This document shows positions 1 through 64,000 of a DNA stretch of 64,000 nucleotides, piece by piece. The first letter of the stretch is position 1. Every line of letters starts with the position of its first letter. Origin of the DNA: Gautieria morchelliformis (lineage: Eukaryota; Basidiomycota; Agaricomycetes; Gomphales; Gomphaceae); the NCBI GenBank assembly GCA_015179125.1, contig WHVA01000401.1:43447-107446 (forward strand), written 5' to 3'. The notes under the pieces were generated by a model. That model made no database searches and had not been told where the DNA came from. It saw only the letters and a list, made by a program, of their open reading frames with translations. A program made the position numbers and the translations under genes.

Positions 1-1340
1 AGAATGTGACAATGGGGTAACCCGCGTTTTTGAAACTCAATGCAGTATATCAAATATAATCGCTGACCAGCATTTGGAAACATTGATGATAATGTTGAAA
101 GAAAGTGACCCAGTTTCCGCTTGAATACTCGACAAACTATTAAAGGTGCATCTTCAAATACTTTCCCAGGACACAACTGCTGGGATATTTCTGGCCATTG
201 AGGATTGCATGTCATAGTGATAAAGAATGTAGGGGGTCCATATGTCGCAGATAGGGCAAGAGCATCTGCAATCTGTTCAGAGGCCCATTTTCTTGAACCA
301 AGAAAAGATGCAGGTAAGTAGATGTTATTACTAGATGAACCCCGATCTTGAGAGGCTTTTTGTTGATTGTGATGGATGTAGTTCAGTCTGCATTCTAGGT
401 CACAAGTGAACATATCGACAATATATTCATTGCATAGACGGCCAAAGAGTTGAAAGCGAGGTTCATGAAGGAGTGTGGCACGGTAATAGCACATCTGTGT
501 AGAGACACTCTCTGTGTCAGCATCAGATGCGGAAGCACCCACCCCTTCATTTACACCCAAGCCTAGAGTGCCATGTGGGAAAAACAGTGGATATACCAAA
601 GGTTCCCAGAGATGGCTAATGGTGGGGATAGATTGATTGTGTCTATCGGTCTTGGCAACTGTGAGAGACCGTGAATGGACATCTGATTGGGTAGTGTTGC
701 GAAAAGACATAATAGCAGCAATCTAAACTGCTGTAAGATAAGTATGACGTGTGTCTTAGAAGCAGTCACCTCGTTTGAAGGCGATGATTCTTTGAGGATG
801 ATGGATGCTTCAGGATAAATAGATGGTTGAATGGACGACAGTTGGCGCAACGCATGAACAAATGGATTAGCCCGTAGCAATGCATCACGCATTGCAATTT
901 TCCAGACATGTGGTAACGAATGAAACCAATTTTGATGAGGGGCTTGAGAGGCTAGAAAGCCAGCATATGATAACCATCGTATAGCAGAGTTCTTCATATA
1001 GCAGAGTTCTGATGTTTTGGTCGTAGGCGGTGATAAAGTCGACCTTGATCAGAGAAAAAAACAGGAGGTCCATGTAGTCTGGGGAAGTCTGATGTAGATT
1101 CCAAAGGAGCCAAAGAGTAGATCAAGTTTAAAACACACGATGAAGACGAAATGTTGGGATCGTGGGTGAATACGTTGAACTCTTCAAGCAACAGAGGAAG
1201 TGGCTTTATGTCATGCAGTCATTTTCCTCGTTCCCCACAACAGAACCCAGCACGTTCACCTGTCAAATGGACTAAGTGACAATAAGGGCATTCATATATG
1301 CATCCCCCACGGTTTGGCCCCCATACAAAACTGGGTGATG
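1..1340 (-). pseudogene. Helitron Rep/helicase N-terminal remnant
   Basis: Reading the minus strand in pieces gives the start of a Helitron replication protein, the HUH nuclease that moves Helitrons by rolling-circle transposition. A zinc-finger-like block with CPYC followed by FCCGERG lies near 1310-1215. NPFVHALRQL follows near 870-840, DMFTCDLECRLNYI near 425-380, and YGPPTFFITMTCNPQW near 245-195. EFQKRGLPHCHI, containing the HUH pair, sits at the window edge (1-35). These blocks occur in the order expected for Helitron N domains. Several frame changes and stops separate them, so this copy is dead. The helicase half would lie beyond base 1. The family call is from recognised motifs, not from a database. 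Confidence 0.75.
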
Positions 1341-2024
1341 AGATATTGCCGATAACCCATGTGATTGTAGAAGAGAAAGCCATGATATTGTAGGTAGGAG
1401 TTGGATGTGAGCAGATTAAAGAGATTCTTTGTTGTAGTTATAGACAATCACCCCGTGTTCATCGGGATCTGTGATGAATAGATGTAAACGTGTAATGAAT
1501 CTCCCCTCGTCGAAGAAGAACACATGAAGCTGTATGAGAAGGTTAGGTAAACCTCATTGGCTGAAAGAAGACGTACATGAATGGATCCTCTCCGTTGGAA
1601 TTCGGCATATATTTCAAAGGTCATAAAGTGGTTAAGATTGCGAACTGCTAACGGGAACACGATCATTATATAAAATCAGCACGCAGTCGACGCGGCCCAT
1701 ATCAATTACTCATCTAAGAATGCTGTACAGGCAAATGACTCAGCGGACCATCTGAATGATAAGGTTCATCAACTAAAACTTGCCAGAGATCGCACCCCTA
1801 TCTTGGGACGAGACAATGTCGTCTCTCCGATAAAGTCCGAGGGTAAGTGTGTTATGTCTTAAACAAGGGGTTGCTGCTTATACCGCGTTGTCTCAGCATT
1901 AGTAACTGGTGACGGCCCCGCGTAATCTTCGCATTCTATGGGAGAAGTTTTTGGTTTTACGCGTCATCGTCCTCTTTCTAACCCGAGCCGGTCCATCCGG
2001 CCCAGCAAATTAGAAAACCCCTGC
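1341..2024. other. No recognisable gene
   Basis: Only short open frames are present and none resembles a known protein. This stretch may be the 5' flank of the Helitron remnant, but I see no Helitron terminus (5' TC or 3' hairpin-CTRR) that I would defend. Confidence 0.4.
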
Positions 2025-2104
2025 CACTGGAGGCATAGTAGGTTTTTTGGTCCAAAAAACTGGGAAAAAACTTTAAAAAAATCTTGAGTTTTTTAAGAAT
2101 TTCT
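2025..2104 (+). mobile_element. Truncated end of foldback element (family of 54476-54879)
   Basis: The end CACTGGAGGCATA followed by T-rich sequence and CCAAAAAACTGGGAAAAAAC matches the terminal arm of the complete foldback element at 54476-54879. The other arm is missing. The fragment runs straight into the 12-bp minisatellite near 2105. Confidence 0.5.
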
Positions 2105-2462
2105 CTCTGTGCGCTACCCTATAACATACTCTGTGTGCTACCCCATACACTACCATGTCCACCACCTGGTGCAGTACCCTGTGCACTACCCTGTGTGCTA
2201 CCCAGTGCACTACCATGTGCACTACCCCATACACTACCCTGTGTGCCACCCTGTGCACTACCCTTTACACTACCCCCTATGCCGTACGCTATCCTGTAGC
2301 TACCCTGTATGCTACCCTATAATGTACCCTGTGGGCTACCCCATACACTACCATGCTACCCCATATGCTACCCTGTACACTACCATGTGCGCTACCCCAT
2401 ACACTACCCTGTCAGCTACACAGTACGCTACCCCATGAGCTACCCTGTACGCTACCTGTTAA
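2105..2462. repeat. 12-bp minisatellite array 1 (CTACC units)
   Basis: Degenerate 12-bp units of the type CTACC plus about seven bases (for example CTACCCTGTGCA, CTACCCCATACA) repeat for about 350 bp. Because 12 is a multiple of 3, all frames stay open and give artificial Tyr-Pro-Val-His or Leu-Pro-Cys-Thr repeats. The other arrays are at 4015-4183, 14657-18215 (interrupted) and 18531-18932 (reverse orientation). Confidence 0.9.
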
Positions 2463-2465
2463 GGT

Positions 2466-2906
2466 TGTGTTAGTACCACAGTTCGGCTATACTAGGCCGA
2501 AACTCGGGTTTCGGGTCGGAAGGCTTGGCTTCAACCTCTTGGGTTGCGCCCACTCTATGCTCCTCCGTAATTTCGGGATCGGTCTCGGCTATAAGCTGAG
2601 ATACAGGTTTCGATAGCAAGCAAAGGGTCTCAAGTACAATAAGCTAATTTGATATCTGAACTGAGGAGCTACTGTACATGGACTGGAGGTCTGTATAGTA
2701 AAGTAGCATGCAGGGTCGCGAAGAGAACATGATCGGATCAACGGTCCAGGGAAACAAGGGGCAGACAAATGGGGAACTAGTTAATAAGGGAATCAGGGGT
2801 GATGGGAAGTGCGAAGGGAAACCCGAAGGAAGCTGAGATATACCCGAGGTTCCCGAATGAGAGCCGAAGCCAAGCTTGGGTCCGGATCTGGGAATGGGTC
2901 ATAACA
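2466..2906 (+). mobile_element. LTR (family E), 5' LTR of the gag-like element
   Basis: The segment begins TGTGTTAGTACCACAGTTCG and ends GGGTCATAACA, and it is similar over most of its length to the segment at 53820-54254. The gag-like gene starts about 80 bp after it, so this is probably a 5' LTR. The exact first base (2466 or 2468) is uncertain and no target duplication was found. Confidence 0.6.
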
Positions 2907-2986
2907 GTACCTCCCCCTTATGGCCGAACCCATGAGGCCATCGGCGAGCTCCCAGAAATCGCCAAGTCGGGGTAGTTACATAAGCT

Positions 2987-3904
2987 TTGTTTCACGTTCT
3001 GCTTCTTGTCTTCTCCCATCATCATCAATTTCATGGATCAATGTCAGAGACACATGAAATCCCTCTCGAGGTCGATGAGGTGGATGAAGTCGACGCGGAG
3101 CTCGCGTGGGCTGAGCGCGAAGCGGCAGGGTGGATGAGGGAATTGCAGGAAAAGCGGCGACTTGCGCAGGAGCGCAACGCTGCAGTAGAGAGGAAACGGC
3201 GGGAGGATGCCGAAAAAGCTGAAGCAGAACGGAACGCATGGGCTGAAGCCACGCGGATTGCCAAAGAGGCGAAAAATGCTGAAGAGGCATGAAAAGCTGA
3301 GGAGGCTCGGGAGGAAGAGAGGCGGGTTTTGAAGGCGAAAGCCGATGAGGCTCAGAAACCAAAATGGCCAGTTTTCGGACGTGAGCGCCAGCGACTGATG
3401 GAAATGTTGGAAGCTGAAACAATTTGACAAGCCGATGTGGATCAGAATATCCACATTCCGTCGCCCAAGCCATTCACATTGGATTCAGCCACCGCGCAAG
3501 CGCGGATTCTTGCTATGAAGCATGCAGCCGAGAGGAATGCGGCCAAGGGAAAGCCGAAAGCCTCGGGCTCTCAGAAATGGAAAATGACTGAGGAATCAGG
3601 CGAGTCTGATGAAGAGGTGAGTCCTTGGGTTGGGGTGATTCGGTTATTTTTTGACTTATGTTTTTTAGCATGAACCTTGTGACGCATGCAGGCGTCGCCA
3701 GACCTGGTGCCTATGGGGAAAAAAGACACGTGTCAGCAGTGCATGGACCGGAAGGTCCAGTGCAGCTTTGTGGATGGGAAGCGGGAGTGGAAGGAAGAGG
3801 ATGCGACCGAGGGACCGGGGCCGAAGAAGGCCAAGGTGTCACCAGTCAAACCGTCAGGAACGATTCACGGTGGACATCCGTGCGGGCCCATCGGGGGCCG
3901 GGAT
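2987..3904 (+). pseudogene. Gag-like protein with Cys-rich motif, family-E retroelement
   Basis: Starting at 3042 (MSETHEIPLEVDEVDEVDAE) the frame gives an acidic head. A long Ala/Glu/Arg-rich coiled coil follows (3100-3420), and then a Lys-rich stretch. A likely intron runs from GTGAGT near 3616 to the CAG at 3690. After it comes a small Cys motif, CQQCMDRKVQC (3730-3765), like the single-zinc or Zn2Cys6-like knuckles in gag-type proteins of agaricomycete retroelements. In-frame stops at about 3291 (TGA) and 3425 (TGA) break the gene. The downstream pol is lost where minisatellite array 2 begins. The retroelement assignment rests mainly on the upstream LTR and the general shape. Confidence 0.5.
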
Positions 3905-4014
3905 TAAGGGCTTAACGCCCGACAGGTTTTGGGGAGCGGAGGGCTCCCGGATGGTGAGGGGTCTGTTGACTCGGCAAAGCGAGCAACTTGAATGGAGCAA
4001 CCATTTGCTTCAGG

Positions 4015-4183
4015 GTGTGTGCTACCACGTTTGCTACAACGTACGCTACCACGTGTGCTACCAGGTACGCTACCAGGTACGCTACCACCGCTACCACGTG
4101 GGCTACCATGTAGCTACCACGTACGCTACCACGTACACTACCAGGTACGCTACCAGGTATGCTACCATGTACACTACCATGTA
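4015..4183. repeat. 12-bp minisatellite array 2 (CTACCACGTACG type)
   Basis: About 14 units of a 12-bp repeat with a variant core (CTACCAGGTACG, CTACCACGTGTG) closer to the inverted array at 18531-18932 than to array 1. It ends exactly where the AT-rich flank of transposase copy B begins. Confidence 0.88.
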
Positions 4184-4662
4184 GGCGGATGCTCACAACT
4201 TTTTATTACCTGTAGCTTCACCCATTTTATTCTCAAATTATAGAAAAGAAGAGGACAAAAGTACATGCCAATCTTATTGTTGGGATATAAATAAATTTAC
4301 GTTTGTCCCTCCCCGAGCGGGGCTCCGTCATTGTTAGCACCGTTGTTTAAATTACATATCATCACAAAGACTGTCATTATAATCATGCATGCTAACTACA
4401 AAGTTTGGTTTGATTGATTTATCTCCATCTGTTAGTGTATATGTCATCACTTATTGTGGAAGGTAATCTAGACCAGTAGTTGAGAATATAATTCCAGTAA
4501 AATTATATATTCCCTTTATGTTGTTTATGGTTTTATTTAGAGAGTTGAATAGTGAATGCAATATAAAATCGAAATATATAAAGTCGTCATCTTATCAACG
4601 AACTCAACTATACAACACTCCTTTTTCCAACTCATAGTTGTAGCTGAGAACTTGCCTTTATA
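4184..4662. other. AT-rich 5' flank of transposase copy B, possible transposon left end
   Basis: Base composition changes abruptly at 4184. The first bases, GGCGGATGCTCACA, resemble the MITE end GGAGGATGTTCACA (6041), so this may be the left end of the copy B element. No matching right end was found and there is no clear target duplication. No open frame of note; the segment presumably holds the transposase promoter. Confidence 0.4.
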
Positions 4663-6114
4663 ATGAATGAGTCACTCCTTGAAGGATATCAAATGTTGAT
4701 GAATGAACATTGGGGGTTTCTTGATGAAAAATGGCCTTTGTTGAAGCCAATTAAATTTCATAGATCAGGACTAAAACCTGTTTCTGAAATAGATCTCGTC
4801 AAGAAAAGAGTATTAGAGAAGCTTGGACCAATATCAGTGTTTTGCTTCCTAGTAGTGTTGTTTCCATTCAAGCACCATCCAGGTCCATATCGAAATGTAG
4901 AGAAGGGACTATTAATACTCTATCATCTGCTTGAAGGTTGTACATTTGATGATATGAACAGATTTATACCTGGGAGTACTTTTCATGTGATCCATCAGAG
5001 TTTTTTTGGACATGAAAAGGACCTTAATAATGACTTAAATGACAAAATCATTGATTTGTTGGCTCATATGTTTTCCAACATAAGGATTAGAATATTATCT
5101 GCAAAGGATAATAATAAGGAAGAACTATTCAACACAATAACTTTATTCCTTGATGGTCATGACACAAGAGGAACAGAAATAGCAAGATCATCTAAAGTAC
5201 AATGGTCACATAAACACTGAAATTCTGGAATGAGAACTCAAGTAATTATGGATTTTCATGAGATGGCTTTGTTTGTTTCTGATTCATTGCCATGTATCCA
5301 CTCTGATGGAGCAATGTTCACAGGAATGAACTTAAGAGATAAGATGGATAAGGCATATTGTATGGCTCTTGATGGAGGCTATACACTATTTGTGAAACAA
5401 GTAGTAAAGCAAGGTAGATTTAAAGAAATGAATTTCTGCCATCCAATTCGGAAGCAGGAGAATGCTGAACTATCAGATATGGAGAAGCGCTACAATGAAA
5501 GATTCGGTAGTTTCAGATCAAAGATAGAAAGCTTATTTGGAGAGTTAGGAATGACATTTAAGAAGTTAAATAATCAGAAGCCTGTCCAAACATCAAATCC
5601 TAAGATATTCTCTTTGCAGTTTAGATTAGCATGCTTGCTGCTTAATATCAAACAGTTTGTTAAATTAGGAGAGCTCCAAGCACAACCTAATCAAATATCA
5701 TGGATGGAGAGCCATTTTGACTATCCATCAACTGATACCCTCGACTTTGAGTCACTGAGAATCTCACCTCTAAAGGATATTACAGAGGATGCAAAGAAAA
5801 TGTCTAAGTATCAAGCATAATTATTAGCAGGTACAGATACAAATGAATCTGACCAAGATATTGAAGATACATATGAAGTGAACAAAATAGTAGATCATAG
5901 GACAAAAGGAAAGAGAAAAGAATACTTAGTTCAATGGAAAAACTATGAAGATCACACTTGGGTAAGGGAGGAAGATTTTGATACAAGGCAGTGTATGTGG
6001 ACTACATTAGACGTCAAAAGAAAAAGGGTAGACGCTACTAGGAGGATGTTCACATTGACAACAATGTATATTCTTCTAGGATATATTAGATATCTTTTAA
6101 AATATCAACCCTAA
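4663..6114 (+). pseudogene. DDE transposase with C-terminal chromodomain (copy B)
   Basis: One reading frame runs through 4663-6114 with two in-frame stops (TGA 5218, TAA 5818). The N-terminal helical part includes PGPYRNVEKGLLILYHLLEG. A DDE core of the Harbinger/IS5-like (DDE_4 style) type follows: LFLDGHDTRG near 5147, ALDGGYTLF near 5368 and FRSKIESLFGEL near 5512. These supply the two Asp and the Glu expected of the catalytic triad. A chromodomain follows at about 5869-6000 (IVDHRTKGKRKEYLVQWKNY). The protein is a clear homologue of the one at 27302-28649, with the same domain order. A chromodomain on a transposase suggests targeting to methylated histone. Both stops fit C-to-T change. 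The 3' end is disrupted by a MITE inserted at 6041. Confidence 0.7.
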
Positions 6115-6612
6115 CCAAATTCATAATCCACCATTTTGAGCAACTTGTATATTGTGGACATCCTAAATTTTTTTGAATGTTCTGATATTTTCAAAATATG
6201 GTTGTATGTGCTAAAGCATGGTGTGTATTGATATAACAGAGCAATTTCAGAGAGGATGTGGATGACTATATATTAAAAGTATACATGAAACATGTTAGAT
6301 GTACAATCACAGAATATAGAAGCAAGTATGGACAATACCTGTAGTATATTATTATATATGGTTGAGAGATCTGATTAGAAGGTATGTTTAAAATAATATG
6401 CATGTATAGTACAAAGATATGTAACTATTGATGTTTAGACAATGGGGTATACACCCTTTCCTGGGGGAGCAGCAGACTGTGAGAAAGAACTTTGGGGCTA
6501 GGATTAAGCATGCCTTACAGGTGCTGGCCACTGCCTCAATTTTGATATATTTTATGAAATATAGATGAGCTAAGCTATATATACATATATATGACATTTA
6601 TAAACATCCTCC
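6041..6612 (+). mobile_element. MITE-B copy 1 (572 bp, TSD CTA)
   Basis: The inverted ends GGAGGATGTT / AACATCCTCC bound 572 bp of AT-rich non-coding DNA. CTA directly precedes (6038-6040) and follows (6613-6615), a 3-bp target duplication. A near-identical copy is at 30584-31153. The ends resemble those of the 675-bp units of element A (GGAGG.TGTTTGG). Insertion is at the very end of the transposase gene. Confidence 0.8.
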
Positions 6613-6615
6613 CTA

Positions 6616-6948
6616 ACTTGTACAACACCCATCGATACACCTATCAACATCTATGCGCCGTTCCCCCATCCCACCTTGCCTTTGTTCCCATTCCATGAAT
6701 ACGACGACCACCAAGTACTAGCATTGACTGATAAATAGCTCGCTTCATGTACCAGATAGTAGGAGTGAAATCCGATTCTATTTACTATACATCGTACTAG
6801 CTAGACCTTTATAGTGTTTATCATAAGACACATTCACCTAGTTGTATGTGCAGATATTCTTGCTATTTCTGATTACCACTCGATTTATCTCACATCCAGA
6901 GATTAAATCATATTACTTTCGGTATTACTCTCAACACTAACAAGATTC
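6616..6948. other. Unassigned AT-rich segment
   Basis: No open frame of note. It lies between the MITE and the truncated 5' end of gypsy1. It is probably the rest of the copy B element or old flanking DNA. Confidence 0.3.
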
Positions 6949-7267
6949 CATGCACACGGCATACGACAGCCCCTCTTCTTAGGTCGAGCTCCCAACCCCA
7001 GAAATCCCATCCCATATTTCTCCTTCTGACATGGATCCGGATGATCGTCTTTGAAATATGGAGGAGAAATTGACACGGAACCGGATGAAGACCAACGCGA
7101 TTGAAACAGCCTTACAAACGATTTTGGCTAAGTTAGATATTCCGCGAAGTGGTGGAAATGCAATGCAGGATGAGTCGGATTTCGGAAAAGCAGAAGTAGT
7201 GGAAGAGAGGATGCCAGCAAAGTTGGCAAAGGTCACACCCGCAACTCCGGCGGACTTTGACGGAGAT

Positions 7268-7902
7268 TGTTGCAACTGTCCATTTCCGATTTCTGACCAT
7301 CAGTTCCACACACATTCCGCCCCTTGTTCTACTCCTTTGGTCTTTCAACTCTATTACTCGGACACTCCGGACCCGCTTCATTGTTCATCAAGATCATAAT
7401 ATCCGGTCACCCTTGTAGTTCGTTGTCAGATATGTTTTCTGACCCCTTGTTCTTTTGCCATTGTTTTACCTTACCCTGAACCCCCCTTGTAGTCCCATTG
7501 TTCCCAATTAGTTAGTTCCCACGTATGTCTACCCGACTTCCGCTCCCCCCGGAATGTGCTTAGTACTATACCTTACCTGTTGCTTCTGCTCTTTGTATAA
7601 AACCCTCTCATGTATGTCTCCGTTTCTGCAATCAGATAATCACCTTCGATACTTGATTTCCTTCGCTCCATCTCCTGTTCTTAGCACAGCGAGTCTAGCA
7701 AGACCTTCGTCTCTCCGTCTTCCATCTTCCACCTTCAGCCTCAGTTCCGGCTCAAGTTTCGAACAACTCTTAGTTCAGCACCTTCCAGTTTCCGACCCCT
7801 TTCTGAAATACTGAGGACGATAGTTTAATTGGGGGTGCAACCTATAAGTTGAAGCCGCTGTCCTTTCCAGTTCCGACTTAGCGGAAATCTCGATATGTAA
7901 CA
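7268..7902 (+). mobile_element. Solo LTR, family A (635 bp, TSD GAGAT)
   Basis: It begins TGTTGCAACTG and ends TATGTAACA, with GAGAT on both sides (7263-7267, 7903-7907). A TATA-like TATAAAAC lies near 7597. Removing it joins the gypsy1 gag frame as in gypsy2. Other copies are at 16213-16910, 19431-19951 (partial) and 43922-44595. Confidence 0.93.
7590..7605 (+). promoter_or_regulatory. TATA-like promoter in LTR-A
   Basis: TTGTATAAAACCC sits mid-LTR and is conserved at the matching place in the 43922-44595 copy (TTTGTATAAAAGCC). That position is expected for the U3 promoter of an LTR. Function is inferred from position and sequence only. Confidence 0.45.
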
Positions 7903-9080
7903 GAGATCAGGAGAAGGGACGCACATTCTTCAACACATGCAGCATCTACTTCGCAATTGTCGGAGACCTCTTTCCGAACGACCAGGCTCAGATTCACTGG
8001 GCATTGTCCTTTTTCAAGTCGGACCGCGCAGCCCATTTTGCAAACAAGGTGATCCGACATGAAGCAAAGGGCAAGGGGAACTACTTCCGGGACTGGGACG
8101 CCTTCGAGAAAACATTTTCCGACCAGTTCTGCCCGAAAAATGAGCAGCTCACAGCCCTTACGAAGCTCGAGGGGACCATCTGGTACCAGGCCAAGGATCT
8201 GGTCGATGACTACATCGATCGCTTCCAGGAGCTCATTGACCTGGCGGAGTATGACGACGACAAGATGATTGTCATCAAATTCCGACGAGGACTTGATCCA
8301 ACACTCCAGAACCAAGTCGCGCTGCTTGGGGATGGAGCTCCAGATTTAGATGACCCGGAAGGGTGGTACCAAGCTGTGCAGAGGGTGTCCCGAAACAGGG
8401 AAGCAAATGAGGCCTTCGTGGAGACAATCCGGAACATGACACGCAGTTCCGCTCGTCCTACTCCATTTGTGCCAAAACCCGGAAGTGCATTCATTCCCAC
8501 ATGGAAAATATTTCTGATGGTTGCTCCGCCTGCTCCTATTAGGAACCCTATCCCCTCCCTCAAAGAGTGGCCCTGCCCCAATGGATGTTGACTGCATGCG
8601 CGGACAAGGCAACGGAACTATCACCTGCTTCCAATGCCGACAGCCAGGCCACTATGCTTGCGAGTGCCCCCAAGCCTTAGACATCCGGCTTATGACCACA
8701 GAGGAGAAACTCGAGCTCCTTCAAGAGTTCCTCGCACTCGCAGACATAAGCAGAGTGCCCACTGCGGAAGAATTTTCCGAAAATGCGGAACATGGCGCAT
8801 CGGAAGCGGAAGATGCATCGGATTTTGTGACACGCAGCGGGTGAGATGTGTGCCCCTGATACCTGTACATAACCGGTTTTCCTGCCTTGAAGTAGAGAAT
8901 GAAAAGCCCCCACTCCCCTCACTTCGTACAGACCCACCGGATAAAGTCACACAAAACTGAATCCAACACCCTGTTCATCTCGCATCCGCCCTTGGGAGAG
9001 ACGCCTCCCAAAGCGCTATGTTGTTGCTGCCACCCCTGGCACCAAGTCACTAGTCATTAAGGTGGAGATCCAGACAACAG

Positions 9081-9582
9081 TGTTGGGTGCATTTATGCTC
9101 CTGCACCAAAATCAAGCATAATATATTCGATTTATTGTATGGTGTTCCAATCTCTTCTCACATTGTTCTTGTACCATGCATCCATTTCTCTGATTATTTT
9201 AGAAATTTTCCAGTCACTCCCTACCTCTCCATTTTATTGTGTTATTTCTATTTTCACAAGCGACTGCACCCAGCGGAGTCTGAAATGACTTCGACGCGCG
9301 AGCTCTTGGGCGCTAAAGGGCCGGGTAGTAGTACATGCACAGTGAGACAGATTTCCCCCTCTCTCAGTGACAACTAAATTCACTGAGAGAGGCAAGTAAA
9401 TTAGTCTAGTGTTCTTTCGATTTATTGACCTAGAAATCCTCTGTAGTGAATTAATTTCTAGGTAGTGTATAATAAATATATTTAAAGTGACAACTAAATT
9501 CACTGAGAGAGTGAATTAATTTCTAGTCTATTCTTTTGAGCAACAAGTCCATACCTACTGCCTATAATTCCTGTCTACTACA
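9081..9582 (+). mobile_element. Solo LTR, family B (502 bp, TSD AACAG)
   Basis: It begins TGTTGGGTGCATTTATGCTC and ends CCTGTCTACTACA, flanked by AACAG at 9076-9080 and 9583-9587. It contains a strong hairpin (CTCTCTCAGTGA, 9-base loop, TCACTGAGAGAG) near 9358-9395. It has interrupted gypsy1 just before the protease. Confidence 0.93.
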
Positions 9583-11969
9583 AACAGATATGGCGGAAGT
9601 CGAATCAAGACCCGCCCTTGTCGATTGTGGGGCCACTGGTCAGTTTATGGACCGAGACTATGTGGAACGGAACCGACTGATCATGTGGAAGTTGCAATGT
9701 GCGATCCCAGTGTTCAATGTGGATGGAAGCCCCAACGAGGCAGGGTCCATCACGGAGATAGTAGACACAATTCTCCGTTATGATGGGCACACCGAATGCA
9801 CTTCCTTTGCACATCATCCTCGGGTTTACCTGGCTGAAGGAGCACAACCCGGAGATCAACTGGCAGACTCGGAAGGTGCTGATGAGTCAATGCCCAGCCA
9901 AGTGTCACATGTGTCAGTCAGAAGTGCGGAGGGAGTGCCAGGAGCAGTGGAATACCGAGCGACTCATACAGACATGTCGTTCCGGCCCCCATCCACTACT
10001 TGCTGAAGAGGATTTGGAAGCAGAATTTGAACCAGCTCCCACTTCCGGTTCCGATTCTGACTCCGACGTCATCCGACTCGGTCCAGAAGACGCTCTGGCG
10101 GAGGGGGAGCGCCTGCTGTACATAAACCTTCCACCGGAAACAGAACACGTCCGCGCCACCGGAAATATTTCGCAATGCCTCGCTGAAGCCTCCAGGAAGC
10201 ATGATAAAGTGGAGGTGGAGATTCCAGAGTACCTGCGTGAGTTTGAGGATGTCTTTGCCAAGGAGTCGTTTGATGCCCTGCCTCCACGGAAGCTGTGGGA
10301 CCATGCCATCAAGATGGAGCCTGGGTCAAAGCCCACCAACTGCAAGGTCTACCCGCTGTCACCCAGGGAGCAGGTAGAGCTCGATGCGTTCCTTGCAGAA
10401 AACCTCCGTACAGGGAGGATCTTCCCCTCCAAGTCACCCATGGCATCTCCGGTGTTCTTCATCAAGAAGAAGGATGGCTCGCTCAGACTTGTGCAGGATT
10501 ACCGGGCTTTGAATGCGATCACGATCAAGAACCGCTACCCCATTCCACTCATTTCTGAACTAATCACATAACTCCGCGGGGCTAGGTACTTCACTAAGCT
10601 GGATGTCTGCTGGGGCTTCAATAATGTTCGGATCCGTGAGGGAGACGAGTGGAAGGCTGCATTCCACACCAACCGAGGACTCTTTGAGCCACAGGTCATG
10701 TTCTTTGGCCTCACCAACAGTCCTGCCACATTCCAGATGATAATGAATGACATCTTCCATGACATCCTCATCTTCACGAAAACAATGTCGGAACATCAGG
10801 AGGTCGTGCGGAGAGTGCTGGAACAGCTCTGGGAGTACAACCTGTGTCTCAAGCTGGAAAGTGCGAATTTGAGCGGACGCGGATAGAGTATCTTGGGGTG
10901 ATTGTGTCAGAAGGAAACGTGGAAATGGACCCAGTCAAAGTTTCCGGTGTGTCAGAATGGCTTGTGCTGCGGAACAAGAAAAAGGTCCAGTCCTTCATTG
11001 GGTTTGTCAATTTCTACCAGCAGTTCATCGAGGACTTCGCCTGCCATGCCCGTGCCCTCTTCGACCTCACCAAGAAGGATGTTGGATGGTGGTGGGGGGA
11101 GCCAGAACAGGCCTCCTTTGACAAACTCAAGGAGCTGATCACTTCTGCCCCAGTCCTGATCTTTCCCGATGACTCTCACCCTGATTGAGTCGAGGCGGAT
11201 TCTTCCGACACAACCACCAGAGCGATCTTGTCACAGCAGTCATTGGAAGATGGTGGGGGGTGGCATCCAATTGCCTTCTTCTCTAAAAGCCTTAGTCCGG
11301 TCGAGCGGAACTATGAGAGCCACGACAAGGAAATGCTGGCAATCATCCGAGCACTGGAGGAGTGGCGACACTTCCTCAAGGGGGCTCTATTCCCATTTGA
11401 CATCTGGACAGACCACAAGAACCTTGAGTACTTCGGCACGTCTAAGAAGTTGAACCGATGACAAGCACGGTGGTCCCTACACCTGTCCCAGTTTGACTTC
11501 ATACTCCACCACCGCCCCAGCTGCAACATGGGCAAGCCCGATGCCCTATCCTGCCGCGTGGATCATGGAAGCGGAAGCAGGGACAATGCTGACATGACAT
11601 TACTCTGCCCAAGTCTCTTTGCAATCTGCGCCCTCCAAGGAGTGACTGCAGTTGGGGCAGAAGCGGAAATGCCCCGGGACATCCGGAGGCAGTACCAGAA
11701 TGGAGAGAAGGAGGAATCGGTGGTGAAGGCGGTGGAGGAACTGCAGAAAGGGCACTCACGGTCTGTATGGGCAGCGGAGTGGTCAGAACATGATGGGCTG
11801 CTCAACTTCAGAGGCAAGGTCTATGTTCCAGGTGGGGCGGACCTCCACCGCCGCATTGTGTCCCAACACCATGACACCCAGGTCACTGGGCATGCTGGCA
11901 GGTGGAAGATGCTAGAGTTAGTGGCTTGGACTGGCCTCAGATGGCCCGCTACATTGGACAGTACGTGAA

Positions 11970-12988
11970 TGTCAAGATTGGTTTTTAGGCGTTAATATCG
12001 CACAGCGAATGCCCGAATAACTTGTGCGAATAAGTATGCTGTTCGGCGAATAGGTGAACCAATAAATGTTCACAAGATAAGAGGGCTGCCCGAGCGGAGC
12101 TCGCCCTATCTACAGTCGTAGCAAAATAGCCCGTGGCACTTGACGATGTAACGTACAAGGTGTCACAGAAGGGTGGTCTAAGTAGCGACAATCCCTTCGC
12201 CGGCGAAGGTGCTCCTTCGGAGCCCTTTGCCGTCAGCACAGAAAATAGTTCGAAGGCTAAGGTAACGACAATGAAGTATGAGAACTCACCAGTGATGCCT
12301 AAGTCCTCTTCTGGTGGAAGATAGAAATCTCCAGGAGAAGGCTCAAGACGATGATCACCGCGAGGTCAAGTTTGCACAAGATGGATGACATATGATAATT
12401 GAACTGGAGAATATACATGCGAATGTAAACTACTTATATTGAATGCTCGTAAGGTATCAGCGAATAGGAAAGAGGCCATTGTGAGTCAGGGTTGGATAGG
12501 GGTGCGCAGTCATGATACTAAGTAGATGGAATAAACATACAATAGAGTGAGGGAAGAGTGCGAACATGACAAGACGGAGAGTAAAGGTGGCAAAGGCACT
12601 GATGTACAAAACCATGTCTTGGGACCCGCATACATGCTACCCTGCACGGACTCTTCGTCTACTGGGTTGATCCCGCATGACCTACGGAAGGGACGTCCCG
12701 CGAACACACTTTGGCCTTACGAACACCCAAAGGAGTTGGATTAAGAAGATGATGGGGTTAGTGATGAACCATCATGCTGGGTAAATGGTATTGATCGTAT
12801 TTGATGGCATGCCTGCTGGTGAAATGCGCGAGCAGCAAATAGTGGTTCGGAGAATGGGATGAACAGCGGATAGAGTGGACGTAGAGGAGGAGTGGTCGGA
12901 GGGTGAGGCAAACTCTGGCGAAGATGCTAGGGAGTGACGAGGGGGAACATAGAGGCAGTGGGGTAAGAGAAATAGACAGGTCATGAGA
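11970..12988 (+). mobile_element. Solo LTR, family C (1019 bp, TSD GTGAA)
   Basis: It begins TGTCAAGATTGG and ends GGTCATGAGA, with GTGAA at 11965-11969 and 12989-12993. It is related to 59031-60017 and to fragments at 31860-31996 and 63560-63809. It splits the gypsy1 integrase zinc-binding region. Orientation is given as seen; in the 59031-60017 copy, gag lies on the minus strand beside it, so the true LTR sense may be reversed. Confidence 0.9.
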
Positions 12989-14167
12989 GTGAAGATGTGC
13001 GACGACCTTTGTCTCCAGACCAAAGCACAGTGACATCCGCCCATCAGAGAGTTCATTCCACTCCCGATTCCAGAATCCGGCTGGGACACCATCAGTGTCG
13101 ACTTCATCGTTGAACTCCCAGAGTCACATGGCTACGACGCAATTATGAACGTCGTGGACTCGGTAAGAAAGGTGTCCCACTTCATTCCGACGCACACGAC
13201 GATCACAGCCCTCGGAGCGGCCCGCCTGTTCCTTGTGCATGTCTGGAAGTTGCATGGGCTCCAGAAGCAAGTCGTTTCTGACTGAGGTCCACAGTTCGTC
13301 GCAGAACTGACTCGGGAGCTCTACCACCTGCTCGGCATAAAGCTGGCTGCCACCACAGCATACCATCCACAGGGTGACGGACAGACGGAACGGGTCAATC
13401 AGGAGCTAGAGCAATATCTCCGCCTCTTTGTCAATGAGAGGTAGGATGATGAGTTACTTCCACTGGTGGAATTCCAATACAACAATCATGTACATTCCGC
13501 CACACAACAGACTCTCTTCATGCTTGACTCCAGACGACAACCGCGGATGGGCTTTCAACCACACCAGGCAGAGTCCCGACTCGAGACAGTCAATGAGTTC
13601 CGAGACCGCATGGACTCCACCCTTTCGGAAGCCAAGTCTGCCCTTGTGAAGGCCAAGGATGACATGGCAAGGTACTACAACCAACGCCGGGTTCCTGCCC
13701 CAGAGTACCAAGTTGGAGACAAGGTGTATCTAGATGCAAGTGACATTCGCACCACATGCCCTTCGCAGAAGCTTGCCCACTGCTACGCATCCGACTTCCG
13801 AACTCCATGTCCCGCCTACACCCCATCTTCAACGTAGTGAAGTTGCTCCCTGTGTTTGAGGACACAATTCGAGGGCGGAAGGCTCGTCTGCCACCTCCAA
13901 CAGAAATTGTAGATGTGGAAGAGCACTATGTGGTGGAACGGTTCCTGGACAGCCGGTTTGTGTGAGGACGACTCCAATTCCTCGTGAAATGGGAAGGGTA
14001 TGGGTATGAGGAGGATTCGTGGGTCCCAGAGCAAGATGTGTCCGCTCTGGACAAACTCCGTGAGTTCTATAGGACACACCCTGGGGCCCCTCACCGAATC
14101 TGCTCGCTGGCCTTTCAATCCCTCATGTCCCGTGCTTCGAGGACGTAGCAGGCTAGAGGGGGGGTGA

Positions 14168-14656
14168 TGTCAGGGGACACCCTGTTTTCAATTTCCAGTT
14201 CCGACACCACACCAAGTTCCGACTCCATTTCTGACTCCGGTTCCGGTTCCAATTCCATCTCCGACTCCGCTTTCGGAAATGATTCTCCTTCTGGCAGAAC
14301 TTCCACCAGTTCTGTTTGCCTTGCCAATCCCACTCCAATTTCTGACTTCCACTCTCAGAACAGTGTCAGAAGTCAAGCGACTCACGTAATAGGTGGCATC
14401 AAGGGTCAATCAAGGGTCAGGGAGGTCAGGGGGATGCAGGGTTGATGGCGGGTGCCAAGTGTTGTCCCTGGCTGGGCAGCATAGTATAATACAGGCTCAC
14501 TGACATTGGGGGTCCTTAGATTTTGCTCTTCAGATTTCCCCTTGTGAGGTGAGAATCCCCTCTCTTGTATACTCTGTTCATTATACATACTCCGGATTTC
14601 CCCTTGTCAGTTGTTTGGTAGTGTGATCTCCACAGCCAGCTAGGGTTGCCCTTACA
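14168..14656 (+). mobile_element. Gypsy1 3' LTR
   Basis: It begins TGTCAGGGGACACCC 20 bp after the pol stop and ends GGTTGCCCTTACA. The same LTR bounds gypsy2 (42773-43293, minus) and survives in part at 50832-50858 and 53182-53594. Minisatellite array 3 begins immediately after it, so gypsy1 probably inserted into the array. Confidence 0.9.
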
Positions 14657-14827
14657 GTATGCTACCCTGTACACTACCCTATGCCCTAACCTGTACACTA
14701 CCATGTGCACTACCCCATACAATACCCTGTGTGCCACCCTGTGCACTACCCTTTATGCTACCCCCTATGCGGTACAGTATCCTGTGAGCTGCGCTGTACG
14801 CTACCCTATAATGTACCCTGTGGGCTA
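14657..14827. repeat. 12-bp minisatellite array 3, part a
   Basis: Units such as CTACCCTGTACA and CTACCCCATACA. The array is interrupted at 14828 by a solo LTR whose 5-bp duplication GGCTA (14823-14827, 15889-15893) is itself minisatellite sequence. Confidence 0.88.
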
Positions 14828-15888
14828 TTTTAGATTAAAATGTTAAGTGATGCCTTTGGCAAACGAATTCTATTGCTTAGCAGTTGGGACCGCTATATTC
14901 GTCCCTCTCCTGTGTGCTGACTAGGCCTCTCGAGGTGCGTCAGGCACTGATGGATTGAAGTCACGTGACCATGTTGATAAGAAAGTGGTGTCGATCTAAG
15001 GAACAACTAAGTCAAAAGGCTTTGCTTTTGATGTAGTCTAGAGTAAACAGTAATAGTGAACTCTCAATGAAGAATTGGAGTAAACTATCAAGATCTAGGT
15101 TCTGTAGCTATCAAACAAGACTACAGTGACTTCAGGGGGTGAAACAGTTGATTCTGGATGATTTCGTTCATACATTCGTAGTGGCTACTTGTACTATATT
15201 AGTGGTAACTACTGGTGTTCGAGATAGGGAGTCAAGGGGTCGAAAAACTACTTGTAACTAGAGTGGTGACTAATGATAGTCATAAAATCATGGGAGTGAT
15301 GGGGATAGTGTCAGGGTTGTTTAAAATTTTGAATAGAGTCTTGTACCTAGTATACAAAGCCCCTGTCCACATGGTGTCAAGATAATAATCAGCTGGTGGT
15401 GTCATGGAGTACAATAGAGAATAGAAATTAAATCTGTCCTGCCTAGCATAAATGCTAGGCTTGGTGATGGGGCCGCTGGCTCTGTGCCTCTTCTGTGGGG
15501 CAGCTAATTGAATACAGGTATTATGGATGACATTCTGATGTCACTCCACAATATCTGGTGCTCCTGCGCAGTCTGCGTTCCTCTGCGGCGTTTGGTGCCC
15601 GCACCTCCTCGGTGCCTGTGGCCTGGCGCCTGTCGATGTCATGGCCGATGCCATCAGTCGATAGGCACGCTGTCTCTAATTGGCCACACATGGTCGACGC
15701 CCGTATCCCTGTATCTTCTCTAATCTGTAGATAAGATAGCTATTCATGATGTCATGTATCTGTCGCCTGTGTCGACGTCCGTCATAAGTGTCATTCCTAT
15801 TCCTTTTTAGTCGTTTTTCTTTCTTTTCTTTTATTAACTTCTTTGTACATAGATGACTTGGAATAGAATAATTGTGTCTATCATAACA
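14828..15888 (+). mobile_element. Solo LTR, family D (about 1061 bp, TSD GGCTA)
   Basis: It lies between GGCTA repeats in the minisatellite and ends TCTATCATAACA. It is homologous to 49386-50450 (opposite strand), which has a complete other end; here about 12 bp of that end are missing. A partial relative lies at 35905-36723. No protein is encoded. Confidence 0.85.
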
Positions 15889-16212
15889 GGCTACCCCACA
15901 CACTACCATGCTACCCCATACGCTACCCGGTACGTTACCATGTGCACTACCCCATACACTACCCTGTCAGCTACACAGTACACTACCCCATGAGCTACCC
16001 TGTACGCTACCCTATAATGTACCCTGTGGGCTACCTCATGCACTACCCTGTATGCCACCCTGTATGCTATCATGTGTGCTACCAGACACTACCCTGTGGG
16101 CTACCTTGTATGCTACCCCATACGCTACCCTGTACACTACCCAGTACACTACCCCATATGCTACCCTATATGCTACCCTGTATGCTACCCTGTACAGTAA
16201 CCTATGCCCTAC
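15889..16212. repeat. 12-bp minisatellite array 3, part b
   Basis: Continuation of the same array after solo LTR-D. It is interrupted again at 16213 by a solo LTR-A. Confidence 0.88.
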
Positions 16213-16910
16213 TGTTACGTATCGAGATTTCCGCTAAGTCGGAACTGGAAAGGACAGCGGCTTCAACTTGTAAGGTTGCGCCCCCAATGAACTATCGTCC
16301 TAAGTATTTTGGAACTGAGTCGGAAGTCGCAAAGTACTGAACCAAAGGTTTGGTTGGAACTTGGGTCGGAACTGAGGCAGAAGGGGGAAGACGGACGGAA
16401 GGCGGAGAGAGACTGAGATCTTGCTAGACTCACTGTGCTAAGAACAGGAGATGGAGCGAAGGAAATCAAGTATCGAAGGCGATTATCTGATTGCAGAATA
16501 AGAAACATACATGACAGGCTTTTATACAAAGAGCTGGGGCAACAGGTAATGATATGGTACTAAGCAAAATTCCGGGGAAAGCGGAAGTCGAGTAAACAAT
16601 GCGTGGGAACTAACTATTAGGAACAATGGGACTACAAGGGGGGTTCAGGGTAAGGTAGAACAATGGCAAAGAACAAGGGGTCGGGAAAACATATCTGACA
16701 ACGAAACACAAGGAGGGTCGGACATATGGTCTTGATGAACGGTAAGGTGGGTCCGGTGGGTCCGAGTAATAGAGTCTAAAGAACAAGGGAAATGTACAAG
16801 GGGCGGAATGTTGGAAATATCGGAGGGGCGGAATGTGTTGCGGAAATATCGTAGGGGCGGAAGGTATTGCGGAACTGAGGGTCAGAAGTCAGAAATGAAC
16901 GGTCGTAACA
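16213..16910 (-). mobile_element. Solo LTR, family A (698 bp, TSD CCTAC)
   Basis: Reverse orientation: TGTTACGTATCGAG at the left edge and GGTCGTAACA at the right, flanked by CCTAC (16208-16212, 16911-16915). It sits wholly inside the minisatellite. Confidence 0.92.
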
Positions 16911-18215
16911 CCTACCCTGTACACGACCATGTGCACTACCCCATACACAACCCTGTGTGCCACCATGTGCACTAGCCGTTACGCTACCCCCTATGCGGTA
17001 CACTATCCTGGGAGCTGCCCTGTACGCTACCCTATAATGTACCCTGTGGGCTACCCCATACACTACCATGCTACCCCATACGCTACCCTGTACACTACCG
17101 TGTGCGCTACCCCATACACTACCCTGTCAGCTACACGGTATGCTACCCCATGAGCTACCATGTACACTACCTTATAATGTACCCTGTGGGCTACCTCATG
17201 CACTACCCTGTATGCCACCCTGTATGCTATAATGTGTGCTATCAGACACTACCCTGTGGGATACCTTGTATGCTACCCTATACACTACCCCATACACTAC
17301 CCTGTACACTACCCAGTACACTACCCAGTATACTACCCCATATGCTACCCCATACGCTACCCTGTACACTACCCTGTACACTACCATGTGCACTACCCTG
17401 GACACTACCCCATATCCTACCCCATACACTACCCTGGACACTACCCTGTAAGCTATCCCACACACTACCATGTGTGCTACTCTGTGCACTACCCTGTGCA
17501 CTACCCTGTGTGAGCTACCCTGTACACTACCCTATAATATACCCTGTGGGCTACGCGGTACACTACCCTGTGAGCTACCCTGTATGTTACCCTATAATGT
17601 ACCCTGTGGGCTACTTCATACACAACCCTGTACGCTATCCTGTGCACTCCCCCATACACTATGATGTGCACTACCCTGTATACTACCCCATACACTACCC
17701 TGTGCACTACCCTGTAGGCTACACCATATGCTACCCCATACACTAACATGTACACTACCCTGTACACTACCCTGTACACTACCCCATATGCTACCATGTT
17801 TGCTACTCTGTGCATTACCGTGTATGCTACCTTGTACACTACCATGTGCACTACCCCATACACTATCCTGTGTGCCACCCTGTGCCTGTACCCTACCCCC
17901 TATGCTATGCTACCCTGTACACTACCCTGTATGCTACCCCATATACTACCATGTGTGTTACCCTGTGTGCCACCCTGCACACTACCCTGTGCACTACCCC
18001 CTACGCTACCATGTGCATTACCCCATATACTATCCTATGCGCTACGCGGTACGCTACCCTGTGAGCTACCCTGTACACTACACTACAATGTAACCTGTAG
18101 GCTACCTGGTACACTACGCTGTGGGCTACCCTATATGATACCCCATATGCTACCCCCTATGTTACCCTGTACACTACCCTGTGCACTACCCTGTATGCTA
18201 GCCAGTATGCTATCA
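16911..18215. repeat. 12-bp minisatellite array 3, part c (longest block)
   Basis: About 1.3 kb of degenerate 12-bp CTACC units, many with a palindromic GTRYAC or CATACA core. With parts a and b the original array was about 1.8 kb. All long open frames here (up to 215 codons) are by-products of the 12-bp period. Confidence 0.9.
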
Positions 18216-18530
18216 CGTGGGGTCTGCAGCGTCAGACACTCCCTAGCATCGACGAAGCTCAACCACTGGTCAGTCAAGCCAAATAGGTTGAGGAGTCTCC
18301 ACCTGAGGGGTGACATGACTGCTTTGACTCAGGGCGCGAGGTCCTTCAGCCACATCCAGACATCCATGAATTTTAGTATGATAGGAATAGAATGAATAAT
18401 CCAAGGCCTAAGAATGGAATGCAATGTGAGGCCTATAACAAGGGTCAAGTGTGGAGGATGCTACGGAACCAAGTCGGAGGTGGTGCAAAAGTGGCGTAGT
18501 TGGTCAAGCGATGTGGTTGTGACAATGGGG
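18216..18530. other. Unassigned spacer between oppositely oriented minisatellites
   Basis: About 300 bp with no repeat unit and no recognisable gene. Its right edge holds two copies of a longer motif (GTTGGTCAAG.GA.GTGGTTGT) that recurs inside array 4. Confidence 0.4.
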
Positions 18531-18932
18531 TAGCATACATGGTAGCGTAGCACAGGGTAGCGCACAGGGTAGCACACAGGGTAGCACACAGGGTAGTGCA
18601 TGGGGTAGTGTATGGTCAAGTGACGTGGTTGTTGGTCAAGTGACATGGTTGTAACAACATGGTAGTGTATGTGGTAGTGTACGTGGTAGCACACATGGTA
18701 GCATACGTGGTAGCACACGTGGTAGCGCATGTGGTAGCGTACCTGGTAGCATACGTGGTAGCGTACCTGGTAGTGTACGTGGTAGTGTACGTGGTAGCGT
18801 ACCTGGTAGTGCACGTGGTAGCGTAGGTGGTAGCAGTGGTAGCGTACATGGTAGCGTAGGTGGTAGCCGATGTGGTAGCGGTGGTAGCGTACCTGGTAGC
18901 GTACATGGTAGTGTACGTGGTAGTGTATGTGT
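18531..18932. repeat. 12-bp minisatellite array 4, inverted (GGTAG units)
   Basis: Units such as GGTAGCGTACCT and GGTAGTGTACGT, the reverse complement of the CTACC arrays and closest to array 2. The right edge is cut by LTR-B at 18933. Confidence 0.88.
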
Positions 18933-19430
18933 TGTAGTAGACAGGAATTATAGGCAGTAGGTATGGACTTGTTGCTCAAAAGAATAGACTAGAAATTAAT
19001 TCACTCTCTCAGTGAATTTAGTTGTCACTGTAAATATATTATACACTACCTAGAAATTAATTCACTACAGAGGATTTCTAGGTCAATAAATCGAAAGAAC
19101 ACTAGACTAATTTACTTGCCTCTCTCAGTGAATTTAGTTGTCACTGAGAGAGGGGGAAATCTGTCTCACTGTGCATGTACTACTACCCGGCCCTTTAGCG
19201 CCCAAGAGCTCGCGCGTCGAAGTCATTTCAGACTCCGCTGGGTGCAGCCGCCTGTGAAAGTAGAAATAACAAAATGAAATGGAGAGGCAGGGAGTGACTA
19301 GAAAATTTCGAAAATAAACAGAGAAATGAATGCATGGTACAAGAACAATGTGAGAAGAGATTGAAACACCATACAGTAAATTGAATATATTATGCTTGAT
19401 TTTGGTGCAGGAGCATAAATGCACCCAACA
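18933..19430 (-). mobile_element. LTR-B copy without TSD
   Basis: Reverse orientation: TGTAGTAGACAGG at the left and GCACCCAACA at the right. The left flank is minisatellite and the right flank is LTR-A sequence, with no matching 5-bp duplication. It probably inserted in an LTR-A whose other half was then lost by rearrangement. The hairpin CTCTCTCAGTGA/TCACTGAGAGAG is at about 19124-19157. Confidence 0.85.
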
Positions 19431-19951
19431 GGAACTTGAGTCAGAACCGAGGCGGAAGGTGGAAGATGGAAGGCGGAGAGACTGAGGTCTTGCTAGACTC
19501 GCTGTGCTAAGAACAGGAAATAGAGCGAAGGAAATCAAGTATTGAAGGCGATTATCTGATTGCAGAATAAGAGACATATATGACAGGCTTTTATACAAAG
19601 AGCTGAGACAACAGGTAATGATATGGTACTAAGCAAATTCCGGGGGAAGCGGAAGTCGAGTGGACAATGCGTGGGAACTAACTAATTGGGAAACAATGGG
19701 ACTACAAGGGGGGTTCTGGGTAAGGTAAAACAATGGCAAAGAACAAGGGGTCGGGAAAACATGTCTGACAACGAAACACAAGGAGGGCCGGACATATGGT
19801 CTTGATGAACGGTGAGGAAGGTCCGGTGGGTCCGAGTAATAGAGTCGAAAAAACAAGGGAAATGTACAAGGGGCGGGATGTTGGAAATATCGGAGGGGCG
19901 GAATGTGTTGCGGAACTGAAGGTCGGAAGTCAAAAATGAACGGTTGTAACA
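19431..19951 (-). mobile_element. Truncated LTR-A
   Basis: Matches the U3-side part of other LTR-A copies and ends GGTTGTAACA. The rest is missing beyond the LTR-B junction at 19430. Confidence 0.8.
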
Positions 19952-20527
19952 TGCGTCCATCCAGGCCCGTGCATCTCCAGCAGGACGTTGGTGAATATGC
20001 CAACCTTACGAAGACGTGGGTGTTCGCTGCTCAGCCATACTGCCCGGTCTGACAGCACGCACATGACGCTTTGCCTCGTCACGACCTGTCGTTGCGCCAT
20101 GGGGTGCACAAGCGGGGCCGGCCATGCGTAGGGATGGTGGCCCAACCAGTATGACGGGCGCAGCATCATGAGAGCCCAGATACTCGTCAGGGAAGCCAGA
20201 CGCAGGTGTACGAGTGTGCATCTGTCCTGTACCGCGTCAGTCGGTGTTCATGCACCTCTCTGGTCTGCGTCATCATCTCGTTCCTCCTTGTCGTTATGCT
20301 GTCCGCATCCATGCCGCGGCTCGCATGCGCCACGCTGGCTGACAGTGTGGCTTTGATTGTGGTGGCAGCACAATGGCTCAGTCGCCATGCTGTGGTCACA
20401 TTTGACAACTCGTACGACGCTCCTCGTCTAGCCTGCTTCGCTGTTTCCTTCCTCGACAGAGTATAATACAAAGAATGAAAATGAGAAGTGGAGAGAGGGA
20501 TCATGTCGTGGATGGAGGTCGGATATA
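19952..20527. other. GC-rich flank of element A, no recognised gene
   Basis: Base composition is clearly more GC-rich than element A. Two overlapping open frames on opposite strands (20206-20466 plus, 20187-20504 minus) have no features I recognise. The last three bases, ATA (20525-20527), are the left target duplication of element A. Similar GC-rich sequence resumes at 29341. Confidence 0.4.
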
Positions 20528-21202
20528 GGAGGTTGTTTGGAAACTATAAGAAGTATCAAACTCTAATATCTCCTTAAGATCATTTAAATACTTGGAGTCT
20601 ATTCTAAACATAATTTGGATTTTAAAACTTTTGGAATTTTTAAAACTTATTTGTACATCACGAAACAAAGCATCTTTCAAGAGCTGAATAGATTATGAAA
20701 CACTGTGGTGAGTTAGAACTTTAAGAATTTTAAAAGGTAGACTCCCTTAGATAGTACATTTCATACACGTGTATGCCATTGACACCTTTAAATACATACG
20801 TGTTACCTCGGAATGGGTGAGTTAACTAGAATATATTTCTATTTGATTCAACATACTAAGAATACCTGGGCGGGTTTGCTTAATTAGGAAGGTTGTAGCA
20901 TGAAAAATCTCCAATAATATCTTACATATTTTACATGGAAAGAACTGCAGTTTAGTTTTTAAAAAATGGAGTACCAACAAAAGTATTAACAGATATCTAT
21001 AAACAGAAGGAAATCATATACAATGGATTCTATTAAATGACCTTTAATTGTTTAGCGTGTAACATGGAGAACTATTTCCCAGAATTGCTTTTTAATGAGG
21101 GAATAGTTTCAGAAAAGGTATCACTATTTAAAGATGGAGTTTTATGGGAACATCACTTTTATTAGTAAACATCTGATATTATAGTAATTCCAAACACCCT
21201 CC
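20528..21202 (+). repeat. Left 675-bp terminal direct repeat of element A
   Basis: It begins GGAGGTTGTTTGGAA and ends TTCCAAACACCCTCC, so the unit has its own inverted termini. It is about 98-99 percent identical by eye to 28663-29337 and has the same length. No coding capacity. Confidence 0.92.
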
Positions 21203-21237
21203 TTGTAGGACAATATGTTCACTTCATTTAGAAACAG

Positions 21238-21795
21238 GCTGATATGAATATCACAGAATATAAATTGCATAATTTTACCACAACAAAATAATATGATATA
21301 TAGGGAAGGGGTGGGGGGTCACCGACCTTGGGTCTGGATGCCAAACAGTAACATGGCTAACCGCTTAGGGGGGTCCCCGGTGGTAAAACTCCCCACTTCA
21401 GCATCACATTTTTACCACTATCATTGATAACATATAGATCAACATATCTTCTCACTAATTATATATAAACGTTAAAATATCACTGTTTTGACATATTTAT
21501 ACTGTTCTCAGTTTATACACAGGGTTTGTTAATAATACAGGGTCAAAACAGTGATATTTTAACATTTATATATAATTAGTGAGAAGATATGTTGATCTAT
21601 ATGTTATCAATGATAGTGGTAAAAATGTGATGCTGAAGTGGGGAGTTTTACCACCAGGGACCCCCTAAGCGGTTAGCCATGTTACTGTTTGGCATCCAGA
21701 CCCAAGGTCGGTGACCCCCCACCCCTTCCCTATATATCATATTATTTTGTTGTGGTAAAATTATGCAATTTATATTCTGTGATATTCATATCAGC
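21238..21795. repeat. Long inverted repeat (hairpin), arms about 255 bp
   Basis: Arms 21238-21492 and 21542-21795 are near-perfect reverse complements around a 49-bp AT-rich loop. They contain a G/C block (GGGAAGGGGTGGGGGGTCAC) within AT-rich DNA. It lies between the left terminal repeat and the helicase start at 21868. It could be a replication origin or hairpin end, a promoter region, or an inserted foldback element; no clear target duplication was found. Confidence 0.9.
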
Positions 21796-21867
21796 AAATT
21801 ATTGATAATAATATTCTTATTGTTAGAAATTGATTTTTTGTAGCCTATAATAGTATATGGTAGGACA

Positions 21868-23263
21868 ATGTCTGGCAGCTATGAAAAGGCTTTATCTAAG
21901 TTACAAGAGCTATCTTTCATGGATTGTATAGGTAGTCATTGTGATAACATTCTTGTTGGTGTTCTATATGAACTTCTTGTTGGAGAATTAGTTCATTCTG
22001 ATAAAGAATGGTGGTATTTTGAAGGAGGAACTTGGCAAAAGGATGGAGGTGAATACTTGTACAATATCATATCAGAAATATTTGTAGGTTTTCTCCATGA
22101 TGAAATACCTAAGGATGACATTCCTATTAATGACATTGTTAGATACCTTGGTTCTTGTATTACTACCATGAGGTTGATGAAGGCACTATCTTATGAGCTG
22201 GGAGATCCTAAGTTTGTAGGAAAACTTAACTCTAATGCAGGTCTTTTGGGAATGAAGAATGGGACCTATGAGCTTAACTCCAAATCTTTTAGAAAGGCCA
22301 TATATTCTGACCACATTTCTCTGTCCTGTGGTGTTAAGTATAAAAAGAAATATAAGGATGAGGATTTAGTTGAGTTTATGAAGATACTTAAACAGATATT
22401 TCCAAGGGATGATGTATTAGATTTTTTCATACGAACATGTGCTTCTATGCTTGAAGGCTATAATAAATACAAAGTATTCTATGTATGGTGGGGAAAGGGA
22501 AATAATGCAAAGACATTAATGTAAAGATTTATTTCATCTATTCTTGGTGATTATGCAGCTTGTCTTTCCACATCCTTGATTACTGGTAAAAGGGCTAACT
22601 CTTCTGATGCTACTCCAGACATACAATACGCAAAGAATAAGTTGGCTGTTTTCTTACAAGAACCCAATCCTGAGGAAAAGATACAGGTAGGTAGAATCAA
22701 GGAATTGACAGGTAATGATAAAATACACTCAAGGGGATTATTCAAATCTAGTGAAATTATGGAGTTTAGAGCTAAGATAGTTGTTGTGGCCAACAATGCA
22801 CTTGAAGTACCAGGTATGGATGTACCCTTCAGAAGGAGGATAGTTGTAATACCATTTGAAAGTACCTTTACTGATTCTACGGATAGTGGTGAATATGTTT
22901 TTTTCTGAAGATGTAGAGATGGAAGAAAATATTTTCAAGTATAGAGAAATATTCATGGCTATGATGCTGGATGAATATTCAAGATTTGTTAAGGAGGGTC
23001 TGAATATTCCTCAGTACATTAAGGATAAGACTTCAGAGTATATAACTCTTAATAACTATATGTTGAAGTATATAAGAACTGAGCTTCTCTACAAACCTGG
23101 TAAAAACTTACTTGCTTCGGATCTGTATGATAGCTTCAAAGAATGGTTTTGGCAATCATGTCCAGGTAGACATATTCCATTGTTCACATCTTTCTTAACA
23201 GAGTTAAGGAATGAAGGATATGAGGAGGAACATGGAATTGTGATGAATATAAAACATGTTTGA
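21868..23263 (+). pseudogene. D5-type superfamily-3 helicase, NCLDV-like
   Basis: ATP-driven replicative DNA helicase of the D5/P4 type that follows primases in large DNA viruses and some plasmids. A D5_N-like region with WWYFEGGTWQKDGGEYLY starts near residue 50. NAGLLGMKNGTYEL lies near residue 125. The P-loop GKGNNAKT is at 22492-22515, FLQEPNPEEK near 22655, KELTGNDKIHSRGLF near 22705 and VVVANNALEVPG near 22780. RRRIVVIPFESTF is near 22830. Order and wording match giant-virus helicases; a primase domain is absent. It is broken by TAA at 22522, right after the P-loop, and by a frame change in a T run near 22900. The C-terminal 120 codons continue in the second frame. Both lesions are simple. 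The class is clear; the viral affinity is judged from motifs. Confidence 0.75.
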
Positions 23264-23312
23264 TGGAATAATGTAAGATGTGGTTGACTTTTTTAAAATT
23301 CCAGCACAGTTA

Positions 23313-23669
23313 TTACTTTTTACAGGCTTTCCCAGCTCTATCCTTATTTATTATTAAATTATCAAGTTTATCATTGATTTGCTCCAACTTATTGAGAATA
23401 TCTTTATGATATGTAGAGCATCTCTCTTCAAACAAATTATCAGTCATTTCCTCCAACCTTTGGAAAACATCTGCATTAGATGCAGAGGCTCTTTCTTCAA
23501 ATGACCTATCAAACAACTTATCAACTATATCCTCTGACTGTTTTTCCTCTTTTATTTTTCTTCTTCGATCCCTCTGATATTTGTTTATACAGTCTTTACA
23601 ACGTGAATCTTTTGCTCTATAAAAGAACATGTCCATTTTCTTTTCCTCACATCCTATGCAGAACTTCAT
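23313..23669 (-). CDS. Small zinc-ribbon protein 1 with repeated coiled coil
   Basis: The intact 118-codon frame lies opposite to the helicase and is convergent with it (about 50 bp apart). The N-terminus has CIGC, 16 residues, then CKDC, a four-cysteine zinc ribbon. A basic helix (YQRDRRRKIKEEKQ) follows. Such N-terminal ribbons occur on giant-virus and phage homing endonucleases, but no nuclease domain follows here. The rest is predicted coiled coil with two related stretches (FEERASASNADVFQRLEEM and FEERCSTYHKDILNKLEQI). It is related in plan to the protein at 25087-25470. Nucleic-acid binding is an inference. Confidence 0.6.
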   Translation of the reverse strand: MKFCIGCEEKKMDMFFYRAKDSRCKDCINKYQRDRRRKIKEEKQSEDIVDKLFDRSFEERASASNADVFQRLEEMTDNLFEERCSTYHKDILNKLEQINDKLDNLIINKDRAGKACKK

Positions 23670-23836
23670 TGCTGCTATAAGAGTATGTGATAGTCAACAA
23701 TATTCATTTTTAGGGTTATATATTAGTAGTGTTATATAGTTACTATAGAAATGTATTATTCAGTAATGTGGTGAGCAGATTCAAAAAATTGAATTAGTTC
23801 CAGATTGAATATGTGTAGTAGGATAATAGTAGGTCA

Positions 23837-24955
23837 TTGTGTGTAATAGGCATCATGAATGTACTCTCCAAGATTGTAAGCTCCCGTCAGTCTGATAAAG
23901 ATAATGCTGGTAAAGATGATGGTACTCCTGTATCTGATACCAGACACAGATTTAAGTATCCAGATCTAAAAAGTGGTCTCACTGATCATATAACAGCTCA
24001 TATGAAGGGAAACAAATTTGATTATGTAACTATAAGTAAGGCACCTAAGGTATCTAGAAATGCTATGTTACAAGCTCTCAGGGAATTTAAACCTTACAGT
24101 AGAGAGAAGATAGGACAGATTGACTTAGATGATATACCTCCAATTGATCTTGTTAAAGAGAAAGAAGAATTTGTCTTATCAGCTGCACTAAATACAAAGG
24201 GCCTTAACAAATACATTTTGATTGATAGTGTATATGTTGACTTTGTTCCACTCTCATCATTCTTGGATTCATTTTCTGAGATAAGAATCTCATTGATTGA
24301 TGGAAGAAAGGCCCATGATAAAGTAGTAAGGAGTTACGTTGGAAATTCTAATATTAGTGAGAAAATAATGGGTGGTTTGGATTATTGCTTTCCTACCAAG
24401 AGTTTGGGAAAAATAAAATTTGTTATCAGTTGCAGGGGAACAGATATAGAGCAAGGAGAGGAATGGGGTGTGATAAAAGTAAAGATTGATATCCAACATT
24501 TGGTATATCCTAAACAGGTTCCTGTGAAGGATACTGTGGGAATATTAGACATGGCTTACACAGCCTTTGAGGATCTCAAGACAGATCCCAGGCATTTCAA
24601 TACATTAGTTGATCAGAAAGATCTAGATGCATTGAAAATAATGCATAGAGATAATGATATAGTAGACCAGTCCAAACCCATTGAGGAATTATCCAAACCT
24701 GTAACATATGCAGGTACTAGATTCCTAGGTGGAGGTGCCCAAGGCTCAGATAATGCCAGCATTATTGATGATATCCCATCTGCATCTAGTAAGGAGGATG
24801 ATGAGGATAGTAAAATTAAGAAATGGGTTAACAAGGTTGAGCCAGATGATGAGATAAAGGATGTAGCAGCTCCTAAGAAGAATACATTATTCATCAAGGT
24901 GAATGGGAATAAGTCTCCTTTTAAGAAATCAACCAGGTTTAGTGATGATAAGTAG
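23837..24955 (+). CDS. 372-codon protein of unknown function, weak 30K-movement/jelly-roll resemblance
   Basis: This is the only long intact frame in element A. The ATG at 23837 gives 372 codons; the ATG at 23855 (MNVLSKIV) is equally plausible. The central 250 residues look like a beta-rich domain. The segment ISLIDGRKAHDKV, followed about 55 residues later by EEWGVIKVKIDIQHL, fits the L-x-D-x(50-70)-G pattern known for 30K-superfamily plant-virus movement proteins, which are thought to descend from jelly-roll capsid proteins. The C-terminus is acidic then Lys-rich (KSPFKKSTRFSDDK). I treat the resemblance as weak: one short pattern can occur by chance. A single-stranded nucleic-acid-binding or coat-like role would suit the neighbours but is not shown. 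Confidence 0.55.
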   Translation: MCVIGIMNVLSKIVSSRQSDKDNAGKDDGTPVSDTRHRFKYPDLKSGLTDHITAHMKGNKFDYVTISKAPKVSRNAMLQALREFKPYSREKIGQIDLDDIPPIDLVKEKEEFVLSAALNTKGLNKYILIDSVYVDFVPLSSFLDSFSEIRISLIDGRKAHDKVVRSYVGNSNISEKIMGGLDYCFPTKSLGKIKFVISCRGTDIEQGEEWGVIKVKIDIQHLVYPKQVPVKDTVGILDMAYTAFEDLKTDPRHFNTLVDQKDLDALKIMHRDNDIVDQSKPIEELSKPVTYAGTRFLGGGAQGSDNASIIDDIPSASSKEDDEDSKIKKWVNKVEPDDEIKDVAAPKKNTLFIKVNGNKSPFKKSTRFSDDK

Positions 24956-25024
24956 GAATTGAGATTATGCTGAATCTCCTTTCAAGAAATCAACCAGTCT
25001 AGTGATGATAAATAGGAATGTTAT
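24903..25024 (+). repeat. Imperfect tandem duplication at the 3' end of the 372-codon gene
   Basis: A stretch of about 60 bp containing TCTCCTTTTAAGAAATCAAC, then AGTGATGATAAGTAGGAAT and GAGATTATGCTG, is repeated with a few changes directly downstream. The second copy lies beyond the stop codon. Confidence 0.75.
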
Positions 25025-25086
25025 TTGAGATTATGCTGTTTTAAAATTCATATACTCACCTAACTAAACTCTTAGTTTAATATAAA

Positions 25087-25470
25087 CTAAACTCTATCAA
25101 TTGATAATTTTTTAATCCCATCTTTTAAGTTTTCTAGTGTATCTTTAACTTCTTTCCGTTTCTTTTTATTGTATGCCTTAATGTAGTCCCTCCAACACCC
25201 TTTACAATACCTAGTAGCACTAGACTCATAAAATTCAACATCAGATTTTTTACATTTAAAGCAAATACAAACTTCTTTAACTACATCTCTTTCATCTTCA
25301 TCTTTTATACTAAAGACACCTATATCATCTATTCCATTTTCTTTCATATACTCTCCTAATGTTTTCCTCTTGTCATTCTTAGTAATTGGTTTTATGATGT
25401 AGTCTTCTAAATCATTGTCCCTTAAGAAGCCACCTAGTTTTTTATTTAGATCTGGTTTCTTACCTGACAT
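25087..25470 (-). CDS. Small zinc-ribbon protein 2
   Basis: Intact 127-codon frame on the minus strand, between two plus-strand genes. CFKC, 15 residues, then CKGC form a zinc ribbon near residue 75, followed by a basic stretch (YIKAYNKKKRKEVK) and a short amphipathic tail. The ribbon plus basic helix is the same module as at 23313-23669, but here it follows an extra 65-residue charged N-terminus. The two look like diverged paralogues. A role in DNA binding or regulation of the element is possible but unproven. Confidence 0.55.
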   Translation of the reverse strand: MSGKKPDLNKKLGGFLRDNDLEDYIIKPITKNDKRKTLGEYMKENGIDDIGVFSIKDEDERDVVKEVCICFKCKKSDVEFYESSATRYCKGCWRDYIKAYNKKKRKEVKDTLENLKDGIKKLSIDRV

Positions 25471-25563
25471 TCTGTCTTAGTTAAAAGATTAGTTTATACT
25501 GTTCATCAATCATTTTACTTTCCTAAATTGAATTATTATGAACTGATATACTAGTGATAGGAA

Positions 25564-27233
25564 ATGAATACTATTAATAGCACTAGAGAGACAAGGAATA
25601 GGATAATATGTACAATTGTCTCTATTATTAGGGAGCATAATCCTCCAGATATAGCAGAGGCAGATTATACAACTGATTTCAAAGTATTAATACCCTCCCT
25701 TGACTATGATGTTCCAATCTTTTGTGACAGTGTTATTCTCTGGTCCATTGGTAAGAACAGAATAGATAAGATACATCATCAATGAAAAGATCACTTTGAC
25801 AATTCTTTCAAGATAGATCTTCTTGCTGCCCAAAAAGGAATTTCAGAATTGATAAAGGATGACATTGCTCCAAAAGAGACTCAATATTTCTCTCTTAAGA
25901 TTTCACTATCAGAGGTTAGTATAAATAAAGTCCTCTATTTCCTTGAACATATAAAATCTGACAATGTAATTCTCCATGATATTGACATTACTCAGGATGT
26001 TCCATATACAAATAGAGAGAGAGTAGAAGAACATATTCTAGAGAGAGGAATAGAAAGAAGATTTATTGTCAGTGACCTACATAAGGTAGGGAAGAATTGT
26101 ATGTCTTTCTATAATAGAGATCCTTCAGAAGATACTGGAAGAACTCTTCTTAGGATTAAAGTGTATAACAAGTTCATCCAGATGCTGGAGAGCTCTAGTG
26201 TTAGAACCACTCTAGGATCTAGAATACATATATGTTTGTAGATCCTACAGATTCTATGGAGAGAACATTTGAAAGAACAAGAAAAGTTGGACTTACAAGG
26301 ATAGAAATGAAGTTCTATGGTCAAGAAATTCACAACTTAGATTATTATATTAAGAAATTCACCAGAACCAAAAGAAAGTACTTACAAGGTTGCAAATTTT
26401 ACAAAGCCTCATTTGATAGTCAATGGAGCCGACTTATTGACAAAATACATAAGGACCACCTAATAATGGTGTACCTAAAGAGTGATAATATGTTTGCATA
26501 TTGTCACTGGTGGAACTCCATAACAAAGAAAATGCAAGGGTGTTATAATACAATATCACAAAATGACGACTTGAAAACATTAATAGCAAACTACAGCTTC
26601 AATGAAATGACTACAAAACTTATAATTGTAGATATTGATGGAGAAGCCTGTAAAGAATATAGGAGGGTAACTAATGCAATTACTCTTATCCCAGGTCCTC
26701 AGAGGGGATTATATCCACAAAGTAGGGCTCAGCTATATCCAGAAGATGTAGGACTAGTAGAATATCAAGGGATTAATATAGGCTGGCCTGATTTTAGGAT
26801 TAGACCAAGTGATAATCCTCTAGCACAGATAATAGAAGTATCTGAGTCAGAATATTTAGAAGATATAACACGCTTCAATGGTTACCAAGCGGCATATAGC
26901 ATATTGGAACCATATTCAAGATATCAGGCTATAGCAAAAGGAATGTCTGAATGGAGAGGAAGAGAATATTTATTCCTCAATGTAATAGATTGTAATGACA
27001 GTTCGTTGCTGAAAATCAGATGTGGAGGACAACTTTGTAAGTTAATGATTGATAAAACCAAGAAGACCTATTTCATAACTCAGAACTTAATACCTGGAGG
27101 TAGAGACATTAATGTGAAACTATGTAGAGAATCTCCCAGTAACCTTAGTGATCAATCTGATAGCAGAGAAACATCAGATGAAGAATCAATAATTGACAAA
27201 GTACGAAGACTAAGAATAGAGAATAATATTTAA
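25564..27233 (+). pseudogene. Possible replication-initiation (Rep_trans/phage gene II-like) protein
   Basis: About 555 codons in two frames. One in-frame TGA (25783) and one frame change near 26230 break it. Three blocks recall single-strand nicking initiators of plasmids and filamentous phages: an acidic block ILHDIDITQDVPY near 25975, TLLRIKVYNKF near 26145, and GLTRIEMKFYGQEI near 26290 after an extra segment. In Rep_trans and phage gene II/X families, similar RIKxYNK and RIE blocks surround the active site. I cannot confirm a catalytic Tyr or metal-binding His pair. The C-terminal third (26650-27230) is not recognised and ends in an acidic, Ser-rich tail. Neighbouring helicase and hairpin favour a replication role, but this remains a hypothesis. 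Confidence 0.4.
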
Positions 27234-27301
27234 AAATCCAATACAATCAGATCTATTAAATTGAATATTCATCCGTCTAACCATAGTTTATAGAATTTAT
27301 C

Positions 27302-28649
27302 ATGTCTCTTATTGAAGAATTTAATAAGCTGATGGATCAACAATGGAAGTTCCTTTATAGAGAATGGCCTCAAATCAAACCATCAAAGTACCACAGGTTT
27401 GATACTAAACCTGTCAATAGAATAAGCCATGTTAAAGATATTGTTCTTCAGAGACTTGGTATTATTCCCGTCTTTTTCTTCCTTGTGGTAATCTTTCCTA
27501 CCCAAGACTATCCTGGACCTTACAGAAATGTGGAGAAAGGGCTTTTAATATTATATCAACTACTACAAGGCTATTCCTTAAATGATATGTCAGCCTTTAT
27601 GCCCAAAAGTAGTTATTATGATATTTTTAGAAAATTCTATATAAATCAAACCAATGATATTGATAGAAGGATCACAGCTATGCTAAGTTCTATGTTTTCA
27701 ACAATTGATATACGTATTCATTCTGCACAGAAGAATCCTCCATTATTTAGACATGTAACATTAATGATAGATGGACACGATACTAGAGTAACTCTTATTG
27801 GTGAGAAGAGTGAATGAATGTTTTCATATAAATTCAGAAATTCTGGACTTCGTATACAGGCTGGTATCGATGCAAGTGGAATGTTTTTATTCACATCTAA
27901 ATCTGTACCATGTAAAGATAATACAGATGGAGTTATGCTTGGAAAGATGAAATTAGAAAAGCATATTAATAAGCTTGATTGTATAGCATTAGATGGAGGA
28001 TATACCCAGTATCTTGCAAAGATAACAAGTACTACTGAATTAGATATGCTTAATTTCTGTATACCTATATGTAAATCAAAAGGAATAGACCTGTCAAATG
28101 AAGAAAAAATATTCAACAAAACTTTTGGAAGCTTTAGGTCTAATATTGAAGCTTCCTTTGGAGAACTAGTTACCACATTTAAGAAACCCAGCAATGAAGG
28201 GGGTATAAGAGTTTCTGATGCTGAGGTATTCACAATCCAATTTAGGCTTGCATGTCTCTTGTTAAATGTGAAAAAGTTTGTTAATTTGGGTAACATTCAA
28301 CCTCAGCCTCATCACTCTTCATGGTTGTTGCCAGAGTTTGACTACTGGAAAGAGGAAAATATGGAGACATGAAAATCTTCCATCATTAAAGGATAGCAGA
28401 TGTAATGCTCAGGAGTTACTCAAATTGCAAAGAGAGTTCCTAAGTATAACATTGGGTGATGATGAAGAGATGGAGGAGGAGGATACATATGAGATTGAGG
28501 AAATAATAGACCATAGAGGAAAAGGGAAGTTAAGGGAGTATCTTGTGAATTGGAAGGGATATGAAGAAGCAACATGGCAAGGGGTTAAGACCTTTGATAC
28601 AACAGAGTGTATAGATGAATATTGGAAACAGAAGGACGATGAAGTCTGA
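27302..28649 (+). pseudogene. DDE transposase with C-terminal chromodomain (copy A)
   Basis: Likely mover of element A. The start at 27302 (MSLIEEFNKLMDQQW) matches copy B. The helical N-terminal part is followed by the DDE core: MIDGHDTRV (about residue 157), ALDGGYTQYL (about 231) and FRSNIEASFGEL (about 281), supplying the probable catalytic Asp, Asp and Glu of a Harbinger/IS5-like fold. A frame change near 28300-28370 leads into an acidic linker and a chromodomain at 28488-28600 (IIDHRGKGKLREYLVNWKGY). An in-frame TGA at 27815 falls where the family has WxxSYK-type sequence. Copy B (4663-6114) shares domain order but carries its stops elsewhere, so the lesions arose independently. The gene ends 14 bp before the right terminal repeat. 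Confidence 0.72.
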
Positions 28650-28662
28650 TAAATTTTAAGAA

Positions 28663-29337
28663 GGAGGTTGTTTGGAAACTATAAGAAGTATCAAACTCTA
28701 ATATCTCCTTAAGATCATTTAAATACTTGGAGTCTATTCTAAACATAATTTGGATTTTAAAACTTTTGGAATTTTTAAAACTTATTTGTACATCACGAAA
28801 CAAAGCATCTTTCAAGAGCTGAATAGATTATGAAACACTGTGGTGAGTTAGAACTTTAAGAATTTTAAAAGGTAGACTCCCTTAGATAGTACATTGCATA
28901 CACGTGTATGCCATTGACACCTTTAAATACATACGTGTTACCTCGGAATGGGTGAGTTAACTAGAATATATTTCTATTTGATTCAGCGTACTAAGAATAC
29001 CTGGGCGGGTTTGCTTAATTAGGAAGGTTGTAGCATGAAAAATCTCCAATAATATTTTACATATTTTACATGGAAAGAACTGCAGTTTAGTTTTTAAACA
29101 ATGGAGTACCAACAAAAGTATTAACAGATATCTATAAACAGAAGGAAATCATATACAATGGATTCTATTAAATGACCTTTAATTGTTTAGCGTGTAACAT
29201 GGAGAACTATTTCCCAGAATTGCTTTTTAATGATGGAATAGTTTCAGAAAAGATATCACTATTTAAAGATGGAGTTTTATGGGAACATCACTTTTATTAG
29301 TAAACATCTGATATTATAGTAATTCCAAACACCCTCC
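28663..29337 (+). repeat. Right 675-bp terminal direct repeat of element A
   Basis: Same length and orientation as 20528-21202, with substitutions such as TCATACACG/GCATACACG and AAAAAATGG/AAACAATGG. It ends CCAAACACCCTCC, followed by ATA, the outer target duplication. Confidence 0.92.
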
Positions 29338-29340
29338 ATA

Positions 29341-30094
29341 GGGGATGCGAAGGTGGTTGGATGGATGGGAAACGGGGTCGAGGCGTGAGGAAGTGGGTTG
29401 CGGATAGAAGAGTAGTGTCGTTGGGCAGTTGCAGTGTATAGTGGACGCCGGTACGTCGGATAGTAGGTAGTTTGAAATAAGGAAGTCGGGATCGGTGGTT
29501 TATGGTGTCGCCTTGGCCTTCAGAGGGCGGTGCACCCTACCTGCATTGCGCAGCGGTTTATAGTGCCGTCCGGAACAGTACACTCTCTCCCAGGAACACG
29601 AGGAAAAGGCCTCGAAGAAAGACACCGGTGGCAGCTGCTAACGCAACGTGGGATCCTTCCACGTTCAGTCTGCGCAATCTCCAGCCAGGCTGCCGGTGTT
29701 CAAGGAGGAAGGGGGACATCATGGAAGTGACGTATGCAACACGGAAACTCATCACGTTCGGTATGCCCAGTCCAAACCGTCGGTCTTCAGGGGGTGACTC
29801 TGTTCTACTGTCAGGGCGACTCTACCTGGTGCTCTACTCCCTAGAGCAGCTACCTGAGGAAGAGGAGGTCCAAAGCAGTATATAATGAGTCAACGGTAAG
29901 CAGGTAAATACAAGACAGAGCACCAGAGGTAGAGGAGATGGAAAGAGAACAGAGTGAGGATCTCCTTACCTCAGCCATGAACTATATAGCTGCTGCACAA
30001 TGACATAAGCAAGTCACACAACCGGCAGTAACACAGGAAGGAATAGGGAAGGATGCAGTGAAGGAGATATGAGGAAAGGAAATAAAAGGAAGAA
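29341..30094. other. GC-rich right flank of element A, no recognised gene
   Basis: GC-rich sequence resumes directly after the ATA duplication. A 128-codon open frame (29502-29885 plus) has no features I recognise. A segment from TGTCAGGGCGAC (29809) to GGCAGTAACA (30033) has LTR-like ends but no target duplication. Confidence 0.35.
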
Positions 30095-31858
30095 CAGGTG
30101 GTCTGTCCACATGCTGGACTCGTCTGCGATTTGTAGCCACTCAAGCCAGAAGCTCTGCTTGGTGGCAGGTATTAGGTCCATGTAGCTGTTCCTTGCATTG
30201 TGATACTCCTGATGCGCTGGGTGTGGCAGGTCATTCCAAGCTAAGTTGGCATACCTGGCTGTCCTTCGCATCTTGGATCTTGCCTGACTAAGCTCTCTGG
30301 TCCACCATCTTTTGGTGTATGGGGACTGGATAGAGTATGGTACAACAGCCTCAACCATCGTGTTGATAGCTGTGGTCAGTGTGGTTAGCCGTTCTTCAAG
30401 TCCTTCTGCTCCTGTGATCTCGTTCGGGTGAGGGAGTTTGCTTAGCTGGCTGGTTAAATGCTTGAATTTCGGCGAGTCTACCTGCCACCAATTCATTCTT
30501 GCTGACTCCTCAGCCATAGGAACTGATACGTCGATTGTGCTGGAGATAGGGAAGTGATCGGCACAGGGGGGTTGCATATCTGGGGAGGATGTTCACATTG
30601 ACAACAATGTATATTCTTCTAGGATATATTAGATATCTTTTAAAATATCAACCCTAACCAAATTCATAATCCATCATTTTGAGCAACTTATATATTGTGG
30701 ACATCCTAAATTTTTTTGAATGTTCTGATATTTTAAAAGTATGGTTGTATGTGCTAAAGCATGGTGTGTATTGATATAACAGAGCAATTTCAGAGGGGAT
30801 GTGGATGACTATATATTAAAGTATACATGAAACATGTTAGATGTACAATCACAGACTATAGAAGCAAGTATGGACAATACCTATACTATATTATTATATA
30901 TGGTTGAGAGATCTGATTCGAAGGTATGTTTAAAATAATATGCATGTATAGTACAAAGATATGTAACTATTGATGTTTAGACAATGGGGTATCCACCCTT
31001 TCCTGGGGGAGCAGCAGACTGTGAGAAAGAACTTTGGGGCTAGGATTAAGCATGCCTTACAGGTGCTGGAAACTGCCTCAATTTTGATATATTTTATGAA
31101 ATATAGATGAGCTAAGCTATATATACATATATATGACAGTTACAACCATCCCCCTGGGAAGGTGATGCACTGAGAGAAGAGGTCATGCAGTGCCGAACTG
31201 CTGGAGACGTTATCTGGGTGTGTTAGATTTTTGGTGGTGGATGCGCAGGGACATCCTTCGGCAGAGCCATAAGCATATCATGCTGTGCTAGTAGTTCTAG
31301 GAGCATTTGCACCTTGTACAGATTGGCTGTTGTAAATAGGTGCACGTTACGCTCTTCGTCCCATAGGGGGTGCTGGCGGTTGAAGTCTCCCATGCATAAC
31401 ATCTTCGATGGGTCGATAAGTTGTGCGCTGCCTGTAGGCTGTCCGATTTCTCACAGTCATTATCTATATTGAAGATGGTGACAGTCCCGGCGTTGGTTTG
31501 TATAGCCACTGCCACTACATCTTGCGAAGGTATGTCGATTTGCTGCCATGTGCTGGAAAGAAGGCGATGGTTGATGAAGGTGGCGGTGCAGGATTTTTTG
31601 TGGTTGTCCCTGTGCGCTGTGGGGATGATCAAGCACCACCTGTAGTTGATGCGGGTTTGCCTAGGAAGTCGAAGTAGGGCTCCTGCAGAAGAATTGTATC
31701 ATAAGTATTAGGGTCTGTAGAGTTAATCAAGTCCTGCTGTGCTGCATCAGACTTGTTGAGGTTTTGCTGCCATATTTTCAACGTCGTGAGGGTACCGCAT
31801 GATGTTGTACTATTCATGAAGTCTGGGTTGGTTTTGGGGGGTTGGATTTTTGTCATTG
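30095..31858 (-). pseudogene. LINE ORF2 fragment (endonuclease to pre-RT), split by MITE-B
   Basis: On the minus strand the apurinic-type endonuclease start LKIWQQNLNKSDAAQQDLI (about 31795) is followed by ILLQEPYFDFLG (about 31690), conserved EN motifs of fungal LINEs. After the MITE at 30584-31153 the same element continues as PPCADHFPISSTI and RWWTRELSQARSKMRR (about 30560-30260), the linker between endonuclease and RT. Several stops and frame changes are present and the RT is missing. The same EN motifs occur in the LINE at 37663-37995. The copy ends at about 30095 with no poly-A visible. Confidence 0.7.
30584..31153 (+). mobile_element. MITE-B copy 2 (570 bp, TSD CTG)
   Basis: GGGAGGATGTT at the left and AACCATCCCC at the right, with CTG on both sides (30581-30583, 31154-31156). 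It is nearly identical to 6041-6612 throughout. It sits inside a LINE endonuclease region, which reads on when the MITE is removed. Confidence 0.82.
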
Positions 31859-31859
31859 A

Positions 31860-31989
31860 AATTTGCAATGTTTGGGTGAACCAAAAATTTTCAGAAGATA
31901 AGAGGGCTGCCCCAACGGAGCTCACCCTATCTACAGTCGTAGCAAAGTAGCCCATGACACTTGATGATATAATTTGCAAGGTGTCATGG

Positions 31990-31996
<7 letters not shown>
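31860..31996 (+). mobile_element. LTR-C fragment
   Basis: GATAAGAGGGCTGCCC, followed by CTATCTACAGTCGTAGCAAA, matches the inner parts of 11970-12988 and 59031-60017. It is cut on the right by the poly(T) of the next LINE. Confidence 0.75.
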
Positions 31997-32020
<24 letters not shown>

Positions 32021-32225
32021 GTATCCAATTTATTGTCTTTTGGGGCAGGGCCCTATGTAAGACGCTTCTACAAATACCCGGTCGACATTTTCTTCTATCT
32101 AGCCCTTATGTCTGAGTCTCCGCTTCTGCTCCATGGGCGATGCCCTGGGCTTGTCCATGCCTCCGGTGGCGAGGTGTGGTTGCACTTCTTGCACGATTCG
32201 CTCCCGCTCTTCTCCTTTCTTCTCC

Positions 32226-35200
32226 CTATTTTCTTCCTTTCTCCCCTATCTCCAGGCTCCCGTATATTCCCTCGAACCTCCTAGTGGCGCTGATGTACTT
32301 GAATAGAGCCTTCATTGCTTTTGGCTTGGCTAGCAGAGTGCTGACAGCGCTGGCGACCCTTCTTAGTGTCTGCTTTAGTTCCCTGCACTGCTTCTTGTAT
32401 GCGGGGCACCTGTATAAGAAGTGGTGGACCGTTTTGTCCGCTCGTTTGCACGCTGCGCAAGTAGGTGAGTCGGCCTTTCCTATTTTGTATAGATGCTTGT
32501 TGAGTGCTATGTGGCCCGTTCTGATTTGTATGAGGATTGCTGCTTGTCTGCGGGCCATGCCTTCGGTCAACTTGGCGTATGCTGGGGACGGCATTGTCTT
32601 GTCTATTCTGTGTGCGTATTCGGATCTCGGCGATCTTGCGAAGATTTCTTTTGCTTTTGTTCTGAGTTCCTTCTTGTGTCTCTGGAGCTCGGCCGCCTTG
32701 CTTCTCGGTAGTGTGCCCTGACATTCCATTGGGATGTACCTCTCTTCGCTGCTCTCCCCCCTCGCTGCCTTCTTGGCCTCTTCATCTGCCCTTTCATTCC
32801 CCTTGACCCCCTTGTGTCCCGGCGTCCATCTCATTACTACCGTTGCGTTCGGTTGTGCTCTTGCGACGTTCTCGAGCTGTCCGTGTATGGCATTGACCAG
32901 GTATTGCGCCGGGATCTGCTTTTCTCTTCTGGTCGTCAGTATGGCTGCCTGGCTGTCCAACCCTATCACGTATCTTCCACTGCGCTCTGCATTTAGTAAC
33001 TTCGCTCCCATCGCCGCTCCCACTAGCTCGGCTTCGAATACGGTGTGCTCCGTTTCCGCTCCCAGATGGAGCCACACTGTCAACTCCTCTCTTCCATGTC
33101 TGTAGAGGACTGCTGCTGCTTCTACACCACCGTCTATGCATGACCCGTCGCAGAAGACCTGTATTTGTGCTGTTTCGCATCTTATCTCCGCTATTGCTGT
33201 CTCCTCATCCAGTGGGATCGCTATCTGGAAGGCGGGGGCCCACTTGGGTCCTCTGACCACCATGTGTATCTTTTCCATCTTGTGTGGCTGGAGCCCATAC
33301 GCGTGCAATATCTCGTGTAATGGCGTTCGGTGTCTCTTGACGTACCTGGAGGCGGCACGATGTGCGCTGGGGGATAAGGGGTGACCTTCGGGGAGACAGG
33401 CTATGCGGGCGGCGGCTCTGTGTATTACTCTGTCCACTAGCAAGTGGAACGGTAGTAGGTTCACGTGTGCATCTAATAAATCACTCGCCGTTGTGTTCAT
33501 GACGCCTGTTATTGCCAACGCCGCCTGTCTTTGGACTCTGGCCAACTTATTGATGTGCCCTTTAGTTCCTTTGTTTCGCGCTGTGCCTGGCACGAGGTAT
33601 ACTTCAGCTGTGCATAATAATTTTGGGACGGCTACTGCTATGTAGTATTGTCTCATGTGCTTAGCTGGTACCCCTCTTGACGGTTTGGCCAGTCTGCGGT
33701 ATTGTTCCACGAACTTGCTACCCTTTTGCAGCATGAAGTTGACCTGCTCCTTGAACCGGAGCTCCTGGTCGATTATGACCCTGAGGAACCTGTGGGAGGA
33801 CGTGGGCTTGATGACATGCTGCCCGATATTTATGGTCGGTCGCACTGTTGGTCTGGTCTTTTTGGTTCCCGTGGGGTCGGCGTCTCGCCTCCTTGTCAAG
33901 CCCATGAGTCTGAACTTGTCGACTGCGAAGGTGCAGTCGTGTTTTTGCGCCCATTCTTGCGCTCCTCCATGCCTGGTCATGATGCGTGTCAGTTTATCAA
34001 ACGCTTCATCCAGGCTTGCCCCTTCTGCGAATAGTGTCGTGTCGTCTACGAAGCCGATACTGTCTTTGCCTTTTTTCCCACTTGTGATCTCCAGGAGTCC
34101 GGCGTTGTAGAACTGGTATGATATCGCTGACAGGGGGCACCCTTGGTCCATGCCGCACCCGACTTCCATCATCTGCGTGCCATAGTCGTCCAATCGTAGT
34201 GTGGTCTGCCTGCCCTCGACCTTCCTCTTTATCCATTCTGTGTACTCGCGTGGGACCCCTCTCAGTCGCATGTTGTGTATTAGTTGACTGAGGATTATGC
34301 TGGGGAAAGCGCCCTTTATGTCGAGGAATAGTACTCCCAATACTTTTCCCCTGCGCCATGCGTCCTTCGCTGCTCCGACGAGATAATGGATAGCGTCCGA
34401 GGTGGTCCGCCCCAGCCGGCACCCGAAATGATTGTTCAGCAGTAGCACATACCTCTCAGCCATTTTGACTATGTCTTCTGCTATACAGGCTGACAACACT
34501 TTGCCGATCGTGTCTAGTAGTGCTATGGGTCTATACGACCCCGGTATGCCGTAGTCTTTTTTCCCCGGTTTCCTTAGCACTTTTGTGATGGAGTCCCTCC
34601 ACTCCGTGGGGTATACTTCCAGTTCGAACGTGGCATGAAAGAGTTGACCTATATATGGGACCAAGACGTTAATGCTTTGCTTGATCACAGCATTGGGGAT
34701 ACCGTTAGCGCCCGGTGCCTTGAAATAGTTCAGCTTTTCTACCGCCCTTCGTATTTGTGTGTCTGGGATGCCAGTATACTCGAATGCTGCCAGCGGGTAC
34801 TGTCGTTCGTCGAAGGAGGCTGGGGGGTCATTTGTTGGCTCTGGGAAGAACATTCTGAATAACATGTCGGCCTTGTGCTCGTTCGTGCTGGCAATCCATG
34901 TAGTCCCATCGCTGTATTTTGTCGTGAGCGTTGGTACTCGGGCTCGCCCTCCATCCGAAAGGTCCATTGACGCGTATTTGTGTGCTGTCCAGACCGTCGA
35001 CTGATCCGTTCTTTCCAGGAAGTCCTCCCAATGCTCTTTTTTTGACCTCTCTATCGCCCTCGTGTATTTGTTTCTGGCTCTCCTGTACACCCCGTGCGTT
35101 TCACGGCTTGGGTCGCTCCTGTGCTGACATGCCTTTCTGCCCATTCTCCTGGTCTCCCTTCTCAGTTGCACTGTCTCCATTGACCACCATCTCTTCATAA

Positions 35201-35720
35201 GCGGGGACGGCCTCGTCATCGGTACGTGGTCTGTAGCTGTTTCTGTGATTGCGTTGGTTAGCTCCTGTAAGTTATGTGTAAATTGATGCTTGTCTTTGGG
35301 GTTCGGGTCCGCGATTGCTTGCTTGAGTTTCTCGTTGAAAAGCTTCCAGTCGACCTGTCTGTAGTTTCTTTTCGCGTCGACGTCTGCTGCTTCCATCGTG
35401 ACTTCTATCGCTGTGTCTATGGGATAATTATCGCTCTTCATGGGTTGTTCCTCTGGCACTGTGTAGCAGTGTGTTAGTCTTTCTGCTAGCTCGAATGTGA
35501 GGAAGACGTTATCAGTTCGGGTGTTGTTGCCTGTGGACATGGCCTTCAGCGTCGGGATACCTTTAGGGAGCACCATATGGATGTCCCAGTCCACTGTCGC
35601 ATCAATTAGTATCTGTGCTCCATCCAAATTGTGCATTGTGAACAGAGGGTTATTGTGTTCTTCGTCCCATTGAGGGTGATGGCGATTGAAATCTCCCAGC
35701 CATTGAAATCTCCCAACCAT
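32226..35720 (-). CDS. LINE ORF2: endonuclease end, reverse transcriptase, RNase H, zinc knuckle
   Basis: A 1,164-codon frame, the longest in the window. It starts within the endonuclease (WLGDFNRHHPQWDEEHN), then a linker with KRWWSMETVQLRRE, then RT with YRPIALLDTIGKVLSACIA, LFLDIKGAFPSI and the catalytic FVDDT (near 34050), all intact. RNase H follows: IQVFCDGSCIDGG (near 33150) with RWTPGHKGVKGNERADEEA (near 32810). A C-terminal CAAC..HHFLYRCP knuckle closes it (near 32420). The set fits Tad/I-type fungal LINEs. The first third of the endonuclease lies upstream in another frame (35720-35905), because a 17-bp tandem duplication shifted the frame. RT and RNase H may therefore still be translatable, but the element is 5'-truncated. 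Confidence 0.88.
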   Translation of the reverse strand: MVGRFQWLGDFNRHHPQWDEEHNNPLFTMHNLDGAQILIDATVDWDIHMVLPKGIPTLKAMSTGNNTRTDNVFLTFELAERLTHCYTVPEEQPMKSDNYPIDTAIEVTMEAADVDAKRNYRQVDWKLFNEKLKQAIADPNPKDKHQFTHNLQELTNAITETATDHVPMTRPSPLMKRWWSMETVQLRRETRRMGRKACQHRSDPSRETHGVYRRARNKYTRAIERSKKEHWEDFLERTDQSTVWTAHKYASMDLSDGGRARVPTLTTKYSDGTTWIASTNEHKADMLFRMFFPEPTNDPPASFDERQYPLAAFEYTGIPDTQIRRAVEKLNYFKAPGANGIPNAVIKQSINVLVPYIGQLFHATFELEVYPTEWRDSITKVLRKPGKKDYGIPGSYRPIALLDTIGKVLSACIAEDIVKMAERYVLLLNNHFGCRLGRTTSDAIHYLVGAAKDAWRRGKVLGVLFLDIKGAFPSIILSQLIHNMRLRGVPREYTEWIKRKVEGRQTTLRLDDYGTQMMEVGCGMDQGCPLSAISYQFYNAGLLEITSGKKGKDSIGFVDDTTLFAEGASLDEAFDKLTRIMTRHGGAQEWAQKHDCTFAVDKFRLMGLTRRRDADPTGTKKTRPTVRPTINIGQHVIKPTSSHRFLRVIIDQELRFKEQVNFMLQKGSKFVEQYRRLAKPSRGVPAKHMRQYYIAVAVPKLLCTAEVYLVPGTARNKGTKGHINKLARVQRQAALAITGVMNTTASDLLDAHVNLLPFHLLVDRVIHRAAARIACLPEGHPLSPSAHRAASRYVKRHRTPLHEILHAYGLQPHKMEKIHMVVRGPKWAPAFQIAIPLDEETAIAEIRCETAQIQVFCDGSCIDGGVEAAAVLYRHGREELTVWLHLGAETEHTVFEAELVGAAMGAKLLNAERSGRYVIGLDSQAAILTTRREKQIPAQYLVNAIHGQLENVARAQPNATVVMRWTPGHKGVKGNERADEEAKKAARGESSEERYIPMECQGTLPRSKAAELQRHKKELRTKAKEIFARSPRSEYAHRIDKTMPSPAYAKLTEGMARRQAAILIQIRTGHIALNKHLYKIGKADSPTCAACKRADKTVHHFLYRCPAYKKQCRELKQTLRRVASAVSTLLAKPKAMKALFKYISATRRFEGIYGSLEIGEKGRK
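35684..35717 (-). repeat. 17-bp tandem duplication that shifts the LINE1 frame
   Basis: ATTGAAATCTCCCAGCC is followed at once by ATTGAAATCTCCCAACC. The endonuclease motif WLGDFN is encoded twice, once in each frame. Seventeen is not a multiple of three, so this single event separates the N-terminal endonuclease piece from the long ORF. Confidence 0.85.
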
Positions 35721-35904
35721 ATCATCCCCGCTTCGTGGCTCTCATTGTCGGCTCCCGCCTGCATCCGTAGGTGGGCTTTCACTCTTCTGATGCTGTCCGA
35801 GTTGTTGCAGTCGCAGTACATGTTGATGATTGTGATTTCTCCCGCTCCCGTCTTCAGTCTGATTGCGGTGACATCCGGTGTTCCGAGACTAAGCTCTGTG
35901 GAGC

Positions 35905-36723
35905 GAGTGCGTCACTGATTGATGTAGGTCACGTGACCGAGTCGAGGAAGAAACAGGTGAGAACAGAGGAACAAGAGGTCCGAAGCTTTCGCTTTCGGAA
36001 CAGTATAGTGTAGCCAGTTATAGTAGACTCTCAACAAAGGATTAGAGAAATCTATCAAGAAATAAGCTCTGTAGCTATCAAACAACTCTACAGTTACTTC
36101 AGGAGGTGAAACAGCAATTCTGGATTGTTCTGGATAATATTCTGGATGTTTTGTTCGTACATTTATGGCAGCTACTTATACTAAAATAGTAGTGACTACC
36201 AGTGTTCAAGATAGTGATAGAATGGGTCAGGATAATGTGGAAATGCTCCACAGGCTGCATACAGCTGTGGAGCAGGAACAATGATGGGGATACTTGTCCT
36301 ACTGACAAGTATCTAAGCTGGGACCTGGGAGAAATGTACAAAGCCCCTTTCAACATGTAATACAGCTCGTAATCAGTGGAGCTGGTCAGGGGAATAGAAT
36401 AGAAAAGAAATCATGTGTGTCCTGTGCTGTGTGCCTACAGCAGCCTTGGCAAGGCATTTGCCATCTCTGTACCTCTCTCCTGAGGTAGCTATTCAGTAAG
36501 TCCATAGATATGACCGTGTACTGTAATCTCCATCGTGTCCGATGTCCCTGTATGGGTCTATTAGTCCCATAGCAATATTTCTTCTGACCAGGGCCCAGGT
36601 GCCTGCTTTCCAGGGCAGGCACTGTTACTGGTGCATGGATCATTTCTCCCAGATGTTAGCTCAGTTAGACGATTGTATAGACCTTAGAATAGTGTTTGAT
36701 ATAGCTATCCATTTATTCTAACA
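35905..36723 (+). mobile_element. LTR-D-related fragment
   Basis: Blocks such as GGTCACGTGACCGAGTCG and ACTTCAGGAGGTGAAACAG match LTR-D (14828-15888; 49386-50450), and it ends ATTCTAACA. The left end is replaced by LINE1. No gene. Confidence 0.7.
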
Positions 36724-37666
36724 AGGCAACCCCGCGGCCACCAACTGGGTCCAGCAAAACAAGGCACGATTCGCAGAGAAGCTTGGAGGGACCTCGGTTG
36801 TAAAAGAGAGGGCGGTGTCAGTACTAGTGGAATATGTGCCAGTAACACACTCACTGGAGGCCATGGGGGAACTCAGAAAGATAGAAAGAGACTCGAGACT
36901 CCCCAGCGGCACGTTGATATCAACCAGATGGATAAAACCACCGAGTAGGAGAACGCACGGACAGAGGTCTGCACACCTTATAGCTAAGTTCTCAAACATT
37001 GAATCAGCAAATCAAAGTATCAGGGACAGGCTGATAATTTCAGGGAAACATGCGTGGGCGAGGAGGATGAAAAGAGAACCGAGGAGGTGCCTGAAGTGCC
37101 AGATGCAAAACGCGAGACACATGGCGGCGGACTGCAACGGCAAGGAGACTTGTGGGATGTGTGGAAGAGGACACAGGACGGCAGACTGCAAGGAAACCGA
37201 CCCAGCCCGCTACAAATGTGTAAACTGCGACAAGGCCGGTCACCCATCGTGGGACCGCACTTGCCTGAAATTCACAGCAGCATGCCAAACGATAGAGAAG
37301 GCGGATCCAGAGGGGACCTATAAGTATTTCCCCAATCAGCAGCCATGGACGTGGGAACAGCAAAACGAAACAGGACCGACCGCAGACGCAGGCGAACTTC
37401 TCCAACAAACCATTGACAGGGGAGACAGAGAGAGAACCATGCAATTGTCAACAGGCAATAATGGCAGTGGCAGGAGGGAAGGCAGCAGGACAAGGGGAGC
37501 AGGGCACAGAAGCAGAAGCAGGAACAACACCAACCCCAAGGCGGGGCACAGGGACCAAGGGTGGACGGGAGGAAGGGCGAGGCAGAGAACGCTCGACGAG
37601 TACGAACGGGGCGGCCCCCAGCAGGAGGAAATTGACAGCGCAATCCACACCCCACGTCAGCAATGA
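36724..37666 (+). pseudogene. LINE2 ORF1 C-terminal part (CCHC zinc knuckles)
   Basis: Gag-like RNA-binding ORF1 of a LINE. The frame is open from 36725 (AATNWVQQNKARFAEKL), well before the first ATG at 36815, so the N-terminus is missing here. It appears instead on the minus strand at 38010-38552. Three cysteine knuckles follow: CLKCQMQNARHMAADC, CGMCGRGHRTADC and CVNCDKAGHPSWDRTC (37085-37265). An Arg/Gly/Gln-rich tail follows. The stop overlaps the ORF2 start (ATGA at 37663), a common LINE arrangement for coupled translation. Confidence 0.78.
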
Positions 37667-37995
37667 GTCGAGGGGCCAGCGTGATAACACAACTACGGAT
37701 CAGACAACAAAATGCCAACAAGTCCCTCACCGCCACGGCCGACATGCTAGCAGCAAGCACCCCAGACAAATACGACATACTCGCAATACAAGAACCATAC
37801 ATCGATTTCCTGGGCAACGCAAGGGCGACATCGCACTGGTACACAGTATACCCGAGGACCCACTATGTAGACAGGGCAAAGACGACGAGAGCAATGATCC
37901 TGGTCAGCAAAAGGATAGCTACCAACGCGTGGGCAGCGATTTTCGCGCATATACCGTGCACAGGGGCGCATGAAGAGTCCCAACTCCCTGAGTGA
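37663..37995 (+). pseudogene. LINE2 ORF2 start (endonuclease fragment)
   Basis: Starts in an ATGA overlap with ORF1. LRIRQQNANKSLTATADML and ILAIQEPYIDFLG are the first endonuclease motifs. The frame stops at 37995, where the element is broken and the orientation of LINE2 changes. Confidence 0.75.
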
Positions 37996-38009
37996 TCAAA
38001 TATATCAAT

Positions 38010-38552
38010 TCTGATATATCTAATCTATTATTCCTAAAATGCCTAGCTCATACACTATGCCTCCGTTGGGTAGGATCTTGGATCCTATGAAGGTGACTTC
38101 TGTGCCTTGCGTGTCTCCCTCGAGCTGCTCTAGGGCCTCGTTTGCTTTTGCAACCAGCTCCTGCTCGGTGAGCTCAGCCAGTGCGTTGTGCTCCACTCTA
38201 GGTCCCTATCTATTAGTATCTGACACTCTCTGGCTCTGGCTCTTGCCAGATTGTTCGGGTGGGACAGGGGGACATTACCTTTGAGAGTGGCTGTGTACGT
38301 GATGCGCTTCTCTGCTTCTTCTCTTATTTCGCTTCTTATCCTCTCTACACTGCATATTTCTTCTACCGCCAGGTTCACCTCTTCTGCACTGCTCTTTGCC
38401 GTGTCTGTTGCGCCGCGCGCCGCCTCCACAGTCGAGTCGAGTTTGGTGAGTATCGGCACTAAGCTGTCCTCGATGTACTGCAGGAATGCTTTGCTCACGG
38501 CCCTCACCTCTTCATCTATCATGAGGATCGCCACGGATCTGACCCCTTCCAA
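38010..38552 (-). pseudogene. LINE2 ORF1 N-terminal part, inverted
   Basis: The minus-strand frame gives a helical, coiled-coil region (MIDEEVRAVSKAFLQYIEDS, then KLDSTVEAARGATDTAKSSA). After a frame change it continues with LAELTEQELVAKANEALEQL and TFIGSKILPNGGIVYEL. That is the kind of N-terminus expected before the plus-strand segment at 36724. The two halves of one ORF1 therefore lie in opposite orientation with the inner ends displaced. Confidence 0.6.
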
Positions 38553-38559
38553 CGATCAG

Positions 38560-41121
38560 CGGCAGCATTTCATCATCATCATCGTCCACTGTCTCGTCTG
38601 GCTCTGGTCATTTGATACACTCATCGGCCTTCCCGTCGATTACCCAGATGGATGGGGTGTCGTCATCGTCAACTGATTGTATCGTGGTGCGTTCAATATA
38701 TCTTAGTTCGTCGAATATATATTACGTCCCTGGCTTTGATTAGTGTTCTAGTGCATGGGACCCACACTTTGTACGCCTTGGAGTCCTCGAAGTATCCAAT
38801 GAATATCCCTTCGACGGATTTGAAGTCGCCTTTCTTTCTCGTCGCCTTTGGAAGGAAGGCCTAACATCTAGATCCATATGTGCGAAGCCAGTCCAACCTG
38901 GGTCTCGTTCCCCAAAACACCTCGTATGGGGATGTATTGATTCTATGGTGTAGTAGTCGATTTTGACCAAATTCATAGTGTGTATGGCTGATACCCAGAA
39001 TCGATTCGTCAGGTTGGCGTCGTGTTGCAATGTGAGTGCTCCTTCCTGTAGAGTTTGATTATATCGTTCCGCAACTCCATTGTGTTCTGGGGTATGAGGG
39101 GAAGTTGTTTCGTGAACGATGCCGAGCTCACTTCAAAGGTTTTTGAATTCTTTTCCCATATACTCCCCTCCATTGTCCGTCCTTATCCTCTTCACATCCG
39201 CTCCCCTCTGCTTCTTCAACCATACAATAAATTCCTTGAATGAATTGGTGATGGTATTGCATTCCTTGTTCTTCAGAAAGTCGAGGCTGACATATCTTGT
39301 AGCGTGGTCGATCCATGTTACGAAGTATCTGTATCCTCCTATGGATGTTTCGAGCGGGCCGCATAGATCCGATGAAACGACGTCTCCCATGCTCTTTGGT
39401 AACGCTTCTATACCCTTGAATGGTGTCCTCGTCTGCTTTCTGTATGGACAGTTAGCACACTGTTCCATCTTCAACCCTGTCTCGAATTCCGGCAATCCTA
39501 CACCGGTCTATTTCTTTATCATTTTCTCGATCGTTGAAACGGCAACATGTGCTAATCTGTAATGCCATAGGGTTAACTCGTTCGGTTCTTTTGTATACGC
39601 AGCTGTCTCCGGTTCGTCCTTCGCTGATGGTTGAGCCATGTAAGCAAATAGGTTGTCGATCTTCGTGCATCTCGCTATTATCTCCTCGCCCATCAGAAGT
39701 GACATGTCGGTTTTGCTGAATACGACGTCTACGTTGGCTGCCGTCATACGCCCCACCGAGAGTAGATTTACTTTGAGAGTCGGTACGTATATCACATCCT
39801 GTAAGGTTAGGGCGAGTGGCATTATACTTGAGTATCCATCGCTCTGTATAGTTATCCTGATAGTTCCCCTTTGGTCAGCATTGAACGATTCCCCACTGGA
39901 TGTTCCGATTGATATCGTGGGGGTAGGGTGTAATTGGTCGAAGAGGTCTGCATTCCCACATAGGTGACTGGATGCACCTGAATCGATAAGCCACATATGT
40001 ATGTCGTTTTGTATTGCTGAGAGTGCTGATGTGTCAGTGGATAGGATCATATCGGTGCTTGCCTCTTTGATGTGAGCCATCATTACTATGTCCTTCTTAG
40101 GTATGTTGGCGAGTTGAGCGGTATCAGTGGTGTCCGGCTGTTGCCGTTGTGGAGGTAGGGTCGGTCTACTGAGGCCGTTTCCATCGTTCTGACCTTGTGC
40201 TCCACCTTGTGAATTGTTCCCCCTTCTCCATGGCTCTTGTCCAGCAAGTCCTCCTCCTGGTGCGTAACATCTCGCAGCCGAGTGATTTGGTTTTCCACAA
40301 TTGTTGCAGAAGAATTCTGTCCCCATGTTGTTTTGTATCTGCGGGTATCGGTTCTGGTTCTGGTATGTGAATCCTGGATTGACAGGTGGTCTGTTGTATT
40401 GATAACTTGTCTGTCTCGGTATCGTGGATTGAGCGATGAAGGCTGTGGCTGCCTGTGTCGACATCTCGATGGCCCCTAGGTCTGCTTCGTGTGCTTCTAA
40501 TCTCACTTCGATGTCGTCTGGATCACTGGTGATCATCCGAATCGTCTGGGAGATGGGTCTCCATGATTCTGGAATGTTTCTAAGAATGGTAGCCGCGTCA
40601 GTAGAATCAGCTATAATCTCTCCCATTTTAGCCAACTGATTCCTGTATTCCTTCATCGTCGTGAGGTACGCCGAGACCGATTGTCCCTCGATCATGTGAT
40701 AATTCTCGTACCTCGTTCTGACTATACTTATTTTGCTAGGGTCCTTTGATTCAAACTTCTTTGTGAGTATATTCCATGCCTCCTCACATTTCTCCTTGGA
40801 ATCCATTGCTGTCTGAAGCTCTGGCGATATGCACAGGAGTATCTGACTGTAGGCGACATTGTTCCTATCGTCCCACTCGTCCTGGAGTTGTTGTAGGTTG
40901 ATGTCACCGGTTCCGATGGTAATTGGAGTCTGTTGGTTAGCTGCAGTCGGGTAAGGATCCATACCCGTTATGATTTTGTATAATCCTCTGTCTCTAGCCG
41001 TTGCCAACAATTCTCTTTTCCAGGACATCCAATTATCCTTTCCGAGCTTGGGTTTGATATCGCGGAACTTGTGTATATCATGCTTTGGCGTGATATGTGT
41101 CGGTGCCGTTGCTTGAGCCAT
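38560..41121 (-). pseudogene. Ty1/copia gag-pol remnant (gag, protease, integrase)
   Basis: Starts at 41121 (MAQATAPTHITPKHDIHKF). A copia-type gag (about residues 20-220, NWMSWKRELLATARDRGLY) is followed by the CCHC knuckle CNNCGKPNHSAARC (about 40290). The aspartic protease WLIDSGASSHLCG is at about 39990, and GAG-pre-integrase LWHYRLAHVAVSTIEKM at about 39545. A TAG near 39508 breaks the frame. The integrase continues with CANCPYRKQTRTPFKG, SSDLCGPL and RTDNGGEYMG (39495-39133). After frame changes it ends with SKAYKVWVPCTRTLIKARDV near 38760. RT and RNase H are absent, so the element is truncated at about 38560 against LINE2. The order (integrase before RT) and motifs make the copia assignment secure. 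Confidence 0.88.
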
Positions 41122-41734
41122 AGTAAGTCGATGAGACTTGTAATCTGAGAAGAATAAAAGTTTCCAATAATACTAAGTCAAATAGATGTATGATTCAAAC
41201 TTCAAAGTGAAGTCGAATCGAGTAGAGGTCGATATGAGAGACAACAATTTGCATACGAAGATGTATGCAACAAGACAAAAATACACACAGATGATGTGCG
41301 TCGATATAATGCTTCGAATCAGTGAGTACGATTTGACTGGACTAGTACTATACATTCGACATGCTTTTAACTGATGTATGGAACGAACTAGGACGAATGT
41401 GTACGACCGGCGTGAGGAGGTGCGGATGATGGTACGGGATTTGTTATACCGGTAGCTGCGGAATGTATGTAGATTATAACGAATGGGAGTAATGGAATAT
41501 GGTGTATGTTCAGAAGCGAGTGATATGGAATATAGAAGGGGAGAAAAGAAAATGGATGTGAGTGACCGGCGGGCTAGCCGTCGTGCCACTCCATGGATCA
41601 GATTCGTTCGGGCTCGGGGATACATCCATGGTCTGATGCATCGACTGTTGATATATGACCCTTCGAAATGATGTAATGTGTGGGCTTTTGTGGGTAGGAA
41701 TGGTACTGAGGAGACGGGTTCGTGTTGATGTGGA
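41122..41734. other. Probable copia leader/LTR region, no gene seen
   Basis: Upstream of the copia gag on its own strand. A 219-codon minus frame (41173-41832) has no recognisable features. I could not define LTR ends. Confidence 0.35.
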
Positions 41735-42217
41735 TCAGGTGACTGATGTGAACGCGTGTGTGATGTGTGAGCTGCGGATATGGTGTTTTTGTGGATTAAG
41801 CAAATGATACTTCGTGATTTCACAACAGTCAAGGGCCCTGATGTCCTCCTTCAGGGCTGCTACCTCCTGCCGAAGGTCGCGAATACTTGATAGCGTGTTC
41901 CTCCCTGCGTGGTGTTCGACCTTGTTGACCCATGTTGGCCACGCCATGTACATGGCGTTGCCAACATCTTTCTCCACCAACAGGACGTGGTTGGTGTCGG
42001 TGGCGGTCTTCAGGTGTGCCACGAAGGTGGAGCAGTTATCACACCCGTTGGGATGGACGATGGCTAGGCCATTTCTCCATCCCACGATGTTCCAGTGCTC
42101 CTCCAATGCTGTAGGAGCACTGAGGATTGCCGCAGCCCCTTGCTTGGAGGCCGATGATGGTGTCATGGATGTCGAGTGATCGACGTCCATGGCATCTTTG
42201 GGTGGGATCATCTTCAT
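41735..42217 (-). CDS. Unknown ORF downstream of gypsy3 pol
   Basis: A 160-codon frame, MKMIPPKDAMDVDHSTSM at the start, then a region with EEHWNIVGWRNGLAIVHPNG and a short coiled coil (IRDLRQEVAALKEDIRALD). It lies about 100 bp after the gypsy3 chromodomain end and on the same strand, so it may be an extra 3' ORF of that retrotransposon. I do not recognise the family and propose no function. Confidence 0.45.
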   Translation of the reverse strand: MKMIPPKDAMDVDHSTSMTPSSASKQGAAAILSAPTALEEHWNIVGWRNGLAIVHPNGCDNCSTFVAHLKTATDTNHVLLVEKDVGNAMYMAWPTWVNKVEHHAGRNTLSSIRDLRQEVAALKEDIRALDCCEITKYHLLNPQKHHIRSSHITHAFTSVT

Positions 42218-42319
42218 TAGAGGATGATGGGGTGATGGCGGTTGCTTCTCAAGAAGCGAGGTGAAAATTTAACTGACACTGTCGGCATGGCCCAGCGTAT
42301 CACGTGATCTACATGTGAC

Positions 42320-42772
42320 CTATGCGATCTGGTGTCTTTTAGGCAGGTCGCGTGGTTTAGTCATGCCCCAAAGCTCTAGGTAGTGATCCAGAGCTTCCAG
42401 GTCCTTACACGCTGGCATGGGTTCCCATGTCACATTGCCTAGGGTCCATCGGACCTGAAATTCCATGTCCTTTGAGTTTATCCACCTGTGGGATAAAATC
42501 TCATCGACAAGCCATTCTTCCTCATCGTTCGTGCCGAAGTTGTAGAACAACTTCACTTCTCGATGAGGGAACAGGTCATTGTTGTTGGCCCCATAGCATC
42601 TTATAAGGCTGGTGTGGAAGACTGGTGTAACACACCAGTTCTACAGGTCGGCTGGTAGCTCGAGAGTTACCGTCGAGGCCTCGTTGTGGCCCTTGAGTAT
42701 GTGATACGGGCCAATGTATTGTGGCACCAGCTTCCTGGCCCTTCCTTTGGGCAGGGTCAGGTTCTGAGTTGA
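42320..42772 (-). pseudogene. Gypsy3 pol 3' end with chromodomain
   Basis: On the minus strand the frame enters at 42772 with STQNLTLPKGRARKLVPQYI, which continues exactly the broken integrase tail NRVYLST at 53155-53181. It then gives a chromodomain (VDEILSHRWINSKDMEFQVR, then WTLGNVTWEP, 42510-42420). An in-frame stop lies near 42645. This is the separated 3' end of the gypsy3 copy whose RNase H and integrase lie at 51430-53181 on the other strand. It was displaced by the gypsy2 insertion and a later inversion. Confidence 0.8.
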
Positions 42773-43293
42773 TGTAAGGCCTAGCTGGCTGTGGAGATCA
42801 CACTACCACACAACTGACAAGGGGAAATCCGAAGTATGTATAAATGAACAGAGTATACAAGAGAGGGGATTCTCACATGACAAGGGGAAATCCAAAGAGA
42901 AAAGTCTAAGGGCCCCCAATGTCAGCGAGCCCGTATTATACTACACTCCGCAGCCAGGGACAACACTTGGCACCCGCCATCAACCCTGCATCCCCCTGAC
43001 CTCCCTGACCCTTGATCGACCCTTGATGCCACCTGTTACGCAAGTCGCTTGACTTCTGACACTGTTCCAAGAGCGGAAGTCGGAAAGTGGAGTGGAATTG
43101 GCAAAGCGAACAAAACTGGTAGAAGTTCTCCCAGAAGCGGAATCATTTCCGAAAGCGGAGTCGGAGGTGGAACTGGAACTGGAACCGGAGTCGGAAATGG
43201 AGTCGGAACTCGGTGTGGTGTCAGAATTGGAACACAGGGTGTCCCTGGAACTTGGTGTGCTGTTGGAACTTGAAAACAGGGTGTCCCCTGACA
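42773..43293 (-). mobile_element. Gypsy2 3' LTR
   Basis: Reverse orientation: TGTAAGGCCTAGCTGGC at the left edge, GTGTCCCCTGACA at the right. It is homologous to the gypsy1 3' LTR. The bases beyond it (TCAAC on the element strand) nearly match TCCAC before the LTR start at 53182, a probable diverged target duplication. Confidence 0.88.
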
Positions 43294-46200
43294 TCACCCC
43301 CCTCTAGTGTGCTGCATCCTCGAAGCACAGGACACAAGGGATTGAAAGGCCAGCAAACGGATTCGGTGAGGGGCACCAGGGTGTGTCCTATAGAACTCGT
43401 GGAGTTTGTCTGGAGTGGAGACATCTTGCTCCGGGACCCACGAATTCTCCTCATACCCATACCCTTCCCATTTCACGAGGAATTGGAGTCGTCCTGGCAC
43501 AAACCAGCTGTCCAGGATCCATTACACCACATAGTGCTCTTCCCCATCTACCATTTCCGGTGGAGGTGGCAGACAAGCCTTCCAACCTGGAATTGGGTCC
43601 TCAAGTGCAGGGAGTAACTTCGCTACGTTGAAGACGGGGTGGAGGCGGGACATGGACATTGGAAGTCGGAGGTGGTACGTGTTCCATCCAACCCTCCACA
43701 TCACTGTGAAGGGCCCCAGGTAGCGGTGGGCGAGCTTCTCTGAAGGGCATGTGGTGCAGATGTCGCTCGCATCTAAATACACCTTGTCTCCGACCTGGTA
43801 CTCTGGGGCAGGAACCCGGCATTGGTTGTAGGACCTTGCCATGTTGTCCTTGGCCTTTGCAAGGGCGGACTTGGCTTCCTAAAGGGTGGAGTCCATGTGG
43901 TCTCGGAACTCATTGACTGTCTGTCACGACCGTGCATTTCCGATTTCTGACCTTCAGTTCTGCACACATTCCGCCTCTCCAATAATTCCAACATTCCACC
44001 CCTTGTCCTACTCCCTTGTTCTTTCGACTCTATTACTCGGACCCTCCGGACCCGCTTCATTGTTCATCAAGATCATACATCTGGTCATCCTTGTAGTTCA
44101 TTGTCAGATATGTTTTTCCGACCCCTTGTTATTTTGCCATTGTTTTACCTTACCCTGAACCCCCTTGTAGTCCGATTCTTCCCAATTAGTTAGTTCCCAC
44201 GTATGTCTACCCGACTTCCGCTCCCCCTGGAATTTGCTTAGTACTACCTCATTACATGTTGTCTCAGCTCTTTGTATAAAAGCCTCTCATGTATGTCTGT
44301 TATTCTGCAATAAGATAATCGCCTTCGATACTTGATTTCCTTCGCTCCATCTCCTGTTCTTAGCACAGCGAGTCTAGCAAGACCTCCGTCTCTCCACCTT
44401 CCGTCTCTCCAACTTCCGCCTTCCATCTTCCGCCTCAGTTCCAACTCAAGTTCCGACCAACCCTTAGTTCAGTACTTTCTGACTTCCGACCCATTTCTGA
44501 AATACTTAGGACGATAGTTCATTGGGGGCGCAATGCATAAGTTGAAGCCGCTGTCCTTTCCAGTTCCGACTTAGCGGAAATCTCGATACGTAACACTGTC
44601 TCGAGTCAGGACTCTGCTGGCATGGCTCAAAGCCTATCTGCGGGCATCATCCTGAGTCAAGCATAAAGGGGGTCTGCTGCGCGGCAGAATGTACATGGTT
44701 TTTGTATTGGAATTCCACCAGTGGAAGTAAGTCATCCCAGTCATCCTGCCTCTTGTTGACAAAGAGGCGGAGATATTGCTCCAGCTCCTGATTGACCCAT
44801 TCTGTCTGTCCGTAACCCTGCAGATGGTATGCTGTGGTGGCAGCCAGCTTTATCCCAAGCAGGCGGTAGAGCTCTCTAGTCAGTTCCGCGACGAACTGCG
44901 GACCTCGGTCAGAAATGACTTGCTTTGGGAGCCCATGCAACTTCCAGACGTGCGCAAGGAACAGGTGGGCCGCTCCAAGGGCCGTGATCATTGTGTGTGT
45001 CGGAATGAAGTGGGACATCTTGCTTACCAAGTCCACGATGTTCACGATTGCATTGTAGCGATGAGACTCTGGGAGTTCAACAATGATGTCAACACGGATG
45101 GTGTCCCAGCGGGATTCTGGAATTGGGAGTGGAACAAGCTCTCCGATGGGCGGATGCTGCTGTGCTTTGGTCCGGAGACAAAGGTCGCATGTCTTCATGT
45201 ACTGTGCAATGTAGTTGGACATCTGAGGCCACCAGTAGTTCCGAGCCACTAACTCCAGTGTCTTCCACCTGCCAGCATGCCCTGTGACCTGGGTGTCATG
45301 GTGTTGGGACACAATGCGGCAGCGGAGGTCCGCCCCATCCGGAACATACACCTTGCCCCTGAAGTGGAACAACCCATCACGTTCTGACCACCCCGCTGCC
45401 CGTACTGACCGTGAATTCCCTTTCCGCAGCTCCTCCACTGCCTTCACTACCAATTCCTCCTTCTCTCCATCCCAGTACTGCCTACGGATGTCCCGGAGCA
45501 TTTCCGCTTCCGCCCAAACTGCGGTCACTCCTTTGAGTGCACGGATTGCAAAGAGGCTTGGGCGGAGCAATGTCATGTTGGCATTGTCTCCGCTTCTGCT
45601 TCCATGATCCACACCACGGTATAGGACATCGGGCTTGCCCATGGTGTGGCTGGGGCGGTGATGGAGCATGAAGTCAAACTGAGACAGGTATAGGGACCAC
45701 CGTGCTTGTCGTCAGTTTAATTTCTTGGAGGTGCCAAAGTACTCTAGTTCTTGTGGTCTGTCCAGATCTCGAACGGACACAGAGCACCTTCAAGGAAGTG
45801 TCGCCACTCCTCCAGCACCCGGATGATCGCCAGCATTTACTTGTCGTGGATCTCGTAATTATGCTCCACTGGATTAAGGCTCTTGGAGAAGAAGGCGATC
45901 GGATGCCACCTGCTACCATCTTCTGATGACAGCTGTGAAAAGACCGCTCCTGTGGCTGCATCAGAAGAATCTGCCTCTACTCGATAAGGGTGAGAGTCAT
46001 CGGGAAAGATCAGGACCGGGGCAGAGGTGATCAGCTCCTTGAGTTTGTCAAAGGAGGCCTGTTCCGGCTCCCCCCACCACCATCCAACATCCTTCTTGGT
46101 GAGGTCAAAGAGGCACGGGCATGACAGGAGAAGTCCTTGATGAACCGCCGGTAGAAATTGACAAACCCGATGAAGGACTGGACTTCCTTTTTGTTCTGCG

Positions 46201-47877
46201 GCGCAGGCCATTCCGACACACTGGAAACCTTGACTGGGTCCATTTCCACCTTTCCTTCCGACACGATCACCCATAGATGCTCTATCCATGTCCGCTCAAA
46301 TTTGCACTTCTCTGGCTTGAGACACAGGTCGTACTCCCAGAGCCATTGCAGCACTCCCCCCACAACCTCCCGATGTTCCAGCATTGTTTTCGTGAAGATG
46401 AGGATGTCATCGAGGTAGACGCAGACAACCCCTTCTGCTATCATGTCATGGAAGAGGTCATTCATCATTGTCTGGAACGTGGCAGGACTGTTGGTGAGGC
46501 CAAAGAACATGACCTGCGGCTCAAAGAGTCCTCGGTTGGTGCGGAATGTGGCCTTCCACTCATCTCCCTCATGGATCCGAACATTGTTGAAACCCCAGCG
46601 GACATCCAGCTTAGTGAAGTACCTTGCCCTACAGAGTTGTGTGGTCAGTTCGGAAATGAGTGGAATGGGGTACCGGTTCTTGATCATGATCCGTTCAAGG
46701 CTCGGTAATCCTGTACAAGTCTGAGAGAGCCATCCTTCTTCTTGATGAAGAACACTGGAGATGCCATGGGTGACATGGAGGGGTGGATCCTCCCTGTACG
46801 GAGGTTATGCGCAAGGAATGCATCGAGCTCTACCTGCTCCCTGGGTGACAATGGGTAGACCTTGCAGTTGGTGGGCTTTGACCCAGGCTCCAACTCAATG
46901 GCATGGTCCCACAGCTTCTGTGGAGGCAGGGCCTCAAACGACTCCTTGGAAAAGACATCCTCAAGCTCCCACAGGTACTCCGGAATCTCCACCTCCGCTT
47001 TATCATGCTTCCTGGAGGCTTCTGCGAGGTGTTGCAAAATATTTCCAGTGGCACAGACATGTTCTGCTTCCGGCAGAAGGTGTATGTACAGCAAGCGCTC
47101 TCCCTCCTCCAGAGTGTCTTCCAGGCCGAGTCGGAATCGGAATCAGACTCGGAATAGGAAGTGGGAGCTGGTTCTAATTCCGCTTCCAAATCCTCTTCTG
47201 TAAGCAGTGGATGGGGGCCAGAATGACATGTCTGTATGAGCTGTTCAGTCTTCCACTGCTCCTGGCGCTCCTTCCGCACTTCCAACCGGCACATGTGACA
47301 CTTGGCTGGGCATCGACTCATCAGCACCTTCTGAGTCTGCCAGTTGATCTCCGGGTTGTGCTCCTGCAGCCAGGTAAACCCGAGGATGATGTCTTGCTTC
47401 CCCAGGCTGGTGACTGCAAAGGAAGTGCGTTCCATGTGTCCATCGTATCGGAGAATTGTGTCTACTATCTCCGTGATGGACCCTGCCTCTCATTGGGGCT
47501 TCCATCCACATTGAACACTGGGATTGCACGTTGCAACTTCCATGTGGTCAGTTGGTTCCGTTCCGTTGGTTCCGTTCCACATAGTCCCGGTCCATAAACT
47601 GACCAGTGACCCCACAATCGACAAGGGCGGGTCCAGATTTGACTTCCACCATGTCCATCATCTGGATCTCCACCTTAATGACCAGTGACTTGGGGCCAGG
47701 GGTGGCAGCAACAACATAGCGCTTCGGGAGGTGTCTCTCCCAAGGGCAGATGCGGGATGGATGGGCTGTCGGATTTGGCTTTTGTGTGACTTTATCCAGT
47801 GGGTCTGTTGGGGGCTTCTCATTCTCTACTTCAAGACAGGAAAACCGGTTATGTACAGGCAGGAGGGGCACACATCT
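43294..47877 (-). pseudogene. Gypsy2 pol (protease, RT, RNase H, integrase, chromodomain)
   Basis: Best preserved gypsy pol here. Protease ALVDCGVTGQFMDRDY is at about 47600. RT includes [19 protein letters not shown] (about 46750), [12 protein letters not shown] (about 46490) and an intact catalytic VYLDDILIF (about 46410). RNase H is at about 46000-45800. An integrase zinc region with CDLCLRTKAQ precedes the core: VDIIVELPES (about 45085), [12 protein letters not shown] (about 44910) and NQELEQYL. A solo LTR-A interrupts it at 43922-44595. The end is a chromodomain (LQFLVKWEGYGYEENSW, about 43460). Stops and frame changes are fewer than in gypsy1, but it is still not intact. It shares LTRs and gene order with gypsy1. 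Confidence 0.9.
43922..44595 (+). mobile_element. Solo LTR, family A (674 bp, TSD CTGTC)
   Basis: TGTCACGACCGTGC at the left and CTCGATACGTAACA at the right, flanked by CTGTC (43917-43921, 44596-44600). It lies antisense within gypsy2 pol, downstream of the integrase core. Confidence 0.93.
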
Positions 47878-48387
47878 TGTTGGGTGCATTTATGCTCCTG
47901 CACCAAAATCAAGCCAAATAGATTCCACCATTCGTATTTGTTTTGATTTTGACTTGAAACCATGCTGACATTCATTCTATGATTTGTCAAATTTGTCTTT
48001 GATTTTTCAAGGCTGTATTTCTACTTCTTTTCATGTTCTGTCCAACCGACCCTTTTGTGGGTGGTTGTGGACAAGTTTCCTTTTTGAGCTGCAGCTGTTC
48101 ACCAACGCGCTACGTTCTACAGGCGCTAAAGCGCCGGCAAGTAGTACATGCGCATGAGACACATTTCCCCCCTCTCTCAGTGACAACTAAATTCACTGAG
48201 AGAGGCAAGTAAATTAGTCTTATTTCTCTTCGATTTGTTGACCTAGAAATCCTGTAGTGAATTAATTTCTAGGTAGTGTATAATATATTTACAGTGACAA
48301 CTAAATTCACTGAGAGAGTGAATTAATTTCTAGTCTTCTTTTGAGCATCAAGTCCGAACCTACTGCCTATAATTCCTGTCCTCTACA
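47878..48387 (+). mobile_element. Solo LTR, family B (510 bp, TSD CATCT)
   Basis: TGTTGGGTGCATTTATGCTC at the left and CCTGTCCTCTACA at the right, flanked by CATCT (47873-47877, 48388-48392). It lies at the gag/pol boundary of gypsy2, antisense to it. The site differs from that of the LTR-B in gypsy1. Confidence 0.93.
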
Positions 48388-48391
48388 CATC

Positions 48392-50637
48392 TCACCCACT
48401 GCGCGTCACAAAATCCAACGAATCTTCCACTTCTGATGCGTCATGTTCTGCATTTTCGCAACTTTCTTCTGCAGTGGGCACTCTGCTTATGTCTGCCAGT
48501 GCAAGGAACTCTGGAAGGAGCTTGAGTTTCTCCTCTGTGGTCATAAGCCAGATGTAGAAAGCTTGGGGGCACTCGCGGGCATAGTGGCCTGGCTGTCGGC
48601 ATTGGAAGCAGGTGACGGTTCCATTGCCTTTTCCCCACATGCGGTCAACATCCATCGGGGTGGGGCCATTCTTCGAGGGAGGGGGGGTAGTGTTACTGAT
48701 AGGGGCAGGCAGAGCAACCGTAGGAAATATTTTCTGTGTTGGAATGAATGCACTTCTGGGTCTCAACACAGGTGGAGTAGGATGAGCGGAACTGCGTGTC
48801 GTGTTCCAGTTTGTCTCCACAAAGGCCTCATTTGCTTCCCTGTTTCGGGACACCCTTTGCACAGCTTGGTACCACCCTTCCAAGTCATCGAAATCCGGAG
48901 CTCCATCCCCAAGCAGTGCGACTTGGTTCTGGAGTGTCAGATCGAGTCCTCATTGGAATTTGATGACGATCGTCTTGTCATCGTCATACTCTGCAAGGTC
49001 GATGAGCTCCTGGAAGCGATTGATGTAGTCATTGACCAGATCCTTGGCCTGGTACCAGCTGGTCCCATCAAGTTTCATAAGGGCTGTGAGCTGCTCATTT
49101 TTGGGGCAGAACTGGTTGGAAAATGTTTTCTCAATGGTGTCCCAGTCCCAGAAGTAGTTGTCCTTGCCCTTTGCTTCATTTCAGATCACTTTGTTTGCAA
49201 AACGGGCTGTGCGGTCTGACTTGAAAAAGGACAATGCCCAGTGAATCCGAGCCTGGTCATTCGGAAAGAGGTCTCTGACAATTGTGAAGTAGATGCTGCA
49301 TGTGTTGAAGAATGCACGTCCCTTCTCCCGATCTCCATCAAAGTCCGCCAGAGTTGCGGGTTTGACCTTTGCCAACTTTGCGGACTGTTATGATATATGC
49401 AACTATGTTATTTAAATCATCCTTATATATAGACACTAACAAAAGAAATAAAAGAAGAAACTATTAAAGAATGGAAACGACACTCACGACATCATAGACA
49501 TTGATACGCGCAACCAGCAGATGACATCATGATCAGTAGCTATCTTATCTATCAATTAGATAAGATACAGGAACGAAGGGATCGGCCACACGTGGCCGAT
49601 CAGAGACAGCGCGCCTGTCAGCAGATGGCATCGGCCATGACATCGACAGGTGCCAGGCCACAGGCACTGAGGAGGTGCAGGTACCGGACACTGCAGAGGT
49701 ACATAGACTGTGCAGGAGCACCAGACATTACAGAATGATGACAGAACATCATTCCAAGCACATATATTCAATTAGCCGCCCCACAGAAGAGGCACAGAGA
49801 TGGCGGCCCCATCACCAAGAGCAGCATTTATGTTGCACAAGAGAAACTTAATTTTCATTTCCTATTGTACTCCATGACACGTCCAGCTGATTATTATCCT
49901 AACATCATGTAGACAGGGGCTTTGTATAGTAGGTACAAGACTCTATTCCAAAGCCTATCACCCCTGTTATTATCCCCATGTTTTTCATGGCTTTGTGACT
50001 AAAAATAGTCACCCCTTTATTTTACACATAGTTTTCGACCCATTCACTCATTATCATGAACATTAGTAGTCATCACTATTATAGTATAAATAGCTACCAC
50101 AAATGTACGAATCGATCATCCAGAATTTACTGTTTCACCCCCTGAAGTGACTGTAGTATTGTTTGATAGCTACAGAACTTAATCCTTGATAGTTTTCTCC
50201 AAATATTCGTTAAGAGTCCACTATCACTGCCTACTCTAAACTGTCTCAAAAGTGAAGCCTTTTGAGATAACCGTTCTCTAGATAGAACCCGCTTTTCCAT
50301 CGACACGGTCACGTGACCAGCATCCATCAGTGACAGACACGTCTGGCCAAGCTTAGTCAGCACACAGCGACGGGACAAATATAGCGGTCCCAGTCGCTAA
50401 GCAATAGAAGTCATTTATCACAGCATTTTAATCTAATATACATCATAAAACGGACATCCTCTCTTCCGCTACTTCCGCTTTTCCAAAATCCGACTCATCC
50501 TGCATTGCATTTCCACCACTTCGTGGAATATCTAACTTAGTCAAAATTGTTTGTAAGGCTGTTTCAATCGCATTGGTCTTCATCCGGTTCCATGTCAACT
50601 CCTCCTCCATATTCCGAAGGCGATCATCTGGATCCAT
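48392..50637 (-). pseudogene. Gypsy2 gag, interrupted by solo LTR-D
   Basis: Starts at 50637 (MDPDDRLRNMEEELTWNR). The N-terminal coil runs to 50456, where a 1,065-bp solo LTR-D (49386-50450) interrupts. The capsid part follows with frame changes (GRAFFNTCSIYFTIVRDLFP near 49340, then regions near 49200-48900). The knuckle CFQCRQPGHYAREC is at about 48605-48565, and the gene stops at 48392. Closely similar to gypsy1 gag. The stop overlaps the target duplication of the adjacent solo LTR-B. Confidence 0.85.
49386..50450 (-). mobile_element. Solo LTR, family D (1065 bp, TSD CGGAC)
   Basis: TGTTATGATATATG at the left and a right end ACATCATAAAA that is its near-inverse, flanked by CGGAC (49381-49385, 50451-50455). 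It is homologous to 14828-15888 in the opposite orientation. Removing it joins the gag frame as in gypsy1. Confidence 0.9.
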
Positions 50638-50858
50638 GTTTGAATGAGGAGAAGTATGGGACAGGGTTTCTGGGGTTGGGAGCTTGACATAAGAAGAGGG
50701 GCTGTCGTACGCCGTGTGCATGGAAGAGGTTGTGATCTCCGAGTCGCTATCCTATCTCCGATTCTGAATGCACCTATGGCGAATGCAACATGCAGTACAA
50801 CTGCAGGTCCTCTAGGGAGAGACGTTTCTGCTGTAAGGGCAACCCTAGCTGGCTGTGG
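50638..50858 (-). mobile_element. Gypsy2 leader and remaining tail of its 5' LTR
   Basis: The leader matches gypsy1 upstream of gag. At 50832-50858 TGTAAGGGCAACCCTAGCTG, the last 27 bases of the gypsy LTR, is all that remains of the 5' LTR on this side. The rest of an LTR of this family stands at 53182-53594. Confidence 0.8.
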
Positions 50859-51360
50859 TACGGTTCTTGTTTCGTGGCCGTGCGGGTTGCGATCACCGCT
50901 TGCTCCAATGGTGGTACATCGGTTCAACCGCCTTGTCTGGGGCAGCCGCTGCACGTGCCGCCATTACTTTGGTGGCGCCGTCATTGTCTGGCACGACTCT
51001 CATCGCACTAGACCTGTATGTGGTCTGATTGTCCACTGTTTCTTCATCCCAGTTGTAATACTGGGATGGCTCGGGCTCCCATTCATCTAAGGGAGCTTCT
51101 GCATCTCCCTGATCCTCATTATTTTGAGGCTCACCCTACCCCTCTTCATCGATTTGCAGAAGAGGGGCATGGTCGGGATCTGGGTCTGGATCCTTGTCTT
51201 TGCCGTGTCTTGCGGCTGCTGTCCGTATGCCAGACTTGAGCTGCAGACACTCCGCTTTTCTGTGCCCTGGCTGGCCACATTCAAAGCATGTGATGCTCCT
51301 TGTACCATACCTGGCACATTACATGCCAGACGTGAGCGCATACCCCACCCCATTATTGGG
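50859..51360 (-). pseudogene. Gypsy gag fragment (zinc knuckle), probably gypsy3
   Basis: Minus-strand frame with ITCFECGQPGHRKAEC (about 51300-51255), then an acidic and Ala-rich tail to the junction with the gypsy2 LTR tail. The knuckle differs from that of gypsy1/2. The segment lies next to the RNase H of gypsy3, but on the opposite strand. Confidence 0.6.
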
Positions 51361-51429
51361 GTGCATCCGCAACAACTGGCCATTCAAATGGACAATGTTG
51401 CTGGACAAGTGCCTAAAAGCATAAAGGTA

Positions 51430-53181
51430 CTGGCTTGCAAGGCCCCCATCCTATGACTGGTGGACCCATGGAGCAATGACCCATCTGGGCATCACAGGCG
51501 GCTCGAAGTCGGGCGTGGACGCCATATATGGCCAGGGCCCCAACTGGAGAACGTGCTGGCCACAGGCTTCTTGTCAAAGAAGTTCACCGTGGCCCAACAC
51601 CACTACAGGACCCACGAGCACAAGACTATCGCCGTGCTTGTGGCCCTGATGAAGTGGGAGGACAAACTCCTAGGGCGAAAATTCACCTGGTCACTGACCA
51701 CAAAGGCCTCGAATACTTTGAGACCCAGAAAAACCTGTCTGACCAACAGGTCAGATGGTGGGAATTCCTCTCCCACTTCAACTTCAACACCATGCATGTT
51801 GATGGTGGTGAAAACAAGGTGCAGGCTGTCTCTCTCGCTACTACGAGAACGACAGAGTGACGACCGACACCCAGAACACAGTTCGTCAATGCAGATGCCT
51901 CGATCCAGAGAGAGAGCTGCTGCCCACCGATAGATACATCAAACTACGGGCAGCGGCCATGAGACGGTCGATCCACCTCATGGAGAAAACAGAAGTGTGG
52001 ACCACTGAGGCCACACCTTACATGGAGGTCCCTCACAGGACCCAGAGATGAATGTCGCCCCTGAAAATGATGACAATGTTCACACCATTGCCGCAGGCAA
52101 TGATGGCATGCCGCTGAATGTGCGAGTTGAAGGAGATATGGACCGTGCCGAAGGTCCTACGTGATGCATACCACGAAGACGCCATGTTCTCGAAGACCAT
52201 GGCATATCCGGATGCCCACCCAAGGTTCAGCATCCAGAACGGGCTGATATGGACAAAAAATCAGCTCAAAAGGGACGTCATTGCCATCCCTGGACTGTTT
52301 GTCATGGGGGAAGGATTATGATCGAAATCATAATCGATCAGGCACACAGGACAGTGGGCCACTATGGCCACATGAAAACCTCAAATTATATTCGAAGATC
52401 ATATTGGTGGCAAGGCATGGGTCCGACATCGAGACGTTCTGCGTCTCTGCCAAGGTGCCAGATGAACAAAACTGGCACCCAGGGCCCAAAGGCCTTCTGC
52501 ACAGCCTGCCCATCCTGGACAGGCCATATCAATCGATTGGAATCGATTTCATGGGGCCAATATTCAAATTGACAGCTGTGATTACCTTATGGTAACCATA
52601 GACAGGCTCACATCGCACATCCACCTCATCCCAACAATGACAAGGGTCACAGCGAAGGAAGTAGCCTGGCTATGCCTCAAGGAAGTCATCAGGATCCATG
52701 GAGGCCCCGACTCCATTGTCTCCAATTGAGACTCAAAATTCACATCAATCTTCTGGCATGACCTTCAACGGCTCATGGGAACTAAGCTCCTCATGGCTAC
52801 CGCATTCCATCCACAAACGGATGGAGCCACCAAGCAGGCCAACCGCTCGATAGGACAGCTCCTATGGACGGTCATCAGAGATGACCAGAAGGACTGGGCA
52901 CACAAGTGCCCGATGGTCAAAGTGGCCATCAACAGCAATGTTAGCACCACCACAGGGTTCGCACCCTTCGAGCTGACCACGGCTACATGCCGCAGACTGA
53001 CCTGCCTATGATGGCGGACACTCCCTTCAAGGAGTGTCCCGGTTCGCCCAACGTTCTCGATGGAACCTGATGATGGCGCACAATGACATACTAGAGCACC
53101 ATGTAACGCAGGTGTTCACCCAAATAAAAAACACCAGGATAGCGACATGTATGCAGTCGGCAACCGCGTATACCTGTCCAC
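51430..53181 (+). pseudogene. Gypsy3 RNase H and integrase fragment
   Basis: Ty3/gypsy pol piece on the plus strand. RNase H: HHYRTHEHKTIAVLVALMKW in one frame, then HLVTDHKGLEYFETQKNLSD in the next (51590-51740). Zinc-binding region with AHRTVGHYGHMKTSNYIRRS (about 52340-52400). Integrase core: GIDFMGPIFKLTAVI (about 52540) then VSN.DSKFTS.FWHDL with the Arg codon changed to TGA (about 52720), and TAFHPQTDGATKQANRSIGQ (about 52800). The tail NRVYLST stops at 53181, where a gypsy-type LTR begins, and its continuation is at 42772 on the minus strand. Many stops and frame changes. Confidence 0.82.
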
Positions 53182-53594
53182 TGTCAGGGGACACCCTATT
53201 TTCCAGTTCTGACACCACACCAAGTCCGACTCCATTTCCGACTCCGCTTCCGGTTCCGCTTCCATCTCCGACTCCGCTTTTGGAAATGATTCCGCTTCTG
53301 GAGAACTTCCACCAGTTTTGTTCGCTTTGCCAATTCCACTCCACTTTCTGACTTCCACTCTTGGAACAGTGTCGGAAGTCAAGCGACTTGCGTAACAGGT
53401 GGCATCAAGGGTCGATCAAGGGTCAGGGAGGTCAGGGGGATGCAGGGTTGATGGTGAGTGCCAAGTGTTGTCCCTGGCTGCGGAGTGTAGTATAATATGG
53501 GCTCGCTGACATTGGGGGTCCTTAGACTTTTCTCTTCGGATTTCCCCTTGTCAGTGAGAATCCCCTCTCTTGTATACTCTGTTTATTTATACAT
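53182..53594 (+). mobile_element. Truncated gypsy1/2-type LTR (5' part)
   Basis: Begins TGTCAGGGGACACCCTA and matches the gypsy1 LTR to about 53594 (TTTATACAT). The last 75-100 bp, including the stretch seen at 50832-50858, are missing. It interrupts the gypsy3 integrase tail. Confidence 0.85.
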
Positions 53595-53819
53595 GCACCA
53601 ATAACTCGGCGCTGGGGTGCAGGTTGAACTGATGGTGGGTTGGAATACCGGTGACAGAACGTGGGGCTTTCCGGAATGCTCGAAACACCTCATGCATGCC
53701 AAGCTTCGATTGTCGGCGTTACACGGCTGCCTTCAGCACGGGTGTAAGAACAGGGTGATTGGCATTCTGAACAATGAGTGTAGAGAGTTCAGATATACTG
53801 TTAAGACTGTGAGTCATAC
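53595..53819. other. Unassigned spacer
   Basis: A 75-codon open frame (53617-53844 plus) has no recognisable features. The sequence lies between two LTR remnants. Confidence 0.3.
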
Positions 53820-54254
53820 TGTAGTTCGGCTTTACCAAGGCTGAACTCAGGTCTCGGGTTAGAGGGCTTGGCTTCAACCTCGTGGGTTGTGCCCACTCAG
53901 TGCTCCGCCCTAATTTCGGGAACAGTCTCAGCTAGAAGCTGAGGATGGGATTTGATATCAAGCAGAGGGGTCTAATGTATGAGAAGTTAATTCAATATCT
54001 GAACTGGGGAACTACGATACATGGACTGGGGGTCTATATAGTAAAGTAGCATGCAGGGTCGAGAGGGGTCAATGGTCGGATCAACAGACAGGGGAACAAA
54101 GGGTCAGGCAAACAGGGAACTAACTAGAAAAGGAAGTCAGGGGTGGTGGGAGGTGCAAAGAGAAACCCAAAGGAAAACTGAGTGAAACCCAAGGTTCCCG
54201 AATGAGTACTGAAGCTGAGGCTTTTGGGATCGGATTCAGGAACAGATCGTGACA
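53820..54254 (+). mobile_element. LTR-E copy 2
   Basis: TGTAGTTCGGCTTTACC to GATCGTGACA. It resembles 2466-2906 throughout (for example GGCTTGGCTTCAACCTC). It interrupts a gag fragment on the right. No matching target duplication was found. Confidence 0.65.
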
Positions 54255-55000
54255 AGCATGTGGTCTTTGATATGCTCAGCAAGGCTATTATAGAAAGTGT
54301 CGTAAAGGGCGGCATCATTCCACTCAATGTAAGAGGACAACTCAGCAAAAGTGGTCATGTGGTGATTGACGCGATGGGTGTCAAGTATCTTGAGCTTGCG
54401 AATTGCTCGCTCAGAAACCTGTATGATGTCAGCCTGACCGAGAAGACGATTAAGCTCGTCAACAAAGGTAAGCCACACTGCAGGCAGATAAAAGTTTTCT
54501 TATCTGAAAAACTGTTGAAAAAACTGTAAAGGTATTCCAAATATTTTAGTGTTTTTTACATAAAACAAACTATAATAAAATTTTGTGTTTTATTAAAATT
54601 TGTTGAGCAAGAAAATTGTAAAAATTTCAAAGTTTTTTTCAGGTTTTTTTATGGGTTTCTTTGCATTTTCACAAAGAAACTTATAAAAAGACATAAAAAA
54701 CCCTGCAAAAAACTTTAAACTTTTTTACAATTTTTCTGCTCAACAAATTCTAAACAAAAACACAAATTTTTGTTAAAGTTTTTTTATATTAAAAACCACT
54801 AAAAAAATTAATTTGGAATACCTTTACAGTTTTTTGAACAGTTTTTCAGACCAGAAAAATTTTTTATATGCCTCCAGTGCCAGTCACTCGGAATAGGGGG
54901 TTCTAGGACCTGAATCGTAGCGGCGGCGGCTGCCTTAGGTCCCCGACTCTCTCCCTTCAGAAAGTGAAAATTCATTACTAGTGGGGCCATCGCAAATGGG
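54255..55000 (-). pseudogene. Gypsy gag fragment interrupted by a foldback element
   Basis: The minus strand reads FLKGESRGPKAAAAATIQVL and EPPIPSDW (55000-54883). Beyond the foldback at 54476-54879 it continues as WLTFVDELNRLLG and SERAIRKLKILDT, with YIEWNDAALYDTFYNSLAEH near 54310. These are matrix/capsid blocks of Ty3/gypsy gag common in agaricomycetes. The C-terminal side is lost at the LTR-E copy. This gag differs from that at 57545-58990. Confidence 0.65.
54476..54879 (+). mobile_element. Foldback element (404 bp, TSD CCA)
   Basis: Almost the whole element is an inverted repeat: CACTGCAGGCAGATAAAAGT at the left against the complement of ATATGCCTCCAGTG at the right, with arms meeting near 54680. 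The composition is extremely A/T-rich. CCA stands on both sides (54473-54475, 54880-54882). The surrounding gag frame continues across it. A truncated relative lies at 2025-2104. Confidence 0.85.
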
Positions 55001-55030
55001 ATGCACTGCTCTCACACGTTATAGACAGCG

Positions 55031-56400
55031 CAGGCGAATTTTATCAAGCCATAAATCACCATGAGGCCAAAAACTTGAAGACGCTCGCAATGCTGGCACG
55101 TCCTGGACAAAATGCTACATTCAATGTGGTGTGTTCATGATGGAGCCTCCATAAACCCCCAAAAGCTCCAGCAGGTTATACAAAGTATGGAGAACCAAGG
55201 TACGTCTGCCTCTTTCTAAGTCTCGACTTGGATATCAACCTAATGTGGCTTTCGTCATGATACTAGACAACCTTTTTCCTCCTTATCTCTGAGCAGAAAT
55301 GCAGGGATCATTCTCTGCAAGCTGGAATTTGAGATTATGCTTGAAATCTTCCAGGCCTCTGCGATGGCGGCACACGTCACCGGAAAATGGTGGTAAACTC
55401 CTCATACAATATCCTTCTTGCCCTCGCCTCTCTAGACCAAGCAATCCTCTGCTAATCGAATCTTTATCCACCTATCTGGCCACTATGGGTTGTGCAGAAA
55501 TGCCAGAGGCTGTGCCCACCACCAGAAAGGCCCAATCAGAGCAGAAGGAATCCCGCGAGGTGCCTGATATTTGCTATATGTCAGACCTGTTAGGAGGGAT
55601 TACAAGAGCCTTAACCCCCGATGTCAATGCCACGGGCGTCCAGCACTGTGTATGTTACAAAACATATCAATCACCATGTGCTGTGGCACAGCGCCCTCAA
55701 TACATGGCGTTGTGACCCTAGTGACTGGTGATACGTGTTGCGCTACAGACATCACTATTAGAATGGAAAATACATGGGCGATATGGCTACAAGGCATTCA
55801 CAACACATGTCCTCGTTCTGACGAGTGAGGAGATCCATGCAGCCAAAGGTTTTGCTCTGGCAAGAAGGCGGGGGTACCTGTCAGCTGTCTACAATCGCAG
55901 AAGTGAATTGGAGCAATGAAGTAGTTGCTTTGATCCTGAAGCTTTCGAAGCCATCCTTGTCAACAATAATTTCGTGAAACAGGGTTGTCTCCTCCCGCCC
56001 GGATTCCAACAGGATCGGCTGGTTCCGAGTTATGGCTCGCTGTTCTGGATGTTGAACATTGGATTACCAAGCATTTGCATGATTGGCAGACGACCACTCC
56101 CCGTGGGTATGCGAACTGGAGGTGCTAGGACAAATGATCGCTTCCTTTGACAGTATCGCTATTTCAATGGACAATCCAGAACAGTTCTCTCGTGTTTTTC
56201 TGATCATTTTGGAACTCTGGGTTGCACTTGACGAGACAGTGGTTGAGGCCATTCCTCTACTCAGAAAGTATTCACCCAAGTTCTCCATTGTCTCAGTTGA
56301 GCCTCTCCTTCTGCAACTCTCTGTCAAATGAGACAACTTTGGGCTGTTGAGACTCATCTCAGCCATCGTCATGCCCGACGCCAACCCGATGTGGTAGACT
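55031..56400 (+). pseudogene. Fragment resembling a large DUF3638-type (ubiquitin hydrolase-like) protein
   Basis: Frame-shifted pieces in order: LEFEIMLEIFQASAMAAHVT near 55330, VTKHINHHVLWHSALNTWRC near 55655, IRVALQTSL near 55730, YKAFTTHVLVLTS near 55790, and FLIILELWVALDETVVEAIP with LLRKYSP near 56200-56280. This wording recalls the very large (about 3,000-residue) fungal DUF3638/DUF3645 proteins, where similar VTKxI.D.VLW, WL.I+V.LQT.L and ELWVA.D blocks occur. A possible intron starts GTACGT at 55200 and ends near the CAG at 55298. Many stops make it a pseudogene. It may be a host gene fragment carried or broken by transposons. The name rests on recall of family wording, without a search. 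Confidence 0.45.
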
Positions 56401-57270
56401 GTAAAGAAAAGGAATGGGTTTAGAACCATGTCCCATACCATCACTACACAGATGCTCACGCTGCTGCAACCAACATCAGGTAGGACGTCCATCGGCAAAG
56501 GCCTAAAAAATACCCGAAATCGACAGCAGTAAAAGGACATGCAGAGGTCCACCTGGGTGTGGAAAGAAGAGGGTTAACTGAGGGACAAAAAGAAATGAGG
56601 TTGAGGACATACCCCCACCACATAAGAAAAACAGGAAATCAAAAGGCAACCCATCGTGGTAGACTATGAAGAAAAGGAATGAGTTTAGAACCATGTCCCG
56701 TACCATCACTACACAGATGCTCACGCGTACAACAAATGTCAGGTAGGACGTCCATGAGCAAAGGCATAAAAAATACCTGAAATCGACAGCCATAAAAGGA
56801 CACGGCGTGCTCGACCTGGGTGTGGAAACAAGCGGGTGAACCGGGGAACAAAAAAAAATGACATTGAAGACGTACGTCCACCAAGCCAGGGAAGGTGTCG
56901 AAAGGACCGCCCTCCGAAAGCACTGCAAAATTGCGCCGGGATTCTTCTGAAAGCCATAAAACCAGTATGCACAATAGGAAGCATTGACGTTTGATAGGAC
57001 GTGTAGAATACAACTGTAGGACATCGACGAACCATGGACAAAGGATGAGATAAAAAAAAACACAAACTCCAAAGGCAGCCTCTCACAGTGGAGTATAAAG
57101 AAAAGTAAGGAATTCAGAATCACCTCCGCACCATTACTACAGACGTGGTGAGGGTGGAACGAAAATCTTGTCCAATGTCTGTCCGGAAAGGCATGAATAA
57201 TACCAGAAAGCGACAGCCATAAAAGGAGAGGCTGTTGTCTACGTGGGGGTACAAAGAAAGAAATGGAGAC
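56390..57270. repeat. Diverged tandem repeat, at least three units
   Basis: A module containing TAAAGAAAAG, then TACCATCACTACACAGATGC, TAGGACGTCCAT and a CGACAGC.ATAAAAGGA stretch recurs at about 56396, 56661 and 57094 (spacing about 265 and 433 bp). A partial copy lies at about 56990-57060. The long minus frame through it (56503-57426) shows no protein features and is probably not a gene. Confidence 0.7.
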
Positions 57271-57544
57271 TGGCCTCCCAACACGGTCATAAATGGCACC
57301 AGTCCAAACAGGCAGGATGATGGAAAGATGGGGTGGAGATGAGAAGAAAACCCACAAGAGGCAATAGGAAAGGAGTCGAGACACGGCATTGCGTTTTTCC
57401 CCCCCGCGAGACACAGAGAAACCCACCCCCCTTAAAAGGAGAGGCGAGTACAGATGAACCCGGTAGGAAAGGGCATCGAATCAAATGAATACAAATTCCT
57501 CCACATAACCGCAAGCACGGCCATTTACCTTCAGTAGAACCCTC

Positions 57545-58990
57545 CCTCTCCTTTGGAGAGAGTCGGGGATGAGAAAGGGTTGCCACCAGATCAAGGCAAT
57601 GTCACTGAGGTAGGATGCTGAATAGGAGACTTGCTGTCACTCCTGCTGGAACTTTCAGGGCTTGTTGTCAAAGACCATAACACACCTAGCGATGAATGTT
57701 CAGAGAAGGCCGGGTTCCTTTCCTGTGAATTTGTCAGGTTTTGCAGCATTGGAATCAACGTCAGGGGCGGCCTGAGGGTAGGCGAATGGAAAGGGATAAT
57801 AAGGGTTCCAGGGAAGCCTGGTTGCAGCCAAGGCCCTCCACCAGGAGGCAGAGGTGGGCCAGGAGGTCCGGGCGGCCCAGCAGGCCCAATTGGAGGTACT
57901 CCAGCATGGGGCAAAGGTGGCCTGAAAGGTGGCAGAGGAGGAGGCAGGCCCGCCAGGTAGGGCAGGAATCTGTGCTAAAGGTTGTTGCGGGGAGGTTGTC
58001 CACAAATGGGTGAGGTTCCATGAATGGAAGAGGTGCAGGCCCGCCAGGTGGGGCAGGAATCTGTGCTGGAGGTTGTTGCGGGGAGGTTGTCCCACGAAGG
58101 GGTGAGGTTGTCCCACAAAGAGAGGTGGGGCACCCCCGAATGGTGCAGCATTTGGATCGTAGTAGGGCATGCCACCAAAAGCATAGTCAAGGTGTTGTCC
58201 GAGTGCAGGGTCAGCGTGATGTCCCTGATCTGCTAAAGGCGCTTGAAAGGAAGACCTTGTTGGGAATCGACTCGAGTGTGGTTCTGTGTACCTAATGGTG
58301 AGGGCTGCAAAGAGCCTGTGAATAGTGTGAAGAGGCATGTGAGTGATGTGAATGAGGAGACGATTCGTGTGAAGCAGGCGTGTGAGCCTGAAATCCCGCT
58401 TGTACAGGGGTGGTGTGCCCAGTATTGAGAGGTGGTGTAGGACGCATATATGGAAGATGCTGGGCATAGTGTATTATCGAGAAAGGATTCGGAGGATGAC
58501 TTGGTGAAGCCGGTTGAAAGTGGGGTCGTGCAAAGGCCGATTGTAATCGGGATCCTGAGGCACTGAAAACCTGAGGAAGCCTAGAAGGGTAAGGTGATTG
58601 AAAACTGCTGGGGTTCTGTGGACGATCGCCAGGTGAAGTAGGGGCCATTAGGTGGCATAAACGATTGGCACTGGGCCTGTGGCTGGATATGGGAGTACTC
58701 GCCGAAAGTGGGAACTGAGGGGAGAAGTGCTGTTCGCCTGGAGTGAGTTGGCGTTGAACATCGAAATGAGGTGGTGACGCATATTCAGGGACTGAATGAT
58801 GTGGTGTAGGCCGAGATGCAGACATGGTGACTAAGCGGGAGAAAGGGATGATATCTCCAGTAGGGTCTTGTGAAGGAATGAGGCGGCAGCTGTTCACCTC
58901 CAAAGTGGTGCTAGAGTAGGAAGTGGGCCTGTTGAGCGAGTTCTATGAACAACAGGTTGTTCTTGTTGTGTAGATGACATGAGAAGTAGA
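57545..58990 (-). pseudogene. Ty3/gypsy gag with Pro-rich repeats (element next to LTR-C)
   Basis: Begins near 58980 (MSSTQQEQPVVHRTRSTGPL), 50 bp inside LTR-C copy 2. A long Pro/Ser/His-rich region with an approximately 90-bp internal repeat (near 57935-58110) is followed by AAKPDKFTGKEPGLL (57740-57700). In other frames come TFIARCVMVFDNKP and VSYSASYLSDIALIWWQPFL (57690-57580), the standard start of the gypsy gag capsid. Stops and frame changes occur throughout, and pol is not found in this place. A related partial copy lies at 60018-60350. Confidence 0.7.
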
Positions 58991-59030
58991 TAGAAGAATG
59001 CTTTGACTGTAGCTGTTAGTTCAATTATAC

Positions 59031-60017
59031 TGTCAAGATTGGATTTTATGCGTTAATATCGTGTATCAGTGAACACAGCAAATGCCTGAATGGCTTGTGC
59101 AACAAAGTGTGTAGTTCAGCAAATAAGATGCACCAATAAATGTTTTTAGAAGATAAGAGGGCTGCCCGAATGGGGCTCTCCATATCTACAGTCATAGCGA
59201 AATAGCCCATGATACTTGACGATGTAACATGCAAGGTTTCATGGAAAGGTTGTCTAGTAGTAACAAACCTTTTGCCCATGAAGGTGCTCCTTCGGAGCCC
59301 TTCGCCGACAGCACCGACAATGGTATGAAGACTAGAGTAGTGAAGGTGAAGTAGGAAAACTCACCAGTGGTGCTTAAGTCCTCCTCTGGTCTAAGATAGT
59401 AGTCTATAGAAGAGGGCTCAAGACAATAGTCACAGTGAGGTCAAGTTTTGCACAAGATAGACGTATGATAATTGAACTGCAGAATATACATGTGAACGTA
59501 AACTACTTATACCGAATGCTCATATGATATCAGTGAATAGGAAAGAGGCCGTCATGAGTCAGGGTTGGATAGGGGTGCGCAGTCAGGATACAAATAGATG
59601 AGACACATATACAATGGAGGAAGGGAGGAGTGTGAATGTGAAACAATGGGGAGGAAAGAGGACAAAGGTACCTATATAAGAAAATACACCTTGATACCTG
59701 CATACATGTTACCCTGCATGGACTCTTGGCTTGCTGGGTTGATCCACACAATCTATGGGTAGGATGTCCCATGAATGCATTCCGGCCATAGGAACACCCA
59801 AAGGGGGTTGAGTCAGGAAGATGATCGGGCCAGTGATGAACCATCATGCCAGGTAAAGGCTGTCGATCGTGTCTGATGGCGTGCCTACTGGTGAATGATG
59901 TGAGTAGCGAATGGCCATTCAGTGAATTTGGTGAATAGTGAATGGAGCAAATGTAGAGGTGGAGGGAAGGAAGGGAAAATGGAGGTAACTGGATACAGGA
60001 ATAAATGAGTCATGACA
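59031..60017 (-). mobile_element. LTR-C copy 2 (987 bp), probably 5' LTR of the 57545-58990 gag element
   Basis: TGTCAAGATTGG at the left and GAGTCATGACA at the right. It matches 11970-12988 in outline. Gag on the minus strand begins just to its left, fitting a 5' LTR read on the minus strand. Sequence to its right is again gag-like, so there is no target duplication; this suggests nesting or tandem copies. Confidence 0.75.
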
Positions 60018-60350
60018 GTGGGCCAGGATGTCTGGGATTTCCGGGAGGCCCAATTGGAGGTACTCCAACATGGTGCAAGGGTGGTCCGAAAGGTGGTGGA
60101 GGAGGAGGTGCAGGCCCGCCGGGTGGGGCAGGAATCTGTGCCAGAGGTTGTTGCGGGAGGTTGTCCCATGAAGGGGTGAGGTTGTCCTGTGAATAGATGA
60201 GGTGCAGGCCCGCCAGGTAGGGCAGGAAATGCCACAGACCATCCCCCCGGTTGTCCTTGTGTTATCTACACTGTCATATGCGGGAAGGCATGCTCCATTG
60301 CCATCAACACCACTACCCTCACCCCGTTGATGCCTTTTGGCTGTCATTCA
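60018..60350 (-). pseudogene. Second fragment of the Pro-rich gypsy gag
   Basis: GGAGGCCCAATTGGAGGTAC and the GGAATCTGTGC.AGAGGTTGT repeat match 57880-58110. It encodes the same Pro-rich gag segment in pieces. Confidence 0.6.
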
Positions 60351-60990
60351 GCCATGTTCCACGGGTGGAAAAGACATGACTTGTGAGCTGGCCACATACT
60401 TTGAGACCACCGCCCCAGTCATTGTAGATTCATGCATGGTTGAGTGTGTAGTCATGAGTGATGCATGGGAAGAGTGGAGCATCGCTGACCGCAGTGGTGA
60501 CTTTGCCAGGATGGTCTTCATGAAACTGGAAGTTGAGATGGGTGGTTAAAAAAATTTTTTTTCTCATCATTTCATATGACCCCAGTATGCTATTTTAGTT
60601 GCTACACTCAAATACAGTAGATTTTATATGCTGCTTTTGAATAGCTGATTTTAAGTGCTCAAATGTACTTAATTTTGGTGGTTGCTAAATATATCTCCTT
60701 GACACTGATTTTTAAGTGCCGCTCTTCCCACAGTGCACCTTTCTATAACGATACACATGAGAGCCGGAGAGGAGACGCCTTGGCCCTCATATTCCACCTC
60801 AGAGAGATCAGAGTGCGCGAAGATGGGTACAGACCAAACAATGTAATCTGGCTACTGAATAGAATAGCCAAGTCTTATCAATTTTTGCACAATGCATTAG
60901 CAGATGATAGTGTGGGCAATTAATGGTATATTGGGGAAATAACACGAAAGAATCTAACCTTTAAGAAGAATGTCCCAGGGAACATTCTAT
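60351..60990. other. Unassigned, two short open frames
   Basis: Frames of 71 (60337-60549) and 87 (60663-60923) codons on the plus strand do not resemble anything I know. The 60550-60720 stretch is AT-rich with repeated TTTTAAGTGC. Confidence 0.3.
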
Positions 60991-62015
60991 GGGACTCAAT
61001 GCTTTCGTCGCAGCTCAGCCACCATCAATGTATTGCGTCGCCGAATCATCTCATCCAGAAAAAAATTATACCGGTCTACCCTCATCTCTCAAACCATGGC
61101 CTGATAACCTCCAAACCATGCGTTCGTCTGTTCTGCAACAGACGAGTTAAACTGCCAATGTCCTTTGGGTGTTGTTAGTTCGGGCCATATGAGAGGGTTG
61201 CAGTTTTCTTTGCACCATTTATGTTTCTTACTATGTTTGCAGTCTTAGTGGAAAACATCTACGGGCAAAGCACATCTGTCAAAGTAAGTGTCTCCCTCAG
61301 CCACGAGCATCACTGAAATGATGCAGTTTGTGTCCATCCAAAGGACCTTGGGGAGTGAGGCTTTCGTGGGGAAGAGTCCCCGCCAGAACTCCTACAAGTA
61401 TATCAAACAGTGTACAGACATTACAAATTATATAAATAACTCACTTGAACACTGTTGGGACCTTCTGACCCATAAAATGTTGCACGCCCGAGTATTATAC
61501 CACAAGATGCAACACACAACTCTTCGTTATGTGTGCGTTTGCGTCCAAAATGTGGTCGAATTTTTTGGTTACCTGTATCTGGTTTACTTGGGCAGTCATC
61601 CACATCGGCGGGAATATCGGCAGGTTGTAAGATCCTTTGACCGTTCTCCACGATGATCTCGATCTCTTCATCATGTAGACCATCTCCTTCATTCTGTAAA
61701 AATGTCTCCTCGGCACTGTCTTCTGATCAGATTGTGTTATGGTCCATGCCAGAATGCTCTGTAGCTTCGTTAGGCATGGTGGAGCTGGTCTGACTGAGCT
61801 TATGGCATTCCAGCCTTGCCTTCAGTTGAAACATCCCTTACCCGCCTTGGAATAGTACTCCTCACAGGCACAATGATTGATGTGGTTGCATGTTTTGTAG
61901 CCAGGCTCGACTTGTTTTTTGCACGAGACAACCGCACATTCATACCCCTTACAAGACTTTGGTGTTATTGCTAACACCTCTGTCTATCAGAACGTGTCGT
62001 TTACACAACTAGTAG
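60991..62015 (-). pseudogene. KDZ-type transposase remnant with cysteine cluster
   Basis: The minus strand reads, from 62015: YECAVVSCKKQVEPGYKTCN and HCACEEYYSKAGKG, then after a frame change MFQLKARLECHKLSQTSSTM (about 61830-61770). RKRTHNEELCVASCGIILGR and ATFYGSEGPN follow near 61535-61450. The C-terminal end is EGDTYFDRCALPVDVFH, NCNPLIWPEL, FNSSVAEQTNAWFGGYQAM and RYNFFLDEMIRR (61310-61020). This is the CxC-type cysteine cluster and C-terminal part typical of KDZ transposases abundant in agaricomycetes. Stops, frame changes and probably introns interrupt it. The catalytic middle is largely missing. It is one of the main clues to the host group. Confidence 0.7.
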
Positions 62016-62268
62016 AATACCAATTCAATGCAGCAGCACAACTCCGGAAATAATTTAATATTTGTACCTTGGTTGCAATCTGTGTAATAACTAGTCCAAG
62101 TTATTACAGCTGGAAGGCAATGCGTTTCTTAGCTGCACTGAACAATAAACTAAAAGAGTGTGTAGGTTCAAGGACACTATCGGGGTCCAAGAGTATTCCT
62201 TTTAATAAAGAGGGAATAGGCTCCGCAGGAGTGTTTGTAAGTGGATTGGGTCGACCAACGTCAATGCA

Positions 62269-63346
62269 CTGCAATAACGAGAGAGTAATGTGAAGTGGCT
62301 TTCGCGCACAACTTGACTTGACTTGTGAAAGTCACTGAACAGGAAAATCAACTGAACAGCTCGTCTCAGGTATTGGAGTGCTAATTGACAAGAAAATCGA
62401 TTGCCAACCTCACTCTGTAGAGTTTCACCCAGCGTGTTAGGCTAAGTGGCTAAGCAGTAAAGCAACTACTTAACTAAGAATAGTTACTCTAAGCAAGAGT
62501 AGTATTCTAGTTCGGGTTAGGAACTTAGGTAAGATGTGCAAGTCACACAAGCTGTGTAGGATAGAAGATGGGTAGATTGATTGCTCAAAGGGCAGGCAAA
62601 GGGCCTCCTTTTATATTGTAATGTACAAGAGCTTAGTAAGCAGGTAGAACCTTCTATCTATTAATGGAATGGGGGAAGAAGCTTGTGGAAGATGGAAGAA
62701 AGGGTTGGAAGAAACTGGCTGTTTCCAGGGGACTCTACCATGCTTCCTACCAATCAGAGCTTGATTTGTCAGGAATGACTCACTGAAAGGGGTCATGTGC
62801 CATAGCACAGCTTGGCTGAGTCATGTACTCCTGACTCACCAAGGTGTGCCTGGATTGGTTGAGCCATTGAGGCTGTATCTCCAGATAACCATGTATTTGG
62901 CACTCAGAAGCTGAGTAAGCAGTTCTGAGCCAATTAGGGCTCTGTAGCCATAATTACTAAGAGCACTGCTTAGCACAGCTGAGCATAGCCTGGTACAGCC
63001 TAGTTGTCATGACTGACCATGATCCCCATTGTTTGGTGAAGCCAAACAGGCTGCACAGTTGCTATGGCTGCATATAGCAACTGTTTGGGACTCAGCTGGA
63101 AATACTGAGAGAGCCATCCTGCCCAACTTGTGGGTGCTTGGGTGACCATAAGTCCGAAAATGCGGCCACCGCCGAGGTGCCCGGCGGAGTTTGAAATAGA
63201 GCGCCCGGAACAGAGTTGTGGGTGCTAGAGGATCCACAACTCTGTAATGACAGAAAAATGGTAGTTTGAGCCATGGAGACTTTGGAAAAATAAGGAAAAA
63301 TATAAGATAACTAGAGGAATGTTTGAAAAGCATTTCCCCAGTTATA
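62269..63346 (-). mobile_element. Possible LTR-like segment, no gene
   Basis: On the minus strand it runs from TGTTAATATAACTGG (63346) to CTCTCGTTATTGCA (62269), with a TATA-like ACAATATAAAAGG near 62625. No open frames of note and no clean target duplication (GCAC occurs near both ends). The call is tentative. Confidence 0.25.
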
Positions 63347-63559
63347 TTAACAGCACACAGATACTGTTAATTCTTCAAATGTGTTTTTACATATTGTCAA
63401 GACAAAAAGAAAAAGACTAGGGCTGGTTGAGCAGCCTTCCTTGGCTGGTTGAACAGCCGTTCCCCTACAGCTGCTGATCAGTGGCACATATGTGTTGTGG
63501 GCAGGAGGGATTAGATAGGTTGGGGAGGAGTATGAATGATGTTTTGTAATGGGATAGAA

Positions 63560-63809
63560 TTGTGACAAAATAAATGAGTCATGTCATCCGATCAGAGGAA
63601 CATCCGACGGGGTTTGAGCCAGGGAGGTGATAGGACCTGTGATGAACCATCGAGCCTCGGAGAAGGTGTTGATCAGGTATAGATAGCACTGCTACGTGCA
63701 AATGATGTGGAAGCGAATAAATGTTTGGCGAATTCGCGGCGAGGAGGAAGGCAGAACATAAAAGTGGAGTGTCGAGGTTACTGGGTATAAGAAATGATGG
63801 GTCATGACA
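63560..63809 (+). mobile_element. LTR-C fragment
   Basis: Matches the last 250 bp of 59031-60017 (for example GATGAACCATC, and GGGTCATGACA at its end). Confidence 0.65.
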
Positions 63810-63861
63810 GTATTGTTGGCAACTAGGGCTATGGCAGGGAAGGTTCGGTAGAGTTCTTAGA

Positions 63862-64000
63862 AAGCTAGAATCAAATATACTCTCTCAGTGAATTTATTGT
63901 CACTGATGTATTAATACAATACCTAGAATCAAATATACTACATGATTTTCAGTCAACATGCTATGTAAATATGAAGAATACTCTCTCGCCTCTCTCAGTG
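63862..64000 (-). mobile_element. LTR-B-related fragment at window edge
   Basis: CTCTCTCAGTGAATTTATTG, then CACTG and a later CTCTCTCGCCTCTCTCAGTG recall the inner hairpin part of LTR-B. It is more diverged than the other copies, and the element continues beyond the window. Confidence 0.6.

What the first reader, a model, noticed from the sequence alone, without database searches (positions are those of the whole stretch)
20528..29337. An 8.8-kb transposon-like element carrying a virus/plasmid-like replication cassette
Seen: two same-length (675 bp) direct repeats, each with inverted ends, an ATA duplication only outside the pair, and between them a hairpin, a D5-type helicase, two zinc-ribbon proteins, a 372-codon unknown, a possible Rep and a chromodomain DDE transposase. 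Known: D5-type helicases belong to large DNA viruses, phages and plasmids, not to ordinary DDE transposons. Inference: a replicon was captured by, or evolved together with, a DDE transposon, giving an element that could both replicate and integrate. I know of no named family with this set.
Basis: partly seen in the sequence, partly recalled or inferred. Interest (0 to 1): 0.93.

Follow-up and report, generated by a model that had tools for sequence, protein, structure and literature searches.

The report
Fungal transposon carrying its own replicon
In a truffle-like mushroom genome there is a repeated family of jumping DNA elements that combine a cut-and-insert enzyme with what looks like bacterial-plasmid and virus-type copying machinery, a combination for which we found no named family.

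Summary
Window 20528-29337 is one mobile element in Gautieria morchelliformis (Gomphales): 675-bp long terminal direct repeats (LTDRs), each with 15-bp inverted ends, and an ATA target duplication outside the pair only. Empty sites carry one ATA (window element) and one TTA (copy C175). C175's LTDRs differ at 1 site (17-32 to ten others), and two further LTDR families occur in this genome, so the repeats did not land separately.

Inside are a D5-type SF3 helicase (profile match to ASFV C962R, 5.6e-34), a DDE_Tnp_4 transposase with chromodomain, and a Rep whose predicted fold and most catalytic residues match bacterial Rep_trans rolling-circle initiators. Beside the left LTDR lies a palindrome (arms ~250 bp) whose loop is inverted in 2 of 5 copies. 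The 366-aa unknown resembles viral 30K movement proteins, but only through a low-confidence model.

Best reading: an LTDR-flanked DDE transposon with a rolling-circle replicon inside. Anatomy is shown; replication is inferred. The window copy is dead (helicase, Rep and transposase broken). Closest in architecture: animal KolobokP, reported with a transposase and a nuclease only.

The parts
20525..20527 (.). left target-site duplication ATA
   Evidence: empty site with one ATA
20528..21202 (+). left LTDR, 675 bp, with 15-bp terminal inverted repeats
21238..21492 (+). palindrome, left arm
21493..21541 (.). 49-bp loop; same orientation as C175 and C179, inverted in C180 and C41
21542..21795 (-). 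palindrome, right arm (inverted repeat of the left arm)
21868..23263 (+). D5-type SF3 helicase, broken (TAA at 22522, frameshift near 22902); open 468-aa versions in C175 and C180
23313..23669 (-). 118-aa CxxC..CxxC protein; its C180 version has a weak endonuclease VII match
23855..24955 (+). 366-aa protein, 30K movement-protein-like (weak, structure-based)
25087..25470 (-). 127-aa CxxC..CxxC protein
25564..27233 (+). Rep_trans-like rolling-circle initiator, broken (TGA at 25783, frameshift near 26220); open 557-aa version in C179
27302..28649 (+). DDE_Tnp_4 transposase with C-terminal chromodomain, broken (TGA at 27815, frameshift about 28370-28450)
28663..29337 (+). right LTDR, 675 bp
29338..29340 (.). 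right target-site duplication ATA

Best explanation
It is a DDE DNA transposon of composite-like build (LTDR - interior - LTDR) whose interior is a rolling-circle replicon. Shown: the unit inserts whole with a 3-bp duplication; the two LTDRs of a copy are closer to each other than to others in C175, C448 and C260; helicase, Rep and the 366-aa gene carry the mark of purifying selection; the Rep model resembles Rep_trans initiators and keeps most of their catalytic residues; a long palindrome adjoins the left LTDR. Inferred: Rep nicks at the palindrome and, helped by the SF3 helicase, copies an extrachromosomal circle holding one LTDR; rolling-circle multimers put an interior between two identical LTDRs; the transposase, binding the inverted ends of each LTDR and chromatin through its chromodomain, cuts from one LTDR start to the next LTDR end and inserts the unit. 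Solo LTDRs come from LTDR recombination or from transposition of one LTDR. The 30K-like protein may bind nucleic acid and move the episome between hyphal compartments (speculative).
For: Empty sites with one ATA (window) or one TTA (C175). LTDR pairs: C175 1 difference against 17-32 to the 10 other LTDRs compared; C451 pair sisters in the tree, support 0.886; C448 7 and C260 5 against 12-17. 3-bp TSDs at 5 of 5 and 16 of 20 single LTDRs. Rep: AlphaFold pLDDT 87; best PDB match by Foldseek the Geobacillus rolling-circle initiator 4cij; six BFVD matches at E<=0.001, best A0A345MNV4, which PMC13107129 names an Inoviridae Rep_trans initiator. Residues D55 27/28, D141 32/33, D145, K200, Y202, K204, R247 33/33, Q/E207 31/33, E249 32/33 line up by motif spacing with RepDE D46, D142, D146, R189, Y191, K193, R212, E196, E214 (PMC4797284). 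Helicase: D5_N, C962R 5.6e-34. Palindrome in 5 of 5 copies of this family that reach the region, and in C695 and C249; none of that size found in the Rep-less C448 element. Ka/Ks of the window copy against others: 0.16-0.17 helicase, 0.28 the 366-aa gene, 0.36 Rep.
Against: No circle or multimer was seen. No examined copy has every gene open. C695 and C279 carry Rep without a helicase match in the stretches searched; C448 has LTDRs and transposase without Rep, so Rep is not needed for the LTDR build. C279 has Rep but no palindrome was found in the stretches read. C179's LTDRs are not sisters and its flanks give no TSD. C451's LTDRs are no closer to each other (7) than the left one is to two solo copies (7 each). 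C695's pair is no closer than some solos. No sequence profile (Pfam, PDB) finds the Rep; its Foldseek PDB match is weak (E 6.4e-3), TBP ranks next and ties in the second look. RepDE's conserved R140 is D139 here, and T176, Y178, G180 have no clear counterparts; I made no superposition of active sites. No chance control was run for the shared palindrome words.
Confidence: 0.67

Rival explanations
1. An LTDR DDE transposon in which Rep and helicase are passengers or serve only DNA processing during transposition; there is no independent replication. The palindrome is a regulatory or silencing structure.
For: The C448 family has LTDRs and an open 459-aa transposase without a Rep match or a large palindrome, and is abundant (506 first-look candidates, 40 scored). 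C695 lacks a helicase match.
Against: Ka/Ks below 0.4 on helicase, Rep and 366-aa gene for the window copy against others; near-invariant Rep motif residues; palindrome found in the Rep-bearing copies C451, C175, C179, C180, C695, C249 and not in C448.
Confidence: 0.21
2. Rep is the main mobiliser: a Helitron-like or relaxase-like rolling-circle transposition starting at the palindrome, with the DDE transposase moving mainly the LTDRs.
For: Rep_trans enzymes also act as relaxases of conjugative elements (PMC4797284). A captured fragment shared by five loci breaks within the palindrome loop.
Against: The window and C175 copies end at LTDR termini with 3-bp TSDs, a DDE outcome; the loop breakpoint looks like a single event.
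Confidence: 0.08
3. An endogenous DNA virus: helicase, Rep and a jelly-roll-like protein of a virus or virus-like plasmid, mobilised by a transposase it acquired.
For: D5 helicase closest among solved structures to ASFV C962R and poxvirus D5; 366-aa protein matches viral 30K movement proteins, which derive from capsid jelly rolls (PMC10306228).
Against: No capsid, packaging ATPase or protease recognised by Pfam in the frames scanned; no relatives found in IMG/VR viral contigs for Rep, helicase or 366-aa protein.
Confidence: 0.1
4. Two 675-bp MITEs inserted separately beside unrelated genes.
For: Many single 675-bp copies with their own TSDs exist.
Against: TSD only outside the pair, single-TSD empty sites, near-identical LTDRs in C175, same interior at several loci.
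Confidence: 0.01

Closest known systems
[quoted passage not shown] PMC9587614)
   Same: LTDR-interior-LTDR, LTDRs about 450 or 660 bp with 11-18 bp inverted ends, RR..YY termini, short TSDs, many solo LTDRs.
   Different: KolobokP is reported from animals; [quoted passage not shown] No Rep, helicase, palindrome or chromodomain was described in the parts I read. Our transposase matches DDE_Tnp_4.
PHIS (PIF/Harbinger-ISL2EU-Spy) DDE transposons (PMC4482050)
   Same: 3-bp TSDs; DDE_Tnp_4 is the Pfam domain I associate with this group (recalled).
   Different: TSDs not restricted to TWA; no Myb/SANT partner found in the frames scanned; LTDRs and replicon genes; chromodomain.
Rep_trans rolling-circle initiators (pT181-type plasmids, inoviruses; PMC4797284) and archaeal Rep-Arvir (PMC13107129)
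   Same: TBP-like fold in the model, catalytic tyrosine, acidic metal ligands, K/R-x-Y-x-K-x-x-Q/E, R-x-E.
   Different: Encoded in a eukaryotic transposon; no PF02486 sequence match; conserved arginine 140 of RepDE is an aspartate here; about 275 further C-terminal residues.
Teratorn (piggyBac-herpesvirus fusion; PMC10175614) and Polintons
   Same: DDE-type mobiliser joined to viral replication genes. The Teratorn review proposes that rolling-circle concatemers place one genome unit between two transposon copies.
   Different: Unrelated replication genes; 8.8 kb instead of ~180 kb for Teratorn; no polymerase B or capsid genes recognised.

Membership tests
KolobokP | LTDR-interior-LTDR with short TIRs in each LTDR | tested here: met
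KolobokP | RR..YY termini | tested here: met
   GG..CC
KolobokP | Kolobok-superfamily transposase | tested here: inconclusive
   Pfam gives DDE_Tnp_4 and Chromo, and a sub-threshold DDE_Tnp_1 match for C448; no Kolobok reference sequences at hand
KolobokP | His-Me finger nuclease | tested here: inconclusive
   No such Pfam match; one small protein matches phrog_1035 endonuclease VII at 1e-3
PHIS (PIF/Harbinger group) | DDE_Tnp_4-type catalytic domain with DDE triad | tested here: met
   (D157, D231, E283 in C179, placed by motif)
PHIS (PIF/Harbinger group) | 3-bp TSD (TWA in PIF/Harbinger proper) | tested here: inconclusive
   3 bp met; sequences include ATA, CAA, TTC, TAT, TTT, so not TWA only
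PHIS (PIF/Harbinger group) | Myb/SANT partner protein (as in Nuwa members) | tested here: not met
   no such Pfam match in the reading frames scanned
Rep_trans | catalytic tyrosine and metal-binding residues in order on the right strands | tested here: met
   secondary structure, against residues listed in PMC4797284; by motif spacing, not superposition; R140 is D139 here and T176/Y178/G180 are not clearly matched
Rep_trans | TBP-like curved-sheet fold | tested here: met
Rep_trans | PF02486 sequence profile match | tested here: not met
   not among the families matched by the 33 A1 members at E<=0.1
Rep_trans | origin nicking activity | not testable with these tools
   needs biochemistry
D5-type SF3 helicase | D5_N domain and AAA+ core | tested here: met
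   GKGNNAKT at residue 209
30K movement proteins | 30K profile match | tested here: not met
   no Pfam match at E<=10; PF17644 and PF01107 silent in the genome, though their controls were silent too
30K movement proteins | jelly-roll core with D motif | tested here: inconclusive
Polinton/Maverick | protein-primed PolB, retroviral-type integrase, capsid genes | tested here: not met
   no such Pfam match in the frames scanned
Helitron | HUH Rep with Pif1-type helicase, no TSD | tested here: not met
   helicase is D5 type; 3-bp TSD
LTR retrotransposon | reverse transcriptase, gag | tested here: not met
   no such Pfam match in the frames scanned

The most novel reading that the evidence does not exclude
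A new class of eukaryotic mobile element, a self-replicating LTDR transposon driven by the first eukaryotic Rep_trans rolling-circle initiator, with a flip-flopping palindromic origin, a D5 helicase and a virus-derived 30K movement protein that lets the episome spread between fungal cells.
Probability: 0.32. Interest if true: 0.96.

Novelty: categorically new. Interest (0 to 1): 0.88.

Why it matters
Rep_trans initiators were described as apparently restricted to bacteria, with a distant archaeal cousin (PMC13107129, passages seen). Finding their likely fold and active site inside a fungal DDE transposon would extend the family to eukaryotes and supply a link between plasmids, viruses and transposons. 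It also offers a mechanism for how LTDR-type DNA transposons keep two identical ends: rolling-circle multimers of a one-LTDR circle. If the 30K similarity holds, a movement-protein gene has been recruited into a transposon.

Tried and rejected
Rejected: separate MITE insertions; Helitron, Polinton, LTR retrotransposon. Led nowhere: viral-contig scans with Rep, helicase and the 366-aa protein, plasmid search with Rep, phage search with the 366-aa protein, PDB sequence searches with Rep and with the 366-aa protein (only a match at E 1.1), 30K family searches in the genome (controls silent too). Ten literature searches: in the titles and abstract starts listed I saw no fungal transposon with this gene set; only open-licence PMC papers are searchable, and several of the lists were cut short.

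Corrected on the way: I first took the C695/C249 loops as a second case of loop inversion. One search shows that C249 carries a larger inversion that splits Rep, so relative to the neighbouring 98-aa gene the loops agree; only the 675-bp family supports flipping. C248 and C695 have identical flanks and are counted as one locus. The helicase-Rep fusion fragments (C154, C222, C648, C311, C399) share foreign upstream sequence, so they are a captured fragment, not short elements. The C448 LTDR query of 577 bases begins with 4 flanking bases, so that LTDR is about 573 bp. Loop inversion could be an assembly artefact if reads were shorter than the arms: the host genome paper says Illumina, PacBio or both were used, without saying which for this species in the passages I read; the 93 sequences then held contain no N. 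Ka/Ks between transposases of distant families failed (saturated; end), and the last comparison of that script (Rep of two families) did not run.
Full report
WHAT IS THERE. The window is G000:C451:43447-107446 of a 122-Mb assembly. Annotated proteins found with the element's helicase and 366-aa protein, on contigs of the same lengths as C451, C175 and C180 (107446, 222510, 221185), are named Gautieria morchelliformis, a Gomphales basidiomycete. Element 20528-29337 is AT-rich (GC 0.30-0.36 per kb inside, about 0.45 in the adjacent bins). Two 675-bp direct repeats differ at 7 positions and carry 15-bp inverted ends. ATA flanks the outside only. A related empty site (C293:664-945, 90% identical over query 20-300) has one ATA at the junction; the C175 element has two empty sites (C653, C134, 93%) with one TTA. 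So 8.8 kb moved as one piece.

COPIES. The LTDR search listed 41 matches, only 40 of 92 candidates being scored. Three LTDR pairs are visible: C451 (window), C175, C179; C180 has the left LTDR and an interior truncated within Rep; C179 lacks roughly element bases 2220-4640. Of 25 single copies inspected, 21 have exact 3-bp TSDs (5 of 5; 16 of 20). Two of those 21 share the same flanks and are probably one insertion. Of the 4 without a TSD, three share their left 8 bases and the start of the right flank, so they are probably one duplicated insertion, and one has a right flank that reads like the start of the interior. Within-pair LTDR differences: C175 1, C451 7, C179 11; C175 to others 17-32. 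The left C451 LTDR is equally close (7) to two solo copies, but the pair is sister in the tree (support 0.886); C179's pair is not, and its flanks give no TSD.

RELATED FAMILIES IN THE SAME GENOME. C695, 49338 to about 55767 (LTDRs of about 557 bp, TSD CAA; C248 is the same locus), carries palindrome, 98-aa gene, Rep, transposase and two genes shared with C448. C448, about 72267-79862 (LTDRs about 573 bp), carries an open 459-aa transposase with chromodomain and no Rep match; its flanks read CTT and CTC, so its TSD is not exact. C260:379929-386415 is a second pair of that family with TSD TTA. First-look candidates: 647 and 506, 40 scored each. Three solo copies of the 557-bp family fetched with flanks all have TSDs. 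Within-pair against between-copy LTDR differences: C448 7 and C260 5 against 12-17; C695 6 against 6-12, not separated.

SELECTION AND MOSAICISM. Ka/Ks: helicase 0.16-0.17 between C451 and three copies; among those three copies changes are too few to tell (0.9-1.5); 366-aa gene 0.28 (10 synonymous, 11 other changes); Rep 0.36 (8 and 12). The window copy is mosaic: element bases about 1250-2900 are mostly 84-90% identical to C175/C179/C180 with two bins near 95%, and 96-99.6% to fragment C41 where that fragment covers them, while most other bins are 93-100%.

PALINDROME. Arms of about 250 bp and a 49-bp loop (40 in C41) lie just inside the left LTDR. Arms differ at 1-6 columns within a copy and at 1-16 between copies. 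The loop is inverted in C180 and C41 relative to C451, C175 and C179. C695 has the same arrangement beside its left LTDR. AGGGGGGTCC occurs in the palindromes of C451, C175, C695 and C249, TTTACCACCA in those of C451, C695 and C249 (no chance control). This suits an origin processed as a hairpin, but recombination between arms or assembly error could also flip a loop.

COMPARISON. KolobokP (PMC9587614; abstract, sections 5 and 9, 12 passages seen) has the same composite-like layout and similar LTDR sizes, but no replication genes were mentioned. The Teratorn review (PMC10175614, passages seen) proposes that rolling-circle concatemers give a unit flanked by two transposon copies; the LTDR pair identity of C175, C448 and C260 fits that idea. 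PMC4482050, PMC12730594, PMC10306228 and PMC7550596 were seen in passages only. I call the element categorically new for its gene set; the layout alone would be a new variant of a known kind.

Noticed in passing
window 4327-6612 and 30584-31154: A copy of the C448-type family (transposase 4663-6045, 91.5% identical, one TGA) and a single C448-type LTDR, in the same window.
   Followed up: partly
L017, L018, L019, L045, L046 (C154, C222, C648, C311, C399): A captured fragment joining helicase residues 1-155 to Rep residues 147 onward (of the window's 333-aa piece), carried in another repeat; one breakpoint lies in the palindrome loop.
   Followed up: partly
L044 and L028 (C249): Rep is split by an inversion that includes the palindrome.
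   Followed up: no
L056:1539-2270, L056:3253-3765, L056:3908-4255: Three genes of unknown function (243, 170, 115 aa) in C448: the 115-aa gene recurs in C695 and C279, the 170-aa gene in C279, the 243-aa gene in C695 and C249, with only a 27-residue match in C279.
   Followed up: no
window 13756-14073 and 43363-43548: Weak matches to the C-terminal part of the transposase, 27% and 31% identical.
   Followed up: no
window 23313-23669: Small minus-strand zinc-type protein; its C180 version has a weak endonuclease VII match (1e-3). KolobokP also has a small nuclease on the complementary strand.
   Followed up: no
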